DNA of 64,000 nt, taken from assembly GCF_014217685.1 (NCBI RefSeq), contig NZ_CP043653.1, positions 3,228,419-3,292,418 of the forward strand, given 5' to 3'. Each line of letters begins with the position of its first letter. Position 1 is the first letter of the stretch. The position numbers and the translations under genes are program-made. Source of the stretch: Glaciihabitans sp. INWT7. Lineage in GTDB: Bacteria > Actinomycetota > Actinomycetes > Actinomycetales > Microbacteriaceae. A model generated the notes under the pieces. It had not been told where the DNA came from. It saw only the letters and a list, made by a program, of their open reading frames with translations, and did not search any database. Below are positions 1 to 64,000 of this stretch, piece by piece.

Positions 1-1263
1 GATGCCCGCCCAGACCGAGATCTGCGTGATGACCCGATCGGCAAGGGTCTCGATACGCGTATCGCCGTCGCCGTCGACATCGCCCTTGCCGATGCTGGGA
101 TCGGCGGGAATGGGCACGAGCACGAAGAGGTTCTCGTAGCCGTCTGGCGCGGTGGAGCGATCGATGCCGCTCGGCTTGCAGACATAGATGGATGCCGGAT
201 CGGGAATAGACGAATTCTTTCCGAAGATCTTCTCGAATCCCGCCTTCCAGTCACGTGCGAAGAACAGCGTGTGGTGCTCGAGTTGCGGCAGTTCGCCCTT
301 GACGCCCAGGTAGATCAGCAGAGCGCTCGGCCCGGGCACCTTCTTGTCCCAGTACTCCTGGGGGAAGGTCTGCAACTCGACCGGCAGCAACGCGGTCTCG
401 CTGTGGTGCAGGTCGGCGGCGGAGACCACGATGTCGGCGACCAGCGTGCGGGTGGCGCCGGTGGCATCCGTGTAGTCCACCCCGGTGACCACGGCGTCAC
501 GGGTGTTGATCGCGGTGACCGGGGAACCGGTGAGGATGGTGACCCCCTGAGCCTCGGCGAGAGCCTCGATGCGCCCGATGAGCTGGGTGAAGCCGCCCAT
601 CGGATACATCACCCCGCCCTCGAGGTCGAGGTGGCTCATCAGGTGGTACATGCTCGGAGCGATATACGGCGAGGAGCCGAGGAAGACGGCGGGGTATCCG
701 AGAATCTGCTGGAGTCGGGCATCCTTCACCGTGCGCCGCACGAGGGTGGCGAGCGGGGTGAGGAGCAGCGAGACGAGCGTGCCCGTGCGGGTGAGCACAT
801 CTTTGCGCAGCAACGGGCGGATGTCAGCGAAGCTCGAGTAGAGGAAGCGCTTCTTGGCGATCTCGTAGACGTCGCGAGCGGAGTCGAGGTACTTCACCAT
901 CTTGCGACGGGTGCCCGGCTCGATGCGCTCGAACAGCTCGAGGTTCTCCTCTCGGCTCGCGGTGATGTCGATCGGTTCCGCCACCCCCTCGAACAACACC
1001 CGGTAACCGGGATCGAGCGTGACCAGTTGCAGCTGCTCGTCTGCCGTGGTCCCGAGCAGGCGGAAGAAGTGGTCGAAGACCTCCGGCATGAGGTACCAGC
1101 TTGGCCCGGTGTCGAAGCGGAAACCGTCGCGCTCCCAGGATCCGGCACGACCGCCGACGCTCGGGCGGCCTTCGAGCAGGGTCACCTCGTGACCGTCTTT
1201 CGCGAGGAGGGCGGCGGACGCCAATCCGGCGATTCCCCCGCCGATGACGACGATGCTGCTCAT
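1..1263 (-). CDS. crtI: Phytoene desaturase CrtI, partial (C-terminus beyond left edge)
   Basis: FAD-dependent desaturase that introduces conjugated double bonds into phytoene on the way to lycopene-type carotenoids, acting at the membrane. The 421 visible codons open with a dinucleotide-binding fold (MSSIVVIGGGIAGLASAA, residues 1-18), followed by the family GGRAGSWERDGFRFDTGPSW segment near residue 38. Relatives run to about 500-550 residues, so roughly the last fifth, including the C-terminal FAD motif, lies outside the window. The ATG overlaps the crtB stop as ATGA, implying translational coupling in a crtB-crtI operon. The number of desaturation steps cannot be read from the sequence. 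Confidence 0.93.
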   Translation of the reverse strand, partial: MSSIVVIGGGIAGLASAALLAKDGHEVTLLEGRPSVGGRAGSWERDGFRFDTGPSWYLMPEVFDHFFRLLGTTADEQLQLVTLDPGYRVLFEGVAEPIDITASREENLELFERIEPGTRRKMVKYLDSARDVYEIAKKRFLYSSFADIRPLLRKDVLTRTGTLVSLLLTPLATLVRRTVKDARLQQILGYPAVFLGSSPYIAPSMYHLMSHLDLEGGVMYPMGGFTQLIGRIEALAEAQGVTILTGSPVTAINTRDAVVTGVDYTDATGATRTLVADIVVSAADLHHSETALLPVELQTFPQEYWDKKVPGPSALLIYLGVKGELPQLEHHTLFFARDWKAGFEKIFGKNSSIPDPASIYVCKPSGIDRSTAPDGYENLFVLVPIPADPSIGKGDVDGDGDTRIETLADRVITQISVWAGI

Positions 1264-2201
1264 GATGCTGCTTTCGGTGTGGTCGTGCGGGAGGAGAGTG
1301 TGGTTCGGGGAGTGCGGCCGGCAAGCGCTCCGGCGGCGATGCGGAGCTTCACCGGGTTCGGCACTCGAACGCGGGAGGTCACGAGCCGGTCGGCCGGGGT
1401 CGCCCGCAACCGCACGGCGAGCTCGGTGAAGAGCCCCTGGGCGAGGGCGACGGCGCGACGAGAACTGGCGGGAAGCAGGGGAACGACCGCAGCGGAATCG
1501 CGCAGGTCGGAGTCGATGTCCTCGAGCAGGCGGGTCTTGTCCGCCTCGCTGAACGATTCGACGCTCACCCCGGGGAAGTAGCTGCGGCCGAGCGTCTCGA
1601 AGTCGGCGGAGAGATCGCGAAGGAAGTTGACTTTCTGGAAGGCTGCGCCGAGCTTGCGCGCGCCGTGTTCCAGCCGGGCCAGCTCTGCGGGGGACACTGT
1701 GCTGCCCTGCAGGAAGGTGGCGAGGCACATGAGTCCGACGACCTCTGCAGACCCGTAGACGTAGGCATCGAAGCTCTCGGCGTCGTGCTCGGTCTGCACC
1801 AGATCCATGCGCATCGACTCGAAGAACGGCTGAGTGAGCTCGCGGCCGAAGCCGGTGGCTCGTGCCGTGCGGGCGAAGGCGTGGATCACGAGATTGGTGC
1901 TGTAGCCGCAATCGAGTGCGGCCTCGGTGTCGCGCTCGAAGTCGTTGAGCACTCGCGCAGCGGCCAGCGGATCGAGTCCGGCATCCGCCGCTCCCCCATC
2001 CACTACTTCGTCGGCCACCCGCACGAGGGCGTAGATATTCTCGACGTGACGGCGAACCGGCGGCGCGAGCAGGCGGGAGGCCAAGCCGAATGAGGTGGAG
2101 TAACGCCGGATGACTACGCTCGCGGTCTCTTCTGCGACCTGATCGTAGAGGTTCGGCCCCGAGTCTCGCGGCGGTCTCGGATGGTTGCTGTCGTCGGTCA
2201 T
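1260..2201 (-). CDS. crtB: Phytoene synthase CrtB
   Basis: Condenses two geranylgeranyl diphosphate molecules head-to-head into phytoene, the committed carotenoid step. The 313-residue protein has the length of the squalene/phytoene synthase family. It shows the first Asp-rich motif (ADEVVD, about residues 63-68), the YGSAEVVGLMC helix and the second substrate-Mg motif (NFLRDLSADFE, about 193-203). It precedes crtI with a 4-bp ATGA overlap and is divergent from idi across about 130 bp, so both sides of the pathway probably share a control region. No crtE or lycopene-modifying gene is visible; they may lie left of the window. Confidence 0.95.
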   Translation of the reverse strand: MTDDSNHPRPPRDSGPNLYDQVAEETASVVIRRYSTSFGLASRLLAPPVRRHVENIYALVRVADEVVDGGAADAGLDPLAAARVLNDFERDTEAALDCGYSTNLVIHAFARTARATGFGRELTQPFFESMRMDLVQTEHDAESFDAYVYGSAEVVGLMCLATFLQGSTVSPAELARLEHGARKLGAAFQKVNFLRDLSADFETLGRSYFPGVSVESFSEADKTRLLEDIDSDLRDSAAVVPLLPASSRRAVALAQGLFTELAVRLRATPADRLVTSRVRVPNPVKLRIAAGALAGRTPRTTLSSRTTTPKAAS

Positions 2202-2333
2202 CGCGCAGTCCTGCCCTGTTCAGCGGCGGTTAGGCTTGAGCGACGCCTCAGCACGGCTTCGATCCGGAAATCGCTTCCCTTCGAGGGAACTTTCAGGTCA
2301 TGGCCGGTCACAACTTCAGGGTAACGGACACAC

Positions 2334-2876
2334 ATGGAAACCAGCACAGGGCTTGTGCAGAGTGGTACAGAGTTTGTAGTACTTCTGGATGATTCGGGCG
2401 CGCCCATCGGCGAGGCCGACAAGTTCTCGGTACACGGGCCTTCCACGCCGCTCCATCTCGCGTTCTCCTGTCACGTCTACGACCCGGCCGGGCGGGTGCT
2501 TGTCACTCGCCGTGCACTCTCGAAGCTCACCTGGCCCGGCGTGTGGACCAACTCGTTCTGCGGGCACCCCTCCCCCGGAGAGGACCACGAGAAGGCCATC
2601 GCTCGCCGCGCGGCGTTCGAACTCGGAATCACCGTCACCGACCTCGAGGTCGTACTCCCCGATTTCCGTTACCGTGCGGTCGACGCGTCAGGCATCGTGG
2701 AGAACGAGGTCTGCCCGGTCTATCGGGCGGTGACGACGGATGTCCCGAAACCCAACGCCGCGGAGGTCTCCGAGTTCGCGTGGCTCGAGCCGCACCTGCT
2801 GCACGGTGCGGTCACTGCGGCGCCTTTCGCCTTCAGCCCGTGGCTCGGCTGGCAGTTGGAGCAACTCGGCGCCTAG
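2334..2876 (+). CDS. idi: Isopentenyl-diphosphate delta-isomerase, type I
   Basis: Interconverts IPP and DMAPP, supplying the starter for prenyl chain synthesis. The 180-residue protein is a Nudix-fold type I isomerase. The catalytic Cys lies in TNSFCGHP (about residue 76) and the catalytic Glu in the VENEVCPVYR segment (about residue 128). The Nudix-like stretch follows the GHPSPGEDHEKAIARRAAFE region. The ATG at 2334 is the first in-frame start in a short leader. Its position divergent from crtB supports a role feeding carotenoid synthesis. Confidence 0.95.
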   Translation: METSTGLVQSGTEFVVLLDDSGAPIGEADKFSVHGPSTPLHLAFSCHVYDPAGRVLVTRRALSKLTWPGVWTNSFCGHPSPGEDHEKAIARRAAFELGITVTDLEVVLPDFRYRAVDASGIVENEVCPVYRAVTTDVPKPNAAEVSEFAWLEPHLLHGAVTAAPFAFSPWLGWQLEQLGA

Positions 2877-2926
2877 CGCGGCCGCTGGTCGAGTCGCACC
2901 GTCTGCCGAGCGTGTCGAGACTCGCC

Positions 2927-3526
2927 TCAGTCCAGCCGGCTCTCATCCCGCGAGATGTCGGTGCGGTGAAAATTCTGGAACGAGCGCGACGCCGTCGGCC
3001 CACGCTGCCCCTGGTAGCGCGAGGAGTACTCGGCAGACCCGTAGGGCTTCTCGGCCGGCGAGGTCAGCCGAATGAAGCAGAGCTGCCCGATCTTCATCCC
3101 CGGCCAGAGCTTGATCGGCAGCGTCGCGACGTTCGACAGTTCGAGCGTGACATGCCCGCTGAAGCCGGGATCGACGAATCCTGCGGTGGAGTGGGTGAGA
3201 AGGCCGAGCCGGCCGAGCGAACTCTTGCCCTCGAGGCGCGCCGCCACGTCATCCGGAAGCGTGACGAGCTCGTAGGTCGAACCGAGCACGAACTCGCCAG
3301 GGTGCAGGATGAACGGCTGGTCGGGTGCCGCCTCCACGAGCCGGGTGAGGTCGGGCTGGTCTTCGGCGGGGTCGATGAAGGGGTATTTGTGGTTGTCGAA
3401 TAGCCGGAAGAAGCGATCGAGCCGCACATCGATGCTCGACGGCTGGATCATCGAGGGGTCATAGGGCTGCAGCCCGATGCGTCCGGAGTCGAGTTCGAGC
3501 TTGATATCGCGGTCCGAGAGCAGCAT
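2927..3526 (-). CDS. dcd: dCTP deaminase, probably bifunctional dCTP deaminase/dUTPase
   Basis: Converts dCTP to dUTP and, in the actinobacterial bifunctional form, on to dUMP, the precursor of dTTP. The 199 residues match the family length. [10 protein letters not shown] forms the phosphate-binding part and [20 protein letters not shown] carries the catalytic Glu (in TLELSN). The same motifs occur in the mycobacterial Dcd:Dut enzyme, which is why the bifunctional form is favoured; that is family knowledge, not seen directly. It is convergent with idi, with a 50-bp gap and no convincing terminator. Confidence 0.95.
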
Positions 3527-3596
3527 GCACAGAGCCTATCGAACCCGTCGTTGCTAGTATTCATGAGTGCCACCGTCCGGTTTCGGGCGCGGCCGT

Positions 3597-3670
3597 GCGA
3601 GCGTAGTTCAATGGCAGAACTCCTGCTTCCCAAGCAGGTAGTGCGGGTTCGATTCCCGTCGCTCGCTCCA
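3597..3670 (+). tRNA. tRNA-Gly (anticodon CCC), CCA encoded
   Basis: A complete cloverleaf can be folded by eye: acceptor GCGAGCG (3597-3603) with CGCTCGC (3660-3666), D stem GTTC/GAAC, anticodon stem CCTGC/GCAGG around TTCCCAA with anticodon CCC at 3629-3631, T stem GCGGG/CCCGT with one G-T pair around TTCGATT, discriminator T and encoded CCA. It reads GGG glycine codons. The sequence composition changes directly downstream, so this tRNA may mark the left edge of the accessory block. Confidence 0.96.
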
Positions 3671-4155
3671 CTGGTAGTTCTTGTGCTTTTGTGGATTCTC
3701 AGGGCAGATGAGACTTGCCTCAACACAGATGAGTCTCGGAAAACCGGTTACTTTCTGACGCGGCCACAATTCGCACACGGCGGTGCTCGACTCCCATAGC
3801 CTGAGCTTGGCTTGATCTGCCTGTCACCGTGTTTGTCGGAGCTTGCTCCGATCACAGTTCGCCCTGGTGGATGTGAGATCCGTCCATAACGGTCGACACT
3901 TTACATACCGGCGGTTATCGGTGAAATAGAAAGCCCAGGTCAGAAGGAGTTTATGTGGCTACTAGTGCAATACTTAGCTAAGTTCGTCACTCGTGACATA
4001 ACGCCCCTTCGCGCTGTCTCCTGAGCGCCGCCGTTAAGCCCATCCGCAAGGCGCCCGGTCATCGGGCTTCATGTCGCTGGCATGTATCGACCTCCTGAGG
4101 TGCGATTTCGTCAAACGATCACGCCCCATGGGGCTTGCTCTGCCGACTTGCCTGG
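3671..4155. other. Gene-poor, less GC-rich stretch after tRNA-Gly
   Basis: This 485-bp stretch has no convincing gene of normal size. It contains a tight hairpin (CGGAGC-TT-GCTCCG, 3837-3850), a possible 23-codon ORF (3953-4024), a GCCCG-GTCAT-CGGGC hairpin (4053-4067) and a perfect 12-bp palindrome GCCCCATGGGGC (4123-4134). The last two lie just beyond the end of the leftward cupin gene and could serve as its terminator. It is visibly richer in A/T than its surroundings, consistent with foreign or decayed mobile DNA, but I recognise no integrase remnant. Confidence 0.5.
3953..4024 (+). CDS. Possible 23-residue ORF with strong Shine-Dalgarno sequence
   Basis: ATG-TGG-CTA-CTA begins 3 bases after a near-perfect AGAAGGAG (3942-3949). 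The peptide starts MWLLVQYLAKFVTRD and stops at TGA 4022-4024. The spacing is shorter than ideal. Function is unknown: it could be a leader peptide, or the start of a gene lost from a decayed mobile element. The only support is the ribosome site and the low-GC context. Confidence 0.25.
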   Translation: MWLLVQYLAKFVTRDITPLRAVS

Positions 4156-4560
4156 TTAGCTCGGGTATTCCACAGCGGCGACCTTGTCGCCCCATTCGGT
4201 TTCGGGTTCGTCGCTGGGTGCGGGGGCTTCCCACATCGCGAGGTGGGACATGAAGTTGTCTGCTTGTGCTCCGTGCCAGTGCCATTCGCCGGGCGGTGTG
4301 TAGACGGTGTCACCTGGATGCAGTTCGATGACCTGTTCGCCGCGGGTCTGGACGTATCCGAGGCCCTCGGTCACGTGGAGTGTTTGGCCAACGGCGTGGC
4401 GGTGCCAGGCTGTATGCGCACCTGGCGTGAAGCGCACCAGATTCAGGCGAACACGGGATGGCTCCTGACCCGTGTAATAGGCGTTGAAGTAGACGTCTCC
4501 GGTGAACCACTCATCTGGGCCCTTCACGGTGGAAGTCTTGGGTTGTAGTTGCGTGCTCAC
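4156..4560 (-). CDS. Cupin-domain protein, (R)-mandelonitrile lyase/carboxymuconolactone-type family
   Basis: A 134-residue single-domain cupin. Cupin motif 1 is HTAWHRHAVGQTLHVTEG (about residues 49-66) with three candidate metal His, and motif 2 is HPGDTVYTPPGEWHWHGA (about 81-98). Related proteins lie beside alcohol dehydrogenases and aldo/keto reductases in other bacteria, as here. The exact reaction is unknown. The start is GTG at 4560. Without the adjacent IS, this GTG would overlap the stop of the XRE regulator (GTGA), so the gene was originally translationally coupled to it. It is now separated from that operon by the IS3 element. Confidence 0.85.
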   Translation of the reverse strand: MSTQLQPKTSTVKGPDEWFTGDVYFNAYYTGQEPSRVRLNLVRFTPGAHTAWHRHAVGQTLHVTEGLGYVQTRGEQVIELHPGDTVYTPPGEWHWHGAQADNFMSHLAMWEAPAPSDEPETEWGDKVAAVEYPS

Positions 4561-4616
4561 AGTGTCGCTTTCTGGTTGGTGGTCTGGGTGAGGTTGGCGA
4601 GGAGCTGTAACCGCTC

Positions 4617-4642
4617 GGGACTGCCCCGAGTTCAGTTGACTC
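4617..4642. repeat. IS3-family terminal inverted repeat, orfB end
   Basis: Starts GGGACTGCCCC and ends GTTGACTC. It pairs with the copy at 5843-5868 with four mismatches, all between positions 12 and 18 of the repeat. Confidence 0.9.
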
Positions 4643-4657
4643 GGTGGGTTAGTGGTT

Positions 4658-5521
4658 TCACGCGGCGTTGAGGGCCATGTTTATTGTCTCAAACTCGATC
4701 GGGGTGAGTTTGCCGAGGCGGCGTTGCCGACGCTTGCGATGGTAGGTTCGCTCGATCCAGACCACGATCGCGAGGCGTAGCTCTTCCCTCGTGGCCCATC
4801 GTTGCCGGTCGAGGACGTTCTTTTGCAGGAGGGCGAAGAAGGACTCCATCGCGGCGTTGTCGCCGCATGCGCCGACGCGGCCCATCGACCCGGTGATGGC
4901 GTTGTTCTTCAACACCCGCACGAAGGCGTTGGAGCGGAATTGAGAGCCGCGGTCGGAGTGCAGAATCGTGCCGGCGATGTCGCGTTGCCCGATTGCGTTG
5001 CGGGCCGCAGCGACCGCCAGGGATGCTTTCATTCGGGAGTCGATGGAGTAGCCGACGATCTTGTTCGACCACACGTCCTTGATCGCGCAGAGGTAGATTT
5101 TGCCTTCGTCGGTGCGATGCTCGGTGATGTCCGTCAACCACAGCTGGTTAGGGCGTGTCGCGGTGAAGTTCCGCTGGACATGGTCGTCATGCACGGGCGG
5201 GCCGGCTTTGCCCCTCAGGCCGCGTTTCTTCGCGAACACGGACCAGAGCCGCTGCTGGGAGCAGAGCCGCCAAACCCGGTTCTCGCCCGCCTTCAGGCCA
5301 GCCTGGTTGAGTTCGTCGCTGATGAACCGGTAGCCGAACGCGGGGTCGTCCCGGTGGGCGTCCCACGCCGCGTTGGTCAGGTGAGCGTCGTCCCAATCAC
5401 GTTGCGAGACGGGGTTTCGGAGCCACTGATAGAAGGCTTGTTTGGAGAAGCGCAATACCCGGCAGGTCACCGTGACGGGGACTCCGTCGACGGCCAGTTC
5501 GCGGACCAGCGGGTACATCAT
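4658..5521 (-). CDS. IS3-family transposase OrfB (DDE integrase core)
   Basis: The 287-residue integrase-type half of the transposase. The N-terminal HTH_21-like part is followed by an rve-type core with the DDE triad: Asp in LWLTDITE (about residue 130), Asp in LHSDRGSQF (about 191) and Glu in DNAAMESFFALLQKNV (about 227). The ATG overlaps the orfA stop (ATGA at 5521-5518). The slippery heptamer CCCAAAA ends on the A of this ATG, so a -1 frameshift would also fuse OrfA to OrfB. All expected catalytic residues are present. Confidence 0.96.
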   Translation of the reverse strand: MMYPLVRELAVDGVPVTVTCRVLRFSKQAFYQWLRNPVSQRDWDDAHLTNAAWDAHRDDPAFGYRFISDELNQAGLKAGENRVWRLCSQQRLWSVFAKKRGLRGKAGPPVHDDHVQRNFTATRPNQLWLTDITEHRTDEGKIYLCAIKDVWSNKIVGYSIDSRMKASLAVAAARNAIGQRDIAGTILHSDRGSQFRSNAFVRVLKNNAITGSMGRVGACGDNAAMESFFALLQKNVLDRQRWATREELRLAIVVWIERTYHRKRRQRRLGKLTPIEFETINMALNAA

Positions 5522-5802
5522 TTTGGGTTGACATCCCGGGAGAGGTAGGCGACGGCGCGGCGCATTACCTCGGCTTCCTGCTCCAGCAGCCGGATCCGTT
5601 TCCGCGCCTCCCGCAGCTCAGCCGACTCCTTCTCCGTCACGCCAGGCTTCACCCCCTCTTCGACGTCGGCTTTCTTCAGCCAGTACGCCAGACACGACTC
5701 CGAAATTCCGAAGTCCTTCGCGATCTGGTTCAGCGGGGCTTCGTGCTTGCGAGCGACCGCGACAACATCGCGGCGGAACTCGGGCGGGTAGGGCTTGGGC
5801 AT
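5518..5802 (-). CDS. IS3-family transposase OrfA (helix-turn-helix)
   Basis: The DNA-binding half of the transposase, 94 residues from the ATG at 5802 (MPKPYPPEFRRDVVAVARK), which follows AAGGA by about 8 bases. The HTH covers roughly residues 20-45 (LNQIAKDFGISESCLAYWLKK). The C-terminal part, ELREARKRIRLLEQEAEVM, is a leucine-zipper-like helix typical for OrfA multimerisation. A longer in-frame start at 5835 has no clear ribosome site. The last codons, GTC AAC CCA AAA TGA, contain the C-CCA-AAA slippery site. Confidence 0.93.
   Translation of the reverse strand: MPKPYPPEFRRDVVAVARKHEAPLNQIAKDFGISESCLAYWLKKADVEEGVKPGVTEKESAELREARKRIRLLEQEAEVMRRAVAYLSRDVNPK
5521..5527 (-). promoter_or_regulatory. 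Candidate -1 programmed frameshift heptamer (CCCAAAA)
   Basis: In the orfA frame the bases read C-CCA-AAA directly before TGA, which fits the X-XXY-YYZ slippery pattern. After a -1 slip the next codon is the ATG of orfB, so an OrfAB fusion transposase would result, the usual active form in this family. Confidence 0.6.
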
Positions 5803-5838
5803 GGTGACATCCTTCCAGCGGAGACGAATCTCCACAGG

Positions 5839-6684
5839 TCAAGAGTCAACCAAACCGGGGGCAGTCCCCTCCGCACTCGGCGAGCCTGGCTCCGCGGTGT
5901 AAACCATCAGCGCGAAACTCGGCTCTGCGGTGATCGCGAGTTCCTCGTAGGCAAGCGTGACTTCCCCGACGAGGGGATGGTTGAACCGCTTGGTGCCGGT
6001 GCCGTGGGTGCGCACATCGTGAGCTCCCCATAACTGACGGAACACCTCGCTACGAGTGGACAGTTCTCCGACGAGGTCCTGCAGGGCTTTGTTGTGAGGG
6101 TCACGCCCCGCGCGAGCGCGCATGATCGCGACGCACATGCCGGCGAAGAGGTCCCAGTCGGGGTAGAAGTCGCGCGATGCGGAGTCGAGGAACTGGAACC
6201 GCGCGAGGTTCGGTGTTCGCCCGCCGTCACCGATTATCGGGGAGTAAAACGCACGGCCGAGATCGTTGGTTGCGAGGATGTCCTGATGCATGTTGACGAC
6301 CAAGGCAGGGCCCCCGGTGATCGACCCCAGCATCCATTGCAGGCTCGGCCGGTTGATGGGACTCTTGCCCGACCGACCACGCGGCCGACCGGAAAGCGGG
6401 ATTCCGTCCGCCGCTCGAGCAAGATCGAAGAGGTGGCTGCGCTCGGTATCGTCGAGCTGCAGCGCGCGCGAGACCGCGTCGAGCACGGACGATGATGCCC
6501 CGGCGATCGCACCTCGCTCGAGCTTCGCGTAGTACTCCACGCTGACGCCGGCGAGGGCGGCGACCTCGGAGCGTCGCAGCCCCGCTACCCGCCGGTTGCC
6601 GCCGGCCGTCAGCCCCGCGAGCTCTGGTGTGAGCCGTGCGCGCCGCGACATGAGGAACTCGCGCACCTCGGATTGATTGTCCAT
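5839..6684 (-). CDS. XRE-family regulator with MmyB-like ligand domain, C-terminus replaced by IS3
   Basis: A helix-turn-helix repressor-type protein of 281 residues from the ATG at 6684 (MDNQSEVREFLMSRR). The XRE HTH lies at about 30-75 (LRRSEVAALAGVSVEYYAKLERG). The remainder resembles the MmyB-like ligand-binding domain of actinobacterial redox-cassette regulators, ending in LMVYTAEPGSPSAE. After this Glu the reading frame enters the IS terminal repeat and ends GTAPGLVDS. Excising the IS restores RLQLLANLTQTT and a stop overlapping the cupin GTG. Loss of the last helix may or may not matter for function. It is divergent from the dehydrogenase operon, its likely target. An upstream start at 6762 is less likely. 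Confidence 0.88.
   Translation of the reverse strand: MDNQSEVREFLMSRRARLTPELAGLTAGGNRRVAGLRRSEVAALAGVSVEYYAKLERGAIAGASSSVLDAVSRALQLDDTERSHLFDLARAADGIPLSGRPRGRSGKSPINRPSLQWMLGSITGGPALVVNMHQDILATNDLGRAFYSPIIGDGGRTPNLARFQFLDSASRDFYPDWDLFAGMCVAIMRARAGRDPHNKALQDLVGELSTRSEVFRQLWGAHDVRTHGTGTKRFNHPLVGEVTLAYEELAITAEPSFALMVYTAEPGSPSAEGTAPGLVDS
5843..5868. repeat. IS3-family terminal inverted repeat, orfA end
   Basis: Reverse-complement partner of 4617-4642. It also supplies the last nine codons and the stop of the truncated XRE regulator. Confidence 0.9.
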
Positions 6685-6687
6685 AAT

Positions 6688-6700
6688 CCGTACGTTACGG
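6688..6700. promoter_or_regulatory. Possible operator, CCGTA-CGT-TACGG
   Basis: A perfect 5-bp inverted repeat with a 3-bp centre, three bases upstream of the regulator's ATG and within the 130-bp divergent space to the dehydrogenase gene. XRE regulators often bind such short palindromes at their own promoter. No experiment or second copy supports it. Confidence 0.4.
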
Positions 6701-6814
6701 CCATCCCGCCGCATGTGGGGTCCCCTGCCAGTACACCCTCCAACAGAGACTCCCACGCTCAAGAACGCACGACTTGACTGATCTCACAAGCTTTTCGAAT
6801 CAAAGGGGTGCGCA

Positions 6815-7840
6815 ATGCGTGCAGTACTGATGTACGGACCGGGCGACGTTCGCGTCGAGACACGGGACGCTCCACAGATCATCGACCCCACCGATGCGAT
6901 CATCCGACTCGCTGCAACCTGTATCTGCGGATCGGATCTGTGGCTGTACCGCGGAGCAGAGCCCCTCTCCTCAACGCCTCAGCCGATGGGCCACGAGTAC
7001 ATCGGCATCGTCGAGCAGATCGGCGCGGATGTCAAGAACGTGACGGTCGGTGACTTCGTCGTAGGCTCCTTTGTCGCCTCCGATAACACGTGCGAGATCT
7101 GCCAGGCCGGCTATCAGTCCCGCTGCATCCACAACGTCATGATGGGCTCCGTCGGAACACAGGCCGAACTCGCCCGCATCCCTCTCGCCGACGGCACCCT
7201 CGTCGCAACCCCGGGACAACCGGATGCCGATCTGATCCCATCCCTGATGGCGGCATCCGACGTGCTCGGCACCGGCTGGTACGGGAGCGTCGCGGCTGAG
7301 GCTGGACCCGGAAAGACGATCGCGATCGTGGGCGATGGCGCCGTCGGCCTGTCGGCAGTGCTGGCTGCGAATCACCTGGGGGCGAAGCGCATCATCATGT
7401 TCAGCCGCCACCCGGAACGCCAAGCTCTCGCCCGCGCATTCGGCGCGACCGACATCATCGAAGAGCGCGGCGATGAGGGCGCAGCGAAAGTCAAGGAACT
7501 GACCGGCGGATACGGAGCCCATGGCACAGTCGAGGCGGTCGGCACCCAAGAGTCCATGTGGCAGGCGATCAATGCAACCCGGGCCGGAGGGTACGTCGGC
7601 TATGTCGGCGTCTCCCACGGTGTCGAGCTTGACGGCTTGAACCTGTTCTTCAGGAGCGTTCACCTGCACGGTGGACCGGCACCGGTGCGCCAGTACCTGC
7701 CGGAGCTGATAGAGCTCATCTGGAACCGCACCATCGACCCCGGCAGGGTGTTCGACCTGACACTTTCCATCGAAGACGCAGCCGAGGGCTACAAGGCGAT
7801 GGATGAGCGGCGCGCGACCAAGGTACTGCTGACCTTCTAG
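6815..7840 (+). CDS. Zinc-dependent alcohol dehydrogenase (medium-chain)
   Basis: A 341-residue medium-chain NAD(P)-dependent oxidoreductase. Catalytic-zinc ligands are suggested by CICGSD (Cys38) and GHEYIG (about residues 59-64). A structural-zinc-like run CEICQAGYQSRC has only three Cys rather than four. The Rossmann motif is VGDGAVGLSA (about 172-181). It is divergent from the XRE regulator and heads a tightly packed rightward run (MFS gene 5 bp downstream). With the neighbouring reductases it probably handles aldehydes or ketones; the substrate is unknown. Confidence 0.92.
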   Translation: MRAVLMYGPGDVRVETRDAPQIIDPTDAIIRLAATCICGSDLWLYRGAEPLSSTPQPMGHEYIGIVEQIGADVKNVTVGDFVVGSFVASDNTCEICQAGYQSRCIHNVMMGSVGTQAELARIPLADGTLVATPGQPDADLIPSLMAASDVLGTGWYGSVAAEAGPGKTIAIVGDGAVGLSAVLAANHLGAKRIIMFSRHPERQALARAFGATDIIEERGDEGAAKVKELTGGYGAHGTVEAVGTQESMWQAINATRAGGYVGYVGVSHGVELDGLNLFFRSVHLHGGPAPVRQYLPELIELIWNRTIDPGRVFDLTLSIEDAAEGYKAMDERRATKVLLTF

Positions 7841-7845
7841 AGCCA

Positions 7846-9078
7846 GTGAAGAATCCCGTGAACACCACGTCACCAGCGCCCGAACACGCGACCGCATTCG
7901 CGGAACAGAAGGCGCGACTCCCGATTGTCACCCTGGTACTCTTGGCGGTGATCGGGTTTGTGCTCATCACAATGGAGACCCTGCCCGCCGGCCTCCTCCC
8001 GGTGATCGCTGACGGACTGAACACCAGCGAGGTCTCCGTCGGGCTGCTCGTCAGCGCCTACGCGCTTGGCACTGTCATAGTCACCATCCCTGCAATCTCC
8101 CTCACCCGATCACTTCGACGCAAACCATTGCTGCTCGCCGCCATAGCCGGGCTGATCACTGCGAACACACTGACCGCGATCTCGAACGACCTTGTCCTCG
8201 CCTTGTCGAGTCGATTCATCGCCGGCGCCTTCTCCGGGATCATCTGGGGAATGCTCGCGGCCTACGGGCTGAAGATCAGCCCACAGAACCGGGCCGGCCG
8301 TGCCTTAGCTATCGTCTCCGCCGGGGCACCGATGGGGTTCGCGCTTGGCACACCGCTCGGTTCCTGGCTAGGCACGGCCCTCGACTGGCGGTGGGCTTTC
8401 ATCGCCCTCAGTCTCCTCGCCCTCATCGCGTCAGTGGCGCTGGCACTCGTAGCGCCGGACGCCGCGGGCCAGGATTCGCAATCCGGGCGCGAGAGGATGC
8501 CGGTCGTGCGCGTGTTCCGCCTGCCCGGAGTTGCCATCACCCTCGCCGTGATCTTCGCCTGGATGCTCGCCTCGAACACCGTTTACACCTACCTCACTCC
8601 GTACCTGCGAACCAGTGACGGCAGCCTCCACGTCGATATGCAACTTTTCATCTTCGGGGTGTCATCCGTTGCCGGGATTGCTTTGGTTGGGGCGCTCCTC
8701 GACCGGCATCCTCGTCTGCTCCTGCACGGGAGCCTCGTGGTGTTCACGGCCGCCGCCGTGACGCTCCTCGTCGGCCATGCCTCCACCCCGGCGATCATCA
8801 TCGCCACCGTTTTGTGGGGCGTGACTTTCGGGGGAGCACCCGCGCAGCTGCAGGCGGCGCTCACCACGTCAGGCGGACGCGATTCGGATGTTGCCAACTC
8901 GTTCCTGCCGGTCGCGTTCAACGTCGCGATATTCGTTGCCGGGATCCTGGGTGCCGCACTGCTGGCCGGGCTCGATGGCCTGGCGCTCCCGATCGTGATG
9001 ATTGTGTTCGGCCTCATCGCTTTCGCGCTCACCATCGTCGGCCGGCGCACCGCCTTTTCGGCCCCCCAGGCCAGTTAG
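7846..9078 (+). CDS. MFS transporter, drug/arabinose-efflux type
   Basis: A 410-residue, 12-helix major facilitator. The first helix starts near residue 25 (LVLLAVIGFVLITMETLPAG), the loop 2-3 region reads SLTRSLRRKPLL, and motif-C-like glycines and prolines sit in helix 5 (SAGAPMGFALGTPLGSWLG), typical of proton-driven antiporters. It starts at GTG 7846, 5 bp after the dehydrogenase stop, with no separate promoter, so it belongs to the same transcript. It may export the product or toxic substrate of the enzymes around it. Confidence 0.9.
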   Translation: MKNPVNTTSPAPEHATAFAEQKARLPIVTLVLLAVIGFVLITMETLPAGLLPVIADGLNTSEVSVGLLVSAYALGTVIVTIPAISLTRSLRRKPLLLAAIAGLITANTLTAISNDLVLALSSRFIAGAFSGIIWGMLAAYGLKISPQNRAGRALAIVSAGAPMGFALGTPLGSWLGTALDWRWAFIALSLLALIASVALALVAPDAAGQDSQSGRERMPVVRVFRLPGVAITLAVIFAWMLASNTVYTYLTPYLRTSDGSLHVDMQLFIFGVSSVAGIALVGALLDRHPRLLLHGSLVVFTAAAVTLLVGHASTPAIIIATVLWGVTFGGAPAQLQAALTTSGGRDSDVANSFLPVAFNVAIFVAGILGAALLAGLDGLALPIVMIVFGLIAFALTIVGRRTAFSAPQAS

Positions 9079-9090
9079 GACCAAATACCC

Positions 9091-9564
9091 ATGAATCACC
9101 GTCGCGCCATGGCTCTTCCCGCCGTGGCCTTCCTCGCCGTCGCGCTCGGCGGGTGCGCGAGTGAACCCCGCGAAACCGCTCCAGAAGCGTCGCCTTCCGG
9201 CCCGACGGCCGGCCGCACGTCGATAGTGCTCGACATCGACGGAGTGCAGGTCGCCGGAGAACTCGACCGGAGTGCTACTGCGGCCTCCCTGATCTCCGCG
9301 CTGCCGTTGACGGTGACGATGCGTGACTACGCCGGTCAAGAGCTGATCGGAAAGCTCCCCGAAGCTCTCAGCCTCGACGGTGCACCCAAGGCAAGCGCGG
9401 CCAAAGCCCTCACAATCGGCTACTACGCACCCCAGCAAAGCCTTGTGCTCTACCACGCCGACGTCGGATCTTTCGCGGGAATCGTACCCATCGGAAATCT
9501 TACGGACGCCGCTGCGGTCACCGGGCACCCCCGCGAAGTCGCTGTGACCATCCGCCTGCCCTAA
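9091..9564 (+). CDS. Lipoprotein with cyclophilin-like fold domain
   Basis: 157 residues. An N-terminal signal peptide ends in the lipobox ALGGC (Cys22), followed by a Ser/Pro/Glu linker and a domain beginning TSIVLDIDGVQVAGELDRSATAASLISALPL that matches the cyclophilin-like (PF18050) pattern, including LSLDGAP and GYYAPQQSLVLYHAD. In other genomes this domain accompanies aldo/keto reductases, as here. It would be anchored outside the membrane. Its role is unknown; no isomerase activity is implied. Confidence 0.82.
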   Translation: MNHRRAMALPAVAFLAVALGGCASEPRETAPEASPSGPTAGRTSIVLDIDGVQVAGELDRSATAASLISALPLTVTMRDYAGQELIGKLPEALSLDGAPKASAAKALTIGYYAPQQSLVLYHADVGSFAGIVPIGNLTDAAAVTGHPREVAVTIRLP

Positions 9565-9619
9565 AAGCCGCGTCGATCTGACGTCGCACATTTCATCCAC
9601 CAACAGAAAGACGAGAACG

Positions 9620-10507
9620 ATGTCGGACATCACCATCACTGTGAATAATGGCGCACTGCTGCCAGCACTGGGTCTTGGCGTACTGCAGAGCGAGGGTGGG
9701 GAGGCCACCTCGGCGGTCTCGACCGCGCTGCGGTCGGGTTACCGCTTGATTGACACCGCGGCCGCCTACTTCAAGGAGCGTGAGGTGGGGCAGGGTATCC
9801 GAGACTCAGGGGTCGATCGCGCTGACGTGTTCCTCACAACGAAGCTCTGGATGACCGATTACGGCTTCGACGCCGCGCTTCGCGCTTTCGACACCAGCAT
9901 TGCGAAGCTCGGCGTTGACTACCTCGACCTCTACCTGTTGCACTGGCCGTGGCCGACCAATTTTGCAGAGACGGTCGCGTCGTATCGAGCGGCAGAGCGA
10001 CTGCTCACCGAGGGCCGCGTGCGCGCGATCGGGGTGGCGAACTTCAAGGCCGAGCACCTGCGCGCCCTTGTGAGCGAGACAGACATCGTGCCTGCCGTTA
10101 ACCAGATCGAGTTGCACCCCAACTTTCAGCAGCCCGACCAGGTCGCGCTGCACCGGGAGCTTGGCATCGTGACGCAGGCCTGGTCGCCGATCGGCGGCGT
10201 GTACGGCTGGGCGGGCGAGAACGGCGCCACTCCGCCCCTGCGGAACGAGACGATCACGGCTATCGCGCAGGCACGCGGCAAGACTCCCGCGCAAGTCATT
10301 CTGCGTTGGCACCTCCAGGAGGGACGCAGCGCCATACCAAAATCCGTGAAACCCGAGCGAATCGCGGAGAACATCGATGTCTTCGACTTCGACCTCACCG
10401 CCGACGAACTTACGGCCATCGACAAACTCGACACCGGGGCGCGCGGGGCAATCGACCCCGACATCGCGACCCCGGAACTCATCGACCTCACCATCGATGC
10501 CGCCTAA
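9620..10507 (+). CDS. Aldo/keto reductase (2,5-diketogluconate reductase-like), first copy
   Basis: A 295-residue TIM-barrel NADPH-dependent reductase. The catalytic tetrad is visible: Asp and Tyr in LIDTAAAYFKE (about residues 44-54), Lys in TTKLW (about 75) and His in LLHWPWP (about 108). The NADPH-binding tail IPKSVKPERIAENIDVFDF is present near 236-254. It is followed 24 bp later by a paralogue sharing most of these motifs, so the pair is an in-place duplication or a functional pair. It reduces aldehydes or ketones; the true substrate is unknown. Confidence 0.93.
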   Translation: MSDITITVNNGALLPALGLGVLQSEGGEATSAVSTALRSGYRLIDTAAAYFKEREVGQGIRDSGVDRADVFLTTKLWMTDYGFDAALRAFDTSIAKLGVDYLDLYLLHWPWPTNFAETVASYRAAERLLTEGRVRAIGVANFKAEHLRALVSETDIVPAVNQIELHPNFQQPDQVALHRELGIVTQAWSPIGGVYGWAGENGATPPLRNETITAIAQARGKTPAQVILRWHLQEGRSAIPKSVKPERIAENIDVFDFDLTADELTAIDKLDTGARGAIDPDIATPELIDLTIDAA

Positions 10508-10531
10508 CCCCCACCGACAATCGGAGAGACC

Positions 10532-11422
10532 ATGAATCAGCACATAACCCTGAACAACGGAATGAGCATCCCCGCGCTCGGCTTTGGAGTGTTCCAGAGC
10601 GCCCCGGAGGAGACGACCGCCGCAGTCGAGCAGGCGCTCAACGCCGGATACCGCCATATCGACACCGCCGCCGGGTACGGCAACGAGCGCGAGGTCGGGG
10701 AGGCCATCCGACGCTCCGGGATCGAGCGGAACGACATCGTGATCGAGACAAAGGTATGGGTGAGCGATTACGGCTACGACGAGACGCTGCACGCGTTCGA
10801 GAAGAGCGCGACGAAACTCGGCGTCGCGCAGATCGACCTGCTGATCCTGCACCAGCCAATGCCGCAGCACTTCGAGCGCACCGTGCAGGCGTACCGCGCT
10901 CTCGAGCAATTGCTCACCGATGGGCGGGTGCGCGCGATCGGGGTCAGTAACTTCATGCCGAACCACCTTGCCGCGCTCCGTGAGCAGACCGAGGTCGTGC
11001 CGGCTGTCAACCAGGTGGAGCTGCACCCGTACTTCACCCAGCCGAACGTGCAACGGGCGAACGCCGAGCACGGCATCCTCACCCAGGCGTGGTCGCCAAT
11101 CGGCGGTATCACCTTCTACCCCGGCTGGGGCGACGACACTCGCCGAAGCATGCTCGACGATGAGACGATCGGTCGCATCGCGGAGGCGCACGGAAAAACG
11201 CCGGCACAGGTGATGCTGCGATGGCACATCCAGGAGGGCAGGTCGGCGATACCCAAATCGACGAACCCTGAGCGCATCACCCAGAACATCGACGTCTTCG
11301 ACTTCGAGCTCGCCACCGATGAGCTCTCGGACATCGACGCCCTCGACCGTGGAGTGCGCGGCGGTCCCGATCCTGACGAGGTCGACCCCTCGACCTGGGA
11401 TCTCACTATCCCCGAAGCCTGA
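10532..11422 (+). CDS. Aldo/keto reductase, second copy
   Basis: 296 residues, with the same family and layout as the preceding gene. The tetrad lies in YRHIDTAAGYGNE, IETKVW and LILHQPMP; the cofactor tail is IPKSTNPERITQNIDVFDF. The middle loop (ITFYPGWGDDTRRSM) differs clearly from the first copy, hinting at a different substrate pocket. It starts at ATG 10532 after a GGAGAG ribosome site. It is the last intact gene of the rightward reductase run. Confidence 0.93.
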   Translation: MNQHITLNNGMSIPALGFGVFQSAPEETTAAVEQALNAGYRHIDTAAGYGNEREVGEAIRRSGIERNDIVIETKVWVSDYGYDETLHAFEKSATKLGVAQIDLLILHQPMPQHFERTVQAYRALEQLLTDGRVRAIGVSNFMPNHLAALREQTEVVPAVNQVELHPYFTQPNVQRANAEHGILTQAWSPIGGITFYPGWGDDTRRSMLDDETIGRIAEAHGKTPAQVMLRWHIQEGRSAIPKSTNPERITQNIDVFDFELATDELSDIDALDRGVRGGPDPDEVDPSTWDLTIPEA

Positions 11423-11450
11423 GCTACTCCCTCACCGAGGAGGATCCATT

Positions 11451-11597
11451 TTGGATACTCGCACGCTCGGACAGGGCTTGCAGGTCTCTGCCATAGGACT
11501 CGGCTGCATGGGCATGTCGCGAGGTTACGGGCCGAACAGTGCTCGGTGTTCCGATTCGCCTGCCGGGATGCGAGCTAGGGAGCAGTTATCGGAGTAA
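11451..11597 (+). pseudogene. N-terminal stump of a third aldo/keto reductase (different subfamily)
   Basis: A GAGGAGG ribosome site is followed by TTG and LDTRTLGQGLQVSAIGLGCM, continuing to GMSRGYGPN, a clear N-terminus of the YakC-like aldo/keto reductases (normally about 330 residues). Homology stops at about 11537 and an unrelated 20-residue tail runs to TAA 11595-11597. No continuation in another frame was seen downstream, so the rest of the gene is deleted rather than frameshifted. It overlaps the end of the convergent membrane-protein gene, marking a rearrangement breakpoint. Confidence 0.8.
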
Positions 11598-12090
11598 TTA
11601 CCATGTCGACGCTTCCGAATGGGAATGGGGAATAGAAGGCATACGGCCCTGATGAACTCCATTCGGTGACGGGGATCAGCGCAAACCACACCTGCGCGAT
11701 GACGATCGATACAGGGATCAGGATTCCGATCACTGCCGCCGCGCGACCCAGAATTCGCACAGCAGCTTCTCCGTCTGGCGCTTTCTTCAGCACCTTACTG
11801 ATCGCGAAGATAACGATGAAGGCGATGGCTGCGTAAATAATAGGGCTCGGTCTCAGCGTGAGAGTGACGCACATTGGTGCAGCCGTTGTGGCTTTGCCTG
11901 CGGCATCGATGTATCCGCCATCAGCGTCGAAGCCGCCGGGGCAGTACCCCTTGCTGGCCGCCAGAAAGAACGCATAGACGATCCCGGAGGCGAGAGCCAC
12001 GACGAGCAACCGACGGATCTGCGCCACGATCGGCACGTAGGAAATCAAAGCAGGATCTGGACCCAAGACGGGCGACTGCATTTGCGACAC
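11575..12090 (-). CDS. Small membrane protein, unknown function
   Basis: 171 residues with about four predicted membrane segments: LLVVALASGIVYAFFLAA (about 27-44), IIYAAIAFIVIFAISKVL (about 84-101), AAAVIGILIPVSIVIAQVWFAL (about 117-138), and a weaker hydrophobic C-terminus. An extracytoplasmic loop, YCPGGFDADGGYID to PMCV, contains two Cys that could form a disulfide. I recognise no family. The start is GTG 12090 after GAGG, or ATG 12081. It is the first gene outside the reductase block. Confidence 0.7.
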   Translation of the reverse strand: MSQMQSPVLGPDPALISYVPIVAQIRRLLVVALASGIVYAFFLAASKGYCPGGFDADGGYIDAAGKATTAAPMCVTLTLRPSPIIYAAIAFIVIFAISKVLKKAPDGEAAVRILGRAAAVIGILIPVSIVIAQVWFALIPVTEWSSSGPYAFYSPFPFGSVDMVITPITAP

Positions 12091-12380
12091 CGGTGCACCT
12101 CGATTCCTTGATTGTTTGTCAACGATCGTCGTGATCGTCCATCGTTGTCAAGAAGCTGGGTACTTGGCCGCTAATAGTGCCTCTCCAGCGAGAGGCCGTC
12201 GCTAGGGAAATCGTGCGGCGAGGAAACGAGGTACTCCCTGGTGTGTAAGACGTTCCCGCTATCGAGCAGTGCACTCAAGACTTCGAGCGTTCGCGCAACC
12301 TAAGCGCACGAGAGGGTCTTGGCGGGCGATCGAGAGTGTGCCCGGCCGGACGAGCTCCCGCCCCGGGCCATGATGGTGTC

Positions 12381-12764
12381 ATGACTGCTCTTCAGGGAAT
12401 CGACATCGCCGCCGAACTTCGCCAGGTGAAGACGCATTGGCATCCGCGGGTCGTCGGGCGCGTGAACGACCAGTACGTGAAGGTCGCGAAGCTGCTCGGC
12501 GAGCTGGTCTGGCATTCTCACGACGCCGAAGATGAAATGTTCCTCGTCGTGTCGGGTCGGCTTCGAATCCAGCTGCCTGACGACGAGGAGGTTGTACTCA
12601 CCCCGGGTCAGTTCTACGTCGTACCGCGCGGCGTGAAGCACAACCCCATCGCCAACGAGGAGGTGGAGATCGTTCTGATCGAGACGGTCACCACCGCCCA
12701 CACGGGCGACGTGGTGATCGACGGCACCGTATCCGTGGAGCGGCAGATCGGTGATTTCCGGTGA
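12381..12764 (+). CDS. Cupin-domain protein
   Basis: 127 residues from the ATG at 12381 (MTALQGIDIAAELRQVK). A single small-barrel cupin: HSHDAEDEMFLVVSGRLRIQL carries the motif-1 His/Glu metal ligands (about residues 45-65), and LTPGQFYVVPRGVKHNP is motif 2 with the last His. Proteins of this shape include isomerases, dioxygenases and binding proteins, so function is open. An in-frame start 45 bases upstream lacks a ribosome site. It stands alone, with 150-bp and larger gaps on both sides. Confidence 0.82.
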   Translation: MTALQGIDIAAELRQVKTHWHPRVVGRVNDQYVKVAKLLGELVWHSHDAEDEMFLVVSGRLRIQLPDDEEVVLTPGQFYVVPRGVKHNPIANEEVEIVLIETVTTAHTGDVVIDGTVSVERQIGDFR

Positions 12765-12918
12765 CCGATTCCGCGCATCGAGGCGTCTAATGAATACGCC
12801 CCTGTGCCGATACACCACCGAACGAGCCGCATAAGGCATCTGTTCACATGCAGCCGTTTCGGCCTGGACGGCGACGCCGAGATCTTGCGCTCGGCGCCGC
12901 CGAGGTCGAGGCTGAAGC

Positions 12919-13299
12919 ATGGCGAACCCCGTGGTGCACTTCGAACTCATCGGTCCCGACCCGGCGCGTCTGCGCGAGTTCTATTCAGGATTGTTCGGAT
13001 GGAGCGCGCCGGGGGGCGCTTCGGTCGCGGCAGCTATTTCCGAATCCACGGAATACTCCTTCATCAGCCCGGAATCCGGCTGGGCTGCGGCGGCGGGCGG
13101 AATCGGAGGTGGCGAGGGGTTCTCTGCTCACGCCATCTTCTATGTCGGCGTGGACGACGTGGCCAGCGCACTGGACACCGCACAGCGTCTGGGAGCCACG
13201 ATCACCCTTCACCCCCAGCGCAACGAGGGCGGCCACGTGACGGTCGCACACTTCAGGGATCCCGCGGGAAACCTGGTGGGAGTCGCAGGCCCGAGATAG
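12919..13299 (+). CDS. VOC-superfamily (glyoxalase-like) protein
   Basis: 126 residues with the paired beta-alpha-beta-beta-beta layout. The N-terminal half is VVHFELIGPDPARLREFYSGLFGW and the C-terminal half is HAIFYVGVDDVASALDTAQRLGATITLHP, ending FRDPAGNLVGV. Metal-ligand positions (His in VVHFE; a second His or Glu) are only partly conserved, so it may be a binding or resistance-type member rather than a lyase. The ATG at 12919 fits the domain start exactly. Confidence 0.85.
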   Translation: MANPVVHFELIGPDPARLREFYSGLFGWSAPGGASVAAAISESTEYSFISPESGWAAAAGGIGGGEGFSAHAIFYVGVDDVASALDTAQRLGATITLHPQRNEGGHVTVAHFRDPAGNLVGVAGPR

Positions 13300-13409
13300 C
13301 ACCGGACACAGCGGCCGATCGCTCAGGTGTCGCCAGGAGGTGATGCGCAGAAACGCTCTGGTGGGGCCCGATTCATCCGCCATTCACCGCCGAGACCTAC
13401 ACTCTCGTC

Positions 13410-14921
13410 ATGGTGAACCCGGATTCCGCGGAGATAGAGCGCAAGTACGACGTCACCTCATCAACCGCACTGCCCGACCTGCCGTCGATCGACGGCGTGT
13501 TCCGGGTCGAGGAGTCCCAGGTCTTCGACCTCGATGCGGTGTACTTCGACACGGCGAACATGGTTCTCGCCGCGCATCACATCACCCTGCGGCGGCGCAC
13601 GGGCGGGGATGACGCGGGATGGCACCTGAAACTTCCGGTGTCGGACGACGAACGCTCCGAACTGCACGAGCCGCTCGGAAGTGATCCGCAATCCGTGCCA
13701 CACCGATTGCTCGAGCAGGTGGCGGTGCTCGTGCGGTCGCGCGAACTCACGCCCGTCGTGCACCTCATCACCCGCCGCACAGTGCACCGGCTGCGCGGGC
13801 GGCACGACGAGCTTCTCGCCCTCTTCTGCGACGACGAGGTGACGACGGCACGGCTGGCCGGTGATCCCCTCGAGCAGCAGTGGCGTGAGTGGGAGCTCGA
13901 GCTCGTCGACGGGCAGATCCCCCTTCTCGACGCTGCAGAACGACTGTTCTCCGCCTCTCGTGTCTCACGCTCCGACTCCCGTTCGAAGCTCGCTCGGGCT
14001 CTCGGAGACGGCGTGCCTCAACATCCGGCACCGGCGGCGCTCGAGCGCGATACGGCAGGCGCGCTGCTGGTCACGGCGCTGCGGGAATACCGTGACGAAC
14101 TCGTGCGCACCGATCCCCTCGTGCGCGAAGACCGGCCGGAGTCGATCCACGACATGCGGGTCGCGACCGCCAAATTCCGCGCCGCCGTCGGCACCTTCCA
14201 CAGCCTCATCGCCAATGAGGACGCGACCACGCTGCGTACGGAACTGGGATGGATCGGGCACATCCTCGGCGGCGCCCGCGACCTCGACGTGATCGCCGCC
14301 CGTCTCGCCGGTCGACTGCGCACCGAGTCGGAGGCCCAGATCATCGGACCGGTCGGCGAGCGGATCTCGCACCAGCTCTCCAAAGACAGCTCAGCCGCGA
14401 AGGCGGTGCTGCTCGAGTCCCTCGACTCGCCTCGATACTTCCGGCTTCTCGACCAGATCGATGCCTTCGTCGCCCATCCTCCCCTGCGGGAGAGTGCCGA
14501 TGCTGCGGCGAGCGGCGTGCTCCCCGGCATCGTCGATCACCGCATCCGCGCACTGTTCACGGCGATGCATGATGCAGACCAGACGATCGATCGCTCCCGT
14601 CACGATCTCGCCCTTCACGAGGTGCGGAAGGCGGCGAAAGAGGTGCGCTACGCCGCCGAGGTGCTGCTGCCGATCCGGCCGAATCGTGCGCGGCGACTCG
14701 CGAAGATCGCCAAGCTGGTGCAGGACACCCTCGGCGAGCAGCACGACAGTGTTGTCGCCCGCCAAACCCTCGAGCGACTCTCTGCAGCCTCGTACCTGCT
14801 CGGAGACGACTGCTTCACCTACGGGCGGCTGCACCGCACCGAACAGGACCTCGGCGAAGACGCGGAGGCGCGCTACGAGAAGCTGCTTCGCCGCATCCCG
14901 AAGAGCCTCCGACAGGCCTGA
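13410..14921 (+). CDS. CYTH and CHAD domain protein
   Basis: 503 residues. The N-terminal CYTH domain opens with EIERKYDV, the family EXEXK-type signature (residues 7-14), and runs to about 200. The C-terminal CHAD domain (about 225-490) is helical with repeated basic His motifs such as ESIHDMRVATAKFRA and LHEVRKAAKEVRYAAE. CYTH domains hydrolyse or bind triphosphates in a tunnel, and CHAD domains bind polyphosphate, so a role in polyphosphate metabolism is likely. It appears monocistronic and ends before a strong hairpin. Confidence 0.93.
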   Translation: MVNPDSAEIERKYDVTSSTALPDLPSIDGVFRVEESQVFDLDAVYFDTANMVLAAHHITLRRRTGGDDAGWHLKLPVSDDERSELHEPLGSDPQSVPHRLLEQVAVLVRSRELTPVVHLITRRTVHRLRGRHDELLALFCDDEVTTARLAGDPLEQQWREWELELVDGQIPLLDAAERLFSASRVSRSDSRSKLARALGDGVPQHPAPAALERDTAGALLVTALREYRDELVRTDPLVREDRPESIHDMRVATAKFRAAVGTFHSLIANEDATTLRTELGWIGHILGGARDLDVIAARLAGRLRTESEAQIIGPVGERISHQLSKDSSAAKAVLLESLDSPRYFRLLDQIDAFVAHPPLRESADAAASGVLPGIVDHRIRALFTAMHDADQTIDRSRHDLALHEVRKAAKEVRYAAEVLLPIRPNRARRLAKIAKLVQDTLGEQHDSVVARQTLERLSAASYLLGDDCFTYGRLHRTEQDLGEDAEARYEKLLRRIPKSLRQA

Positions 14922-14960
14922 GCACGGTCGCCACACAGCACGGTCTCCGCACACACCAAC

Positions 14961-14989
14961 GGCGCGCTCCCTCGATGAGGAAGCGCGCC
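14961..14989. terminator. Hairpin between convergent CYTH-CHAD and rhodopsin genes
   Basis: GGCGCGCT (14961-14968) pairs with AGCGCGCC (14982-14989), and CCTC-GAT-GAGG pairs inside it. It lies 40 bp past the CYTH-CHAD stop and 45 bp past the rhodopsin stop, so it can serve both. It has no T tract. Confidence 0.7.
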
Positions 14990-15033
14990 GTCGACCGTGC
15001 CGCTTGCAGGAGCGGCGGTGGCGAACGTGTCTG

Positions 15034-15852
15034 TTACTTGCGGATAACAGGCACGTCGTCGTGCGCGGACTCTACTGCCGCGAATTCGGGGTTCTCCTCG
15101 TAGGACTTCGCCTTGGCGACTCCGAAGATGATCAAGGCGTAGACGGCCTTGGCAACGATGTCTGCGATCGAGTAGCCGACCTGCTTCGACACCCAGGCAT
15201 CCGCACCGCCGATGTTGAGGAGCGGGAGCAGGTAGGCGATCGGGTAGACGCCCCAGCTGAGCAGGAGCAGGAACCGAAGCCGGCCGAGGGTCTTGCGAAC
15301 CGAGGGTGGCTGCGTGTTGAGCGACTTGGTGAGCTGCACGAAGAGCACGTAGAGGATGTACGCAAACGGGATCGTGGAGAGGAGGCCGAAGAGACCGCGG
15401 AGGCCGTTGTCGCCACTGATCTCACCCGGGTAGCCGAGCGCGATCATGAGCGCCGCGGCCGGCACCAGGCGCATGAGCAGCCCAGACTGCACCTTGCGCG
15501 CGAGCGCGAGCACCGCGACCAGCTCGACAAGCAGCAGCGGGACCGTCAGCAGCCAGTCGACGTAACGGTAGCCCTCGTTGAACGAGACCCCGACCGCCTG
15601 GCTGTAGTTGCCATTTCCGCCGACAGCTTTAGAGACGAAGGCTTCCTTGAACGAATCGAAGATGCGGAAGTAGTGATAGGCCGCAATGCCACACACGATG
15701 ATCGCAACCGTGATCGCTTGCCGGTAGCGCGGCAGGATCCGTGGAAGGGAGATGAGCAGAAACACTGCGGTGAACAACTGCGACGCGATGACAAGCGACA
15801 GGAAGTTGTAAACGGTGGCGTATTGCCCCTGCGACAGAATGTCGGGAATCAC
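15034..15852 (-). CDS. Light-driven proton pump, green-type xantho/actinorhodopsin-like
   Basis: 272 residues, seven helices. Helix C reads RYVDWLLTVPLLLVE (96-110): Asp99, Thr103 and Glu110 give the DTE proton-pump triad, and Leu107 at the tuning site predicts green absorption. Helix G reads SIADIVAKAVYAL with Asp231 and the retinal Lys235. His60 (AAYHYF) matches the counter-ion-linked His of proteorhodopsins. Helix E (GLFGLLSTIPFAYILYV) has small residues where xanthorhodopsins open a carotenoid slot; this needs alignment. The GTG start has an ideal AAGGAGGA site. Carotenoid genes lie 13 kb away; no retinal-forming dioxygenase is in the window. It is divergent from marR, whose product probably controls it. 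Confidence 0.95.
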   Translation of the reverse strand: MIPDILSQGQYATVYNFLSLVIASQLFTAVFLLISLPRILPRYRQAITVAIIVCGIAAYHYFRIFDSFKEAFVSKAVGGNGNYSQAVGVSFNEGYRYVDWLLTVPLLLVELVAVLALARKVQSGLLMRLVPAAALMIALGYPGEISGDNGLRGLFGLLSTIPFAYILYVLFVQLTKSLNTQPPSVRKTLGRLRFLLLLSWGVYPIAYLLPLLNIGGADAWVSKQVGYSIADIVAKAVYALIIFGVAKAKSYEENPEFAAVESAHDDVPVIRK

Positions 15853-15882
15853 TGGGTCCTCCTTGGACGGGTGTGAAAGTGA

Positions 15883-15924
15883 TTGAATTATCTAATTAAA
15901 ACGATAAGTTAGTAGGAAAGTCAA
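15883..15924 (-). promoter_or_regulatory. Probable rhodopsin promoter with overlapping operator-like motif
   Basis: On the minus strand TTGACT (15924-15919) is followed after 17-18 bases by an AT-rich -10 region (TTTTAAT). Just downstream TAGATAATTCAA (15894-15883) resembles the TTGATAATC repeats behind marR. TTATC (15888-15892) and GATAA (15903-15907) form inverted arms 10 bp apart. This is a good location for repression by the adjacent MarR protein. Confidence 0.55.
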
Positions 15925-15928
15925 ATGG

Positions 15929-15957
15929 TTGACATCGACTGGTGAGGCTACTATCTT
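15929..15957 (+). promoter_or_regulatory. Sigma-70-type promoter of marR
   Basis: TTGACA (15929-15934), a 17-base spacer and TATCTT (15952-15957) lie about 45 bp before the marR start. The -35 box is only 4 bp from the -35 of the opposing rhodopsin promoter, so the two promoters are back to back. Confidence 0.75.
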
Positions 15958-16002
15958 CCGCTCCCCCTAAACTGGTTTATCCGCTAAGAGACAGGAGGTC
16001 TC

Positions 16003-16521
16003 ATGAGTACAGAGACTGGTCAGTCTCATACCCTCGACGGCTTCCCGGCCGCGGCCGTGGAATTCGTCAATGTGATGCAGCGCAACCGCGAGCGAATCGG
16101 AGAGGATGCCGGGCTCTCACCGAGCGAACTCCGCGCCCTGTTCCGCGTCGCTGCCGAAGTCAGCGTCACTCCGAAGCAGCTTGCCGGTTACCTGGACATG
16201 ACCACCGCGGCGGTCACCTTCATCTCGCGTCGCCTCGTCGAGGCGGGGCTCATGCACCGGGTCGATCACCCGAACGATCGTCGCAGCCTGTACCTCGAAC
16301 TCACGCCGCTTGCACACCAGATGATGCTCGATGTGCACCGCGGTTTCGTGGATCTGCTCGAGGCAGCGACGAGCGAACTCAGCCCAGAAGAGCTCGCGAC
16401 CTTCTCGGGAACCCTGCAGTCGGTCGCCCGCTCGATGGTGCGTCACTCGACCTGGTCCGACACAGCCGAGCCGCGCGAACCTCTCCGCTCGGGCAGCACC
16501 GGTTCAGCGACCCACCTCTGA
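16003..16521 (+). CDS. MarR-family transcriptional regulator
   Basis: 172 residues. The winged helix-turn-helix occupies about 45-115: LSPSELRALFRVAAEVSVTPKQLAGYLDMTTAAVTFISRRL, then the wing DHPNDRRSLYLELT. The ATG at 16003 follows AGGAGG. It is transcribed away from the rhodopsin gene across a 150-bp space holding both promoters, so autoregulation and control of rhodopsin are likely. MarR-type regulators also control carotenoid genes in other actinobacteria (CrtR). The inducing signal is unknown. The C-terminal 20 residues are Ser/Thr/Gly-rich and look disordered. Confidence 0.92.
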   Translation: MSTETGQSHTLDGFPAAAVEFVNVMQRNRERIGEDAGLSPSELRALFRVAAEVSVTPKQLAGYLDMTTAAVTFISRRLVEAGLMHRVDHPNDRRSLYLELTPLAHQMMLDVHRGFVDLLEAATSELSPEELATFSGTLQSVARSMVRHSTWSDTAEPREPLRSGSTGSATHL

Positions 16522-16564
16522 GTAGACAGCGCGGCCGTCAGAAGAATTCGGTCGACCGCCGCAT

Positions 16565-16581
16565 CCCCGCAAAGAGCGGGG
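16565..16581 (+). terminator. Hairpin after marR
   Basis: CCCCGC-AAAGA-GCGGGG, 44 bp after the marR stop. It is followed by a C/T-rich run but not a true T tract. Confidence 0.5.
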
Positions 16582-16608
16582 CCCTCCCCTTGATCTCAGG
16601 AGGATTTA

Positions 16609-16635
16609 GCTTGATAATCGAGTTGCTTGATAATC
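16609..16635 (+). repeat. Tandem GCTTGATAATC repeats, 16-bp period
   Basis: GCTTGATAATC occurs at 16609-16619 and exactly again at 16625-16635, separated by GAGTT, 90-115 bp behind marR. The core TTGATAATC(C)CAA resembles TAGATAATTCAA at the rhodopsin promoter. The first copy also contains a TTG that could start a 13-codon peptide after AGGAGG (16599-16604). Candidate regulator-binding site. Confidence 0.5.
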
Positions 16636-16692
16636 CAACGAATCACGGATAGACCCCGCAGCACCTGACACGCTCCACACCAACCCGACAAT

Positions 16693-16755
16693 CTGCCCGT
16701 CACCGGGTGCCGACGTCGACCCGCTTGCTCAGGGGAGGCCTCCAGTGACGGGCAG
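16693..16755. repeat. 11-bp perfect inverted repeat with long loop
   Basis: CTGCCCGTCAC (16693-16703) and GTGACGGGCAG (16745-16755) are perfect complements 41 bases apart. The loop contains the perfect palindrome GGAGGCCTCC (16734-16743). It lies just beyond the 3' end of the small membrane-peptide gene and may be its terminator or part of a structured RNA. Confidence 0.5.
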
Positions 16756-16787
16756 TTGCGTGTGCGGGAGAGCCGTCCCGGGCCCCG

Positions 16788-16955
16788 TCAGAGTGTCCCA
16801 GCGCCGATCGCGGCAAGCAGGGAGAACGCGATGGTGGTCACCACGGCGATCAGGCCGCACACGACGATGATCGACTCAGTCGAATGGAGTGCCGTTCGCG
16901 CAGCGTCGGCGGGCCGGATTGCCGCCACGGAAAGGGGAACTGTTGCGGTATCCAT
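16788..16955 (-). CDS. Small single-pass membrane peptide, 55 residues
   Basis: ATG at 16955 preceded by TTGGAG at 6-base spacing; the frame is open for 55 codons to TGA (16788-16790). The N-terminal half (MDTATVPLSVAAIRPADAA) is soluble; the C-terminal half is one membrane helix (IIVVCGLIAVVTTIAFSLLA, about 29-48). The ribosome site, clean membrane segment and position in a 530-bp space without other genes support a real gene. No family is recognised. A terminator-like inverted repeat follows. Confidence 0.6.
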   Translation of the reverse strand: MDTATVPLSVAAIRPADAARTALHSTESIIVVCGLIAVVTTIAFSLLAAIGAGTL

Positions 16956-17078
16956 GTGGTCTCCAATGAGCAGTCTGCGAGTGAGACGCTGCCGGCGATC
17001 TGGAGCAACACCCCACGCTAGCGCCGAATCACCCCGAGACTGTAGGACTTTGGACCTTCGGTGCGCCCCGCGGGCCGG

Positions 17079-17834
17079 TCAGCGGGCCGCACCCGGTTTC
17101 GCCGCGTTGGCGAGCTTAGGGATGAGGTCGAGAGTGCGGTTTGCGACCCCTTCCGCAACGACGCGGAGGCTGAGATTGTTATTCCGCGCATGAGCACGCA
17201 GCAACACGAACGCGTCCTCCATCGACAGTTCGCCGGAGTGGGACAGCACTCCCTTGGCTTGCTCGATGAGCACTCGACTGTCGAGAGCTCGCTGCAACTG
17301 CTCGGTGACCAGCTGGGATTGGGCGGCGATGCGCTCCTGGAGGATGCCGATGGTCGCGACATCCGCAAGGGCCTGCGCGACGGCGGCGTCGCGACGTTTC
17401 AAAGTACCGGTGGAGGTGCGGAAGAGATTCATCGTGCCGATGATCTCTCCACGGAGGCGCATCGGCGTGGCGTGCACAGACAGGAAGCCCTGCTCGAGTG
17501 CTGCCGCCCGGAAATCGGGCCAGTCCTCCGTCGATGCCTGGATGTCGGGCACGGAGACCGCCCGGCCGCTGGTGAAGCAGTCGACGCACGGGCCGGCTCC
17601 GGCGGCGAGCTGCATGACCTCGACCAGGTCTGCGCGCTCGCTGGTGGATGCCACGACCTGGAGTTGACCGTTGCCATCCGCGAGCATGAGCCCGCCGGCC
17701 TGCGCATCGACGATTTCCGTGCACTCCCTCACCAGGGTGTGCAGGAGGTCGACCACGTCGTAGTCGGCGGTGAGAGTATCCGCGACCATGACGAATGCCG
17801 CGTTCAGCCGCGCTTCTCTAGACATCGTGCCCAT
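17079..17834 (-). CDS. GAF-ANTAR RNA-binding antiterminator-type regulator
   Basis: 251 residues from the ATG at 17834 (MGTMSREARLN), which follows GGGAG at 6 bases. The GAF sensor domain (about 20-165) contains GGLMLADGNGQLQVVASTSERADLVE and GPCVDCFTSGRAVSVPDI. The C-terminal ANTAR domain (about 180-235) reads LQRALDSRVLIEQAKGVLSHSGELSMEDAFVLLRAHARNNNLSLR. ANTAR domains bind dual hexaloop RNA hairpins to prevent termination. A paralogue lies 34 bp upstream in the same direction, suggesting co-transcription. Confidence 0.92.
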   Translation of the reverse strand: MGTMSREARLNAAFVMVADTLTADYDVVDLLHTLVRECTEIVDAQAGGLMLADGNGQLQVVASTSERADLVEVMQLAAGAGPCVDCFTSGRAVSVPDIQASTEDWPDFRAAALEQGFLSVHATPMRLRGEIIGTMNLFRTSTGTLKRRDAAVAQALADVATIGILQERIAAQSQLVTEQLQRALDSRVLIEQAKGVLSHSGELSMEDAFVLLRAHARNNNLSLRVVAEGVANRTLDLIPKLANAAKPGAAR

Positions 17835-17868
17835 GAGCCACTCCCGTCTTGCACATCGTATCCGGTGG

Positions 17869-18570
17869 TCAGTTGGGTAGTTGACGAAAGTCGAGAAGTC
17901 TCGCGACGACATCACTGGCGACATCCTCCACGGAGCGACCCGAGACGAAAGCATGGCCGCGCAGCAACGAGAAGGCCTCGGCGGCGCTGACCTCCAGTTG
18001 CGCAATGATCATGCCGGTGGCCTGATGCACCTCTCGGCGCATCGTGGGAGTGCCCGCATTCTCCAGCGCCTGGTCCTCTTCGGCCGAGCTGATCGCCGCC
18101 TTCACCGCGGGAGCGGCGACCTGCTCTGCAAGGGAACGAGCCAGCGCGAACATCAGCCCGTCCAGCGCTCCGGAGGTGGTTCGGTAGAGGTCGACAACGC
18201 CGACGGTGACGGCGCCGACGGCGATCGGAAAGGCGAAGACCGCTGCAGCCCCGAGGCGGGCGGCGGCGCTGCCGAAGACCGGCCAGTTCGCCGTGTTCCG
18301 CAACGAGAGGTCGGGGCTGAGAACGGGTAGGCCGGTCTTCATGACCTCCCACTGCGGCCCCTCCCCCAGGTCGAACTGCAGACCCTCGAGCTGCGCGGCG
18401 ACCGTGTCGCTGTAACACACGGTCATGCGTCGAGCGAGCGTGCCGATCACCGAGATCGAGGCACCGGTCACGGGGAGCTGATCGACGAACGGCCGACAGA
18501 GGTCGTCGCCCCACCGCCAGCCCTCGAGCTCGGACAAGTCTGGATCGTCAGTGGTGCCGGGGTTACCCAT
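17869..18570 (-). CDS. GAF-ANTAR regulator, second paralogue
   Basis: 233 residues from the ATG at 18570 (MGNPGTTDDP); a GTG at 18594 would add eight residues. The GAF domain (about 15-155) includes VCYSDTVAAQLEGLQFDLGEGPQWEVMKTG. The ANTAR-like C-terminus is MRREVHQATGMIIAQLEVSAAEAFSLLRGHAFVSGRSVEDVASDVV. It is divergent from the single-domain GAF gene at 18772. The signal sensed by either GAF domain is unknown. Confidence 0.9.
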   Translation of the reverse strand: MGNPGTTDDPDLSELEGWRWGDDLCRPFVDQLPVTGASISVIGTLARRMTVCYSDTVAAQLEGLQFDLGEGPQWEVMKTGLPVLSPDLSLRNTANWPVFGSAAARLGAAAVFAFPIAVGAVTVGVVDLYRTTSGALDGLMFALARSLAEQVAAPAVKAAISSAEEDQALENAGTPTMRREVHQATGMIIAQLEVSAAEAFSLLRGHAFVSGRSVEDVASDVVARLLDFRQLPN

Positions 18571-18687
18571 CGGAGGCCCTCGAACATGGTTCACAGAACA
18601 TTCGGCACCGGAACAACGCGTCGACTGTGCACGCAGTCGATGCTGCGCACGCGCCTAACCGTACAACCTCGCGACCGGTAGGGCGCG

Positions 18688-18716
18688 TTGACCCTGACCA
18701 CACCCTCCACTAGAAT
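18688..18716 (+). promoter_or_regulatory. Sigma-70-type promoter of the GAF gene
   Basis: TTGACC (18688-18693), 17-base spacer and TAGAAT (18711-18716), about 55 bp before the ATG at 18772. Confidence 0.75.
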
Positions 18717-18771
18717 TCTGGTACTCGCTCTGAACCCCGGCAGTAGTCGTTTGCACCTATCCGGGAGAGAC

Positions 18772-19320
18772 ATGTACAGGAACTCCGCCACTCAGGCAGA
18801 CCGGGGAGCCGCCTCGTCGATAGCCGAGGCCACCAGGGCGCGAAACACTCTGATCTTCGCTGCTCAATCGCGTGCCAGGCTCGACCAGTCCCTTGATGTC
18901 GTCGTGATGGCGGCCCAACGGGTGTTGACGACCCAGACCCGCCTTCGGGAGCTTCTAGCGGCGAATCGCAGCATTGCCCGCTACCGGGATCGCACGGCCC
19001 TGCTGGGTGGAATCGTCAATTCGGCGGTCGCCCTGGTCGAGGCGGGCTCGGGCGTTTTCGACGTCTACGCCTCGGACGGACGGGCGGCCAGCCAGGTGCG
19101 CTGCAGAAGCGACGCGCAGCGGCCGACCGAGGAGCGCACGACACAGCTGCGGGTGCAACTCGACGACGAGGTGTTCGGTACCCTCTACCTCGGCAGAGAT
19201 GGACCCGATGAATTCAGCGCGGAAGACGAGCAGTTGCTGAGCTCGTTCACGGAGATGGCCGCGATCGCCATCTGGAACGCGAACAACCGCGAAGAACCGG
19301 CTTCCCCTCTAGCCGGGTAG
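18772..19320 (+). CDS. GAF-domain protein without ANTAR
   Basis: 182 residues from the ATG at 18772 (MYRNSATQADRG), which follows GGGAGA. The N-terminal 80 residues are helical and may form a coiled coil (IAEATRARNTLIFAAQ...). The GAF domain occupies about 85-175 (ALLGGIVNSAVALVEAGSGVFDVY ... FGTLYLGRDGPDEFSAEDEQLLSSFTEMAAIAI). No output domain is present, so it may act through a partner, possibly the adjacent GAF-ANTAR proteins across the divergent promoter region. Confidence 0.82.
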   Translation: MYRNSATQADRGAASSIAEATRARNTLIFAAQSRARLDQSLDVVVMAAQRVLTTQTRLRELLAANRSIARYRDRTALLGGIVNSAVALVEAGSGVFDVYASDGRAASQVRCRSDAQRPTEERTTQLRVQLDDEVFGTLYLGRDGPDEFSAEDEQLLSSFTEMAAIAIWNANNREEPASPLAG

Positions 19321-19329
19321 CGGATCGGC

Positions 19330-19668
19330 TCAGCTCGCCAGCTCGGCGGCGAGAGCGGCACCGAGGGTGGACTCGCTCTCGGTGCGGGCGACGCGGCGAC
19401 CGGAGGACTGCTTGGAGTTCTCGACGGCCCCGAGACCGAGGTCGAGCAGCTGGGACTCGGTCCAGCCGGCCGCGATCGCGGCGTGGCGGGCGGCATCCAC
19501 GGCGGCGATGGTGGCCTCGAGTGCGCTGAGACGCACGGCGAGCTGGTGCACGAGGTCCATGCGGTTGTTCATTTCGGCGTCGACGATGGCGCGGGCCTGC
19601 ACTGTCGAGTCGTCCGGATCGAACGTCGTGCGAGTGAGGTAGTGGACCTTCGCGTCGGGGCTCATCAT
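19330..19668 (-). CDS. Hypothetical helical protein at the edge of the flagellar locus
   Basis: 112 residues. The middle (STVQARAIVDAEMNNRMDLVHQLAVRLSALEATIAAVDAARHAAI) is a long amphipathic helix, and the C-terminus is Ala/Ser-rich. No known domain is recognised. It starts at ATG 19668 (or 19665) with a weak GAGAAAG site. It lies 150 bp beyond csrA in the same direction; a hairpin and composition change between them suggest it is a separate unit rather than a flagellar gene. Confidence 0.6.
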   Translation of the reverse strand: MMSPDAKVHYLTRTTFDPDDSTVQARAIVDAEMNNRMDLVHQLAVRLSALEATIAAVDAARHAAIAAGWTESQLLDLGLGAVENSKQSSGRRVARTESESTLGAALAAELAS

Positions 19669-19761
19669 GTTGCTTTCTCTCGATACACCGGGAAACCCTT
19701 TCGGGTGGTAGAAGAGTGGGTTCCCTCAGTACAAGATGCTGCATCCCCGGGAAGAGTCACA

Positions 19762-19779
19762 GTCCCCAGTAGAGGGGAC
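19762..19779 (-). terminator. Hairpin after csrA (end of flagellar operon)
   Basis: GTCCCC-AGTAGA-GGGGAC, 40 bp beyond the csrA stop. A perfect 6-bp stem without a T tract on this strand. Confidence 0.5.
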
Positions 19780-19818
19780 ACGTTTTGTACCCCGGATTGT
19801 CCCCCATAAAAATGCGGG

Positions 19819-20088
19819 TCAGGGGGCCGGATCTTCGGGATGCGTTGTGCCGGGATGGGGCGCGAGACCGAGCGCGGACTTCAACTGATCCTCGACGGAA
19901 TCGTCCGCGGCGGCGGCCGCCACGTTCGCCTCGGCGACAGCGAGCAGCACCTCTTCGCGCTGGATCTTGATGCCGCGAGGGGCATCGATGCCGATGCGGA
20001 TGCCGTCACCGCGCACGTCGAGGATGGTGATGGTGATGTCGTCACCGATCACGATCTTCTCGCCCGCCTTACGGGTCAACACCAGCAT
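19819..20088 (-). CDS. csrA: Carbon storage/translation regulator CsrA
   Basis: An RNA-binding dimer that represses translation by covering GGA-containing ribosome sites, in Gram-positives notably the flagellin mRNA. Residues 1-60 give the complete fold: [20 protein letters not shown] (RNA-binding Arg6) and [12 protein letters not shown] (Arg near 44). The 89 residues exceed the usual 60-75 because of an acidic, proline-rich tail. It is the last gene of the large leftward flagellar operon. Its antagonist FliW is encoded at the opposite end of the locus. Confidence 0.96.
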
Positions 20089-20092
20089 CGTC

Positions 20093-20950
20093 TCAGCCTA
20101 CCGAACCGCTCTCCAGCCAGCCGACCTGGATGCCGAGCTGATGCACCGACTCCGGCGTATCGGTGGTCTCACTGCCGGTGACGGCGATCGCATCGACGTG
20201 CACGTGGGACTGCACCGCGCGCACCCAGCGGGCCGTGTCATCCGGCTTGCGCCCGACATCCACGACCACCCAGACCTGGTCGGCCTTGAGGTACTCGAGA
20301 GCGGCGATCGCGTCTGCATCGAGCCCGGACCGGGAGATGCCGAGCGCGATGAACGCGCTGTGCCTCTCCCGAACGCCCGCGGCCCGTGCCGCCATCGCGC
20401 TGATGCGGTCCTTCACCCGGAAATAGCCGTCGGCGCTGACGGCGCCGGCGATGCTGAGGGCGCGCAACCCGGAGGCCTGGGACATGTCCCGTGCCACCTG
20501 CAGGGGGTCGTCGCCCAGCCCGATCACCACGACGAGGTCGCCCGCCGCCTCGAGGGGTGTCTGACGGAACACCGTCGGCCCATCGATGAGCGGCACGATC
20601 GCTGCCGTGTTGTAGGTGAGATCGGCCATGATCGAGTCGAAGTCCACCGAGTGGGTGGAGAGACGGGGGATGAGATCGCCGTAGTGCGAGATCGCCTCGG
20701 CGGTATCCGCGTCGTCGAGCAGACGGGCGATTCCTGCCCGGGTGGGCAGGTCGAAGGTATGAGCGTCCCGGGCGGTGCCGTCGGGCACATCCACCTCGAT
20801 CTCGTAGCGACGAGAGGCGAAGAAACCGGAGATCCCCCCGGAAGTGACCGCCTTGACCGCGATGACCTTCGCCAACGGACCGTGCTCGGCGAGCACGCGG
20901 GCATTCAGTTCATCGAGCGACGCACCCTCAAGCTGATATCGACTCGGCAC
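20093..20950 (-). CDS. FlhF-like protein with degenerate GTPase domain
   Basis: 285 residues between flhA and csrA, where flhF usually sits. The N-terminus ([20 protein letters not shown] ... [16 protein letters not shown]) resembles the FlhF start, including the G-G-x-x-G-F-F pattern. The later part ([33 protein letters not shown]) aligns in order with the SRP-GTPase P-loop and DTAGR motifs, but the GxxGxGKT residues and DTAG are missing. It therefore probably does not bind GTP like FlhF. It starts inside the flhA 3' end (23-bp overlap), so it is tightly coupled. Role inferred only from position and residual similarity. Confidence 0.6.
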
Positions 20951-22973
20951 CGCGCACCACCCCCACTGTCTCGATATTCACATTCGCCGACGTGACCTCC
21001 TGGTACGACAGCACCGGCAGTCCCCCAGACTGGGCGGAGACCAAACGACGGATGGCTGGTCGCAGGGCCGGCGCACAGACCAGCACCGCAGACATGCCGG
21101 TGCCCTCCACGCGAGCGACCACGTCGCGCACCGATCCGAGCAGCGACTCGAGCGCGTGCTGGTCGATGAGGATCTGGGTGCCGAGCTCCGAGGGACGCAG
21201 GCCCTCGAGCATGGACTGCTCGAGCAAGGGGTCGATCATGATCACGTGAAGAGTCTGGCCGTCGAGGTGACGGGCACTGAGGGCCGGGCCGAGCGCCGCA
21301 CGAGCGGCTTCGATGAGGCCCTCGGGGTCGGCCGAGACCTTCGCCCTCAGCGAGAGCGCCTCGTAGATGCGCGGGAGGTCGTTGATGGGCACCTGCTCGA
21401 CCAGAAGACCCTGCAGCACCCGCTGCACCTCGGCGAGACTGAGGAGCCCCGGAACGAGTTCGTCGACGGCGGCGGGGTTGATCTCCTTGACGCCCTCGGT
21501 GAGCACCCGCACGTCTTCCCGGCTGAGCAGGCGCGCGGCGTTGCCCATGATGATCGACGAGAGGTGGGTGACGACGACGGAGACCCGGTCGATCACGGTG
21601 GCGCCGGTCATCTCCGCGCTGTGACGCATCTCGCTGGGCACCCATTTGCCCGCGAGTCCGAACACAGGCTCGAGGGTGACGGCGCCGGGCAGTGGATCGA
21701 GGGCGTCCCCGAGCGCGAGCACCTTGCCGGAGGGCGCGATGCCCCGGCCCGCCTCGACGCCGGCGATGCGGATGACGTAGGTGGAGGGGGGAAGCTCGAT
21801 GCTGTCCCTGGTGCGCACCGGGGGCACGACGAGACCCATGTCCATCGCGATTTTGCGGCGGAGTGACCGCACGCGGGCGAGCAGGTCGTCCGAGGCATCC
21901 GACACCAGATCGACGAGGTCGGGAGCCAGCAGGATCTCGAGGGCATGCACGCGCATTTGCTCGATGAGGTTCTCGGTGGTGGTGCCGATCGCCGGGTCGG
22001 CGATGGCCGCCGTCTCGACCTCGAGCCTCTTCACTGCTTCACGGGCCTTGATGCGCTGGGCGATGATGATGAGCGAGGCGCCGACGATGAGGAAGAGGAT
22101 GATCGGCATGCCCGGGATGAATGCCATCAGGATGGCGGCTACTCCGGCGATGATGAGCGCGAAGCGGGACTGGCCGAGCTGCGCCGCCGCGGTGGAACCC
22201 ATGTCGGACTCGGCGTTGGAGCGGGTCACGATCATGCCGGTGGAGACGGCCATCAAGAGGGCCGGGATCTGCGTCACCAGGCCGTCGCCGATGGTGAGGA
22301 GGGTGTAGCTGCTGACGGCGTCTCCGATGGAGAGCCCGCGCTGGATCACCCCGATCGCGATACCACCCACGATGTTGATGATGATGATGATGATTCCGGC
22401 GATCGCGTCGCCCTTCACGAACTTGGAGGCGCCGTCCATCGCGCCGTAGAAGTCCGCCTCGGCGGAGACCTCGGCGCGGCGCTCGCGGGCTTGCACATCG
22501 GTGATCAGCCCGGCGTTGAGGTCGGCGTCGATGGCCATCTGCTTTCCGGGCATGGCATCGAGGGTGAAGCGCGCGCCTACCTCGGCCACTCGCTCGGCAC
22601 CCTTGGTGACCACCACGAACTGGATGACGACGAGGATGAGGAAGATCACCGCACCGATGATGATCGAGCCTCCGACGGCCACGTGGCCGAACGCGCCGAT
22701 CACCTCTCCCGCATAGCCGTTGCCGAGCACCAGGCGGGTCGAGGCCACGTTGAGGCCGAGCCGGAACAGCGTGGCGACCAGCAGCAGTGACGGGAAGACG
22801 GAGAAGTCGAGGGGCTTCTTGACGAACATCGTGGTGAGCAGTGTCACCAGCGCGAGCATGATGTTCACGATGATCAGCAGGTCGAGCACGAAGGCCGGGA
22901 TCGGCACGACGAGCAGCAGGATGATACCGACCACTCCGAGCGGCACCGCGAGTTTCGCGAGGTTCTTGTTCAT
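20928..22973 (-). CDS. flhA: Flagellar export gate protein FlhA
   Basis: The largest membrane component of the flagellar type III export gate. 681 residues: eight membrane helices in the first 310, the FHIPEP-family signature RFTLDAMPGKQMAIDADLNAG near 140-160, then the cytoplasmic ring domain (about 330-681) that receives substrate-chaperone complexes. It follows flhB with 2 bp between stop and start and overlaps the FlhF-like gene. Length and motifs are complete. Confidence 0.97.
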   Translation of the reverse strand: MNKNLAKLAVPLGVVGIILLLVVPIPAFVLDLLIIVNIMLALVTLLTTMFVKKPLDFSVFPSLLLVATLFRLGLNVASTRLVLGNGYAGEVIGAFGHVAVGGSIIIGAVIFLILVVIQFVVVTKGAERVAEVGARFTLDAMPGKQMAIDADLNAGLITDVQARERRAEVSAEADFYGAMDGASKFVKGDAIAGIIIIIINIVGGIAIGVIQRGLSIGDAVSSYTLLTIGDGLVTQIPALLMAVSTGMIVTRSNAESDMGSTAAAQLGQSRFALIIAGVAAILMAFIPGMPIILFLIVGASLIIIAQRIKAREAVKRLEVETAAIADPAIGTTTENLIEQMRVHALEILLAPDLVDLVSDASDDLLARVRSLRRKIAMDMGLVVPPVRTRDSIELPPSTYVIRIAGVEAGRGIAPSGKVLALGDALDPLPGAVTLEPVFGLAGKWVPSEMRHSAEMTGATVIDRVSVVVTHLSSIIMGNAARLLSREDVRVLTEGVKEINPAAVDELVPGLLSLAEVQRVLQGLLVEQVPINDLPRIYEALSLRAKVSADPEGLIEAARAALGPALSARHLDGQTLHVIMIDPLLEQSMLEGLRPSELGTQILIDQHALESLLGSVRDVVARVEGTGMSAVLVCAPALRPAIRRLVSAQSGGLPVLSYQEVTSANVNIETVGVVRGAESISA

Positions 22974-22975
22974 CG

Positions 22976-24076
22976 TCAGTGCCCTCCAGCGGCGACTAGT
23001 TGGTTCATCTCGTGCACGCCCTTCGACGAGCCGCGCTTGCGCAGCGCGAGCACGAAGGCGAGCACGCGGGCGACGGCGTTGTACAGGTCGACCGGGATCT
23101 CGTCCCCGAGTTCACAGGCCGAGTGCAGCGCGCGGGTGAGGGGGATGTCTTTGACGATCGGTACGAGGTCGGTCTCGGCCTGTTCGCGGATGCGCAGCGC
23201 GATCACTCCGGCGCCCTTGGCGATCACCCGGGGAGCCGACTTGCCCGGTTCGTACTTGAGGGCGATGGCGAAGTGGGTGGGGTTCACGAGCACCACGTCG
23301 GCATCCACGATCGAGGCCATCATGCGGTTGCGGCTCATGGCGAGCTGGCGGGAGCGGCGCTGCCCCTTGATCATGGGGTCGCCCTCGGAGGACTTGTTCT
23401 CGTCCTTCACTTCCTTCTTGGTCATGCGCGTGCGCTTGCGGTTGCGGCGCATGATCACGAAGACATCGGCGGCGGCGAGCACGAGCCCGGCGACGACAGC
23501 GGAGCGCACGAGAGAGGACGTGCCATCGGTCGCCGCTGTGATGAGCTCGGAGGCGGGGAGGCCGCCGCCGCTCATCAGCACGGGCATGAGGCCCTGGATG
23601 ACGGAGAGCAGCACGATGCCGACGACGACAGTCTTGGAGAGTGCCTTCACCCCCTGCCAGGCCGCCTGCATTCCGAAGGTGCGCTTGAGGCCCTCCACCG
23701 GATTGAACTGGTCGAACTTGCCGGTGAACTTCTTGAAGTGGATGCCACCCTGGGCGGCCGCCGCCACGAGCACCGCGATAGTCACGACCAGCAGCAGGGG
23801 CAGGATGATGCCTCCGACCGAGGCGAGACCGTCGACCAGTGCCTGCATCGCGTGCGCCGAATCAGGGTGGTCCATCACCTCGCGCAACTGGTACAGCGGC
23901 GCGGAAGTCGCGGCGGCCCCCGCAGAGACGGTCGCCGGGATCATCACCGCGGCGACGCCGACGGCGACCCAGGCCGTGAGGTCCTGCGACTTGGAGAGCT
24001 GCCCCTTTGCGCGCACCTCTTTCATGCGCTTCTCGGTGGCGAGTTCTGTCTTTTCGCCGGAATCGGGCTCGGGCAT
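22976..24076 (-). CDS. flhB: Flagellar export switch protein FlhB
   Basis: Controls the change from hook to filament substrates. 366 residues from the ATG at 24076 (MPEPDSGEKTELATEKRMKEVRAKGQLSKSQD), with four membrane helices and a cytoplasmic domain containing the self-cleaving NPTH motif at 265-268, followed by FAIALKYEPGKSAPRVIAKG. The open frame continues far upstream, but that part overlaps fliR in another frame and is not protein. It lies 2 bp after fliR and 2 bp before flhA. Confidence 0.97.
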   Translation of the reverse strand: MPEPDSGEKTELATEKRMKEVRAKGQLSKSQDLTAWVAVGVAAVMIPATVSAGAAATSAPLYQLREVMDHPDSAHAMQALVDGLASVGGIILPLLLVVTIAVLVAAAAQGGIHFKKFTGKFDQFNPVEGLKRTFGMQAAWQGVKALSKTVVVGIVLLSVIQGLMPVLMSGGGLPASELITAATDGTSSLVRSAVVAGLVLAAADVFVIMRRNRKRTRMTKKEVKDENKSSEGDPMIKGQRRSRQLAMSRNRMMASIVDADVVLVNPTHFAIALKYEPGKSAPRVIAKGAGVIALRIREQAETDLVPIVKDIPLTRALHSACELGDEIPVDLYNAVARVLAFVLALRKRGSSKGVHEMNQLVAAGGH

Positions 24077-24078
24077 GG

Positions 24079-24837
24079 CTATTTCACCCCCGAGAAGATG
24101 GAGACGGCCTGCCCGGTGATCGCCGCGACGATCTGCGGAAGGGCCGCGAAGACGAACACACCGAGAGACAGGGTGATGAAGATCTTGAGCGGGAAGCCGA
24201 GCGCGAAGGCGTTGAGCGCCGGAGCGACCCTGGTGAGCAGGCCGAGGCCGGCATCCGCGAGAAAGAGCACGACGATCAACGGTCCGGCGATCTGCACCGC
24301 CGACAGAAGCATCTGCCCGACGGCGAGGGTGATGGCGTGGATGGGGGCGGCCAGGTCGAGGGTGCCCGCCACCGGCAGCGCGTCGAAGCTGCGGGCGAGG
24401 CCGCCGATGATGAGCTGGTAGCCGCCGGAGGCGAAGAGCAGGGCGAGAGCCGTCATCTGGTACAGACGCGCGAACTGGGCGCCGTTGATCATCATCTGCG
24501 GGTCGAAGCCCTGGGCGAGCTGGAACCCGCCGAAGAGGTCGACCAGGTTGCCGGCCGACTGGATCGCCGAGAAGACGATCATCACGAGGAATCCGAGCAG
24601 GGCGCCCGTCACCAGTTCGACCAGCAGTCCGACGACGAACCCCGCCGTGTCGGGCGAGATGTAGCCGCTCGCGACCCGGGGCGAGACGGCCAGCGCGAGC
24701 CCGATGCCGAGCATGGCCTTGATGCGCAAGGGAAAGGCGTTGGTGGAGAACGGGGGTGCGATCACCAGGAAGGTCGTCATGCGCACCGAAGCGAGCATCA
24801 CCGCCTCGATCCACGGGAAGTTGAGGGTGAACGCCAT
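24079..24837 (-). CDS. fliR: Flagellar export protein FliR
   Basis: Export gate subunit forming the helical pore with FliP and FliQ. 252 residues from the ATG at 24837 (MAFTLNFPWIEAVMLASVRMTTFLV), with six hydrophobic segments and the conserved AGNLVDLFGGFQLAQGFDPQ loop (about 93-112). The longer in-frame start would run into fliQ. It begins one base after the fliQ stop, so translation is coupled. Confidence 0.95.
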   Translation of the reverse strand: MAFTLNFPWIEAVMLASVRMTTFLVIAPPFSTNAFPLRIKAMLGIGLALAVSPRVASGYISPDTAGFVVGLLVELVTGALLGFLVMIVFSAIQSAGNLVDLFGGFQLAQGFDPQMMINGAQFARLYQMTALALLFASGGYQLIIGGLARSFDALPVAGTLDLAAPIHAITLAVGQMLLSAVQIAGPLIVVLFLADAGLGLLTRVAPALNAFALGFPLKIFITLSLGVFVFAALPQIVAAITGQAVSIFSGVK

Positions 24838-24838
24838 C

Positions 24839-25114
24839 TCAACCCCCGCCGAGGAGCGTGGGGATCTTCTCGAACAGCCCATGGGTGAACGCGACGAGCT
24901 CGGAGATCATCCACTGGCCAGACACGATGAGGGCCACCGAGACGGCGATCGCTTTCGGCACGAACGAGAGCGTGACCTCCTGGATCTGGGTGATCGACTG
25001 GAGGAGGGAGATGGCGAATCCGACGACGAGGGCGGTGACCAGGATGGGCGCGGAGAGCTTCGCGGCGATGAGCAGACCCTGCAGCGCGACATCCATGACG
25101 GCGTTCTGGTTCAT
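24839..25114 (-). CDS. fliQ: Flagellar export protein FliQ
   Basis: 91 residues with two membrane helices (LIAAKLSAPILVTALVVGFA and AIAVSVALIVSGQWMISELV) around the conserved SLLQSITQIQEVTLSFVPK loop. Full family length. The ATG overlaps the fliP stop as ATGA. Confidence 0.96.
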   Translation of the reverse strand: MNQNAVMDVALQGLLIAAKLSAPILVTALVVGFAISLLQSITQIQEVTLSFVPKAIAVSVALIVSGQWMISELVAFTHGLFEKIPTLLGGG

Positions 25115-25998
25115 GAGCTTCCCCGATAACTGCTGATCAGCGTCGTGATGATGAGACCCCAGCCGTCCACGAGCACGAACAGCAGGATCTTGAACGGAAG
25201 CGAGATCATGACGGGCGGCAGCATCATCATGCCCATCGACATCAGGGCGGCCGAGACGACGAGGTCGATCACCAGGAACGGGACGAAGATGACGAAACCG
25301 ATGATGAATGCGGCGCGGAGCTCGGAGATCATGAAGGCCGGGATGAGCGTGGGGAGGGATACCGACGAGGGGTCCTTCGGGTTGGGAAGCCCGGCCGCGC
25401 GGGTCATGAGGGCCAGGTCCTCCTCTCGAGTGTGGGCGAGCATGAAGGTGCGCAGCGGCTTCGTCGCCAGGTCGATCGCCTGGGTGAAGTCGATGTGGCC
25501 GTTGAGGTATGGCTGAAGCGCGTGGGTGTTGATGTCGGTGATCACCGGCGCCATGATGAAGAGGCTGAGGAAGAGGGCGAGCCCGGCGAGCACCTGGTTC
25601 GGCGGGATGGAGGGCAGCGCGAGGGCGTTGCGCGCCATGGCGAGCACCACGAAGATCTTGGTGAACGAGGTCATCATCAGCAGCAGCGCCGGGGCCACCG
25701 ACAGCAGCGTGATGCCGACGAGGGTCACGATCGCGGACGAGGGCGTGCCATCCGGTCCGTTGATGTCGACGGAGAGGCCGCCGGGGTTGGTCGGGGCGAC
25801 CGGCGGCGTGGGGGCGTCCACCGTGGGAACCGCTGCGTGGCTCGCGGTGCCCGTCATGAGGATCAGCGCCGCGGCGACCACGAGCACGAGAAGGGCGATC
25901 ACGACGATGCGAGCGGCCGGGCCGCTCCAGAAGCGTGCACTGAGCGAGTGGCGAGTGCCGAGCGGTTCGCGCACGCTCACCGTGGCCTGCCCGGTCAC
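25111..25998 (-). CDS. fliP: Flagellar export protein FliP
   Basis: Core pore subunit of the export gate. 295 residues from GTG 25998, which overlaps the fliO stop as GTGA. The N-terminus has a cleavable-looking hydrophobic stretch ending SHAAVP (about 54). The FliP signature MTSFTKIFVVLAMARNALAL and NQVLAGLALFLSLF follow, with further helices at LRAAFIIGFVIFVPFLVIDL and the C-terminus. A much longer upstream frame overlaps fliO and is discounted. Confidence 0.95.
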   Translation of the reverse strand: MTGQATVSVREPLGTRHSLSARFWSGPAARIVVIALLVLVVAAALILMTGTASHAAVPTVDAPTPPVAPTNPGGLSVDINGPDGTPSSAIVTLVGITLLSVAPALLLMMTSFTKIFVVLAMARNALALPSIPPNQVLAGLALFLSLFIMAPVITDINTHALQPYLNGHIDFTQAIDLATKPLRTFMLAHTREEDLALMTRAAGLPNPKDPSSVSLPTLIPAFMISELRAAFIIGFVIFVPFLVIDLVVSAALMSMGMMMLPPVMISLPFKILLFVLVDGWGLIITTLISSYRGSS

Positions 25999-26453
25999 CG
26001 TGAGGAGCGCAAGGCGACGGCCGCGCGCTTCCAGGTAGCGAGGGACAGGATCGAACCGTCGAGCGCGCCTGCCCGGCGCGGCATGCCCGTGCGCGGGTCG
26101 AACTGCTGGGGGAACGGGATGGGCGTCGCGACGGGCTTGCGCGCGCTCGGCGTCGACTCGGCCTCGCTCAACGCCGATTCGAAGGCGGCGGCGGTGTCGA
26201 GCACGGGCAGCTCGTTGGCGTCGAGCACGGTCACGGAGTGCTCGGTGACCCCGAGGAGGAATCGCTTGCCCTCCACGTCGATCACGACGACGGATGCCTT
26301 CTGGGCGAGCCCCTGTCGGGTGACCACGTTCACGAGTTTCGTCGCGCGGGTCGAGCGGGTCCCCTTCGTGATGCGTCGCTGCAGAAACCACAGCAGCCCC
26401 ACCACAGCGGCGAGGGAGAGCAGTACGCGCAACGCGACGAAGAGGGTGTCCAT
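25995..26453 (-). CDS. fliO: Flagellar assembly protein FliO
   Basis: 152 residues. One N-terminal membrane helix (TLFVALRVLLSLAAVVGLLW, 3-22) is followed by a cytoplasmic domain (TKLVNVVTRQGLAQKASVVVIDVEGKRFLLGVTEHSVTVL), which matches FliO. It assists FliP assembly. Its C-terminal 50 residues are variable. It lies 2 bp after fliN and overlaps fliP by 4 bp. Confidence 0.9.
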   Translation of the reverse strand: MDTLFVALRVLLSLAAVVGLLWFLQRRITKGTRSTRATKLVNVVTRQGLAQKASVVVIDVEGKRFLLGVTEHSVTVLDANELPVLDTAAAFESALSEAESTPSARKPVATPIPFPQQFDPRTGMPRRAGALDGSILSLATWKRAAVALRSSR

Positions 26454-26455
26454 CG

Positions 26456-27157
26456 TTAGCCCAGGCCCTCGGCGACGTCGAGGATCTGGGTGATGCGAAC
26501 GGCGTAGTCCTGGTCGACGACCACGATCTCGCCGTGGGCGATCAACCGGCCGTTGAGCAGCACGTCGGCCGGCGCACCGGCGGAGCGATCGAGTTCGATC
26601 ACGGCACCGGGCTCCAGCCCGAGCACGTCGCGCACCGACATGCGGGTGCGGCCGATCTCCACGGTGAGCGCCATTTCGACGTTGTTGATGCGGCTGAGGT
26701 TGTTCACGAGCGACTCCTGCGAGATGGGGGTGGCGCCGGCGAGGGTCTCGCGCACACGGATGGCGAACCAGCCGGCTGCGCTTCCGCCGGTGGAGAGGGC
26801 GAAGACCTCGGTGGCCGGGTCGGTGAAGAGCGCGGTGGCGTCATCCACCCGGGAGTCCCCCAGCACACCGGAACCGAGCGTGCCGGCCGCGGCATCGAGT
26901 GCCGGGCGCAGTACGTCGACGACCGAGACCAGCTGGGAGTCCGCGACCGCGGCATCCGTAGTCTCGATCGGGTCGAGGAAGACGATAGCGAGATCCGCCG
27001 AGGTCTCCCCGACGAAGGAGGCGACCACCGCGGTGTCGAAGGGGCCGGTCGGCACCCCCTGGATCGCGATGGCCTCGAGGATCGCGGTGCTCGGAAGCAG
27101 TCGCGCGAGCGCTTCCGCCGCCGCGGCGCGGGGATCGATGACTGTGGACTTCTTCAC
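26456..27157 (-). CDS. fliN: Flagellar motor switch protein FliN (FliN/FliY type)
   Basis: C-ring subunit. The C-terminal SpoA domain (about 153-233: NNVEMALTVEIGRTRMSVRDVLGLEPGAVIELDRSAGAPADVLLNGRLIAHGEIVVVDQDYAVRI, in parts) is typical. At 233 residues it is longer than enteric FliN (about 137) and shorter than Bacillus FliY (about 378). The first 145 residues look like a single CheC-like module (VVASFVGETSADLAIVFLDP) without the CheC phosphatase motif. It overlaps the fliM stop by 4 bp. Confidence 0.92.
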   Translation of the reverse strand: MKKSTVIDPRAAAAEALARLLPSTAILEAIAIQGVPTGPFDTAVVASFVGETSADLAIVFLDPIETTDAAVADSQLVSVVDVLRPALDAAAGTLGSGVLGDSRVDDATALFTDPATEVFALSTGGSAAGWFAIRVRETLAGATPISQESLVNNLSRINNVEMALTVEIGRTRMSVRDVLGLEPGAVIELDRSAGAPADVLLNGRLIAHGEIVVVDQDYAVRITQILDVAEGLG

Positions 27158-28077
27158 TGGTTGGCCCTTTCGGTGGTGCTGTCCGTGGCTTCGACGACCA
27201 CGCAGGCGAGTCGAGCGCCGTTCGCTCCGACGGCGGCGCGAGCGAGCGTCTCGCCGTCGACGGTGAGGTTGAGTGGGCGGTGCTGGGGATGCGGGATGGT
27301 GAGCAGGTCACCGACCGCGAGCCCGAGCACTCGGCTCGGCTTCACGAACACCGGGTTGAGGCTCAGCGCGACCTCGACCGGCACCCAGCCCAGCTGGGAT
27401 GCGACCTGGTCACGGGTGTTGCCCGTCGCCGCAAGAACCGCGGGCTGCCCGAGCTGGGGAAGCAGTGCGGGAGCCGGGATGGCGAGGGTCGCGATCGTCG
27501 AGCTGTCGCCGACCCGGATCGCGAAGGTCGCCACGATCATCAGGTCCGCCGTCGCGGCGGCCTGGGCGAACTGCGAGTTGTACTGGATCGTGTCGATGGA
27601 GATCGCGGTCTCGAGCAGGGGACCGAGGGAGTACCGGAGGTCTTCGAGTGCGTCGTCGAAGAGGCGGCGCACGAGAGCCTGCTCGATCTGGGTGAACTTG
27701 CGCTCCGGCACGATCTGGGCCGCGTTGCTCCCGAGCATGTAGGAGACCCAGGTGAGGGCGGCCGCGGCGGGGAACTGGATCACCGCGCGGGCATCCATCC
27801 CCTCGAGATTGCAGAGGATCATCGCGGTGGTGGCGGGCAGCGAGGAGGCGTACTCGTCGTAAGTCTCCATGATGATCTGTTCGCAGGTGACCTGCGAGAC
27901 CACGCGCACCTTGGCGGTGAGCTGGGTGCCCCACTGTCGGGCGAAGGTCTCGAGCGCGAGCTCGAGCACCCGGGAGTGCTCTCGGGCGAGAGTGGTGGGT
28001 CGGCGGAAGTCATAGGGCTCCACCGCCGGGCCCGATCTTGCGGGCACGCCGATAGAAATCTGTTCCTGGACCGTCAC
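27154..28077 (-). CDS. fliM: Flagellar motor switch protein FliM
   Basis: C-ring rotor protein, 307 residues from GTG 28077 (VTVQEQISIGVPARSGP). The middle CheC-like domain (about 40-215) includes EQIIMETYDEYASSLPATTAMILCNL and RLFDDALEDLRYSLGPLL. The C-terminal SpoA domain ends near 300 (GWVPVEVALSLNPVFVKPSRVLGLAVGDLLTI). The usual N-terminal CheY-binding peptide (EIDALL-like) is not present in this or the upstream frame. The start lies only a few bases downstream of a sigma-28-like promoter in the motB stop region, so a nearly leaderless transcript is possible. Confidence 0.93.
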   Translation of the reverse strand: MTVQEQISIGVPARSGPAVEPYDFRRPTTLAREHSRVLELALETFARQWGTQLTAKVRVVSQVTCEQIIMETYDEYASSLPATTAMILCNLEGMDARAVIQFPAAAALTWVSYMLGSNAAQIVPERKFTQIEQALVRRLFDDALEDLRYSLGPLLETAISIDTIQYNSQFAQAAATADLMIVATFAIRVGDSSTIATLAIPAPALLPQLGQPAVLAATGNTRDQVASQLGWVPVEVALSLNPVFVKPSRVLGLAVGDLLTIPHPQHRPLNLTVDGETLARAAVGANGARLACVVVEATDSTTERANQ

Positions 28078-28085
28078 ACAGGGCA

Positions 28086-28112
28086 CTATCGGCCGGAGGC
28101 GCCTGCCGGTAA
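28086..28112 (-). promoter_or_regulatory. Sigma-28-like promoter candidate before fliM
   Basis: TTAC (28112-28109), 15-base spacer, GCCGATAG (28093-28086) on the minus strand, inside the last codons of motB; the TAG of the -10 box is the motB stop. Same form as the other flagellar promoters here, but its coding position makes chance a stronger alternative. Confidence 0.4.
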
Positions 28113-29054
28113 GAGGATCAGGGGCACGGAATTCGTGACGACCGGTACCCACGAGGCCGGGCTGGCTGCCGCGGTGACGACCGGGGCATCCGGCGGCGGG
28201 CCGCCCGGGATCTTTCCGGACACCACGTCGGGGATGAGCGCCCGCACCGCTTCCGAGGCATTCGAGAGGGCGATGATGTCGACCCGCCGGTTCTGCGCGT
28301 AATCGGCAAGGGTCGTTCCGAGCGCGATCGGCCGCGACGAGCCGTAGCCCACGGCACCGATCTTCGCCGCGGGGACCCCGCCGCTCTCCACCATCCGGCG
28401 CAGCACCGAGACGGCACGGCCGGAGGAGAGCTCCCAGTTCGTGGGGTACGGGGGCAGCGTCGCGCGGCTGTCGGCGTGACCTTCGACCGCGATGTCCTGG
28501 CCGGAAGGCGACAGCACCCGCGCGATGTCGTCGAGCACCTGCGGCGCCGAGCCCTGAAGCACCGTGCTGTTCGGAGCGAAAAAGGCCTGCTGGTCGACGA
28601 GGCGGATCGTGAGCCCCCGCTGGTCGATCGTGTACTGCACGGTTCCCTGCAGCCCCTGCACGGCGAGACTCGCGCTCACCTTGGCCTGGAGATCCTTGAT
28701 CTTGTCGACCTCCACGATCGCTGCCGCCGTGGCGGCCGCCTTCGCTGCGGCGGCGGCGGTCGCCGCAGCCGTCTGGGGGCCCGCGCCGAAGTTCTCGCCC
28801 GTCTTGCTCGCCTTCGTCGGATCGATGATCGTGCCCTTGGCGGTATCGAGCTTTCCGATATCGGTCTGGCCGAATCCGGTGGCCAGCGAGTTCCGCAGCA
28901 GGTCGAACTTCTTCGCGTCGACGGTCGACATCGCGAACAGCACGATGAACATGCACATCAGGACGGTGACCATGTCCATGTACGAGGCCATCCAGCGCTC
29001 ATCCGGTCCGTGTTCCTCGTGCTCCTCCGCGTGCTTCTTGCGCCCCTTGCTCAT
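28086..29054 (-). CDS. motB: Flagellar stator protein MotB
   Basis: 322 residues. The single membrane helix carries the proton-binding Asp27 (ASYMDMVTVLMCMFIVLFAMS). After an Ala-rich, coiled-coil-like linker (about 90-120), the OmpA-like peptidoglycan-binding domain runs 150-285 (AVEGHADSRATLPPYP, NWELSSGRAVSVLRRM, NRRVDIIALS). The Pro-rich tail is longer than usual. A plain Asp-type motif favours protons over sodium as coupling ion (inference). It starts 7 bp after motA. Confidence 0.95.
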   Translation of the reverse strand: MSKGRKKHAEEHEEHGPDERWMASYMDMVTVLMCMFIVLFAMSTVDAKKFDLLRNSLATGFGQTDIGKLDTAKGTIIDPTKASKTGENFGAGPQTAAATAAAAAKAAATAAAIVEVDKIKDLQAKVSASLAVQGLQGTVQYTIDQRGLTIRLVDQQAFFAPNSTVLQGSAPQVLDDIARVLSPSGQDIAVEGHADSRATLPPYPTNWELSSGRAVSVLRRMVESGGVPAAKIGAVGYGSSRPIALGTTLADYAQNRRVDIIALSNASEAVRALIPDVVSGKIPGGPPPDAPVVTAAASPASWVPVVTNSVPLILLPAGASGR

Positions 29055-29060
29055 GGTCGG

Positions 29061-29882
29061 CTACGCCGCTTTCGCCTTGTCGGCGGCCTTGTCGCCGGAC
29101 TTGCCGCCGGACTTCTCGTTCGCGGCCTTGCCCAACTGCTCGGCCGGCACCATCGCGCGCAGGCGTTCGGCGAGGAGTCGGGGCTGGCTGCCCTCCTGCA
29201 CGGCGAGCACGCCCTCCATGATCAGCGTCATCCGCTCCCCCTCGAGGTCGGCAAGGCGACGCAGGCGGGTGCCGATCGGCAGCCAGAGGAAGTTGGCCGA
29301 GAGGAGCCCCCAGAGGGTGGCGACGAAGGCCGCGGCGATGAGCGGCCCGAGCTTGCCCGGCGTCGACAGGTTCTCGAGCACGTGGGTGAGCGAGACGACG
29401 GTGCCGATGATGCCCACCGTGGGGGCGTAGCCGCCGAGACTGAGGAAGAACTTGGATGCCGTGCGGTCGGATCGGGTCTTCGTGGCGATCTCGTCTTCGA
29501 GCGACATGCGCAGGTCTTCGCCGTCCGCGCCATCCGCGATGCTCTGCAGCGCTCCGCGCAGGAACGGGTCATCCACCTTCTCGGCTTCCTGCTCGAGCGA
29601 GAGCAGTCCTTCCTTCCGCGCCTTCTCGGCGATCTCGACCAGGCGGTCGATCACCACCTGAGGCTTCTGGGTCTTGCCCGTGAAGGCCCGCGGCACCGCT
29701 TTGACCGAGAGGAGCAGGTCTTTGATCGTGCCGCCGGCGATGCCGACGGCGATCGTCGCCCCGAACACCAGCACCATCGGTGCCGGAAGCAGGATGGCGC
29801 TCACATTGGAGCCTTCGAGCGTGAGCATCGCGAAGAGGGCCCCGAAGGCCGTCAGGATGCCGATGATCGTCGCGAGGTCCAT
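29061..29882 (-). CDS. motA: Flagellar stator protein MotA
   Basis: 273 residues, four membrane helices: N-terminal pair (IIGILTAFGALFAMLTLEG; LLPAPMVLVFGATIAVGIAG), a cytoplasmic loop with charged residues for rotor contact (KARKEGLLSLEQEAEKVDDPFLRGAL), then GGYAPTVGIIGTVVSLTHVLENL and AAAFVATLWGLLSANFLWLPI. It has a lysine/alanine-rich tail. Its ATG overlaps the last base of the flbD stop. Confidence 0.96.
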   Translation of the reverse strand: MDLATIIGILTAFGALFAMLTLEGSNVSAILLPAPMVLVFGATIAVGIAGGTIKDLLLSVKAVPRAFTGKTQKPQVVIDRLVEIAEKARKEGLLSLEQEAEKVDDPFLRGALQSIADGADGEDLRMSLEDEIATKTRSDRTASKFFLSLGGYAPTVGIIGTVVSLTHVLENLSTPGKLGPLIAAAFVATLWGLLSANFLWLPIGTRLRRLADLEGERMTLIMEGVLAVQEGSQPRLLAERLRAMVPAEQLGKAANEKSGGKSGDKAADKAKAA

Positions 29883-30169
29883 CAGATCTTCCTCGGTCGC
29901 AGCGGTACGGGATTGTCGGTGTCGTCGTCGTTCTCGACCAGCTCGAGCGAGCGCTGCTGGTGTCCGCTCGCCGAGAGTTCATGGGTGAGGGCGATCACCG
30001 TCGCGCGATAGCGGGAGATGCGCTCGATCACCTCGGACATCGACTCCGTGACGATGTACTTCGCACCATCGACCATGATCAGCGTGGTGTCGGGATTGGC
30101 GGTGATGCGCTCGATGAGATCAGGGTTTATCGCAAAATGGCTGTCGTTGAGCCGCGTAACTACGATCAT
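29882..30169 (-). CDS. flbD: Flagellar FlbD family protein
   Basis: 95 residues from the ATG at 30169 (MIVVTRLNDSHFAINPDLIERI), a clear FlbD/Swarming motility family start: TANPDTTLIMVDGAKYIVTES, EVIERISRYRA. Relatives have 60-80 residues; the extra tail is acidic (ENDDDTDNPVP). Its position before motA-motB is conserved in Gram-positive flagellar loci. Its biochemical role is unknown. It is the first gene of the leftward operon running to csrA. Confidence 0.88.
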   Translation of the reverse strand: MIVVTRLNDSHFAINPDLIERITANPDTTLIMVDGAKYIVTESMSEVIERISRYRATVIALTHELSASGHQQRSLELVENDDDTDNPVPLRPRKI

Positions 30170-30222
30170 GAGCGCATCCCTGCTGGTGGTGAAACCGGTC
30201 CATCCTGGTCCGTTACTGGGCA

Positions 30223-30249
30223 CTATCGGCCGGGGCGGGGATCCCGTTA
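30223..30249 (-). promoter_or_regulatory. Sigma-28-like promoter of flbD-motA-...-csrA operon
   Basis: TAAC (30249-30246), 15-base spacer, GCCGATAG (30230-30223) on the minus strand, about 55 bp before the flbD ATG. It matches the flagellar sigma-28 -10 box GCCGATA and -35 TAA, and is nearly identical in form to those before flgB and fliC. Confidence 0.75.
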
Positions 30250-30403
30250 GCGGATGTCCTGGTTGGTAGATGCTGGGGTGCCGGGACGTCGCGGTGCCGG
30301 GCTGTCGTGGCGATCCGTCGCCCACTTTTTCCGCCGAGCACGTCCCAGGCACGCTGCGGCGGACCCGCGATGCCGGTCGGGCGGCGCCTAGAGGCGGAAC
30401 GCC

Positions 30404-30436
30404 GAACGCCCCCGACCTGCGTGGCCGGGGGCGTTC
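30404..30436 (-). terminator. Strong hairpin after flgE
   Basis: GAACGCCCCCG (30404-30414) and CGGGGGCGTTC (30426-30436) form a perfect 11-bp stem with an 11-base loop, 18 bp past the flgE stop. It ends the flgB-flgE operon just before the next promoter. No clear T tract. Confidence 0.8.
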
Positions 30437-30453
30437 TAGCTCTTCTGAGTCGA

Positions 30454-31626
30454 CTAGCGCTTGAGGTTGGTGAGCTCCTGCAAGACCTCGTCGGAGGTGG
30501 TGATGATGCGGGCGTTCGCCTGGAAGCCGCGCTGGGCGACGATCAGGTTGGTGAACTCCTGCGAGAGGTCCACGTTCGACATCTCAAGCGCGCCGGCCTG
30601 CAGCGTGCCGAGGCTGCCCGATCCGGGAGCTCCGAGGCTGGCATTGCCCGAGTTGAAGGTGGCCTTGTAGCCGGAGGAGCCGGCCTTCTCGAGGCCGCCG
30701 GGGTTGGAGAAGGTCGCGAGCACGATGCGCGCAATGGCCTGGGATGCCCCGTTGCTGAAGGATCCGACGAGTGTGCCGTCCTTCGAGAGCGTGTACGACT
30801 TGAGAGTGCCGGCGGCGCGGCCGTTCTGGTCGGAGACCGCAACGGTCGTGAGCCCGGCGAACCCAGTGAGCTTCGACATGTCCACCGCGATGCCACCGAT
30901 GGTCATGGTGCCCGCCGAGGTCTGCGCCCCGGAGGCGAAGGTGAGTGCTGCGGTGCCGGTGGATCCGTTGGGGTCGGTGCCCGCGACATCCCAGCCGGCA
31001 GCGGTCTTGGTGAAGTTGAGCGAGACGGTGCGTGCGCCGCCGGTGGCGTCGTAGACCTGCACGTCGCGCACCAGCGCGGTGCCGACGGCGGCGTCGCCGG
31101 GGAGGTTGCCGGAGAGGGTGCTCGAGGTGGTGACGACCGCCGGGGCGACGATACCGAGGGGAAGGGTGATGTCGCTGACCGCTCCCCCGTCGGCGACGAC
31201 GCCATTGGTGGCGGTGTAGCCCTGCACGATGGATCCGTCCGGAGTGACCAGGCGACCGGCGCCGTCGAAGTCGAACGACCCGGCGCGGGTGTACTGGGTC
31301 TGGTTTCCCGTCTTGGTGACGAAGAAGCCGTCGCCAGAGATCATCATGTCGGTCGCGCGCCCGGTGGACTGCGCAGATCCCTGCGAGAAGTTGGTGGAGA
31401 TGCCCGCGACGCGCACGCCGAGGCCGACCTGCGCCGGGTTGGTGCCACCGATCTGCTCCTGGGGGCCGCCCGCCCCCTGCGTGAGCTGCGAGAGGGTGTC
31501 CTGGAACTGGGTGGCCGAGGACTTGAACGCCGTGGTGTTCACATTGGCGATGTTGTTGCCGGTGACGTCGAGCATGGTCTGGTGCGAGCGGAGTCCGGAG
31601 ATCCCGGAATACAGTGAACGAAGCAT
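30454..31626 (-). CDS. flgE: Flagellar hook protein FlgE
   Basis: 390 residues. The N-terminal rod/hook motif is MLRSLYSGISGLRSHQTMLDVTGNNIANVNTTAFKSS and the C-terminal coiled-coil is VDLSQEFTNLIVAQRGFQANARIITTSDEVLQEL. The middle FlgE domain contains ITLPLGIVAPAVVTTSSTLSGNLPG. The length fits a hook protein rather than FlgG (about 260) or FlgF. Last gene of its operon, followed by a strong hairpin. Confidence 0.95.
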   Translation of the reverse strand: MLRSLYSGISGLRSHQTMLDVTGNNIANVNTTAFKSSATQFQDTLSQLTQGAGGPQEQIGGTNPAQVGLGVRVAGISTNFSQGSAQSTGRATDMMISGDGFFVTKTGNQTQYTRAGSFDFDGAGRLVTPDGSIVQGYTATNGVVADGGAVSDITLPLGIVAPAVVTTSSTLSGNLPGDAAVGTALVRDVQVYDATGGARTVSLNFTKTAAGWDVAGTDPNGSTGTAALTFASGAQTSAGTMTIGGIAVDMSKLTGFAGLTTVAVSDQNGRAAGTLKSYTLSKDGTLVGSFSNGASQAIARIVLATFSNPGGLEKAGSSGYKATFNSGNASLGAPGSGSLGTLQAGALEMSNVDLSQEFTNLIVAQRGFQANARIITTSDEVLQELTNLKR

Positions 31627-31657
31627 GAGGTGTTGCCTTTCGGTTTGAAGTGGTGGA

Positions 31658-32101
31658 TCAAGCGGACGTGCTGGTGATGCCAGAGATGGTGTCGAGTGCG
31701 ACGTCGACGCCGCCGATCTTCACCTGGGGAACGCTTCCGGCGAAGGAGACGCTCGAGGCGGTGCCGGTGTGGCTCACGCCCGCGGCATCCGAGTAGCTGA
31801 CCTGCTTGCCGACGATCGCCGCGGCGGCGATGCGCATCTGCAGCGAGAAGTCCTCCGTGCTCGTGGTGCTGAGCTCGGTCATCTTCTCCATCATCGACAG
31901 CTGGGTGGTCTGGGAGATCATCTGGTTGGTGTCCATCGGTGCGCTGGGGTCCTGGGTGCGCAGCTGGGTGACGAGCAGTTTCATGAACACCTCCGAGTCC
32001 ATGGTCTGCTTGGGGGCGCGGGTAGTGGATCCGCTGTAGATCCCGGATGCCGCGTCGGCCGCGGCCGTCGATACCGTGCCGGTGATTCCGTCGATTGCCA
32101 T
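31658..32101 (-). CDS. flgD: Flagellar hook-capping protein FlgD
   Basis: 147 residues, shorter than the usual 200-230. The conserved N-terminal part is complete: MDSEVFMKLLVTQLRTQDPSAPMDTNQMISQTTQLSMMEKMTEL. The remaining 70 residues hold a compact beta domain (AAAIVGKQVSYSDAAGVSHTGTASSVSF) lacking the FnIII/Tudor insert. It caps the growing hook during assembly. It lies 12 bp after fliK, before flgE. Confidence 0.92.
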   Translation of the reverse strand: MAIDGITGTVSTAAADAASGIYSGSTTRAPKQTMDSEVFMKLLVTQLRTQDPSAPMDTNQMISQTTQLSMMEKMTELSTTSTEDFSLQMRIAAAAIVGKQVSYSDAAGVSHTGTASSVSFAGSVPQVKIGGVDVALDTISGITSTSA

Positions 32102-32113
32102 GAATCTGCCTTC

Positions 32114-33445
32114 CTAAGCCAATACGTCGATGGATGAAGTGGAGTGGATGCCGACCCGCTCGGCCACGGCGTCGTCGGCGACGATCCCGACGGGCACGAC
32201 ATAGGCACGCTCCTGTCGAGGGGCGGTGTCGCCGCGCCGATCGCCCGCATCGCTCGGCTGGTTCTGCGACGACAGGTCGAGGTTCGCCCCGACTCCGGCC
32301 GCACCGAGGTCTTTGCGCAGGTCGGGGAGGATGGCGCGGATCGCGTCCCGCCCCAGGTCGGTCGGCGCGAAGAGCTCGACCCGGATGCCGTCCGGGCTCA
32401 CGTGCGCCTGCACCGTCACCGGACCGAGCGCATCCGGCGTGACGCTGAGGGTCATCGTGTGGGAGCCGGGTCCGGCGGTGGCGAGAGTGAAGATCGGTCG
32501 GGCGAGCTGCGCCGTGAATGGGGTGTTCTGTGCGGGCGCGGGGGCTGCCGCGGGAGTCGGTGCGACGACGGCGTCGAGCCGCGGGGCGGTCGCGATGGGC
32601 GCGATCGACACCGGCGTCGAAGCATCCATGGTCGGTGCCGGCTTGGTGCGGGTCTCCGAGACGGCGGATGCGACAGGGGTCGATGCCGTCGGGACCAGGG
32701 CGGCCGTGAGCGGGGCCGGAGTCCCGACTGCGGCCGACAGTGAGGGTGCCGTCGATGTTGCGGGTAGCGGAGCCGCGGCGACCGCAGTCGGCGCGGCGGA
32801 GGATGCCGACGGAGTGTAGGTGGGGACATCCGCCGCCGGACTTGCTGCACGGGCCGCGAGAGCGACGGCCGGCGAGCGGGGAGCGACGCCGGCTGCGCCG
32901 GAAACAGTCTCAGAGGCGGAGACTGTCGCCGACAGCGGACTCACGGCGACCGATGTCGGCGCGGCGGATGGTGCCGACGGCGTGGTGGCCGAGGCATCCG
33001 TCCCCGAAACCGCGATGGGCAGCGGAGTGGGGGTCGGCACGAGAAACGCTAACGCGTTCGGCACCGGCTGGTCCGCCGTGGGTGACGTCGTGTCAGCTGC
33101 CTCCTTCGCGGCGTCCTTTGCCGGAGAGGCCGGACTTGCGGGAGAGGCCGGACTTGCGGGAGAGGGCGACGAGGCCGGTCCCTGGATCACCGCAGCGACG
33201 GCCGCGAGCGAATCCGGCGAGGACGGCGAGGGGGTGACCGCAGGTGCCGCCAAGACTGCAGGAGAAGGCGACGACGCGGAGCCTGCCGTCGCGTCACCGC
33301 TATCGGCGGACGCCTGTGCGGCGGTCGTGGCATCCGCCATCGCGGCACCGAAACCGGCGCCGGAGTCTGTGGCAGAGGACGTGCCGCTCGAGGTGGATGC
33401 CGCGGCAGCCGCGGTCGGTGCGGAGGAAAGTGCGACGGGGGTCAT
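32114..33445 (-). CDS. fliK: Flagellar hook-length control protein FliK
   Basis: 443 residues, strongly Ala/Ser/Pro/Thr-rich, as expected of a secreted molecular ruler. The folded C-terminal domain lies at about 325-400 (TMTLSVTPDALGPVTVQAHVSPDGIRVELFAPTDL, DAIRAILPDLRKDLGAAGVGANLDLS, in parts). The N-terminal half includes the low-complexity run SPASPASPASPASP, encoded by an 18-bp tandem repeat near 33123-33158. Assignment rests on the C-terminal domain and the fliJ-fliK-flgD order. The ATG overlaps the fliJ stop (ATGA). Confidence 0.88.
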   Translation of the reverse strand: MTPVALSSAPTAAAAASTSSGTSSATDSGAGFGAAMADATTAAQASADSGDATAGSASSPSPAVLAAPAVTPSPSSPDSLAAVAAVIQGPASSPSPASPASPASPASPAKDAAKEAADTTSPTADQPVPNALAFLVPTPTPLPIAVSGTDASATTPSAPSAAPTSVAVSPLSATVSASETVSGAAGVAPRSPAVALAARAASPAADVPTYTPSASSAAPTAVAAAPLPATSTAPSLSAAVGTPAPLTAALVPTASTPVASAVSETRTKPAPTMDASTPVSIAPIATAPRLDAVVAPTPAAAPAPAQNTPFTAQLARPIFTLATAGPGSHTMTLSVTPDALGPVTVQAHVSPDGIRVELFAPTDLGRDAIRAILPDLRKDLGAAGVGANLDLSSQNQPSDAGDRRGDTAPRQERAYVVPVGIVADDAVAERVGIHSTSSIDVLA

Positions 33446-33876
33446 CCGGCGTCCACCTCCCGGGTGCGGTGCCAGCTGGTGGACGAGATCTCATCGAGCA
33501 CGGCCTGCTCGGCGACGAGCATGCCGCCCGCCACAGCGTCATCGAACCGCACCTCGAGCTTCTCGAGCCCGATGGACCGTGCGCGGGCGGCCGTGAAGGC
33601 GATGTTCGCGGCATCGAGGGAGGCGCGGTGGTCGCAGTCGAGCGCCTGGAGTTCGGCGAGCATGCTGCGGGAGGCGGCGCGGGATGCCGCGACCGCGTAG
33701 AGCACGGCGGCGCTGGTGGCCTCGCTGGAGGTCGCGCCGAGAGTGGATCGGGCCCGTCGCTGGCGCGCGGTGCCTTCCGCGACCCTCGCGTTCGCCGCGG
33801 AGAGGTCGATCGCGGCCTGGTCCTGTTGCACGTGGCGCAGCCGGAGGAGTCCGGCGAGCGGGAATGAGCGAGCCAT
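33442..33876 (-). CDS. fliJ: Flagellar export chaperone/stalk protein FliJ
   Basis: 144 residues from the ATG at 33876 (MARSFPLAGLLRLRHVQQDQAA), which overlaps the fliI stop (TGATG). Almost entirely helical with heptad-like patterning, matching the FliJ coiled coil that sits in the FliI ring as the stalk does in F1-ATPase. Sequence similarity in this family is low, so position and structure carry the call. Confidence 0.85.
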   Translation of the reverse strand: MARSFPLAGLLRLRHVQQDQAAIDLSAANARVAEGTARQRRARSTLGATSSEATSAAVLYAVAASRAASRSMLAELQALDCDHRASLDAANIAFTAARARSIGLEKLEVRFDDAVAGGMLVAEQAVLDEISSTSWHRTREVDAG

Positions 33877-35219
33877 CAGTTGCCTTCCAGGGTTCTGACG
33901 AGCGAGGTGAGCTGGGCCCACGCGTCGTCGCTGGTCGACTGCTGGCTGATCCTCTGCTGGAGAAACGCGTTGATCGACGATTCGTGGTCGACGGCGGCGT
34001 CGACGAGGGGGTTCGCGCCGCGCTGATAGGCGCCGACGTCGAGGAGGTCCTGGGCCGCGCGACGGGCCGCGAGCGTCTTGCGGAGCACCTGGGCCGACTG
34101 CGTCTGCTCAGGAGAGATCACCCGCGTGGCGACCCGGGAGATCGAGCCGAGCACGTCGATGGAGGGGAAGTGTCCGGCCACCGCGAGCTTGCGATCGAGC
34201 ACGACGTGACCGTCGAGGAAGGATCGTGCAGCGTCCGCTATCGGCTCGTTGTGATCGTCGCCATCCACCAGCACGGTGTAGATGCCGGTGACGGATCCGA
34301 TCTCCGCTGTCCCGGCTCGCTCGAGCAGCTGCGCGAGCAGGGAGAAGGTCGACGGCGGATAGCCGCGGGTCGCCGGCGGTTCGCCGACGGAGAGTCCGAT
34401 CTCGCGCTGGGCCATGGCCACGCGGGTGAGGGAGTCCATCATGAGCATGACATCCGCGCCCTGGTCCCGAAACGATTCCGCGATGCGGGTGGCCATGAAC
34501 GCGGCGCGCAGGCGCATCATCGCGGGCTCGTCGGAGGTGGAGACGACAACGATCGAGCGGGCTAGGCCCTCCGCGCCGAGGTCGTCCTCGAGGAATTCGC
34601 GCACCTCACGGCCGCGCTCGCCCACCAGCGCGATCACCGAGACCTGGGCATCCGTGCCGCGGGCGATCATGGAGAGCAGCGAGGACTTGCCAACCCCGGA
34701 TCCGGCGAAGAGCCCCATGCGCTGGCCCTTGCCGATGGTCGTGAGAGTGTCGAGCACGCGCACGCCGGTCTGCAGCGCAGTGTCGATGCGCGCGCGGTGC
34801 ATCGCCGACGGGCTGTCGTTGTCGATGGAGACCAGCCGGGTGATGTCGAGCGGCCCCTTGCCGTCGATGGGCCGGCCGAGGCCGTCGATCACGCGACCGA
34901 AGAGGCCGTTGCCGGTCGGCACGAGCACCGGGAGTCCCCGGGAGCGGGCCGGGGCACCGGCATTGACGCCGGTGAGGCGGCTCAGCGGCATGCACCGGAT
35001 ACCCGAGGGCGTCGTGGCGATCACCTCGGCGTCGAGGAAGCCGGTGCCGCCGTCGGCGACACTGTCACCGACGCGCACGAGGTCGCCGATGGCGCAGTCC
35101 AGGCCGCTGATCTCCAGGCCGAGACCCACGATGGAGGAGACGACGCCCACTCGTTCGGGCCGGGCGGCGGCAAGTGCCGTGCGGAAGCTGTCGGCGTTCG
35201 GTCGCCAGGTGGTGGTCAT
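33876..35219 (-). CDS. fliI: Flagellum-specific ATPase FliI
   Basis: Export ATPase, 447 residues. Walker A GLFAGSGVGKSSLLSM (about 168-183), catalytic Glu in ALVGERGREVREF, Walker B VMLMMDSLTRVAMAQREIG, and the C-terminal LDVGAYQRGANPLVDAAV typical of flagellar/type III ATPases. The N-terminal beta barrel is present. It follows fliH with a 4-bp overlap and precedes fliJ. Confidence 0.97.
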   Translation of the reverse strand: MTTTWRPNADSFRTALAAARPERVGVVSSIVGLGLEISGLDCAIGDLVRVGDSVADGGTGFLDAEVIATTPSGIRCMPLSRLTGVNAGAPARSRGLPVLVPTGNGLFGRVIDGLGRPIDGKGPLDITRLVSIDNDSPSAMHRARIDTALQTGVRVLDTLTTIGKGQRMGLFAGSGVGKSSLLSMIARGTDAQVSVIALVGERGREVREFLEDDLGAEGLARSIVVVSTSDEPAMMRLRAAFMATRIAESFRDQGADVMLMMDSLTRVAMAQREIGLSVGEPPATRGYPPSTFSLLAQLLERAGTAEIGSVTGIYTVLVDGDDHNEPIADAARSFLDGHVVLDRKLAVAGHFPSIDVLGSISRVATRVISPEQTQSAQVLRKTLAARRAAQDLLDVGAYQRGANPLVDAAVDHESSINAFLQQRISQQSTSDDAWAQLTSLVRTLEGN

Positions 35220-35821
35220 GAGACCTCCCCGAGCATGGCCGCGCGAGCGCGGAGCACCGCGGTTGCGATGCGGGCATCGACGTAACCGAGCGGGAGCTCG
35301 GCGATGGCGTCGCCGCGGGCCATCGAGGCATCCGCGGTGAAGGAGACGCCAGAGGCGACCCGCACAGCCTCGTCGAGCACACCGAGGTCGAGCGGATTCA
35401 TGCGGATGGTCGTGATGGCCGCGGGATCGACCACGGCGAGCGCGCGGGTGAGTGCCGCCTTCGCGGACCGTTCTCCGGCGGCGAGTTCGACGCCGATGAT
35501 CGTCTCGGCGAGGTCGAGGGCGGAGGCCGCGATCGCGTCCTGCGCGTCGGACACCACCGGCAGCAGCCGGCTGTCGAGCGCCTGCGCCGCGGCGGTGAGC
35601 ACCGCGATCGCCCGGTCGGTGCGAGCGGCGTCGTGCAGCAGTGCGGCGCGATGTTCCGCGTCGAGGGCGGCCCGTTGCCCGGCGAGCTCTGCACCCGCGG
35701 CGCGCAGCCCGGCCGCGTACCCGGCCGCGTGCCCGGCGGCGCGATTGTCGGCATCCGCCCTGTCCTGCTCCGGAGTGGCCGGCAGCGCCGGAAAGGTCAT
35801 GGGAAAGAAGTCAAGCGACAT
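35216..35821 (-). CDS. fliH: Flagellar assembly protein FliH
   Basis: 201 residues: a Pro/Ala-rich start, a central coiled coil with GxxxG-type repeats (AGHAAGYAAGLRAAGAELAGQ, about 29-49, in parts) and a C-terminal peripheral-stalk domain (LDLAETIIGVELAAG, VRVASGVSFTADASMARGDAIAELPLGYVDARI). It regulates FliI. It overlaps the fliG 3' end by 11 bp. The GxxxG helix pattern is a hallmark of FliH. Confidence 0.9.
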   Translation of the reverse strand: MSLDFFPMTFPALPATPEQDRADADNRAAGHAAGYAAGLRAAGAELAGQRAALDAEHRAALLHDAARTDRAIAVLTAAAQALDSRLLPVVSDAQDAIAASALDLAETIIGVELAAGERSAKAALTRALAVVDPAAITTIRMNPLDLGVLDEAVRVASGVSFTADASMARGDAIAELPLGYVDARIATAVLRARAAMLGEVS

Positions 35822-36830
35822 ATTCCTCTTCCTCTCCGCGCTGGAGGGTGATGATGCCTTCGGCCTCGAGGTTGCGGATCGCGCGAACCACTTCGGCGCG
35901 GGCCTCTTCGACCTGGGTCATCTTCACCGGGCCGAGGGAGGCGATCTCGTCTTCGAGGATCTCGCGGTTGCGCTCGGAGATGTTGGCGCGGATGACCTCG
36001 ATGAGTGCCTCGTCGGAGCCCTTCATCGCCACGGCGAGAATGCTCGAGTCGATACCGCGCAGCACCTGCTGCACATCCTTCCGATCGAACTTCACGAGGT
36101 CGGCGAAGGTGAGCATGCGCGAACGCACCTCTTCCGCGAGGGTCGGGTCGAGCCCGTCGAGCCCGTCGAGTACGGAGCGTTCGGTCGAGACATCCGCACG
36201 GTTGATCAGGTCGACAACGGCCTGCACACCGCCGACGATCTCGACGGTGTCCCGCGCGGTGACGACAGCGCTCGCGCGCACCTTGAGGGTGTCGGCGACC
36301 ACCCGCACGGCTTCCGGGGTGGCGGTGCCCATCGTGGCGATGGCCTTGGCGACGTCGGTACGGAGCCCGTCGTCGAGAGCGGCGAACACCGGGGAGGCGT
36401 GGTCGGGGCGCAGGTGCGCGAGCACGAGCGCGACGGTCTGCGGCAGTTCGCCGTCGAGCAGGGTGAGCAGCTGCCCGGTCTCGGCGGTGTCGAGGAATTC
36501 GAAGGCCTTGCCCGCCATCGACGAGGCGACTCGGTTCATCACACCGGCGGCCTTCTCGGCCCCGAAGGATGCCTCGAGCAGGCCCGCTGCGAACTCGCGC
36601 CCCCCGTGGGACTTGCGTCCGCCCTTCGTGGCGAGCTCGTGGAACTCGAGGATGGTGCGTTCGGAGACGATGGTGTCGACCCGACGCAACCGGATGATCT
36701 CGGCCGCGATCTCCTCCGCCTCGGTCTCATTGAACTGCTTCATGACCGCAGCGGCACGCGCCTGGTCCATGTTCATGAGCACGACGGCGACCTTCTGCGT
36801 GCCCGAGAGGGTCAGGACTGGTTCGTTCAT
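35811..36830 (-). CDS. fliG: Flagellar motor switch protein FliG
   Basis: 339 residues with the N-terminal FliF-binding domain (LSGTQKVAVVLMNMDQARAAAVMKQ), middle domain (LAHLRPDHASPVFAALDD, the E-H-P-Q-equivalent region) and C-terminal domain with the charged torque helix (DVQQVLRGIDSSILAVAMKG, ISERNREILEDEIASLGPVKMTQVE). Complete length. It overlaps fliF and fliH, in the same operon. Confidence 0.96.
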   Translation of the reverse strand: MNEPVLTLSGTQKVAVVLMNMDQARAAAVMKQFNETEAEEIAAEIIRLRRVDTIVSERTILEFHELATKGGRKSHGGREFAAGLLEASFGAEKAAGVMNRVASSMAGKAFEFLDTAETGQLLTLLDGELPQTVALVLAHLRPDHASPVFAALDDGLRTDVAKAIATMGTATPEAVRVVADTLKVRASAVVTARDTVEIVGGVQAVVDLINRADVSTERSVLDGLDGLDPTLAEEVRSRMLTFADLVKFDRKDVQQVLRGIDSSILAVAMKGSDEALIEVIRANISERNREILEDEIASLGPVKMTQVEEARAEVVRAIRNLEAEGIITLQRGEEEEYVA

Positions 36831-38473
36831 GCCGGCTGCCGGTCTTCCATCAGGCCGCGAAGGATCTCGGCCGTGCGCTCCGGGTCCTTGCCGGCGAGGG
36901 CGTCGATCTCGGCGCGCTTGCGCTCGGTATCCCCCGGCTCGATGAGGGGAACCTGCGTGTAGGTGAGGGCGGCCGGCGGCTCGGTCGCGGTGAGCGCGAT
37001 CGGGCGCGTCTGGTCGCTCATCATGGCGCGGAGCTCGGCGAGCTCGGTCATCTCCTGCAGCTCGCGATCCTCCTGGCTGCGGCTCTTGAACCGGCGGGAG
37101 ATGAGGAAGAGGGCGATGATGATGGGCAGCGCGATGGCCAGGGCAGTGACGGCCGTGCGGATGAGACCGGCCGTGCGGTCGGCACTCGCAGCGGCATCGG
37201 CGGCGGCGAGCGCCTTCGTCGCGGCGGCGGCTCCCGCGGTGTTGAAGGACACCAGTTCGATCGCCACCGAGTCTCCGCGCGTCGTGTCGATGCCGGCGGC
37301 TGCATTGACGAGCGAGATCAGGTTGGCCTTGTTGATGCCCGGGATCGCCTTGTTCACTGCCACGGAGACGGTCTGGCGGGTGATCGACCCCGCCGGGATG
37401 GTGGTCTGTTCGGTGACCTTGTTGATCGCGTTGTTCTTCGTGATCGAGGTCGCGCCGGTGGTGCCGGTCGTTCCGGTCGTGGTGCCGGTGGTCGGAGCCG
37501 TCGTGGAGGTGCCGCTCGGCACGGCGATGTTGTCCGGCCCGAGAATTCCGGCCGCTCCGTTCACTCCGCTGCCCGAGCCGGTGCCGGTGCCGTCGTTCTG
37601 AGCCGACTCGCTGAGGGCCGGTGCGCCATCCGGGGTCGAGAACGTCTCGGCGGTGCGCTGGCCGGAGTTCTGGCTCACATCGGCCGCGACGACGACGGTG
37701 GCGTTGCCCGGTCCGACGACCTTGTCGAGCATCGCCTGCACCGAACCGCGCACGCGATCTTCGTAGTCCGAAGCCTGCTTCGAGCCGCTGCCGGCGACAT
37801 CCACTCCCGCGGCGGAGAGCACGAGACCCTGGGCGTCGACGACCGAGACATCGCTGGTCTTCATGCCGTCGATGGAAGAGGAGGTGAGGTGCACGATCGC
37901 CTGCACCTGGTTGTCGTTGAGGGTCACGCCGTTGTCGGTCGCAATGAAGACGGATGCCGTCGGGTCGGTCTTCTCCGACACGAAGACGGTGTCCTTGGGG
38001 ATCGCCAGCTGCACGGAGGCGGTCTTCACGCCCTTCATCGCTTCGATCGTGTTGGCGAGCTCGCCCTCGATCGCGCGCTTGTAGGTGACGTTCTGCTGGA
38101 ATTCGGATGCCGTCACGCCCATCTTGTCGAGCAGCGAGTAGCCGCCCGTCGATGACGAGGGAAGGCCGGCCGCTGCCGCCTTGAGACGTTCCGCGTAGAC
38201 GCTCTCTTCCGGAACCATGATCGTGCCGCCGCCGCCGGTGATCTCGTACTGAACACCGTCGGTGCGCAGCTGCTCGACCAGGGTGTTCGCATCGGTGCCG
38301 CTGAGGCCCGAGAAGAGCGGGCTCAGCTGGGGGCGGGTGACCCAGAACGAGAGGGCGGCGATTCCGAGCACGAGCACGGCGACACCGATGATCGCGACGG
38401 TGCGCTGCGCGATAGTGAACTCGCGGATGGTGTGGGTGAGTCGGCGGAGCACCGAACTGAGCGGAGCGGGCAT
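36827..38473 (-). CDS. fliF: Flagellar MS-ring protein FliF
   Basis: 548 residues with two membrane helices (TVAIIGVAVLVLGIAALSFW near 28-47 and TAVTALAIALPIIIALFLI near 440). Between them lie the ring-building motifs (LFSGLSGTDANTLVEQL, NVTYKRAIEGELANTIEAMKGVKTASVQLAIPK). The C-terminal FliG-binding tail is RKRAEIDALAGKDPERTAEILRGL. A Thr/Gly-rich insert (about 325-350) is low complexity. First base platform of the flagellum. The start overlaps the fliE stop by one base. Confidence 0.96.
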   Translation of the reverse strand: MPAPLSSVLRRLTHTIREFTIAQRTVAIIGVAVLVLGIAALSFWVTRPQLSPLFSGLSGTDANTLVEQLRTDGVQYEITGGGGTIMVPEESVYAERLKAAAAGLPSSSTGGYSLLDKMGVTASEFQQNVTYKRAIEGELANTIEAMKGVKTASVQLAIPKDTVFVSEKTDPTASVFIATDNGVTLNDNQVQAIVHLTSSSIDGMKTSDVSVVDAQGLVLSAAGVDVAGSGSKQASDYEDRVRGSVQAMLDKVVGPGNATVVVAADVSQNSGQRTAETFSTPDGAPALSESAQNDGTGTGSGSGVNGAAGILGPDNIAVPSGTSTTAPTTGTTTGTTGTTGATSITKNNAINKVTEQTTIPAGSITRQTVSVAVNKAIPGINKANLISLVNAAAGIDTTRGDSVAIELVSFNTAGAAAATKALAAADAAASADRTAGLIRTAVTALAIALPIIIALFLISRRFKSRSQEDRELQEMTELAELRAMMSDQTRPIALTATEPPAALTYTQVPLIEPGDTERKRAEIDALAGKDPERTAEILRGLMEDRQPA

Positions 38474-38796
38474 CAGGCTTGCATCCTCATGATTTCGTTG
38501 AACGCGTCGACACCCTTATTGCGCACGGCGGCCACGAGCTCGAGGGTCACCTGGGCCCGGGTCGAGGCGATCGTGGCGTTGTGGATGTCGGAGAGATTGC
38601 CGGTGACCGCCTGGATCGCGAGGGAGTTGGAGGTCGACTGCAGCTGCTGCAGGTTGTCGACGGCGCCGCCGAGTTCGCTGGCGAAGCTCGTGGCGCTGGT
38701 CGCGTTGGTGCCGCTCGTCGCGGAGAGGGCACTCGTGCCGGAGACCCCGGAAACGCCGGAGACGCCAGAGACGGAGCCGATCGAGGAGAGGTCCAT
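38473..38796 (-). CDS. fliE: Flagellar hook-basal body protein FliE
   Basis: 107 residues. The C-terminal 55 residues match FliE (SNSLAIQAVTGNLSDIHNATIASTRAQVTLELVAAVRNKGVDAFNEIMRMQA, in parts). The N-terminus carries a GVSG triple repeat (residues 9-19) and a Ser/Thr/Ala-rich stretch, unusual but short. It joins the MS ring to the rod. Start and stop overlap flgC and fliF by one base each. Confidence 0.92.
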   Translation of the reverse strand: MDLSSIGSVSGVSGVSGVSGTSALSATSGTNATSATSFASELGGAVDNLQQLQSTSNSLAIQAVTGNLSDIHNATIASTRAQVTLELVAAVRNKGVDAFNEIMRMQA

Positions 38797-39188
38797 CAGG
38801 AACGACCGATCTGGAGGGCGGCCTGGTAGGTCTCCTTCGCGCGGTCGACGACCGCCGCGTTGGCCTGGTAGCCGCGCTGGGCCATGATGAGCTGGCCCAT
38901 CTGGGAGGCGAGATCGATGTCGGGGTACTTCACGTAGCCGTCCTTGTCAGCGAGGGGGTTGGCCGGCTCGTAGACGAGGCGACCGTCGGCGTTGCCGTAG
39001 GCGATGCCCTTCACGTAGGCGCCGCTGTTGCCCGCGCCCTCCTGAGCCTCGACGTAGCGCGCCTGGAAGGCTGGGCCGCTCGTCGGCTTGACCGTGTTGA
39101 TGTTGGCGAGGTTGTCGGAGACGGCGTCGAGCCATTTGCGGTGCAGGGTGAGTCCGGTGCCGGCGATACCGATCGCGTCGAAGGTCAT
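38796..39188 (-). CDS. flgC: Flagellar basal-body rod protein FlgC
   Basis: 130 residues. N-terminal rod motif AGTGLTLHRKWLDAVSDNLANINTVKP and C-terminal VKYPDIDLASQMGQLIMAQRGYQANAAVVDRAKETYQAALQIG (in parts). Full FlgC length. One-base overlaps to flgB and fliE. Confidence 0.96.
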   Translation of the reverse strand: MTFDAIGIAGTGLTLHRKWLDAVSDNLANINTVKPTSGPAFQARYVEAQEGAGNSGAYVKGIAYGNADGRLVYEPANPLADKDGYVKYPDIDLASQMGQLIMAQRGYQANAAVVDRAKETYQAALQIGRS

Positions 39189-39529
39189 CAGCTGCTCTTC
39201 AGGGCGGCGCGCATGGCCGAGAACTCGTTGCCGGCGGCCTGGGTCGCGAACTGGTACCGCAGCACGGTGTCGACGTTCGACAGCGTCTCGGTATCGAGAT
39301 TGACGTTGTTCCTGTCGATGAGGGTCGGCTCGAGCGAGCGCTTGGTCTGGGCCACCACGTGACCGTTACCGTTCGCGACGGACTTGGCGAGGGCCGCCTC
39401 GAACACGACACGCTTGGCGTGGTATCCGGGCGTGTTGACGTTCGCGATGTTGTCGGCGATGGTGCGCTGGCGCAACGCCAGGCCATCGAGCGCGCTACCG
39501 AGCGCCGCAGAGGTGACGGATTCGAGCAC
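39188..39529 (-). CDS. flgB: Flagellar basal-body rod protein FlgB
   Basis: 113 residues with the rod motif ALRQRTIADNIANVNTPGYHAK and the FlgB C-terminus TLSNVDTVLRYQFATQAAGNEFSAMRAAL. First gene of the rod/MS-ring/switch/ATPase operon (flgB to flgE), preceded by a sigma-28-like promoter about 80 bp upstream. Confidence 0.95.
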   Translation of the reverse strand: MLESVTSAALGSALDGLALRQRTIADNIANVNTPGYHAKRVVFEAALAKSVANGNGHVVAQTKRSLEPTLIDRNNVNLDTETLSNVDTVLRYQFATQAAGNEFSAMRAALKSS

Positions 39530-39607
39530 AGCGCTTCCGTTTCGTCGTCAATGTCCTGACGGCCGATCCGTGGCCTCGAGTCGGGCAATCCATGCCCTCA
39601 TCCACAG

Positions 39608-39634
39608 CTATCGGACGAGGGGGACGCTCCGTTA
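39608..39634 (-). promoter_or_regulatory. Sigma-28-like promoter of flgB operon
   Basis: TAAC (39634-39631), 15-base spacer, TCCGATAG (39615-39608) on the minus strand. Only the first base of the -10 differs from the flbD and fliC promoters. Confidence 0.75.
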
Positions 39635-39656
39635 GGCGCTGCTCCCGAAAGGGGGG

Positions 39657-39977
39657 TCAGCCCGTGACGTCGAGGTAGGCCGCGGTTCCCGACGACGCGA
39701 CACGGGCGGGGATGCTGTCGAGCGCGGCGAGATGACGGCCGGTCAGCAGCATCCGCTGTTCGAGCGCCTCGATGGCGCGCTTCTGGGCGCCGAGCAGGCT
39801 CGCCGCGCGTGACCGCAGCTCCTCGGGCAGCGTGCCGAGTTCATCGGGGAGTGTCCAGTTCGCGTGAGCCGCATGGGTTAACGCTCCGCCGGACGCATTG
39901 AGGTCGTTCTCCATCGTGGCGAGCACGTCGACCCAGCCGTCGTGCCGCGCGCGGTGCGCCGCATCCGGTCGATGCAT
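39657..39977 (-). CDS. FliT-like small helical protein after fliS
   Basis: 106 residues from the ATG at 39977 (MHRPDAAHRARHDGWVDVLATMENDLNAS), starting 7 bp after the fliS stop. It is helical, with a patterned C-terminal helix (LRSRAASLLGAQKRAIEALEQRMLLTGRHLAAL). Size, helical content and the fliD-fliS-X order fit FliT, the FliD chaperone, but similarity is too weak to be certain. The open frame extends upstream over fliS without meaning. Confidence 0.5.
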   Translation of the reverse strand: MHRPDAAHRARHDGWVDVLATMENDLNASGGALTHAAHANWTLPDELGTLPEELRSRAASLLGAQKRAIEALEQRMLLTGRHLAALDSIPARVASSGTAAYLDVTG

Positions 39978-39984
39978 GCCGAAC

Positions 39985-40413
39985 TCAGGCAACGCCGAGC
40001 TCCCGCGACTCGCCGCGTGAGGCGGGCTCCGGCACGGCGAGCTGGCTCGCGGCCTCGTGCCACGCCTCGCGCAGCGGGGAGAGCAGTTCGATGCTCTCGC
40101 GGATGGATGCCCCGTCCCGGCGCACATTCGCGAGCACCAGGAGGTTGCGGCAGTAGTTGTAGAGAGCGAGGAGTCCCTCGCCGCCATCCCACAGCTCCAC
40201 CTTGAGCGAGGAGGTGAGTTCGGCGACGATGGCCTGCGCGTGCAACAGGTTGGAGGAGGCCACCGCCCAGTTCTGCTCGCCATGCGCGATCGACGCGCGG
40301 TCGAGGTCGAGCAGCAGTCGGTCGTACAGCATGGTGAGCAGTCGTACGGGCGAGGCCGAGAGGATCGCGTCGTTCGTGTACTGCGAGCGCTGGGCGCTGA
40401 GTGTCATCGTCAT
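39985..40413 (-). CDS. fliS: Flagellin chaperone FliS
   Basis: 142 residues. The family start QRSQYTNDAILSASPVRLLTMLYDRLLLDLDRASIA is followed by WDGGEGLLALYNYCRNLLVLANVRRD. It holds flagellin unfolded before export. It lies 5 bp after fliD in the same direction. The C-terminal 30 residues (HEAASQLAVPEPASRGES) are longer than in enteric FliS. Confidence 0.94.
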   Translation of the reverse strand: MTMTLSAQRSQYTNDAILSASPVRLLTMLYDRLLLDLDRASIAHGEQNWAVASSNLLHAQAIVAELTSSLKVELWDGGEGLLALYNYCRNLLVLANVRRDGASIRESIELLSPLREAWHEAASQLAVPEPASRGESRELGVA

Positions 40414-40418
40414 GATGC

Positions 40419-41810
40419 CTATCCCGTCGTGGTCGAGGTGGAGAGTGAGGAGAGCTGGGAGGTGAGGGCCGAGGACTGCGCCTTCATATTGCTGAGCAGC
40501 ACTTCCATGGCCGAGTAGGTGCGCTGGAGGGTGCTCTTGCGGCTGGCGAGACGGATGTCCCAGGCCGAGACCTGGTCGCCGAGCGACTTCACCTGGGTCT
40601 GGTCGCCGGTGATCTTGTTGGTCAGTGTGCCGTCGTACTTGTCGGATGCCGCCGTCGCGGTCGCAGCGAGCCGGGTGGCGATGGTCTGCACGGCGGCCAT
40701 GACCGTCGACGGGTCTGCCGCGAGTGCGGCGCCGAACTTGTCAGCATCGAAGGTGATGGTGCCGTCACGCGTGAGCACGATGCCGTATTCGGAGGGCGAG
40801 TGGCCGTCGATCGGAGCGCTCGCGGCATCCAGCGTCTTCTGGCGGATGTCGCGGATATTGCTGTCGCCGGCGAACACCCCGGCAGCAGTGGTGGTCTTGC
40901 CGGAGGCATCCGTCGTCGTGGTGACCGCGGTCTGGGCGGCGATCAGCACGAAGGCGCTGCTGATCGCGTCGACCAGTCCCTTGGCCACCGCGGTGATCTT
41001 GCTGTCGTCCCGACTGACGGCGATGTTCACCGGGTCGGCCGACACCGCAGAGGCCGTGACGGTGACACCCGGCAAGAGGTCGGTGAAGGTGTTGCTCGCC
41101 GAGGTGATGACCTGCTCCGCCGGGGTGCCCTTCCACAGGGTCACACTCGCGTCCTGGGCCGTCTTGATCACTGCGCTGCCCGGCGCGGTCAGCACATTCG
41201 TCGCGGTGCCTGCGGAGACGTCCGCTGCCGTTCCCTGGTAGACGGTGAACGCCGAGTCGGCCCCGGTCGTCTTGCTGGAGAACTGCAGGCGGTAGAGCTT
41301 GTTGCCGCCGACATCGACACCGGAGGCGACCTTGGTGGCGGTGACGCCGGCGGTCGAGGAGTTGATGGCCGAGGCGACGTCGTCGAGCGAGCTGGACGCC
41401 GGCGTGATCTCGAGCGGGGTTCCGGAGTGGCCGACGATCGTGATCGTCGACGGCGATGGCCAGGCCGACATCGCGGCGGAGACGCCGACCTGCGACTGGG
41501 CGAGGGCACTGACGACCACCTGGAGTTCACCCGCGCTCGCCCCCGTGGCGACGGAGACGGAGAGCGCTGTGGAGGAGCTGGTGGCCGAGTAGAGGTCGAG
41601 GCTTCCGGCCTTCGCGGCCGTTGTCGCGGTATCCGCGAGGGTCGCCATCCGGCTGTTGAGGCCCTGCAGCGCCGTGATGATGGTGGTGGTCTTGGAGACC
41701 TGGGCTTTGAGCAGATCCTGGGGAGCCGCTTCCGCCGTCATGAGCTGGGTGATGAGGGAGGTGGTGTCGAGGCCGCTGGAGAGCCCGTCGAGGGAGATTC
41801 CCATGTCCAT
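40419..41810 (-). CDS. fliD: Flagellar filament cap protein FliD
   Basis: 463 residues. N-terminal domain SLDGLSSGLDTTSLITQLMTAEAAP and C-terminal coiled coil DQVSAWDIRLASRKSTLQRTYSAMEVLLSNMKAQSSALTSQL (in parts) are typical FliD. The central part is variable and Thr/Ala-rich. The start is the ATG at 41810 or 41804. It is separated from fliC by a hairpin, and no sigma-28-like box was found directly in front of it, so it may depend on read-through from fliC. Confidence 0.93.
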   Translation of the reverse strand: MDMGISLDGLSSGLDTTSLITQLMTAEAAPQDLLKAQVSKTTTIITALQGLNSRMATLADTATTAAKAGSLDLYSATSSSTALSVSVATGASAGELQVVVSALAQSQVGVSAAMSAWPSPSTITIVGHSGTPLEITPASSSLDDVASAINSSTAGVTATKVASGVDVGGNKLYRLQFSSKTTGADSAFTVYQGTAADVSAGTATNVLTAPGSAVIKTAQDASVTLWKGTPAEQVITSASNTFTDLLPGVTVTASAVSADPVNIAVSRDDSKITAVAKGLVDAISSAFVLIAAQTAVTTTTDASGKTTTAAGVFAGDSNIRDIRQKTLDAASAPIDGHSPSEYGIVLTRDGTITFDADKFGAALAADPSTVMAAVQTIATRLAATATAASDKYDGTLTNKITGDQTQVKSLGDQVSAWDIRLASRKSTLQRTYSAMEVLLSNMKAQSSALTSQLSSLSTSTTTG

Positions 41811-41858
41811 CCGTCCCTTCGTCTGGCGGTGGTCGATGATGCTTCTGGTGGTGCGGTA

Positions 41859-41918
41859 AACGCCCGGCGGCCATCACGGTGAGAGGTCCAGTTCCCCTCG
41901 CGACAGCCACCGGGCGTT
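41859..41918 (-). terminator. Branched hairpin between fliC and fliD
   Basis: AACGCCCGGCGGC (41859-41871) pairs with GCCACCGGGCGTT (41906-41918) with one mismatch, and an inner GAGAGG/CCCCTC hairpin lies in the loop. It is 30 bp past the fliC stop. It probably terminates most flagellin transcripts, leaving partial read-through to fliD-fliS. Confidence 0.7.
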
Positions 41919-41948
41919 GCTTGTTACACGCCTGCCGAGCTATCCGAT

Positions 41949-42797
41949 CTAGCGGAGAAGCTGCAGCACGCCCTGGTTGCCCTGGTTGGCCTGCGCGAGC
42001 ATCGCGGTGCCGGCCTGGGCCAGGATGTTGGAGCGCGTGTACTTGACCATCTCGGACGCCATGTCGGTGTCGGTGATGCGCGACTTCGCCGCCGTCAGGT
42101 TCTCGGTGGAGACGCTGAGGTTACGGATGACGCTCTCGAAACGGTTCTGCTGAGCACCGAGGTCGGCGCGAGCGGTCGACACAGCGGTGATTTGCGTGTC
42201 GAGTGTGTCGATCGTTCCACCGGTGCCCGTGACAGCAGTCGCGCTGGCGAAGCCGCTTGTCGCAAGGCCGCTGACGATGGTGCCGATCGCCGTGACGTCG
42301 GTGGTGCTGACGCTGATCTGGTCGGACGAAGTTGCTCCGGCGCCGATCTGGAAGGTCAGCGGCGTCGCAGCGGCGGTCGCGTCGAGGAGCTTCGTTCCGT
42401 TGAAGTTGGCCGAGGTACCGATGCGGGTGAGCTCCGCGCCGAGTGCCGTGACTTCAGTGCTGATCGCCGAGCGCGACGTAGCGTTGTTCGAGTCGTTACC
42501 GGCCTGAACGGCGAGGTCACGAACGCGCTGCAGGATGGTCTGAACCTCGGAGAGCGAACCTTCAGCGGTCTGGATGACGCTGATGCCGTCCTGCGCGTTG
42601 CGGCTGGCGACCGTGAGGCCTCCGACCTGCGACTGCAGACCCTGGGAGATTGCGAGGCCAGCTGCGTCATCCGCGGCGTGGTTGATGCGAAGACCGCTGG
42701 AGAGCTTCTCGAGCGACTTTGCGAGATCGTTCTGCGTGTTGCTGAGGTTCCGGTACGAGTTGAGTGCCGAAATGTTGGTGTTGACTTGCATACCCAT
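41949..42797 (-). CDS. fliC: Flagellin FliC
   Basis: 282 residues, a compact flagellin with D0/D1 and only a small central region. N-terminus: MGMQVNTNISALNSYRNLSN, LEKLSSGLRINHAADDAAGLA. The receptor- and assembly-critical stretch ILQRVRDLAVQAGNDSN is conserved. C-terminus: RISDTDMA-like RITDTDMASEMVKYTRSNILAQAGTAMLAQANQ. GGAGG lies at the usual distance, overlapping a GGA that CsrA could cover. Preceded by a sigma-28-like promoter. Confidence 0.97.
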   Translation of the reverse strand: MGMQVNTNISALNSYRNLSNTQNDLAKSLEKLSSGLRINHAADDAAGLAISQGLQSQVGGLTVASRNAQDGISVIQTAEGSLSEVQTILQRVRDLAVQAGNDSNNATSRSAISTEVTALGAELTRIGTSANFNGTKLLDATAAATPLTFQIGAGATSSDQISVSTTDVTAIGTIVSGLATSGFASATAVTGTGGTIDTLDTQITAVSTARADLGAQQNRFESVIRNLSVSTENLTAAKSRITDTDMASEMVKYTRSNILAQAGTAMLAQANQGNQGVLQLLR

Positions 42798-42859
42798 GAT
42801 GTATTCCTCCGTGATGTTGGGTTATTCGAATCGGCCCATCCGTGGTCCGACACCTTCAG

Positions 42860-42886
42860 CTATCGGCTGCTCACGTTGGCGCGTTA
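42860..42886 (-). promoter_or_regulatory. Sigma-28-like promoter of fliC
   Basis: TAAC (42886-42883), 15-base spacer, GCCGATAG (42867-42860) on the minus strand, about 63 bp before the fliC ATG. Flagellin is the classic sigma-28 target, which anchors the motif. Confidence 0.85.
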
Positions 42887-42915
42887 GGAGCCGGGCTGAA
42901 ATCTTTTGAGTTGTT

Positions 42916-43758
42916 TTACGACGCGGCCGCGTTGCTCGACTGCGGCAGGGAGAGGTGGGAGAGCTCCGCCATCGCGTAGCTGGCGACGCGGGCGAGGTAG
43001 GCGCTGCGGGCAGCGGGTGCGATGCGAGAGATCGGCTGGTACGAGGCGTCGCTGCCGGTGGGTGCTTCGTCGGCGAAGTACGAATCGGAGTAGTGGGTCT
43101 CCAGTCCGTCGCGCAGCAATCGGATCGCCTCGGCACGCTGCTGGGAGACGGCGGAGTGAGTGATGCCCATCTCGTCGGCGATCTCCTTGACCGTGCGGTC
43201 TTCGAAGTAGACCTGGCGCACGATCACGCGCATCTTCTCGGGAAGCGCTTCGACAGCAGCGGCCAGATAGTCGAGTCGCTCAGCAGAGAGGAGTGATTCC
43301 TCGGGGAGAGCGGTGTCGGCGATGAGGAACTCGGAGGTGGTGTCGTCGAGCGCAGAGACGGTGCGCGCGGCATCCGTCAGGCCGGCGGTGACTTCACTGC
43401 GGTCGACTCCGAGCGAGGAGGCGATCTCGTCGACAGAGGGGGTGCGACCGAGTGCGGCAGTGAGGGTGTCCTTCACCGCGACGGTCTCCTTGATGCGGCG
43501 TCGAGCTCCGCGGCTCGCCCAGTCGTTCGAGCGCATCTCATCGGCGAACGCGCCCACGATCCGGCGGCGGGCGAAGGCACCGAAGGGGATGCCGAGAGTG
43601 GGGTCGAAGGCATCCGCCGAGGTGATCAGGGCGACCGCGCCAGCCGAGGCCAGGTCGTCGCGAGACAGATGAGTCGCCTTGGCCCAGACCTCGGAGACGA
43701 GGTAGCCCACCAGCGGAAGATTCTGCACAACGAGCGCGTTGCGTTCTGTCCTGTTCAC
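42916..43758 (-). CDS. fliA: Flagellar sigma factor FliA (sigma-28 type)
   Basis: 280 residues. Region 2 covers NLPLVGYLVSEVWAKATHLSRDDLASAGAVALITSADAFDP and FGAFARRRIVGAFADEMRSNDWASR (in parts); region 3 is VDEIASSLGVDRSEVTAGL; region 4 is LPEKMRVIVRQVYFEDRTVKEIADEMGITHSAVSQQRAEAIRLL. The C-terminal 50 residues are an extra tail. No FlgM anti-sigma gene is in the window. It is transcribed away from flgN; its own promoter lacks the sigma-28-like motif. Confidence 0.95.
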   Translation of the reverse strand: MNRTERNALVVQNLPLVGYLVSEVWAKATHLSRDDLASAGAVALITSADAFDPTLGIPFGAFARRRIVGAFADEMRSNDWASRGARRRIKETVAVKDTLTAALGRTPSVDEIASSLGVDRSEVTAGLTDAARTVSALDDTTSEFLIADTALPEESLLSAERLDYLAAAVEALPEKMRVIVRQVYFEDRTVKEIADEMGITHSAVSQQRAEAIRLLRDGLETHYSDSYFADEAPTGSDASYQPISRIAPAARSAYLARVASYAMAELSHLSLPQSSNAAAS

Positions 43759-44155
43759 GTGCCTTGCCCCCGGATGCGATCCCAGTGATCGCGTTGCGGT
43801 CGGCGCCTCCTGCTCTAGATAAGAGGAGGACGCCTGCTAAAAAACGGACTGTTTTTCGGGTAAGGGTCGTGCGGGTGGAGCGGATACTTCGGGTGTTTGA
43901 GCGGGTGTAGAACGAGTTCGAGGATCGGATTCCCCGTCGATCTGAGGCGACTCTATCGGCGCCAAGTACCCCGCCCTGCCCCCCTTATTAGTGGTATTTG
44001 CTCGATTTTTGGCCCCATTCCGGGGGCGAATGTACCCCGAAGAAGTCCCCCGGTCCCCCTTGTGGCGGACACGTCGAATGCTCAGCTCTGTGACTTACCG
44101 GCTTTACCACTTACCTGCGGGATACCCTTGCCGATAGTTCATCTCGTCGAGCGAG
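43759..44155. other. Divergent control region fliA/flgN
   Basis: About 400 bp without a gene. It contains an inverted repeat CTCT-AGATA-AGAG (43813-43825), an A/T hairpin AAAAAC-GGACT-GTTTTT (43840-43856) striking in this high-GC context, a lone CTATCGGC (minus-strand GCCGATAG, 43953-43960) without a matching -35, several C-runs and, near the right end, the flgN promoter. The A/T palindrome is a candidate site for a regulator acting on fliA. Confidence 0.6.
44111..44137 (+). promoter_or_regulatory. Sigma-28-like promoter of flgN-flgK-flgL-fliW
   Basis: TTAC (44111-44114), 15-base spacer, GCCGATAG (44130-44137) on the plus strand, 18-28 bp before the flgN start. Confidence 0.7.
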
Positions 44156-44713
44156 GTGGAGAAAATGCAGTCGGTAGAACGAGCACGGGAGTCGTCCGCA
44201 CTGGTGGACGACCGAACGGGAGCCCGCATGAGCGCCAACGAACTCTCAGCCTGCCTGTGGCGGGAGCGAGAGCTCCTCGACCTGCTCGCCTTCAAGCTCG
44301 AAGAGGAGCAGTTCCTGCTCACCACGGGCAAGTCCCGCTGGCTCCAGTACGCCACGCGCGAGGTTGAACAGGTGATGGAACGCCTTCGCGCCGCCGGCCT
44401 TGCCCGGTCGGTCGAAGCGGCCGTCGTCGCCGACGAATGGGGCGCACCCCAGAATGCGACCCTTCGCGAACTCGTGGACACGGCACCGGATGGTCCGTGG
44501 GCCGACATCTTCACCTCGCACCTGAACGCCCTCACCGAGTACACCGAGCAGATCCGCGACCTTCGCGACCTCAACGAGCACTACCTGCGCACCGCCCTGC
44601 GTTTCATCCAGGAGGCGCAGGCCGACGGCAGCACCGAGAGCGGCACCTACGACGCGCATGGTGAATCCGGCGTCGCCAACCCCTCTGCCCAGATCTTCGA
44701 CCTGAAACTGTGA
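44156..44713 (+). CDS. flgN: Flagellar export chaperone FlgN
   Basis: 185 residues (start GTG 44156 or ATG 44165). It is helical; the core LSACLWRERELLDLLAFKLEEEQFLLTTGKSRWLQYATREVEQVMERL (in parts) has the FlgN pattern of long helices. It lies directly before flgK and flgL, whose products FlgN escorts. The C-terminal 25 residues, ending NPSAQIFDLKL, may be disordered. Confidence 0.85.
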   Translation: MEKMQSVERARESSALVDDRTGARMSANELSACLWRERELLDLLAFKLEEEQFLLTTGKSRWLQYATREVEQVMERLRAAGLARSVEAAVVADEWGAPQNATLRELVDTAPDGPWADIFTSHLNALTEYTEQIRDLRDLNEHYLRTALRFIQEAQADGSTESGTYDAHGESGVANPSAQIFDLKL

Positions 44714-44717
44714 TCCC

Positions 44718-46145
44718 GTGAGCACCTTCAGCGGCCTGAATACGGCCTTCACCGGCCTCAATGCCGCTCGCCAGGGGCTCGATGTCGTCGGGCAGAACAT
44801 CGCAAACTCCGGCACCACGGGCTACACCCGCCAGCGCGTCAGCACCGCCGCGGCCGGATCCCTCACCCAGATCGGTCCCCTCGTGCTCTCCCGCGCCCAG
44901 GTCGGCCGGGGCGTGACCGTCGACGGCATCGCGCGACTCGGGGATGTCATCCTCGACGGTCGCGTCCGAAGTTCGGCCGCGACATCCGGCAACCTTGCCG
45001 TTCGCTCCAATGCGCTCAGCAGCGTGGAGGCCGCTCTCAACGAGCCGAGCACCACCGGCATCTCCGCCCAGCTGAATGCCTTCTGGTCGGCGTGGGGGGA
45101 TGTCTCGAACCGGCCCGGCGACGAGGCTCCCGCCGGCGTGCTGCTGCAGAAGGCGACCCAGCTCGCCGGGCAGATCGCGACCGGCTACTCCGCTGTCGAT
45201 TCCACGTGGACCGATGTGCGCACCAAGCTCGACGGGATGGCGGCCGAACTGAACGACGCCGGCACCCGCGTCGCCGCCCTCAATGGCGCTATTCGCGACA
45301 CTCTCGCCACGGGCGGGTCCGTCAATGAGATGCTCGACCAGCGTTCCGCCCTTACCTCCTCGATCGCGGCGCTCACCGGCGGCACGGTGCGCACCCTCCC
45401 CGACGGCACCGCCGAGGTTCTCGTGGGCGGCAATGCCCTCGTCTCGGGCGACGTGTTCCGATCCGTCACGGTCACCGGCAGCAACTCTCTCGCCGGAGCG
45501 AGCGGCTCCCCCGTGACGCTGGAGTGGACCAACCGGCCCGGCCAGTCCGTCGCCGTCGAGTCCGGCGAGATCGCCGGATCCATCGCCATGCTCGCTGCCG
45601 CGAACGGCACCGGAACCGGCGGCGCGATCGCGGAGGCTGCCGCGGGCTACAACGCGTTCGCCACCGCGCTAGCGAACACCGTCAACACCGCCCACCAGGC
45701 CGGAGCGACCCCGTCCGGGGCGACCGGCCTCGACTTCTTCACCATCTCGGCGACAGGCCCGGCCGCCCTCGGCCTGTCGGTGGTTCCGACCGGTGCCGCC
45801 CAGATCGCCAGCGGCACACCGGGAGCCGGCGGCAACAACGGCTCGAACGCCGAGGCGATCTCGCAGTTGGGATCGGCCCCCAATTCTCCCGACTCTGTCT
45901 GGTCGACTTTCGTCACGAAGATCGGCACGACCTCGAAGACGGCGCTCCAACAGGCCACTCTCGCCGACTCGGTGACGGCCGCTGCGACGGCCGCCCAACT
46001 CGCGAACTCCTCCGTCGACCTCGATGAGGAGAACGTCAATATGTTGACTTTTCAGAAGGCCTACCAGGGCGCTGCCCGCGTCATGACGGCCGTCGACGAG
46101 ATGCTCGACACCCTCATCAATCACACCGGAATAGTGGGGAGGTAA
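44718..46145 (+). CDS. flgK: Hook-filament junction protein FlgK
   Basis: 475 residues from GTG 44718. N-terminus STFSGLNTAFTGLNAARQGLDVVGQNIANSGTTGYTRQRV; C-terminus VDLDEENVNMLTFQKAYQGAARVMTAVDEMLDTLIN. Both are classic HAP1 motifs. It lies 4 bp after flgN and 3 bp before flgL. Complete. Confidence 0.96.
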   Translation: MSTFSGLNTAFTGLNAARQGLDVVGQNIANSGTTGYTRQRVSTAAAGSLTQIGPLVLSRAQVGRGVTVDGIARLGDVILDGRVRSSAATSGNLAVRSNALSSVEAALNEPSTTGISAQLNAFWSAWGDVSNRPGDEAPAGVLLQKATQLAGQIATGYSAVDSTWTDVRTKLDGMAAELNDAGTRVAALNGAIRDTLATGGSVNEMLDQRSALTSSIAALTGGTVRTLPDGTAEVLVGGNALVSGDVFRSVTVTGSNSLAGASGSPVTLEWTNRPGQSVAVESGEIAGSIAMLAAANGTGTGGAIAEAAAGYNAFATALANTVNTAHQAGATPSGATGLDFFTISATGPAALGLSVVPTGAAQIASGTPGAGGNNGSNAEAISQLGSAPNSPDSVWSTFVTKIGTTSKTALQQATLADSVTAAATAAQLANSSVDLDEENVNMLTFQKAYQGAARVMTAVDEMLDTLINHTGIVGR

Positions 46146-46148
46146 GTC

Positions 46149-47030
46149 ATGGTCAATCGAGTGACAAGCCAGACCAGGATGGCGAACTCGCAGATGAACC
46201 TGCAGTCGGCCGCGGCCCTGCTGGCCAAGCTGCAGGACACGGCGACGAGCCTCAAGAAGATCACGACCCCCTCGGACGACCCGACCGGCACCGCCGACTC
46301 GATGCGCGTGCGGGCCGCCCAGAGCCAGACCGCCCAGTTCGGGCGCAATGCCGACGACGGGATGGGCTGGCTGTCCACGGTGGACGCCACCCTCAGCGCC
46401 AGCACCGACATCATGCACCAGGTGCGCGATCTCACCGTGCAGGGCGCCAACGACGGCTCGCTCTCGCCGACGGCCAAGGAGGCGATCGCGACCGCTCTCG
46501 AAGGCCTCCGCACCGACCTGCTCGGCAAGGCCAACGCCACCTACCTCGGCCGCACCGTCTTCGCCGGCAGTTCCGACGCCGGCGTCGCCTTCCGCCCCGA
46601 TCTGAGTTACACCGGCACCGGGTCATCGGTCATCCGGCGCATCGACACCAACGCGACGGTGCAGGTGGATGCCGACGGGGCCGCCGCTTTCGGCACCGGC
46701 GCATCCTCCGCCTTCGCCCTCATCGACTCGATCGTCGCGGACCTGCGCTCGGGGGTCAACGTGGGGCCGAGTCTCGCGGCAATCGACACGCGCATGACCG
46801 CGATGCTCAACACCCAGACCGCCGCCGGCGCTCGCCAGAACCAGATCACCGCAGCGAAGGATGCCATCGTGAGCAGGACCGGAAACCTCGAGGCGCAGCG
46901 CGCCGGGATCGAAGACGCAGACGTGGGAGAGATCGTGATCAAGTTGAAGCAGCAGGAGGTCACCTACCAGGCCGCCCTGGCCGTGACCGCGCGCACCCTG
47001 CAGCCCACTCTCATGGACTTCCTCCGATGA
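46149..47030 (+). CDS. flgL: Hook-filament junction protein FlgL
   Basis: 293 residues, flagellin-like ends: VTSQTRMANSQMNLQSAAALLAKLQDTATSLKKITTPSDDPTGTADSM (in parts) and DADVGEIVIKLKQQEVTYQAALAVTARTLQPTLMDFL. The central region includes GRTVFAGSSDAGVAF, typical of FlgL. Overlaps fliW by 4 bp (ATGA). Confidence 0.95.
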   Translation: MVNRVTSQTRMANSQMNLQSAAALLAKLQDTATSLKKITTPSDDPTGTADSMRVRAAQSQTAQFGRNADDGMGWLSTVDATLSASTDIMHQVRDLTVQGANDGSLSPTAKEAIATALEGLRTDLLGKANATYLGRTVFAGSSDAGVAFRPDLSYTGTGSSVIRRIDTNATVQVDADGAAAFGTGASSAFALIDSIVADLRSGVNVGPSLAAIDTRMTAMLNTQTAAGARQNQITAAKDAIVSRTGNLEAQRAGIEDADVGEIVIKLKQQEVTYQAALAVTARTLQPTLMDFLR

Positions 47031-47410
47031 GCGCAGCGCTCGCCTTCGTCACCCCTCCGGCCGGGCTCGCCCCGCTCACGCAATTCACGCTCAACGAGGT
47101 CTCGGGGGCAGAGGGGCTCTACTCGCTTCGTGCCGTCGAGAACACCGCCATCCGCCTCTTCGTGCTCGATGCCGCGGTCTACCTTCCCGACTACGCCCCC
47201 GAGATCTCCGACGAACACTGCCGGGCCATCGACCTGCACAGCGCCGAAGACGCGATGGTGCTCGTGGTCGCGAACCCCGGTGAGACCGGCACGCGAATGA
47301 ATCTGCTCGCTCCGATCGTGGTCAATGTGCACACCGGCACCTGCGCCCAGGTGATCCTCGACGACCAGGACTTCCCGCTGCAGGCGGAGTTCGCGGTGCG
47401 CTCGGCCTGA
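47027..47410 (+). CDS. fliW: Flagellar assembly factor FliW
   Basis: 127 residues: ALAFVTPPAGLAPLTQFTLNEVSGAEGLYSLRAVENTAIRLFVLDAAVYLPDY (in parts) and MNLLAPIVVNVHTGTCAQVILDDQDFPLQAEF match FliW. In Bacillus, FliW is held by free flagellin and otherwise binds CsrA, relieving repression of flagellin translation. Here it ends the flgN-flgK-flgL operon, 27 kb from csrA. No hairpin was identified after it. Confidence 0.95.
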   Translation: MSAALAFVTPPAGLAPLTQFTLNEVSGAEGLYSLRAVENTAIRLFVLDAAVYLPDYAPEISDEHCRAIDLHSAEDAMVLVVANPGETGTRMNLLAPIVVNVHTGTCAQVILDDQDFPLQAEFAVRSA

Positions 47411-47495
47411 TCCGTGCGGCAGGACGTACCGTGGCTCCTGCCTCCACTAGAGTGACGTGCATCGAGACCACCCGTCGTTCTCACTAAGGGCCAGT

Positions 47496-48143
47496 ATGTC
47501 ACAGCTCGTCCCCATCCCCTCGCCGGGGATCCCGCTCGCCTACGGCGATCGGGGCAGACCACTCGTGCTCCTGCTTCACGACTGGTACGGGCGGCTCCCC
47601 TGGCTCGCGAACTACGCCTCCGCGCTCTCCAGTCAGGGCTATCGCGTGATCGTTCCCGACCTCTACAACGGCGTAGCCACCGTCGAGGCCGCCACGGCCG
47701 AGGTGCTGATGGCCCAGTTGGATGTAGCCGGCGCCCTCGCCGAACTCGACGGCATCATCCAGGTTGCTCGCACCGAGGGCAGCACACGGGTGGGCGTGGT
47801 GGGCTTCTCCCTCGGCGGCTGGCTCGCCCTCCTGCACGCCCAGAGCGGCGAAGCGGATGCTGTAGTCGCCTATTACGCGACGCTCGGACCGGCCCAGCAC
47901 GGTGTGATCCCCGCCCCGGTGCTGCTGCACCTCGCCGAGATCGACGACTGGGATGAGGGCGAAGACCCGGAGTCGTTCATCGACAGGTTGAAGGACCACG
48001 GCACGCCCATCACCGAGTGGACCTACCTCGCGACCGTGCACTCCTTCGCCAACGCGACGATCACCGATCGCACGGATGTGAATGCCGCCGCTCTCGCGTT
48101 CGCCCGCACCTCGGCGTTCCTTGAAGACCACCTTCTCGACTAG
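47496..48143 (+). CDS. Dienelactone hydrolase-family alpha/beta hydrolase
   Basis: 215 residues from the ATG at 47496 (MSQLVPIPSPGIPLAYGDRG). Nucleophile elbow GFSLGGW (about residues 104-110) has Ser where classical dienelactone hydrolase has Cys; LLHLAEIDDW contains the Asp region and VHSFAN the catalytic His. The oxyanion-side motif LLHDWYG is present. Substrate unknown. It is convergent with the oxidoreductase gene; their stops share the palindrome CTAG. Confidence 0.88.
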   Translation: MSQLVPIPSPGIPLAYGDRGRPLVLLLHDWYGRLPWLANYASALSSQGYRVIVPDLYNGVATVEAATAEVLMAQLDVAGALAELDGIIQVARTEGSTRVGVVGFSLGGWLALLHAQSGEADAVVAYYATLGPAQHGVIPAPVLLHLAEIDDWDEGEDPESFIDRLKDHGTPITEWTYLATVHSFANATITDRTDVNAAALAFARTSAFLEDHLLD

Positions 48144-49126
48144 TCGAGGGCGACCGTGTCACCGCTGCGCAGTGACTCACGTGCCGCGAGTGCGACGGCG
48201 AGCGCGAGCACCGCGGAATCCACCGGGCAGAAGTCGGGGGCGGATGCGGAGCGCACGCACTCGAGGAAGTACTCGGCCTGGTTTCGGTAGGGGTTGTGGG
48301 ACCCGATCAGCTTCTCCGTCACCCCCGCCGCGGTCTGCAACCGCACGGTGTCGGGCGCCGAAGACAGCTCGTCGGAGTCGAGCCTTCCGGCGAAGCCGTG
48401 ACTGGCGAGCCCCGCGCTGCCGACGACGTCGAGCGTCGAGGCGAAGGTGAATCCCCGCGGCATCCCCATGAAACCGGTGATGTGGCCCACCCCTCCCCCC
48501 GCGTAGTCGACAGTCGCCTCGACCGGGCCGTCGGGTCGCGCGCGGCGCGCGGTCACCGAGAGCGGGATGCCGAGCAGCAGGTTGAGCTGGTCGAAGTCAT
48601 GGATGCTGAAGTCGACCACCACCCCACCGGATTGCGTGTCATCGTGCCACCAGGTCGACGGCCGGGGAGCGGGACTGAAGCGTCCCGCCCGCACGGAGAG
48701 CACGCTGCCGAGCATCCCCTCCTCCACCGAGCGCCGCACCAGCCGATAGCCGTCGAAGAACCGCACCACGTGTGCCACCATGAGCACCCCCGCGCTCACG
48801 GCGGCCTCATCCCGAAGCGCGACGGCATCAGCCATCGTGAGCGCTATCGGCTTCTCGAGCAACACGTTCTTGCCCGCTCGCAGTGCGCGGAGAGCGATCC
48901 CCGCGTGGGTGGTCGTTGGGGTGCACACCGACACGATTCCGACCCGGGGGTCTGCGAGAACCACACCGAGGTCCGGTTCGAAGCGCGCCTGCGGGGCATG
49001 CTGCAGCGGGGCGCCATCCGTCAGGGTATTGACATAAAGGATGTCATCCGCCAGCCCGAGTTCACTCCACGCCCGTGCGTGAGCCTGCGCCATCGCGCCG
49101 CGACCGACGATTGCGATGCCGGTGAT
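48140..49126 (-). CDS. Gfo/Idh/MocA-family oxidoreductase, apparently starting at ATC
   Basis: NAD(P)-dependent sugar/inositol dehydrogenase type. The Rossmann strand reads ITGIAIVGRGAMAQAHARAW, but the first ATG (49093) lies at the M of GAM, inside the dinucleotide loop; no ATG, GTG or TTG exists between it and the upstream in-frame stop. ATC at 49126 is preceded by GAGGA at 6-base spacing and gives a complete 328-residue protein. EKPIALTMADA (the EKP motif) and WWHDDTQSGGVVVDFSIHDFD follow. Alternatives are a single-base indel in the adjacent C run, or a truncated protein of 317 residues from 49093. Confidence 0.87.
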   Translation of the reverse strand: MTGIAIVGRGAMAQAHARAWSELGLADDILYVNTLTDGAPLQHAPQARFEPDLGVVLADPRVGIVSVCTPTTTHAGIALRALRAGKNVLLEKPIALTMADAVALRDEAAVSAGVLMVAHVVRFFDGYRLVRRSVEEGMLGSVLSVRAGRFSPAPRPSTWWHDDTQSGGVVVDFSIHDFDQLNLLLGIPLSVTARRARPDGPVEATVDYAGGGVGHITGFMGMPRGFTFASTLDVVGSAGLASHGFAGRLDSDELSSAPDTVRLQTAAGVTEKLIGSHNPYRNQAEYFLECVRSASAPDFCPVDSAVLALAVALAARESLRSGDTVALD

Positions 49127-51069
49127 GGGGTGTCCTCGGTCATGCTGAACTCGTAGAAGCCGGGAGTCGGCTCATCCGGGATGACCTCTCGCCAGAGTTC
49201 TGCCATGGCGTTCTCCCCCTCCCGGAGGTCTGCGACCACGATGTCTCTTCGCACGAGCGCTGCGGCTCCGGCCGTGTCTCCCGCCAAGGCGAGGGCGCGA
49301 GCTTCCAACAGCAGCAATCTGCCGCTCCGCTGCCCTCCCCTGACGCCGGGAAGCGCCAGTATCTCGAGGGCGACGGTCGGCTCGCCCAGCGCGATGGCTG
49401 CCGTTGCCGCTTCGACGATCAACGCCCCGTTCGAGGCATCCAGCGCGCAGGCACGGCGGTAGTGCGCCAGCGCTTCGGCCCGCTCCCGCGGATCATCTCC
49501 GGTCATGCCGAGTATGGCGAGTCCGCGTTCGGCACTGGCATCGGGGGAGAAAGCGAGCGATTGCCGATAGAGGCTCGCGGCAGCCGCGCGGTCACCGGCG
49601 GCGTGCCTCATCGTGGCGCGGTGGAAGCAGGATGCCGCGTCATCGCCCCCGTCGGCGCAGAGCCGTTCCCAATCGGTGCCGGTCACGAAACCGCTCGTTC
49701 CTGGCGCTGGACTCGTCGTGGTGCGCCCCTCCACCAGATCCAGCCAGGCACGCTGGTCGTCCGTGATGGACTCGCGCGGGAATGGCGTGCCGGTCTCGTC
49801 GATCCACCCCTGCCCCGATCGACTCCGTCGTGCGCTCTCGAGCGCACCCCACCCGCTACCCGAGAGGAGGATGCGGGCGGGGGGCAGGTCGGCCCAGGAC
49901 CGGGCTGCGCGTTGCGCTGCGTCGAGCTCGGCCACATCCGCCAACCGCGAGAGCCGCTCGTGCGCGTGCGTGACAGCATGCTGCCAATCCGAGCCCTGCG
50001 CGAGTGACGGAGAGAGCCGGCCATTGCCATAGGCCTCTACCCAGCTCCACTGCGCGCCGGCGGGCATCTGCAGGTGTTGGAACTGGGTCTGGGCGAGCCC
50101 GGCCTGGATCTCGGCATAGTCGCCGCCGCGGGGCGTGAGCCAGCGCTGCCAGCGCTGCCCGCCGGCGCCCCCTCCCCAGACGAAGAGCTTTCGCCCGCGG
50201 AGCCCCCTCGTGGACAGCATCGCCAGACCGTCGCCCTGCCGATCGGCTGCGACGACCCACGGTCGCTGCTCGGGCGGGATATCGAAGAAGAAGTCCCTGG
50301 CCCGGGAGTTGATGGTCGGCCGGGTCCAGTCCGTCGCGGGCGATGCCGCGGTGACGGGCACGCGGGAGATGCCCCCCTCGTACGCGCTCGCGAAGGCGGT
50401 GTCGGCGGGAGCAATGACGCGAGTGTGCTCGCTCTGAGGGATGGCGGCGTTGGTCCACCAATACATCGGCACGGCCCTGTCGTTCGGGTTCCTCAGCCGC
50501 ACCGCGACGAACAACACCGGCGAGTTCTCCGGCAGCCACGCGTCGACCTGGAACACCACCTGGCGCAACCGGTCGAATTCCCATAGCCGGAGCAACTCCT
50601 GGCCCTCTGGCGTACGGATGATCGCCGTGTGGATGGGGCTCGCCGTTCCGGGCGAATGCCCGCGCGTGCCGATGTTCCATTCGATCCCCCCGGCGAACCA
50701 GGCGTTACGCAGTCCCAGGTTGGCGAGCTGGATCGTGTCGGGCGAATGCAGGAGGTGCTTGCCGCTGACCTTGTCGAAGAGCTCCCACAGGCGCCCGCCC
50801 CATTCAGGAAGGAACACGGCACGCAGCAGATCGTTCTCCAGCACCACCGTCATCACGGGCGTGTCCACGAGATCGCGCCCGTAGCCCCCCTGCTCCTGGT
50901 AGGGATAGAGGGTGGGCGGGTTACCGTAGAGGGAACCCTCCACAATCTCCGGCGGAATGTCCCCCGAGATCGAGTACGGGGTCTCCAGCGGCGGACCGAC
51001 CATCGGCAGCGAGTCCGGCGGCCCGAAGTCCGGCAGAGCCAGGACGCGAGACTCTATGGTGAGGCTCAT
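49021..51069 (-). CDS. DUF5107 protein with C-terminal TPR-like repeats
   Basis: 682 residues. The DUF5107 domain occupies about 30-330 (FLPEWGGRLWELFDKVSGKHLLH, NAWFAGGIEWNIGTRGHSP, MYWWTNAAIPQSE, GQRWQRWLTPRGGDYAEIQAG), a galactose-mutarotase-like fold. The C-terminal half (about 480-640) is helical repeats (HRATMRHAAGDRAAAASLYRQSLAF). Such proteins occur in carbohydrate loci; the reaction is unknown. It starts with ATGA overlap to the kinase. The last 35 codons overlap the oxidoreductase start out of frame, which is unusual. Confidence 0.85.
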   Translation of the reverse strand: MSLTIESRVLALPDFGPPDSLPMVGPPLETPYSISGDIPPEIVEGSLYGNPPTLYPYQEQGGYGRDLVDTPVMTVVLENDLLRAVFLPEWGGRLWELFDKVSGKHLLHSPDTIQLANLGLRNAWFAGGIEWNIGTRGHSPGTASPIHTAIIRTPEGQELLRLWEFDRLRQVVFQVDAWLPENSPVLFVAVRLRNPNDRAVPMYWWTNAAIPQSEHTRVIAPADTAFASAYEGGISRVPVTAASPATDWTRPTINSRARDFFFDIPPEQRPWVVAADRQGDGLAMLSTRGLRGRKLFVWGGGAGGQRWQRWLTPRGGDYAEIQAGLAQTQFQHLQMPAGAQWSWVEAYGNGRLSPSLAQGSDWQHAVTHAHERLSRLADVAELDAAQRAARSWADLPPARILLSGSGWGALESARRSRSGQGWIDETGTPFPRESITDDQRAWLDLVEGRTTTSPAPGTSGFVTGTDWERLCADGGDDAASCFHRATMRHAAGDRAAAASLYRQSLAFSPDASAERGLAILGMTGDDPRERAEALAHYRRACALDASNGALIVEAATAAIALGEPTVALEILALPGVRGGQRSGRLLLLEARALALAGDTAGAAALVRRDIVVADLREGENAMAELWREVIPDEPTPGFYEFSMTEDTPSPASQSSVAARWRRLTHGRGVNSGWRMTSFMSIP

Positions 51070-52142
51070 GCGACGACCGCCCTCGCGCGGGCTCGATCGA
51101 TCTCGGCGGTGAGACGACGATGCATTGCCGGATCCACCTCGAGGCCGAGATGACGGAAGGCGAGGACCGCCGCCCCGACGATGCCGTCTTCCACCGGCAC
51201 GAGTTCGGCGCCACCGAGGGCGTCCTGCAACCGCTCGGTGAAGATGGCCGGTGCCCGCGAGAGGCCGGCAGCGAGCACGCTGCCGCCCAGCACCACCACG
51301 TCCGGCACCATCAGGTCCGGCACCATCAGGTCCGGCACCATCAGGTCCGGCGGCGCGCCCCCGCCCGATTCCGGTTCGCGGGCGGCGCTGAGAACCCTCG
51401 CGATTCCCTCCGCGGCTGCCTCTAAGATCTCGCGCGCCACCGCGTCCGCCGGCGAGTCGTCGTTGGCCTGGAAGGCGAGAGGAGCGAACCGGGCGAGCTC
51501 GACGGGCCGCAACGCGTAGAGCTCATTGACGAGCCGGGAGAGCTCTTCTGACCGTCCACGACTCCGCGCTCCCGTGCGTTCGATGCCGGTGGCCTCGAGC
51601 AGGAGCTGGGTGAGTGCGGTCGGCGGGCCGAGCCCGTCGAGCGAGGCGACCGCCGCACGGGCCACCTGCTGGCCGATCCAGAATCCCGAGCCGGCATCTC
51701 CGAGCAGCCAGCCCGATCCGCCCTTCACGGTGTGGATCTGGCCACCCGAGATGCGAGCGGCGATCGTGCCCGTGCCGGCGATCACCGCATAGCCCTCGGT
51801 CAGCGGGGTGCCGGAGCAGAAGGTTCCGAGCAGATCCGGCTCGATGATGGTGCGCCCGGCGAGCCCGAGAGCCGCGAGCCGCGACTCGAGCAGCGTGATG
51901 AAGGGCGGCGTCGCGGAGCCGGCCAATGCGATGACCACGAGCGAGTCGTCGGCTGTCGCTGGCGCCTCTGCGGCAAGAGCCCGCTCGGCGGCGAGAGTGA
52001 GGGCGTCGACGGCGCCGGCGACTCCCACCGCCGTGGGGTTGCCCCCGCTGGCGCGACCGAAACCGGAGCATGCTCCCGAGGAATCGAGCAGCACAGCACG
52101 TGAGGACGTGCCCCCCGCGTCAATGGCCAGAATTTTTCGCAT
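51066..52142 (-). CDS. BadF/BadG-type sugar kinase (N-acetylglucosamine kinase-like)
   Basis: 358 residues from the ATG at 52142 (MRKILAIDAGGTSSRAVLLDSSG), the phosphate-1 motif of the ASKHA fold. GYAVIAGTGTIAARISGG and KGGSGWLLGDAGSGFWIGQQVARA match the BcrAD/BadFG GlcNAc kinase family. VVVLGGSVLAAGLS is the adenosine motif. A DLMVP pentapeptide repeat (three copies, about 263-277) is encoded by perfect 15-bp DNA repeats. It heads the leftward kinase-DUF5107-oxidoreductase operon, divergent from the RpiR regulator. Substrate by context: an amino sugar. Confidence 0.88.
   Translation of the reverse strand: MRKILAIDAGGTSSRAVLLDSSGACSGFGRASGGNPTAVGVAGAVDALTLAAERALAAEAPATADDSLVVIALAGSATPPFITLLESRLAALGLAGRTIIEPDLLGTFCSGTPLTEGYAVIAGTGTIAARISGGQIHTVKGGSGWLLGDAGSGFWIGQQVARAAVASLDGLGPPTALTQLLLEATGIERTGARSRGRSEELSRLVNELYALRPVELARFAPLAFQANDDSPADAVAREILEAAAEGIARVLSAAREPESGGGAPPDLMVPDLMVPDLMVPDVVVLGGSVLAAGLSRAPAIFTERLQDALGGAELVPVEDGIVGAAVLAFRHLGLEVDPAMHRRLTAEIDRARARAVVA
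51300..51344. repeat. Three perfect 15-bp tandem repeats inside the kinase gene
   Basis: GTCCGGCACCATCAG is repeated at 51300, 51315 and 51330 and followed by a partial unit. It keeps frame and encodes (P)DLMVP repeats, a likely slippage-expandable tract. Confidence 0.9.
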
Positions 52143-52183
52143 CGTTACTTCTTCGAAATATTTGGGATCTGAGCACACTGTAC

Positions 52184-52203
52184 TGTAAGAATAATTTTCG
52201 TGA
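52184..52203. promoter_or_regulatory. A/T-rich operator-like sequence between kinase and RpiR genes
   Basis: TGTAAGAATAATTTTCGTGA lies in the 80-bp divergent gap and has imperfect dyad symmetry (GAAtAATTTTC). Sugar-phosphate-responsive RpiR/GntR regulators often bind such A/T palindromes. Inference only. Confidence 0.35.
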
Positions 52204-52225
52204 ACCTCCAAAGAAGGAGATTGTA

Positions 52226-53188
52226 ATTACCACCGTCGCGCCTCCCCCCGTCGCTCCCCCCGGCGAGCATGCCGCAGGGGTGGCCAACCGCATCCAGTCG
52301 CGGCGGCCGGAGATGTCGGGCGCCATGGCGAAGATCGCGGATTACCTGCTCGAGTACCCCCAGGCGCCGCTCAAGCTCTCGATCGGCCAGCTCGCCGCGC
52401 AGGCGGGGGCCTCTGCAGCCACCGTCACCCGATTCTGTCGCCTGATCGGCTATGCCGGTTACGTGCCGTTCCGGGTGAGCATCGCCACGGATTTCGGGCG
52501 CAGCACGGCGCGCGACTCCTGGAAGACCGACATCGGCCGGGCCTTCGGTCCGCAGGATTCGGCCGCGGACGTACTCAGCACGCTCATCAACGCCCACTCC
52601 CGCACTCTGCGTGAAACCGCCGCCGCGATCGACTTGCCCCTGATGAAAAAGATTGCCAAACGCATCGCCACGAGCAGCCACGTGGATATCTACGGGGTCG
52701 GCGGAAGCGCATTCCTCGCCGAAGAGATGCAGGCACGGCTGTACCGCATCGGCGTGAACACGCACGTGTGGTCGGAGGTGCACGCGGGGCTCACGAGCGC
52801 CGCCATCCAGACCGCCGGATCTGTGGCCATCGGAATCTCCAACTCCGGGCGAACGGAGGAGACGATCCAGATGCTGCGGGAAGCCGGTCGAGCCGGGGCG
52901 CTCACTGTGGCGATCAGCAATAATCCGACCTCACCCCTCGCGGAGAACGCCAATCTCACGGTCGTCACCTCGGTCTACGAGCAGTTCCTCCAGCCCGACG
53001 ACCTCTCGGCCAAACACGGCCAGCTGCTGGTGCTCGACCTGCTCTACCTGCTCACTGCGCAGGAGAACTTCTCTCGTTCGACCAACAACCTCGCCGCTTC
53101 CGCGCTCGCGGTGGCGACGCACCGCCGCCCCCGCCGTTCCACCCTTTCCCCGCGCTCCGCGCGCGAGACCTCACCATCGATCGATTGA
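52226..53188 (+). CDS. MurR/RpiR-family transcriptional regulator (possible ATT start)
   Basis: About 320 residues. The N-terminal HTH_6 domain (AKIADYLLEYPQAPLKLSIGQLAAQAGASAATVTRFCRLIGYAGYVPF, in parts) and the C-terminal SIS sugar-phosphate domain (VDIYGVGGSAFLAEEMQARL, IGISNSGRTEETIQMLREA) are complete. No ATG or GTG follows the strong AAGGAG (52214-52219); at ideal spacing stands ATT 52226. The next in-frame starts are GTG 52280 (poor ribosome site) and ATG 52313. It probably senses a sugar phosphate made by the kinase and controls the divergent operons. The C-terminus is Arg/Ser-rich. Confidence 0.9.
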   Translation: MTTVAPPPVAPPGEHAAGVANRIQSRRPEMSGAMAKIADYLLEYPQAPLKLSIGQLAAQAGASAATVTRFCRLIGYAGYVPFRVSIATDFGRSTARDSWKTDIGRAFGPQDSAADVLSTLINAHSRTLRETAAAIDLPLMKKIAKRIATSSHVDIYGVGGSAFLAEEMQARLYRIGVNTHVWSEVHAGLTSAAIQTAGSVAIGISNSGRTEETIQMLREAGRAGALTVAISNNPTSPLAENANLTVVTSVYEQFLQPDDLSAKHGQLLVLDLLYLLTAQENFSRSTNNLAASALAVATHRRPRRSTLSPRSARETSPSID

Positions 53189-53202
53189 AACCAGGAGTCA
53201 CC

Positions 53203-53970
53203 GTGCCAGAAACCGTCACCCAGTCCGACCTGGACAGCGCCTTCACCCGCGAGGTCCAGTCTCGAATCGAGGCTCTCGCGGCGAGCGCCCAGGCCGGTGC
53301 CTTCGATGACGCCATCAGCCTGTTCGTCGAGGCGATCGGGCACGGTGGAGTGATCCAGGCCTTCGGCACGGGGCACTCGGAGGCCTTCGCCATGGAGATC
53401 GCCGGCCGTGCCGGTGGTCTCATCCCCACCAAGAAGATCGCCCTTCGCGACGTGGTGCTTCGCGGCAGCCTCGACATCAGCGCCCTCGGCGGCTCCTCCC
53501 TCGAACGCAACCCCGACATCGCCGCGGAGCTGTTCGCCATCGCGGACGCCGGCCCCGATGACGTCTTCGTGATCGCGTCCAACTCCGGCGTCAACGGCTC
53601 GATCGTCGGCCTCGCCCTCGAAGCGAAGCAGCACGGTCATCCGGTGATCGCGGTGACCAGCCTCGACCACACCATGCGGGTCGAGCCGAAGCACGCCAGC
53701 GGCAAGCGCCTCCGCGATGTGGCAGACGTCGTGATCGACAATCTCGCCCCCTTCGGCGACGCGACCATCGAGCTCTCCGGTGGAATCCCGGTCGGCGCGG
53801 TCTCCTCGATCACCGCGGCCTACATCGCCCAGATCCTCACCATCGGCACGGCCCAGCGGATCGCCGCGCAGGGTTCGACGCCTCCCCTCTATATCTCGGC
53901 GAACATCCCGGGCGGAGACGAGCACAACAAAGCCCTCGAACTGCAGTACAACATCACCCGCAACGCCTGA
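53203..53970 (+). CDS. SIS-domain sugar-phosphate protein
   Basis: 255 residues from GTG 53203, which follows AGGAG by 5 bases. SIS fold: VIQAFGTGHSEAFAMEIAGRAGG, VFVIASNSGVNGSIVGLALEAKQHGHPVIAVTS (in parts), a phosphosugar-binding pattern as in MurQ-like etherases and GmhA isomerases. The MurQ catalytic Glu context is not clear, so isomerase, deaminase or etherase activity remains open. It lies between the RpiR regulator (15 bp) and the binding protein gene (50 bp). Confidence 0.85.
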   Translation: MPETVTQSDLDSAFTREVQSRIEALAASAQAGAFDDAISLFVEAIGHGGVIQAFGTGHSEAFAMEIAGRAGGLIPTKKIALRDVVLRGSLDISALGGSSLERNPDIAAELFAIADAGPDDVFVIASNSGVNGSIVGLALEAKQHGHPVIAVTSLDHTMRVEPKHASGKRLRDVADVVIDNLAPFGDATIELSGGIPVGAVSSITAAYIAQILTIGTAQRIAAQGSTPPLYISANIPGGDEHNKALELQYNITRNA

Positions 53971-54020
53971 TTCGCAGCATCCGGAATCCCCGTCACCCCA
54001 AGAATGAAAGGCAGTACACC

Positions 54021-55457
54021 ATGAGCAACACCTCTTTGACGAACGCAGCAGTGACTAAGGCAGCCGAGCCCTTCCAGCGCCGCCAGTTCCTGCGCGGCGC
54101 CCTCGCTGTCGGCGTCTTCATTCCCGCCACCGGGATGCTCGCATCCTGCGTGGGCGGCGGGGGCACCACCGCGGCACCGGGCGGCACCGTGTCGGCCAAG
54201 AACCCCTTCGGCATGGCAGACAAGTCCACCGTCGACGCTGTCATCTTCAAGGGCGGTTACGGAATCGCCTACGCCGAATTCGCCGGCAAGGTAGTGGAGA
54301 AGGCACAGGCCGGATCCACGGTGAAAGTCACCGCCGCCACCAACATCGCTCAGTCCCTCCAGCCACGGTTCGTCGGCGGCAACCCGCCGGACGTGATCGA
54401 CAACAGCGGCGCCAACCTCATCGGTATCAACACCATCCGCGGCCAGCTCGAGGACCTCACCTCTGTGATCGAGGCCAAGAACCTCGAGGGCAAGGTGATC
54501 AAGGACACGCTGTACGCCGGTGTGATCGAGCCCGGTACCTTCGACGGCAAGTTCGTGCAGCTCAACTACGTGCTCACGGTCTATGCCATGTGGTACTCGG
54601 CATCGCTCTTCGAGACCAACGGGTGGACGGTTCCCACCACCTACGAGGAAGCTCTCGCCCTCGGGGCGCAGGCGAAGGCACAGGGCAAGTACCTATTCGG
54701 CTGGGGCAAGGAAGCGGCCACCTACTACCAGACGATGGCCATCGCCTCCGCGATCAAGGAGGGCGGCGACGACGTGCGCCTCGCCCTCGAGAACCTGAAG
54801 GACGGATGCTGGTCGCTCCAGCCCATCCAGGATGTGTTCACCGGGCTCAAGAAGATCATCGACGCCGGCTACATGCAGCCCGGTGGCGCTGGAACGCAGT
54901 TCACTGCGGCCCAGGCCCAGTGGAGCAATGAGGAGAAGTTCCTCCTCTACCCCTCGGGCGGCTGGATCGAAAACGAGATGAAGACGCAGACCAAGGAGGG
55001 CTTCAAGATGACCGGAGCTCCCGAGCTCACGGTGACCACCTCGCCGAAGTTCCCGCAGAAGGCTCTTCACTCCACCGCGGGTGAGGGGTACATCGTGCCG
55101 TCCCAGGCCAAGAACGCGGCCGGCGGCAAGGAGTTCCTGCGCGCGATGCTGTCGAACGAGGCGGCGGTCAACTTCGCCAAGACGACCTTCTCGTCCACCA
55201 TCGTCAAGGGCACCATCCCCGCCGACGGCTTCGGCTCGACCGCACTGGTTTCGCAGGTGAAGCTTCTCGAGGGCGCCGGCAGCGACGTCTTCTCCTGGAA
55301 CTTCGTCGACCTCTACGGACTCAACACCGACCAGCTCGTGGTGTGGAACACCTTCCTGCAGGGCGGTTCCTCTGTCGCCCAGCTCACCACCTCCCTTCAG
55401 CAGATCACCGACAAGGTGCGCAACGACAGTTCAGTGAAGAAGGTCACGGTCAAATGA
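54021..55457 (+). CDS. Carbohydrate ABC transporter substrate-binding lipoprotein (NgcE-like)
   Basis: 478 residues. The signal is twin-arginine-like (RRQFLRGALAVGVFIPATGM) with lipobox LASC (Cys42), so it is exported, possibly folded, and lipid-anchored. The mature protein is a large type-1 sugar-binding fold (VTAATNIAQSLQPRFVGGNPPDVIDNSGAN; FLLYPSGGWIENEMKTQ). The size and sequence style match the NgcE N-acetylglucosamine/chitobiose binding proteins of streptomycetes. It overlaps the first permease by 4 bp. Substrate inferred from family and the neighbouring GlcNAc-kinase-like gene. Confidence 0.9.
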   Translation: MSNTSLTNAAVTKAAEPFQRRQFLRGALAVGVFIPATGMLASCVGGGGTTAAPGGTVSAKNPFGMADKSTVDAVIFKGGYGIAYAEFAGKVVEKAQAGSTVKVTAATNIAQSLQPRFVGGNPPDVIDNSGANLIGINTIRGQLEDLTSVIEAKNLEGKVIKDTLYAGVIEPGTFDGKFVQLNYVLTVYAMWYSASLFETNGWTVPTTYEEALALGAQAKAQGKYLFGWGKEAATYYQTMAIASAIKEGGDDVRLALENLKDGCWSLQPIQDVFTGLKKIIDAGYMQPGGAGTQFTAAQAQWSNEEKFLLYPSGGWIENEMKTQTKEGFKMTGAPELTVTTSPKFPQKALHSTAGEGYIVPSQAKNAAGGKEFLRAMLSNEAAVNFAKTTFSSTIVKGTIPADGFGSTALVSQVKLLEGAGSDVFSWNFVDLYGLNTDQLVVWNTFLQGGSSVAQLTTSLQQITDKVRNDSSVKKVTVK

Positions 55458-56452
55458 CAGCTGTCGTCCCTCCGACGACAGCGCCGGGCGGTGGACGTGG
55501 GTCCACCGCCCGGCGGTTCGGCCGCCGTGACCTGACCTTCGACAAGATCAGCTTCATGCTGGTCTTCCTCGTGTTGCCGGTGGTCGGGTACGTGCTCTTC
55601 GTCGTGTGGCCATTCATCCAGGCGTTCTACTACTCGCTCACCGACTGGTCGGGATTCACCCCGGGCATGAACTTCGTCGGCTTCGTCAATTACGGCAAGA
55701 TCCTCAGCGACAACATCTTCCTCACGGCCATGCGCAACAGCGTCACGCTGCTGTTCGTGCTGCCTGTCGTCACTCTCGTGATCAGCCTCGTCTTCGCGAC
55801 CCTCGTCACCATCGGCGGGCCGAGCCAGGGACCGATCCGCGGGCTGCGCAACTCGAGCCTCTACCGGGTGGTCTCCTTCTTCCCCTACGTGATCCCCGCT
55901 ATCGTGATCGGCATCATCTGGAGCCAGGTCTACACTCCCGGCGGTCTGCTGAACGGTGTCCTGACCGGCGTCGGGCTCACCCAGTTCCAGTCCTTCGCCT
56001 GGCTCGGGGATCCCCGCACCGCGATGGTCGCCACGATCTTCGTGATCGTGTGGAGCCTCGTCGGCTTCTACATGGTGTTGTTCATCGCGGCGATCAAGGG
56101 CATCCCGGCCGAGGTCTTCGAAGCTGCGCGCATCGACGGAGCCGGGCGGCTCCGCACGGCGGTCACCATCACGATCCCGCTGTTGCGCGACAACATCCAG
56201 ACCGCCTACATCTACATGGGCATCCTCGCGCTGGATGCCTTCGTCTACATGTCGGCGCTCAACCCCGGTGGCGGCCCCAACAACACCACGCTCGTGATGT
56301 CTCAGCAGCTGTTCACGACGGCCTTCACCAAAGGGCAGTTCGGAGTCGCCTGTGCGATGGGCGTCGTGCTCGCCGTGATCACCCTGGTCTTCGCGACGAT
56401 CGTCTTCCTGGTGAACCGGCTCACCGGCGGATCGAACGAGGTAGCAGAATGA
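55454..56452 (+). CDS. Sugar ABC transporter permease (NgcF-like)
   Basis: 332 residues from the ATG at 55454 overlapping the binding-protein stop. Six membrane helices; the EAA loop EVFEAARIDGAGRLRTAVTITIPLLRDN (about 217-244) contacts the ATPase. A Pro/Gly-rich 30-residue N-terminus precedes helix 1. No ATPase gene is in this operon, so a shared ATPase (MsiK type in actinobacteria) is expected. ATGA overlap with the next permease. Confidence 0.94.
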   Translation: MTAVVPPTTAPGGGRGSTARRFGRRDLTFDKISFMLVFLVLPVVGYVLFVVWPFIQAFYYSLTDWSGFTPGMNFVGFVNYGKILSDNIFLTAMRNSVTLLFVLPVVTLVISLVFATLVTIGGPSQGPIRGLRNSSLYRVVSFFPYVIPAIVIGIIWSQVYTPGGLLNGVLTGVGLTQFQSFAWLGDPRTAMVATIFVIVWSLVGFYMVLFIAAIKGIPAEVFEAARIDGAGRLRTAVTITIPLLRDNIQTAYIYMGILALDAFVYMSALNPGGGPNNTTLVMSQQLFTTAFTKGQFGVACAMGVVLAVITLVFATIVFLVNRLTGGSNEVAE

Positions 56453-57330
56453 GCACCGTGAAACTGGCCGGCACGGCCGCATCCCGCCGCCGGTCGACAA
56501 GCACGGGCGACCGGGTGGTCGGCGGTGTCTCGCATACCGTGCTGACCCTCTGGTCGATCGTCGTCGTCGTGCCGCTGCTCTGGACGGTCATGTCGTCGTT
56601 CAAGACCAGCAAGGAGATCTTCGCGTCGCCGTTCAGTCTGCCGACGCGTTTCAGCTTCGACAACTATGTCAACGCCTGGACCACGGCCGGCATCGGCAGC
56701 TTCTTGCTCAACACGATCTTCGTGGTGTTCGGTGCGCTGATCGTGACGATGCTGTTCGGGTCCATGTGCGCCTACGTGCTCGCGCGCTTCCAGTTTCCGG
56801 GCAGTCGGGCCATCTACTACCTGATGCTGGCCGGCCTCACCTTCCCGATCTTCCTCGCGATTGTGCCGCTCTTCTTCGTGCTGCGGAGCATCGGACTGCT
56901 CAACACGCTGCCCGGGCTCATCCTCACCTATGCGGCCTTCGCGTTGCCCTTCACGGTGTTCTTCCTGTTCTCGTTCTTCAAGTCGCTGTCGAACTCGATA
57001 GCCGAGGCGGCGGCCCTGGATGGCGCGGGCGAGTGGCGCACGTTCTTCCAGGTGATGCTCCCGATGGCCCGGCCCGGCCTCGCCACCGTCGCGATCCTCA
57101 ACTTCGTCGGACTGTGGAACCAGTTCCTGCTGCCGGTCGCACTCAATTCCGATCCGAAGAACTACGTGCTCACCCAGGGCATGGCGACCTTCGCATCACA
57201 GGCCGGATACTCCGTGGACTTCGGGGCGCTGTTCGCCGGGGTCGTCATCACGATCATCCCGGTGTTCATCGTCTACCTGATCTTCCAGCGCCAGCTGCAG
57301 GGCTCCGTGTCGCAGGGCACGAACAAATAG
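56449..57330 (+). CDS. Sugar ABC transporter permease (NgcG-like)
   Basis: 293 residues from the ATG at 56449. Six membrane helices, with EAA loop NSIAEAAALDGAGEWRTFFQVMLPMARPG (in parts, about 183-211). Second half of the heterodimeric sugar permease with the preceding gene. The operon ends at a strong hairpin 24 bp further. Confidence 0.94.
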   Translation: MSTVKLAGTAASRRRSTSTGDRVVGGVSHTVLTLWSIVVVVPLLWTVMSSFKTSKEIFASPFSLPTRFSFDNYVNAWTTAGIGSFLLNTIFVVFGALIVTMLFGSMCAYVLARFQFPGSRAIYYLMLAGLTFPIFLAIVPLFFVLRSIGLLNTLPGLILTYAAFALPFTVFFLFSFFKSLSNSIAEAAALDGAGEWRTFFQVMLPMARPGLATVAILNFVGLWNQFLLPVALNSDPKNYVLTQGMATFASQAGYSVDFGALFAGVVITIIPVFIVYLIFQRQLQGSVSQGTNK

Positions 57331-57353
57331 CACCTGCACCCTCCCGCGCTGTC

Positions 57354-57395
57354 GAGTGACGCGCGCGCCCGAAACGTCAGGCGCGCGTGTCACTC
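57354..57395. terminator. Bidirectional hairpin between permease and DinB-like genes
   Basis: GAGTGACGCGCGCGCC pairs with GGCGCGCGTGTCACTC through 16 positions with one G-T wobble. It overlaps the last codons of the convergent DinB-like gene and serves both sides. Confidence 0.85.
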
Positions 57396-57916
57396 GCGGG
57401 TGCGCGCACGTCCCACAGGTGATGCGTCGGGTCATGGGCGAGGTAGACCGCGAAGCTCGCCACCGTGAACTGCGCGCCATCGTTGCGGCGGCCGGGGCGG
57501 CCCCACGAGTCGTCCGGCACCGCGTCGAAGGCTGCGGCGAGCGCCGCACCCGCCCCAACGAGCTCGTCTGCGACCGCTGCCGGGTCCTGCTCGTTGTAGT
57601 GCTCCGCCGTCGCCGTCTCGTCCTGATCCCAGTTGGGGAAGACCGGGTCGTACTCGTCGAGCATGAGTCCGAGGCGCACGAGGAAGATGCGGTACACGTC
57701 CCGCACGTGGGCGGCATATTCGAGGGCTGACCAGGTGCTGCCGTCGGGTCGCTGCGCGACATCCGCTCTCTGCAGGACCGGCGGCCAGGCTGCCGCGTTT
57801 GCGCGCACGAGCGCCGCGACATCCCGCGCCGCGACGGTGGTGGCGTCGAAACCGCACTCCGGGCACGGTCGATCGAGCACCCAGGTCCAGTTCTTGGTGT
57901 CAGGCATGATCGGCAT
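57377..57916 (-). CDS. DinB-family protein
   Basis: 179 residues from the ATG at 57916 (MPIMPDTKNWTWVLDRPCPECGFD). Four-helix DinB-like fold with candidate metal-binding His spread along the chain: SALEYAAHVRDVYRIF (His about 76) and AVYLAHDPTHHLWDVR near the C-terminus. The N-terminal CPECGFD pair of Cys is typical of the actinobacterial members. Possible thiol-S-transferase; no specific function known. Other starts at 57907 and 57934 are possible. Confidence 0.85.
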   Translation of the reverse strand: MPIMPDTKNWTWVLDRPCPECGFDATTVAARDVAALVRANAAAWPPVLQRADVAQRPDGSTWSALEYAAHVRDVYRIFLVRLGLMLDEYDPVFPNWDQDETATAEHYNEQDPAAVADELVGAGAALAAAFDAVPDDSWGRPGRRNDGAQFTVASFAVYLAHDPTHHLWDVRAPASDTRA

Positions 57917-57960
57917 GACCCCATGGTGGCCCATGAGGGCGAACGGATACCGTAGATGTC

Positions 57961-58278
57961 GTGCCAGATTCCCCCGTTTTCCCGCCTGCCGTGGTCGCTG
58001 CCGTGCTCTCCCACATGAATTCCGACCATGCCGACGACAACCTGCTCATCGCGCGGGCCTTCGCCGACCCGGCCGCTGCGGCGTGCACGATGACCTCGCT
58101 CGACGGTGAGGCCGGCTACTGGAGCTATGTCGTCGAGCGGACCGGCGGCCGTCACGAAAGGGATTTGCGGATGCCGTGGGCGGCGGCCATCACGGAGCGC
58201 GCCGAGATCCGACGCGAGATCGTGTCGCTCTACGACCAGGCGCACGCTCGCCTCGGCACCACCCCTCGAGAGCACTGA
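57961..58278 (+). CDS. DUF2470 (HugZ C-terminal-like) protein
   Basis: 105 residues from GTG 57961. It contains VLSHMNSDHADDNLLIARAF, the hallmark of the DUF2470 domain found at the C-terminus of HugZ-type heme-degrading proteins and alone in actinobacteria, where it contacts heme. The N-terminal flavin-reductase-like domain is absent. A heme oxygenase with an iron box lies 1.2 kb downstream. It is divergent from the DinB-like gene. Confidence 0.87.
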   Translation: MPDSPVFPPAVVAAVLSHMNSDHADDNLLIARAFADPAAAACTMTSLDGEAGYWSYVVERTGGRHERDLRMPWAAAITERAEIRREIVSLYDQAHARLGTTPREH

Positions 58279-58394
58279 GGCTACGCTGGGCACTCGCTGA
58301 GCGCCCGGTGGACATCCCCTACCAAACCCCCGGACGCGCGGCCACGAATACCTAGTCAAGCGAGACACCCGTCGAGCTGTAGAGGAGAAACATC

Positions 58395-58805
58395 ATGTCC
58401 AAGTCACCCAACCGCCTGCTCGCGACCGTCTTCGGCGCGGTCTACCTTCTCGTCGGCCTGCTCGGCTTCACGGCAACCTCGGGTGTCGGCTTCTTCGACG
58501 TCAAGGGCGGCCTTCTGCTCGGCATCTTCGAGGTCAACGTGTTCCACAACGTCGCCCACCTCCTGATCGGCGCCGCGCTGCTCATTGCCGGACTGTCGAG
58601 CCTTCGCGCGTCCAAGGCCGTCAACACCACCATCGGAGCCGCGTACCTGCTGCTCGGTATCGTCGGCCTGTTCATCCTCAACTCGGCCGCGAACATCCTC
58701 GCCATCAACACCGCGGACAACGTGCTGCACTTCGGTAGCGCCGTGATCCTGCTCGGCGTCGGGCTCGGCGCGGACAAGGCAGTTCGCGCCCACGCCGCCG
58801 CGTAG
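58395..58805 (+). CDS. DUF4383 membrane protein
   Basis: 136 residues with four membrane helices (LLATVFGAVYLLVGLLGF, VFHNVAHLLIGAALLIAGL, IGAAYLLLGIVGLFILN, VLHFGSAVILLGVGLG). The paired His motifs FHNVAHL and VLHFGSA are typical of DUF4383. Function unknown. It starts at an ATG after AGGAGAAA and lies 36 bp before another small membrane protein, possibly one operon. Confidence 0.9.
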   Translation: MSKSPNRLLATVFGAVYLLVGLLGFTATSGVGFFDVKGGLLLGIFEVNVFHNVAHLLIGAALLIAGLSSLRASKAVNTTIGAAYLLLGIVGLFILNSAANILAINTADNVLHFGSAVILLGVGLGADKAVRAHAAA

Positions 58806-58841
58806 TCGCATCCGCTCGATCGATCGCAGGGGAGAGTTCTC

Positions 58842-59405
58842 ATGTCTGTCATCACCCGTTCGTGGCTGTCCTTCGCCGCCATCGGTGCCGGAGTGATCCA
58901 TCTGGCACTCGTGATCAGCTCTCCCCTCGCCGTCGGCATCCCCCTGGCGATGTTCGGCCTTGCCGAGCTCACCTGGGGCGTGCTCATCCTCGTGAAGGAC
59001 CGATTGCTCGTGCCTCGGCTCGCGCAGGCCGGAGCCCTCGCACCGGTGCTGCTCTGGAGCCTCCTCACCGTGACGGCCACCCTTCTCGCCGCTCCCCAGA
59101 TCGCGGCATCGCTGCGATTCGTCCCGATGGGCATCGCCGCTCTCTTCGAACTCTTCATCGCCGCAATACTCAGCGTGATACTGCGCCGACGGTCGACTGC
59201 GACTGCGACTGCGACTGCGGCAGCGCGGGAGCCGAAGGCCCCCGGTGCGGTGAGATACCTCGCCGCCGTGATGCTCGCCGGAATTCTGGTCGGTGGTCTC
59301 ACCACCCCGGTTCTCGCCGCGACCCAGGCCGGGACTGTGGCGATGCAACACGGCGGGACCATGGGCGGGATGATGGATATGAACATGCCGGGAATGGGCC
59401 ACTGA
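58842..59405 (+). CDS. Membrane protein with Met/His-rich tail
   Basis: 187 residues with about five membrane helices. A cytoplasmic-looking RRRSTATATATAAA linker is encoded by a short tandem repeat (GACTGC units, 59206-59219). The C-terminus reads VAMQHGGTMGGMMDMNMPGMGH: Met and His spacing of this kind binds Cu(I) in other proteins, so a copper or heavy-metal link is suggested but unproven. No family recognised. Just before the heme oxygenase promoter region. Confidence 0.7.
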   Translation: MSVITRSWLSFAAIGAGVIHLALVISSPLAVGIPLAMFGLAELTWGVLILVKDRLLVPRLAQAGALAPVLLWSLLTVTATLLAAPQIAASLRFVPMGIAALFELFIAAILSVILRRRSTATATATAAAREPKAPGAVRYLAAVMLAGILVGGLTTPVLAATQAGTVAMQHGGTMGGMMDMNMPGMGH

Positions 59406-59426
59406 CACGCGGTCATCCCGCTAAAC

Positions 59427-59445
59427 TTAGGGTCACCTAACCTGA
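59427..59445 (+). promoter_or_regulatory. DtxR/IdeR-like iron box before heme oxygenase
   Basis: TTAGGGTCACCTAACCTGA matches the 19-bp consensus TTAGGTTAGCCTAACCTAA at 15 positions. It lies 15 bp before the GTG start, fitting iron-dependent repression. Confidence 0.8.
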
Positions 59446-59459
59446 GCTCAGGAGTCGCC

Positions 59460-60107
59460 GTGACCCGTGTCATCCCCTTTTCGCAGGCGCTCCGCGAGCG
59501 CACCTGGTCCGGTCACGGTGACAGTGAGGGGGCTGGCTTTATGTCCGACCTCATGACCGGCAAGGGCACCCGCGAGGATTACATCGCCCTGGTGGCCCAG
59601 CACTTCTTCATCTACGAGGCCCTCGAGGCAGCAGCACAGCGGATGGCGACGGATCCCGTGGCCGCGCCGTTCATCAGCCCGCAGCTCACCCGACTTCCCG
59701 CCATCCGCCTCGACCTCGCCTTCCTGCTGGGCGAAGACTGGCAGCAGCGCATCGCCCCCCTGCCGACCACACGGCGCTACGTCGATCGGCTCAACACCGT
59801 CGCGGCCAGCTGGCCCGGTGGGTTCGTGGCCCACCACTACACGCGGTACCTCGGCGACCTCTCGGGTGGGCAGGTCATCCGCAGTCTCATGCAGCGCCAA
59901 TTCGGGTTCGAGACGAACGGGGTCGGGTTCTACCTCTTCGACCAGATCGCCCGGCCGAAGCAATTCAAGGAGACCTACCGCGAGCAACTGGATGCGGTGG
60001 ACTGGAGCGCAGAAGAACGCGAACGGGTGATCGACGAGGTGCTCATCGCCTACCGCTTCAACACCGAGCTCTTCGAGGACCTGTCGCGCGCGAAGGCAGC
60101 CGCCTAG
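59460..60107 (+). CDS. hmuO: Biliverdin-producing heme oxygenase
   Basis: Opens heme to biliverdin, CO and iron, for iron recovery. 215 residues from GTG 59460 after AGGAG. Proximal His19 in RTWSGHGDSEGAGFM; distal helix YLGDLSGGQVIRSLMQRQFGF (in parts), with the flexible glycines, near 138-158. HYTRYLGDLSGGQ is the family signature. The iron box directly upstream supports induction at low iron. A heme-protein relative (DUF2470) lies nearby. Confidence 0.95.
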   Translation: MTRVIPFSQALRERTWSGHGDSEGAGFMSDLMTGKGTREDYIALVAQHFFIYEALEAAAQRMATDPVAAPFISPQLTRLPAIRLDLAFLLGEDWQQRIAPLPTTRRYVDRLNTVAASWPGGFVAHHYTRYLGDLSGGQVIRSLMQRQFGFETNGVGFYLFDQIARPKQFKETYREQLDAVDWSAEERERVIDEVLIAYRFNTELFEDLSRAKAAA

Positions 60108-60164
60108 CCTCCCCCGCTGCTCTCCGGGGACACTCCGGCGTACCCGGACATCTGCGCACGTTGC

Positions 60165-60212
60165 GGCCCGGCGCGCGGGCCACGAAAGTGCGCGATCGCC
60201 CGCTTTGCGGGC
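60165..60212. terminator. Two hairpins between hmuO and the helicase gene
   Basis: GGCCCG-GCGCG-CGGGCC (60165-60181) and GCCCGC-TTT-GCGGGC (60198-60212) lie between the convergent stops. Neither has a T tract. Confidence 0.6.
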
Positions 60213-60234
60213 CCGTCCGGGCCGCCCCTGCGCG

Positions 60235-61533
60235 CTACGCTTCGATACCCGGCAGCGCCGAGGCGCCACTCATGAAACGCTGCACATCGGGGTCGACGCG
60301 GATGTCGCTCGGTCGCAGCGGCCGCGAGAGGTAGAGCCCCTCGAGCTCGGTGAGGCGGCTGAGCGCCACATAGGTCTGGCCGGCGCTGAAGGTGCCGGAT
60401 CCGAGATCCACGATCGCGCGATCGTAGGTCTTGCCCTGCGACTTGTGGATGGTGACCGCCCATGCCAGTCGCAGCGGAAACTGGGTGAACTCGGCGACGA
60501 TGTCTTTCTTCAGCGTCTTCGTCGACGCGGAATACGTGTATTTGAACTTCTCCCAGATCGCGGGCTGCACCTCGTGCACCTCGCCGTCGACCTCCACGAA
60601 CACGGTCGACGAGATCTTGGTGACGGTGCCCACCGTGCCGTTCACCCAGCGCTGGCCGCCCTCACCGGCGGAATCGTTGCGCAGAAACATCACCCGAGCG
60701 CCCACCTTGAGCTGAAGGGACTCGTCGGCGGGGAACGACCGTCCGCCGAACTCTCCAGAGACATCGGCCTTCGCCGTCTTGACGGCCCCGGGGAGCCGGG
60801 CGAGGGCTGCAGCGTTGATGCGGTTGACGGTGTCGTTGCGGGTGGCGAGGGTGATCGTGCCATCCGTCGGCGCTGGGCGGGCGCCGGTGTCATTGAGGCG
60901 CCCCGCGATCTCCGCGGTGACCATGCCGTGGCGCACCGCGTTGAGCATGAACTTGAACTCGGCCTCGTGCTGGCGATGGATGGTCGTCAGCTCGAAGATG
61001 CGCAGCTCGGTCTCCTGCCACACCTTCGCGTCGAAGAACCACATCGAGCGGTACTGGTCGGTGAAGTAGGCGCGCTCGTCGGCATCCCCCGGCACCGGGG
61101 CGAGCTGGTACGGATCACCGAACAGCACCACCTGCACACCCCCGAATGCGGTGAACGGCTTCTGGCGCGCCTGTCGCAGGCTGCGATCGATGGCATCGAC
61201 CAGGTCGGCGTTGACCATGGAGACTTCGTCGATGACCAGCGTGTCGATGGTGTTGAGCAACTTGCGCAACTCGGGCACCTGGTCGATCGCGTGGTCGGCG
61301 ATGACCCCGATCGGCAGGCGGAAGAGCGAGTGGATGGTCTGCCCGCCCACGTTGAGCGCTGCCACTCCGGTGGGCGCCGCGATCACCACCTGCTTCGCGG
61401 TGTTCCACGACAGATGGTTCAGTAGCGTGGACTTCCCTGTGCCCGCGCGACCCGTGACGAAGATGTTCTCGCGGGTGTTTTCGATGAGCTCGAAGACGGC
61501 GGCCTGCTCGGCGGAGAGCGCGAATTCGGCCAC
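60235..61533 (-). CDS. PIF1-like/AAA helicase
   Basis: 432 residues from GTG 61533, which follows GGGAG. Motif I GRAGTGKSTLL (about 29-39), Ia IAAPTGVAALNVGGQTIHSLF, II LVIDEVSM, III VVLFGDPYQLAPVPG, and the C-terminal motifs VTIHKSQGKTYDRAIVDLG and TYVALSRL define superfamily 1B PIF1/RecD2-type 5'-3' helicases. Whether it acts in repair or replication is not shown. An upstream in-frame ATG lacks a ribosome site. No neighbours suggest an operon. Confidence 0.93.
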   Translation of the reverse strand: MAEFALSAEQAAVFELIENTRENIFVTGRAGTGKSTLLNHLSWNTAKQVVIAAPTGVAALNVGGQTIHSLFRLPIGVIADHAIDQVPELRKLLNTIDTLVIDEVSMVNADLVDAIDRSLRQARQKPFTAFGGVQVVLFGDPYQLAPVPGDADERAYFTDQYRSMWFFDAKVWQETELRIFELTTIHRQHEAEFKFMLNAVRHGMVTAEIAGRLNDTGARPAPTDGTITLATRNDTVNRINAAALARLPGAVKTAKADVSGEFGGRSFPADESLQLKVGARVMFLRNDSAGEGGQRWVNGTVGTVTKISSTVFVEVDGEVHEVQPAIWEKFKYTYSASTKTLKKDIVAEFTQFPLRLAWAVTIHKSQGKTYDRAIVDLGSGTFSAGQTYVALSRLTELEGLYLSRPLRPSDIRVDPDVQRFMSGASALPGIEA

Positions 61534-61650
61534 GATACTTCTCCCTCCCGGCATCCGTAACAGCACTCCAATCTACCGCCGCGGGCCCGTGTCGGTCGGC
61601 GGGAGGGGGCCTTGTGTTGAGAAGCCGGGCACGGGACCGCCACTTAGGAT

Positions 61651-62625
61651 GTGGAGATGCCGCCCCGTATCCTCGCCCGCTGGCTCATGCTGGCGGGGGT
61701 GCTCCTCCTTGCATTCTTTGGCACGGTCACGACCCTCAACCTCACGCTCTACAGCGCCTCGGGGTTCGTCTCCTCCTACCTCTCCGCCGTCGCCCGGCAC
61801 GATGTCGACGGCGCGCGCCGAATGCCGGGAGTGACCGTCAGCCCGACAGGAACCGACGAGCTCCTCGCCCCGGCCGCGCTCTCCTCCCTCACCGACATTC
61901 GCCTGGTGAAGGACACGGATGACGGTGGCGGGCGCCATACCGTCTTATACGGTTACACAATCGGGGGCGCCGAGGGCACCTCATCCTTCGTCGTGGAGCA
62001 CAGCGGCGGACGCCTCGGAGTCTTCTCGGCGTGGCGCTTCGTCCAATCGCCACAGAGCCTGCTCAGCGTCACCGTGAAGCACGGCAGCGGTGTGCTGGCC
62101 AACGGTGTCGCCCTGCCCCCGGTCGCGGCCGACGTCGCTCACGCCTACCGCGTGCTCACCCCGAGCCGGGTGGTCCTGACCCACACCTCGACCTACCTCG
62201 GGTCGGTTCGGGTGTCACCCCTCGTGGATCAGCCGGCGAGCGTCACAGACGCGAGCGTCGACATCCAGGCTAATACGGTCTTCGTGCGCGAGGTGCAGAA
62301 GCAACTCGACAAGTTCCTCGCCGCCTGCACGACGCAGAAGGTGCTGCTGCCCACCGGGTGCCCGATGGGTACTCAGATAACCGACCGGCTGCAGGATGCT
62401 CCCACCTGGTCGATCGTGAGCTACCCGATCGTCACGATCGTGCCAGGGGCCAGCCCGGGGAGTTGGCAGATACCCGAGACCGGGGGGCTCGCCCACCTCA
62501 GGGTGAAGGTGCGGTCGATCTTCGACGGCAGCCTCTCGACCTTCGACGACGACGTGCCGTTCACCGTGCGCTACGTCATCACCTTCGCCGGCGACGGCAG
62601 CCCAGTGATCACCGCTCAGTACTGA
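61651..62625 (+). CDS. Membrane-anchored protein of unknown function
   Basis: 324 residues. One N-terminal signal-anchor helix (RWLMLAGVLLLAFFGTVTTL, about 10-29) then an extracytoplasmic domain. ASGFVSSYLSAVARHDVDGARRMPGV resembles the NTF2-like fold used by secreted actinobacterial proteins. CTTQKVLLPTGCPMG may form a disulfide loop. No known domain. The start is GTG 61651 or ATG 61657. It ends before a very stable hairpin. Confidence 0.75.
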   Translation: MEMPPRILARWLMLAGVLLLAFFGTVTTLNLTLYSASGFVSSYLSAVARHDVDGARRMPGVTVSPTGTDELLAPAALSSLTDIRLVKDTDDGGGRHTVLYGYTIGGAEGTSSFVVEHSGGRLGVFSAWRFVQSPQSLLSVTVKHGSGVLANGVALPPVAADVAHAYRVLTPSRVVLTHTSTYLGSVRVSPLVDQPASVTDASVDIQANTVFVREVQKQLDKFLAACTTQKVLLPTGCPMGTQITDRLQDAPTWSIVSYPIVTIVPGASPGSWQIPETGGLAHLRVKVRSIFDGSLSTFDDDVPFTVRYVITFAGDGSPVITAQY

Positions 62626-62715
62626 GTCCGCGGACCGCGCGCCTGGCGCCAGCCGGCCCGATCGGCGAGCACCCGTGCCGAAGCATCCGCAATCGAATCG
62701 CGGCGGGAACATGCC

Positions 62716-62747
62716 CTCGCGGCGGGAGATACGTCTCCCGCCGCGAG
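62716..62747. terminator. 14-bp perfect hairpin between convergent genes
   Basis: CTCGCGGCGGGAGA (62716-62729), loop TACG, TCTCCCGCCGCGAG (62734-62747). It lies between the stops at 62625 and 62856. The rest of the 230-bp gap has short C-rich direct repeats and a 15-bp repeat, CCCGATCGGCGAGCA (62657-62671), shared with the end of the next gene (62870-62884). Confidence 0.85.
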
Positions 62748-62855
62748 GCTCCGGTTCATCCACGAGCGCGCGCAACCCCCGCCGCACGCGCGCAACCCCC
62801 CACAACCGCCGGGATTTCCGGGCACGGGAACGCCGCTCAACCGCGGGCCGGGCAC

Positions 62856-64000
62856 CTAACGGCGGCCCGCCCGATCGGCGAGCATCCGGTTGTACTCCAG
62901 CAGTTCGGCGTCGCCGTCACGCTCGGCCTTGCGGTCGAGCCGTCTCGCGTCCTTCGCGTCGCTCTTCGACCACATGATCGCCACCGTGATAGCGAGGATG
63001 ATCGTGGGGATCTCCCCCACGCTCCATGCGATGCCACCGCCGGTCTGCTGATCCGCGATCGCGCTCACACCCCAGGCCCGGCCCATCGCCCCGTACCAGT
63101 TGGCCAGCAGCAGGCCCGTGCCCGTGATGAGTGAGAGCCCGAAGAACGCATGGAAGGCCATCGTGCCGAGCAGCACGAGCAGACGCATCGGGTACGGCGC
63201 CCGGTAGGGGAGTGGATCGACGCCGATCAGGGCCTGCACGAAGAGATACCCGGTGATCAGGAAGTGCACGATCATCCAGGTGTGTCCGATGTGGTCCGTC
63301 GTCGCCCAACTGAACAGCGGCGTGTAGTAGAACACCCAGAGCGAGACCACGAACAGCGCCGCCGCCACTATCGGGTTTGACAGCACCGCGGATGCCCGTG
63401 AATGCACGAACAGCATGATCCACTCCCGCGCACCGCGGCTGCCGTCCGAGCGCTTAGCGATCGCGCGGAGGGCGAGCGTGATGGGAGCGGCGGGCACGAG
63501 CAGCACCGGGATCATCATGCCGAGCAGCATGTGCCCGAGCATGTGCACGCTGAACAGATACTTCTCGTAGGCGTTGATTCCCCCGTTGGTCACCCAGAAC
63601 AGCAGGCCGAGGCCGGCGAGCCAGACCACGAGCCGATGCACCGGCCACTTGTCCCCGCGGCGGTGCAGCCTCACGACGCCGGCGATGTAGAAGAACGCGA
63701 GGAAGGCGATGAGAAGCACCCAGAGGTTGTCGAAGTTCCAGGTGGTGAAGTAGCGCGAGAAGGTGAGCTCTGGCGGCAGGGGAGCCTGGGTCAGGATCCA
63801 GGCCGGGCTCGTGAGGGTGGCATCCTGCGACACCGGAGTCGCCGTCTTCGCCAGAGCGGCCGCGACACCGGAGGCCAGTCCCATGAATCCGAGTTCCGCG
63901 GCGATGAGCCACCAGAAGAAGCGGTTGCCGCTGTTGGCCGAGGACTGCATCTTCGCCACCAGGAACCGCCGCTGCCCGAGTCCGAAGAGGCCGAGGGCGA
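62856..64000 (-). CDS. CopD-CtaG fusion: copper/cytochrome oxidase assembly membrane protein, partial
   Basis: The open frame continues in phase off the right edge (LGLFGLGQRRFLVAKM before the internal GTG at 63959), so the start is not in the window. The visible 381 codons include one or two N-terminal helices belonging to a CopD-like part, then a CtaG_caa3-type domain: WPVHRLVVWLAGLGLLFWVTNGG, SVHMLGHMLLGMMIPVLLVPAAP, FVHSRASAVLSNPIVAAALFV (in parts). Several His in helices could bind copper or heme. Fusions of CopD and CtaG of about 650 residues are common in actinobacteria. Charged C-terminal tail. Confidence 0.88.
   Translation of the reverse strand, partial: ALGLFGLGQRRFLVAKMQSSANSGNRFFWWLIAAELGFMGLASGVAAALAKTATPVSQDATLTSPAWILTQAPLPPELTFSRYFTTWNFDNLWVLLIAFLAFFYIAGVVRLHRRGDKWPVHRLVVWLAGLGLLFWVTNGGINAYEKYLFSVHMLGHMLLGMMIPVLLVPAAPITLALRAIAKRSDGSRGAREWIMLFVHSRASAVLSNPIVAAALFVVSLWVFYYTPLFSWATTDHIGHTWMIVHFLITGYLFVQALIGVDPLPYRAPYPMRLLVLLGTMAFHAFFGLSLITGTGLLLANWYGAMGRAWGVSAIADQQTGGGIAWSVGEIPTIILAITVAIMWSKSDAKDARRLDRKAERDGDAELLEYNRMLADRAGRR

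Follow-up and report, generated by a model that had tools for sequence, protein, structure and literature searches.

What becomes of a ligand-responsive regulator, and of the gene that follows it, when a mobile element lands in the regulator's last codons? The question is raised by a locus in the window, the 64,000-bp stretch of the Glaciihabitans sp. INWT7 genome analyzed here (C1:3228419-3292418), in which an XRE/MmyB-type regulator gene (5839..6684, minus strand), a 1252-bp IS3-family insertion sequence (4617..5868) and a cupin gene (4156..4560, minus strand) succeed one another. Very probably, an active IS3 element hit the last codons of the regulator, truncating it and separating it from the cupin, with functional consequences that we infer. 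The event is clear-cut, yet of an ordinary kind for insertion sequences; what it adds is that the lost segment is conserved and may line a ligand pocket.

The element is bounded by inverted ends of 26 nt each (85% complementary), which a repeat search placed at 4617..4642, behind the transposase genes, and at 5843..5868, before them. Outside these ends lies a target-site duplication, CTC, with its left copy at 4614..4616 and its right copy at 5869..5871, recognized by comparing the flanks with those of other copies. The transposase genes are on the minus strand. OrfA (5518..5835, Pfam HTH_Tnp_1) is listed from a GTG and may instead start at an ATG at about 5802; its stop overlaps the ATG of OrfB (4658..5521, minus strand, Pfam rve integrase core) as ATGA, preceded by CCCAAA. 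Against the NCBIfam model NF033516 (IS3 transposase, cut-off 160), OrfB scores 269 bits, and OrfA alone scores 38 bits over the N-terminal part only, the cut-off being one for the whole protein. Overlapping OrfA and OrfB, an rve core, a length of about 1.25 kb, imperfect terminal repeats and a 3-bp target duplication are common to this element and the IS3 family, no difference from the family was found, and both the transposase model and the inverted repeats with their short duplication support the assignment. A Cryobacterium plasmid carries a full-length copy, 88% identical, that is annotated as an IS3 family transposase.

Searching the whole genome (two contigs, 3.48 Mb) returned 14 matches to the element, the flanks of all of which were compared. 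Twelve are identical over 1252 bp, two of them on the second contig (149 kb), one is 98% identical and one 72%. The borders are exact and common to all 12 identical copies, and the sequence outside the borders differs. This degree of identity suggests recent activity of the element. An exact 3-bp direct repeat flanks nine of the 12, the copy in the regulator included. These shared borders and repeats, together with the transposase score, uphold the claim of the preliminary description that an IS3 element had inserted here with duplication of its target. The three identical copies that lack a 3-bp duplication suggest recombination between copies or adjacent deletions. At the aligned ends of the 72% relative (L021, G000:C1:490023-491285) there is no 3-bp direct repeat; by eye, its flanks show the inverted pair TTGCGAAT/ATTCGCAA.

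The regulator reading frame ends in GSPSAEGTAPGLVDS, with a TGA at 5841-5839. Residues 1-272 are native, and the final nine, GTAPGLVDS (273-281), come from the end of the insertion sequence and are present in the 12 identical copies; most of this new C-terminus is the minus-strand reading of the inverted repeat before the transposase genes. The severed 3′ end of the regulator gene lies on the far side of the element (4557..4613, minus strand) and codes for RLQLLANLTQTTNQKATL followed by a stop; read by itself in the regulator frame, the left flank gives ERLQLLANLTQTTNQKATL and a stop (E-RLQLLANLTQTTNQKATL-stop). The last 18 residues have been exchanged for nine encoded by the element. The old stop, TGA at 4559-4557, is overlapped by the cupin start, GTG at 4560, as GTGA. 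The inverted ends, the duplication, the nine-residue end and the GTGA overlap all lie where the preliminary description had placed them. Its two further claims, of a replaced regulator end and of a split regulator-cupin pair, are likewise sustained by a lost motif that stands in frame just beyond the element and by a left flank that runs in the regulator frame to the stop overlapping the cupin. The allele before insertion is predicted to have read GSPSAERLQLLANLTQ..., that is, GSPSAERLQLLANLTQTTNQKATL into the cupin. The nearest relative, L024 (regulator 87% and dehydrogenase 88% identical, the dehydrogenase in the same place), reads GSPSAERLQLLANL at the junction (GSPSAERLQLLANLATSDG...; GSPSAERLQLLANLATSDGIRTAPQSTGWK), which is the predicted junction. 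It shares RLQLLANL exactly with the left flank, including an L where most relatives have W.

Regulators from 91 relatives were compared at this position: L024, the best 80 of 565 confirmed stretches from a named genome collection, and 10 from a family search. They are not all independent, since at least four pairs are identical between two collections and several others come from sister species. Each of the 91 carries the motif [LVM]L[AG][SNA][WLYF] after residue 268, where the window has GTAPGLVDS. GTAPG occurs in none of the 91. With the motif at the junction in every relative, chance is, in our judgement, not a reasonable account. The alignment of relatives' C-termini, proposed beforehand as a check, accordingly revealed no natural GTAPGLVDS end, and the candidate explanation that regulators of this kind are naturally short in relatives was rejected on the same two counts. 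Matches to the window regulator stop where its native part stops: among the best 80 of the 565 stretches, the match covers residues 1-272 in 78, 1-271 in one and 1-273 in one, and in a set of 99 genomes that includes the window's own, 60 match at 1e-20, the top 24 after the self match ending at residue 271-274. No close orthologue of the regulator was found in 12 genomes of the same genus (best about 55%), and its own genome contains one further match at 1e-20, at 43%, with no close second copy.

The regulator matches PF17765 (MLTR_LBD, 184 bits) and PF13560 (HTH_31), both above cut-off. The match to PF17765 breaks off at position 162 of the 168 in the profile, whereas all six intact relatives scanned reach 168 of 168, and by this profile comparison the lost segment completes the ligand-binding domain. 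Judged by sequence, the regulator is a member of the MmyB/MltR family by descent, in the form of a truncated copy. It has in common with that family (3pxp; PF17765) the HTH and MLTR_LBD domains, a PAS-like ligand domain and a divergent dehydrogenase gene. It differs from the family in that an insertion sequence has removed the C-terminal part of its ligand domain, whose complete end is absent.

Searched singly against the PDB, the regulator sequence gave no match at 0.001. A profile search of the regulator family finds MltR, with 3pxp the only family structure found, and 3pxp is also the best Foldseek match (TM about 0.45). The profile alignment sets SPSAERL, an SPxxxxL segment where the lost part starts, on residues 263-269 of MltR and goes no further, so that it covers just two residues of the lost part. 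The portion of PMC3406030 that deals with the MltR fold assigns the ligand cavity to the sheet together with helices H7-H11 and H14, and describes H14-S6 as a C-terminal addition to the PAS fold. The lost segment probably corresponds to H14 and would have formed part of the cavity. In the AlphaFold2 model of the intact L024 regulator (overall pLDDT 83.9) a C-terminal helix spans 269-284, with mean pLDDT of 95 over 261-270 and 92 over 271-280. The corresponding means for the window regulator are 70 and 55 (overall 76.5), a weak comparison given how widely its five models vary, with scores between 76.5 and 55.2. A low-confidence helix is still drawn over 269-280. The models thus agree with damage, short of proving it, and the IS-encoded residues might replace part of the lost helix.

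On the other side of the regulator, across a 130-bp spacer, lies a divergent zinc-dependent dehydrogenase gene (6815..7840, plus strand; PF00107, PF08240), the presumed target, followed in the same cluster by an MFS transporter gene (7846..9078, plus strand; PF07690). MFS matches are found near the same regulator in eight of the ten loci L178-L187. In the parts of PMC3406030 concerned with Streptomyces coelicolor, 15 of 16 MmyB/MltR members are divergent from a putative target, and members that are not beside antibiotic-related genes adjoin SDR or MDR genes. The divergent dehydrogenase in the window is the layout that the same parts of that paper give for many family members. The spacer holds an operator-like element (6717..6754) of the form GGGGT.CCCTG ... 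GTACACC ... CAG.GACTCCC. Forty-five spacers were aligned, comprising the window and those 44 of the 91 relatives in which the start regions of both genes were matched and the spacer measured 60-260 bp, and the element (GGGGT.CCCTG...GTACACC...CAGGGACTCCC) is largely conserved over them, the window copy having a few changes. This inverted element with its GTACACC core is a candidate operator for the regulator subfamily. The HTH domain and the operator-like element are kept while the ligand domain has lost its end, which means that the DNA-binding part and a likely operator remain.

On the favoured account, an MmyB/MltR-type regulator gene was hit in its final codons by an active IS3-family element of 1252 bp, and 3 bp were duplicated. 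Residues 1-272 of the regulator are kept, the last 18, with most of the conserved C-terminal helix, are lost, and nine from the element are gained. The cupin has been pushed about 1.26 kb further downstream with its stop-start coupling gone, and can now be transcribed only via read-through, an IS promoter or a promoter of its own. In the truncated protein the DNA-binding domain would still fold and meet its operator, ligand sensing would be poor or absent, and cupin output would be reduced or uncoupled. It is possible, although on balance we doubt it, that the insertion is functionally neutral, the regulator tolerating the loss of its C-terminus and the transcript of the regulator or of the transposase genes reading through into the cupin, which is thus still expressed. 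The remaining regulator frame is open, and a scan of 4100-6900 shows the minus strand to hold no terminator-like site, so that read-through to the cupin is possible (the plus strand there has three such sites, against a shuffled mean of 2.3). Tails after the motif number 6 to 38 residues among the relatives, which puts a short native tail in the window within range, and the low-confidence helix at the new end of the window model also fits neutrality. Against it, the part lost comprises the last positions of the domain model and holds the motif that every relative has.

Damage of the proposed kind could have made the regulator blind to its ligand in one step and left its operator and DNA-binding part untouched. 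The dehydrogenase-MFS cluster would then be stuck in a single state and the cupin set free; this stronger form of the proposal is unlikely enough to be offered only tentatively. If true, it would make the strain a natural test of the role of the last helix in a little-studied family. The insertion is clean, recent by copy identity, and its effect on the protein can be defined residue by residue. The lost segment is probably the helix that 3pxp places at the ligand cavity, and comparison with an intact relative could show whether it is needed for sensing.

The element could also serve as a mobile promoter, with the cupin now driven from it and no longer tied to the regulator. Outward or junction promoters occur in IS3-family elements, and the transposase genes here point towards the cupin, the orientation needed. 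A literature search for outward promoters in IS3-family elements returned no relevant paper, and no promoter-like site was found on either strand in 4100-6900 with an E. coli-type consensus that is weak for high-GC actinobacteria. We regard such a promoter as improbable. That the two flanks were joined by recombination between two copies of the element, rather than by simple insertion, is scarcely credible, for although the identical copies without a duplication indicate that such events may occur in this genome, the copy in the regulator has its duplication and its flanks are two parts of one gene. That GTAPGLVDS is the regulator's natural end, with an accidental likeness beyond the element, found no support and can be set aside, since those residues are IS-encoded and GTAPG recurs in none of the 91 relatives.

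How old was the arrangement that the element disrupted? The preliminary description had taken regulator followed by cupin as the ancestral layout, and this stands for the state just before insertion but does not extend to the family at large. Among the best 80 of the 565 loci, eight have a same-strand cupin after the regulator, its match starting no more than 180 bp from the stop, whereas in 26 it lies upstream on the opposite strand, on the dehydrogenase side. Three carry it on the other strand at 2-2.6 kb downstream, and 43 have no cupin match in the stretch covered, some of these stretches ending at contig ends. A dehydrogenase match was found on the same side in 22 of the 26 upstream-cupin loci and none in four; two of the 26 (L129, L158) have their cupin at a distance of over 5 kb. 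The regulator stop and the cupin start overlap as ATGA in L027, from the same family, and in L160 (Microbacterium telephonicum), the latter without a divergent dehydrogenase; these two establish that coupled pairs of this kind exist. L177 has a truncated regulator-like frame, matching residues 1-56 only, that ends a few bases short of a same-strand cupin, possibly a decayed pair. As L027, L160, L116, L128 and L129 illustrate, the cupin is found on either arm of the divergent locus, differing by lineage, and this suggests joint action of cupin, dehydrogenase and regulator.

A cupin tree was built from 62 sequences after eight duplicates and short or weak matches had been dropped; three rows have very long branches. 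The window cupin groups with five others, all of them behind a dehydrogenase gene, in a well-supported clade (starred, 99/99). Labels for cupin position, assigned by hand with 20 rows left unlabelled, change nine times on the tree, at least five of these changes being forced by starred branches, and are weakly clustered, with 33-34 of 500 shuffles as low. From the tree and the locus positions, the cupin seems to have changed place around such regulators more than once.

Among 398 family genomes evenly drawn from a larger group, 18, the window's own included, have such a cupin at 1e-55. This search added 15 new loci. Within 1.5 kb of their cupin, a convergent regulator (about 51%) is present in 11, a co-directional regulator fragment in one and no regulator match in three; a regulator of at least 75% identity stands beside the cupin in none of the 15. 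Family searches covering 398 genomes each, with 1.5 kb on each side, found no locus combining a regulator of at least 80% with a cupin of at least 65%. For an uninterrupted copy in a plasmid collection, 223 records match and none has one place covering 80% of the query; in the 20 records listed the match is the insertion sequence itself. The exact uninterrupted pair turned up in none of the genomes searched, and the pre-insertion state accordingly rests on the flanks and on the regulators of other relatives. On these gene orders, regulator and cupin were already adjacent before the element arrived, an arrangement that most relatives do not have, and the GTGA overlap is not necessarily an old feature of this lineage.

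The cupin itself scores 158 bits against NF049940 ((R)-mandelonitrile lyase), above the equivalog cut-off of 140. The closest solved structures are 4bif (E 2.8e-28) and 4uxa, both of which we take to be hydroxynitrile lyases. It aligns with 4bif over the pattern H.H...Q and a later H, presumably the metal ligands. It passes the family cut-off and has this pattern in common with the cupin (R)-mandelonitrile (hydroxynitrile) lyases; unlike the known ones, it is linked to an MmyB-type regulator, and its activity is a predicted one. At 1e-10 it is the sole match of its kind in its own genome, with no close second copy. Elsewhere in the window, beyond the MFS transporter gene, are an aldo/keto reductase gene (9620-10507; PF00248), followed by a frame that looks similar (10532-11422), and a further cupin gene (12336-12764).
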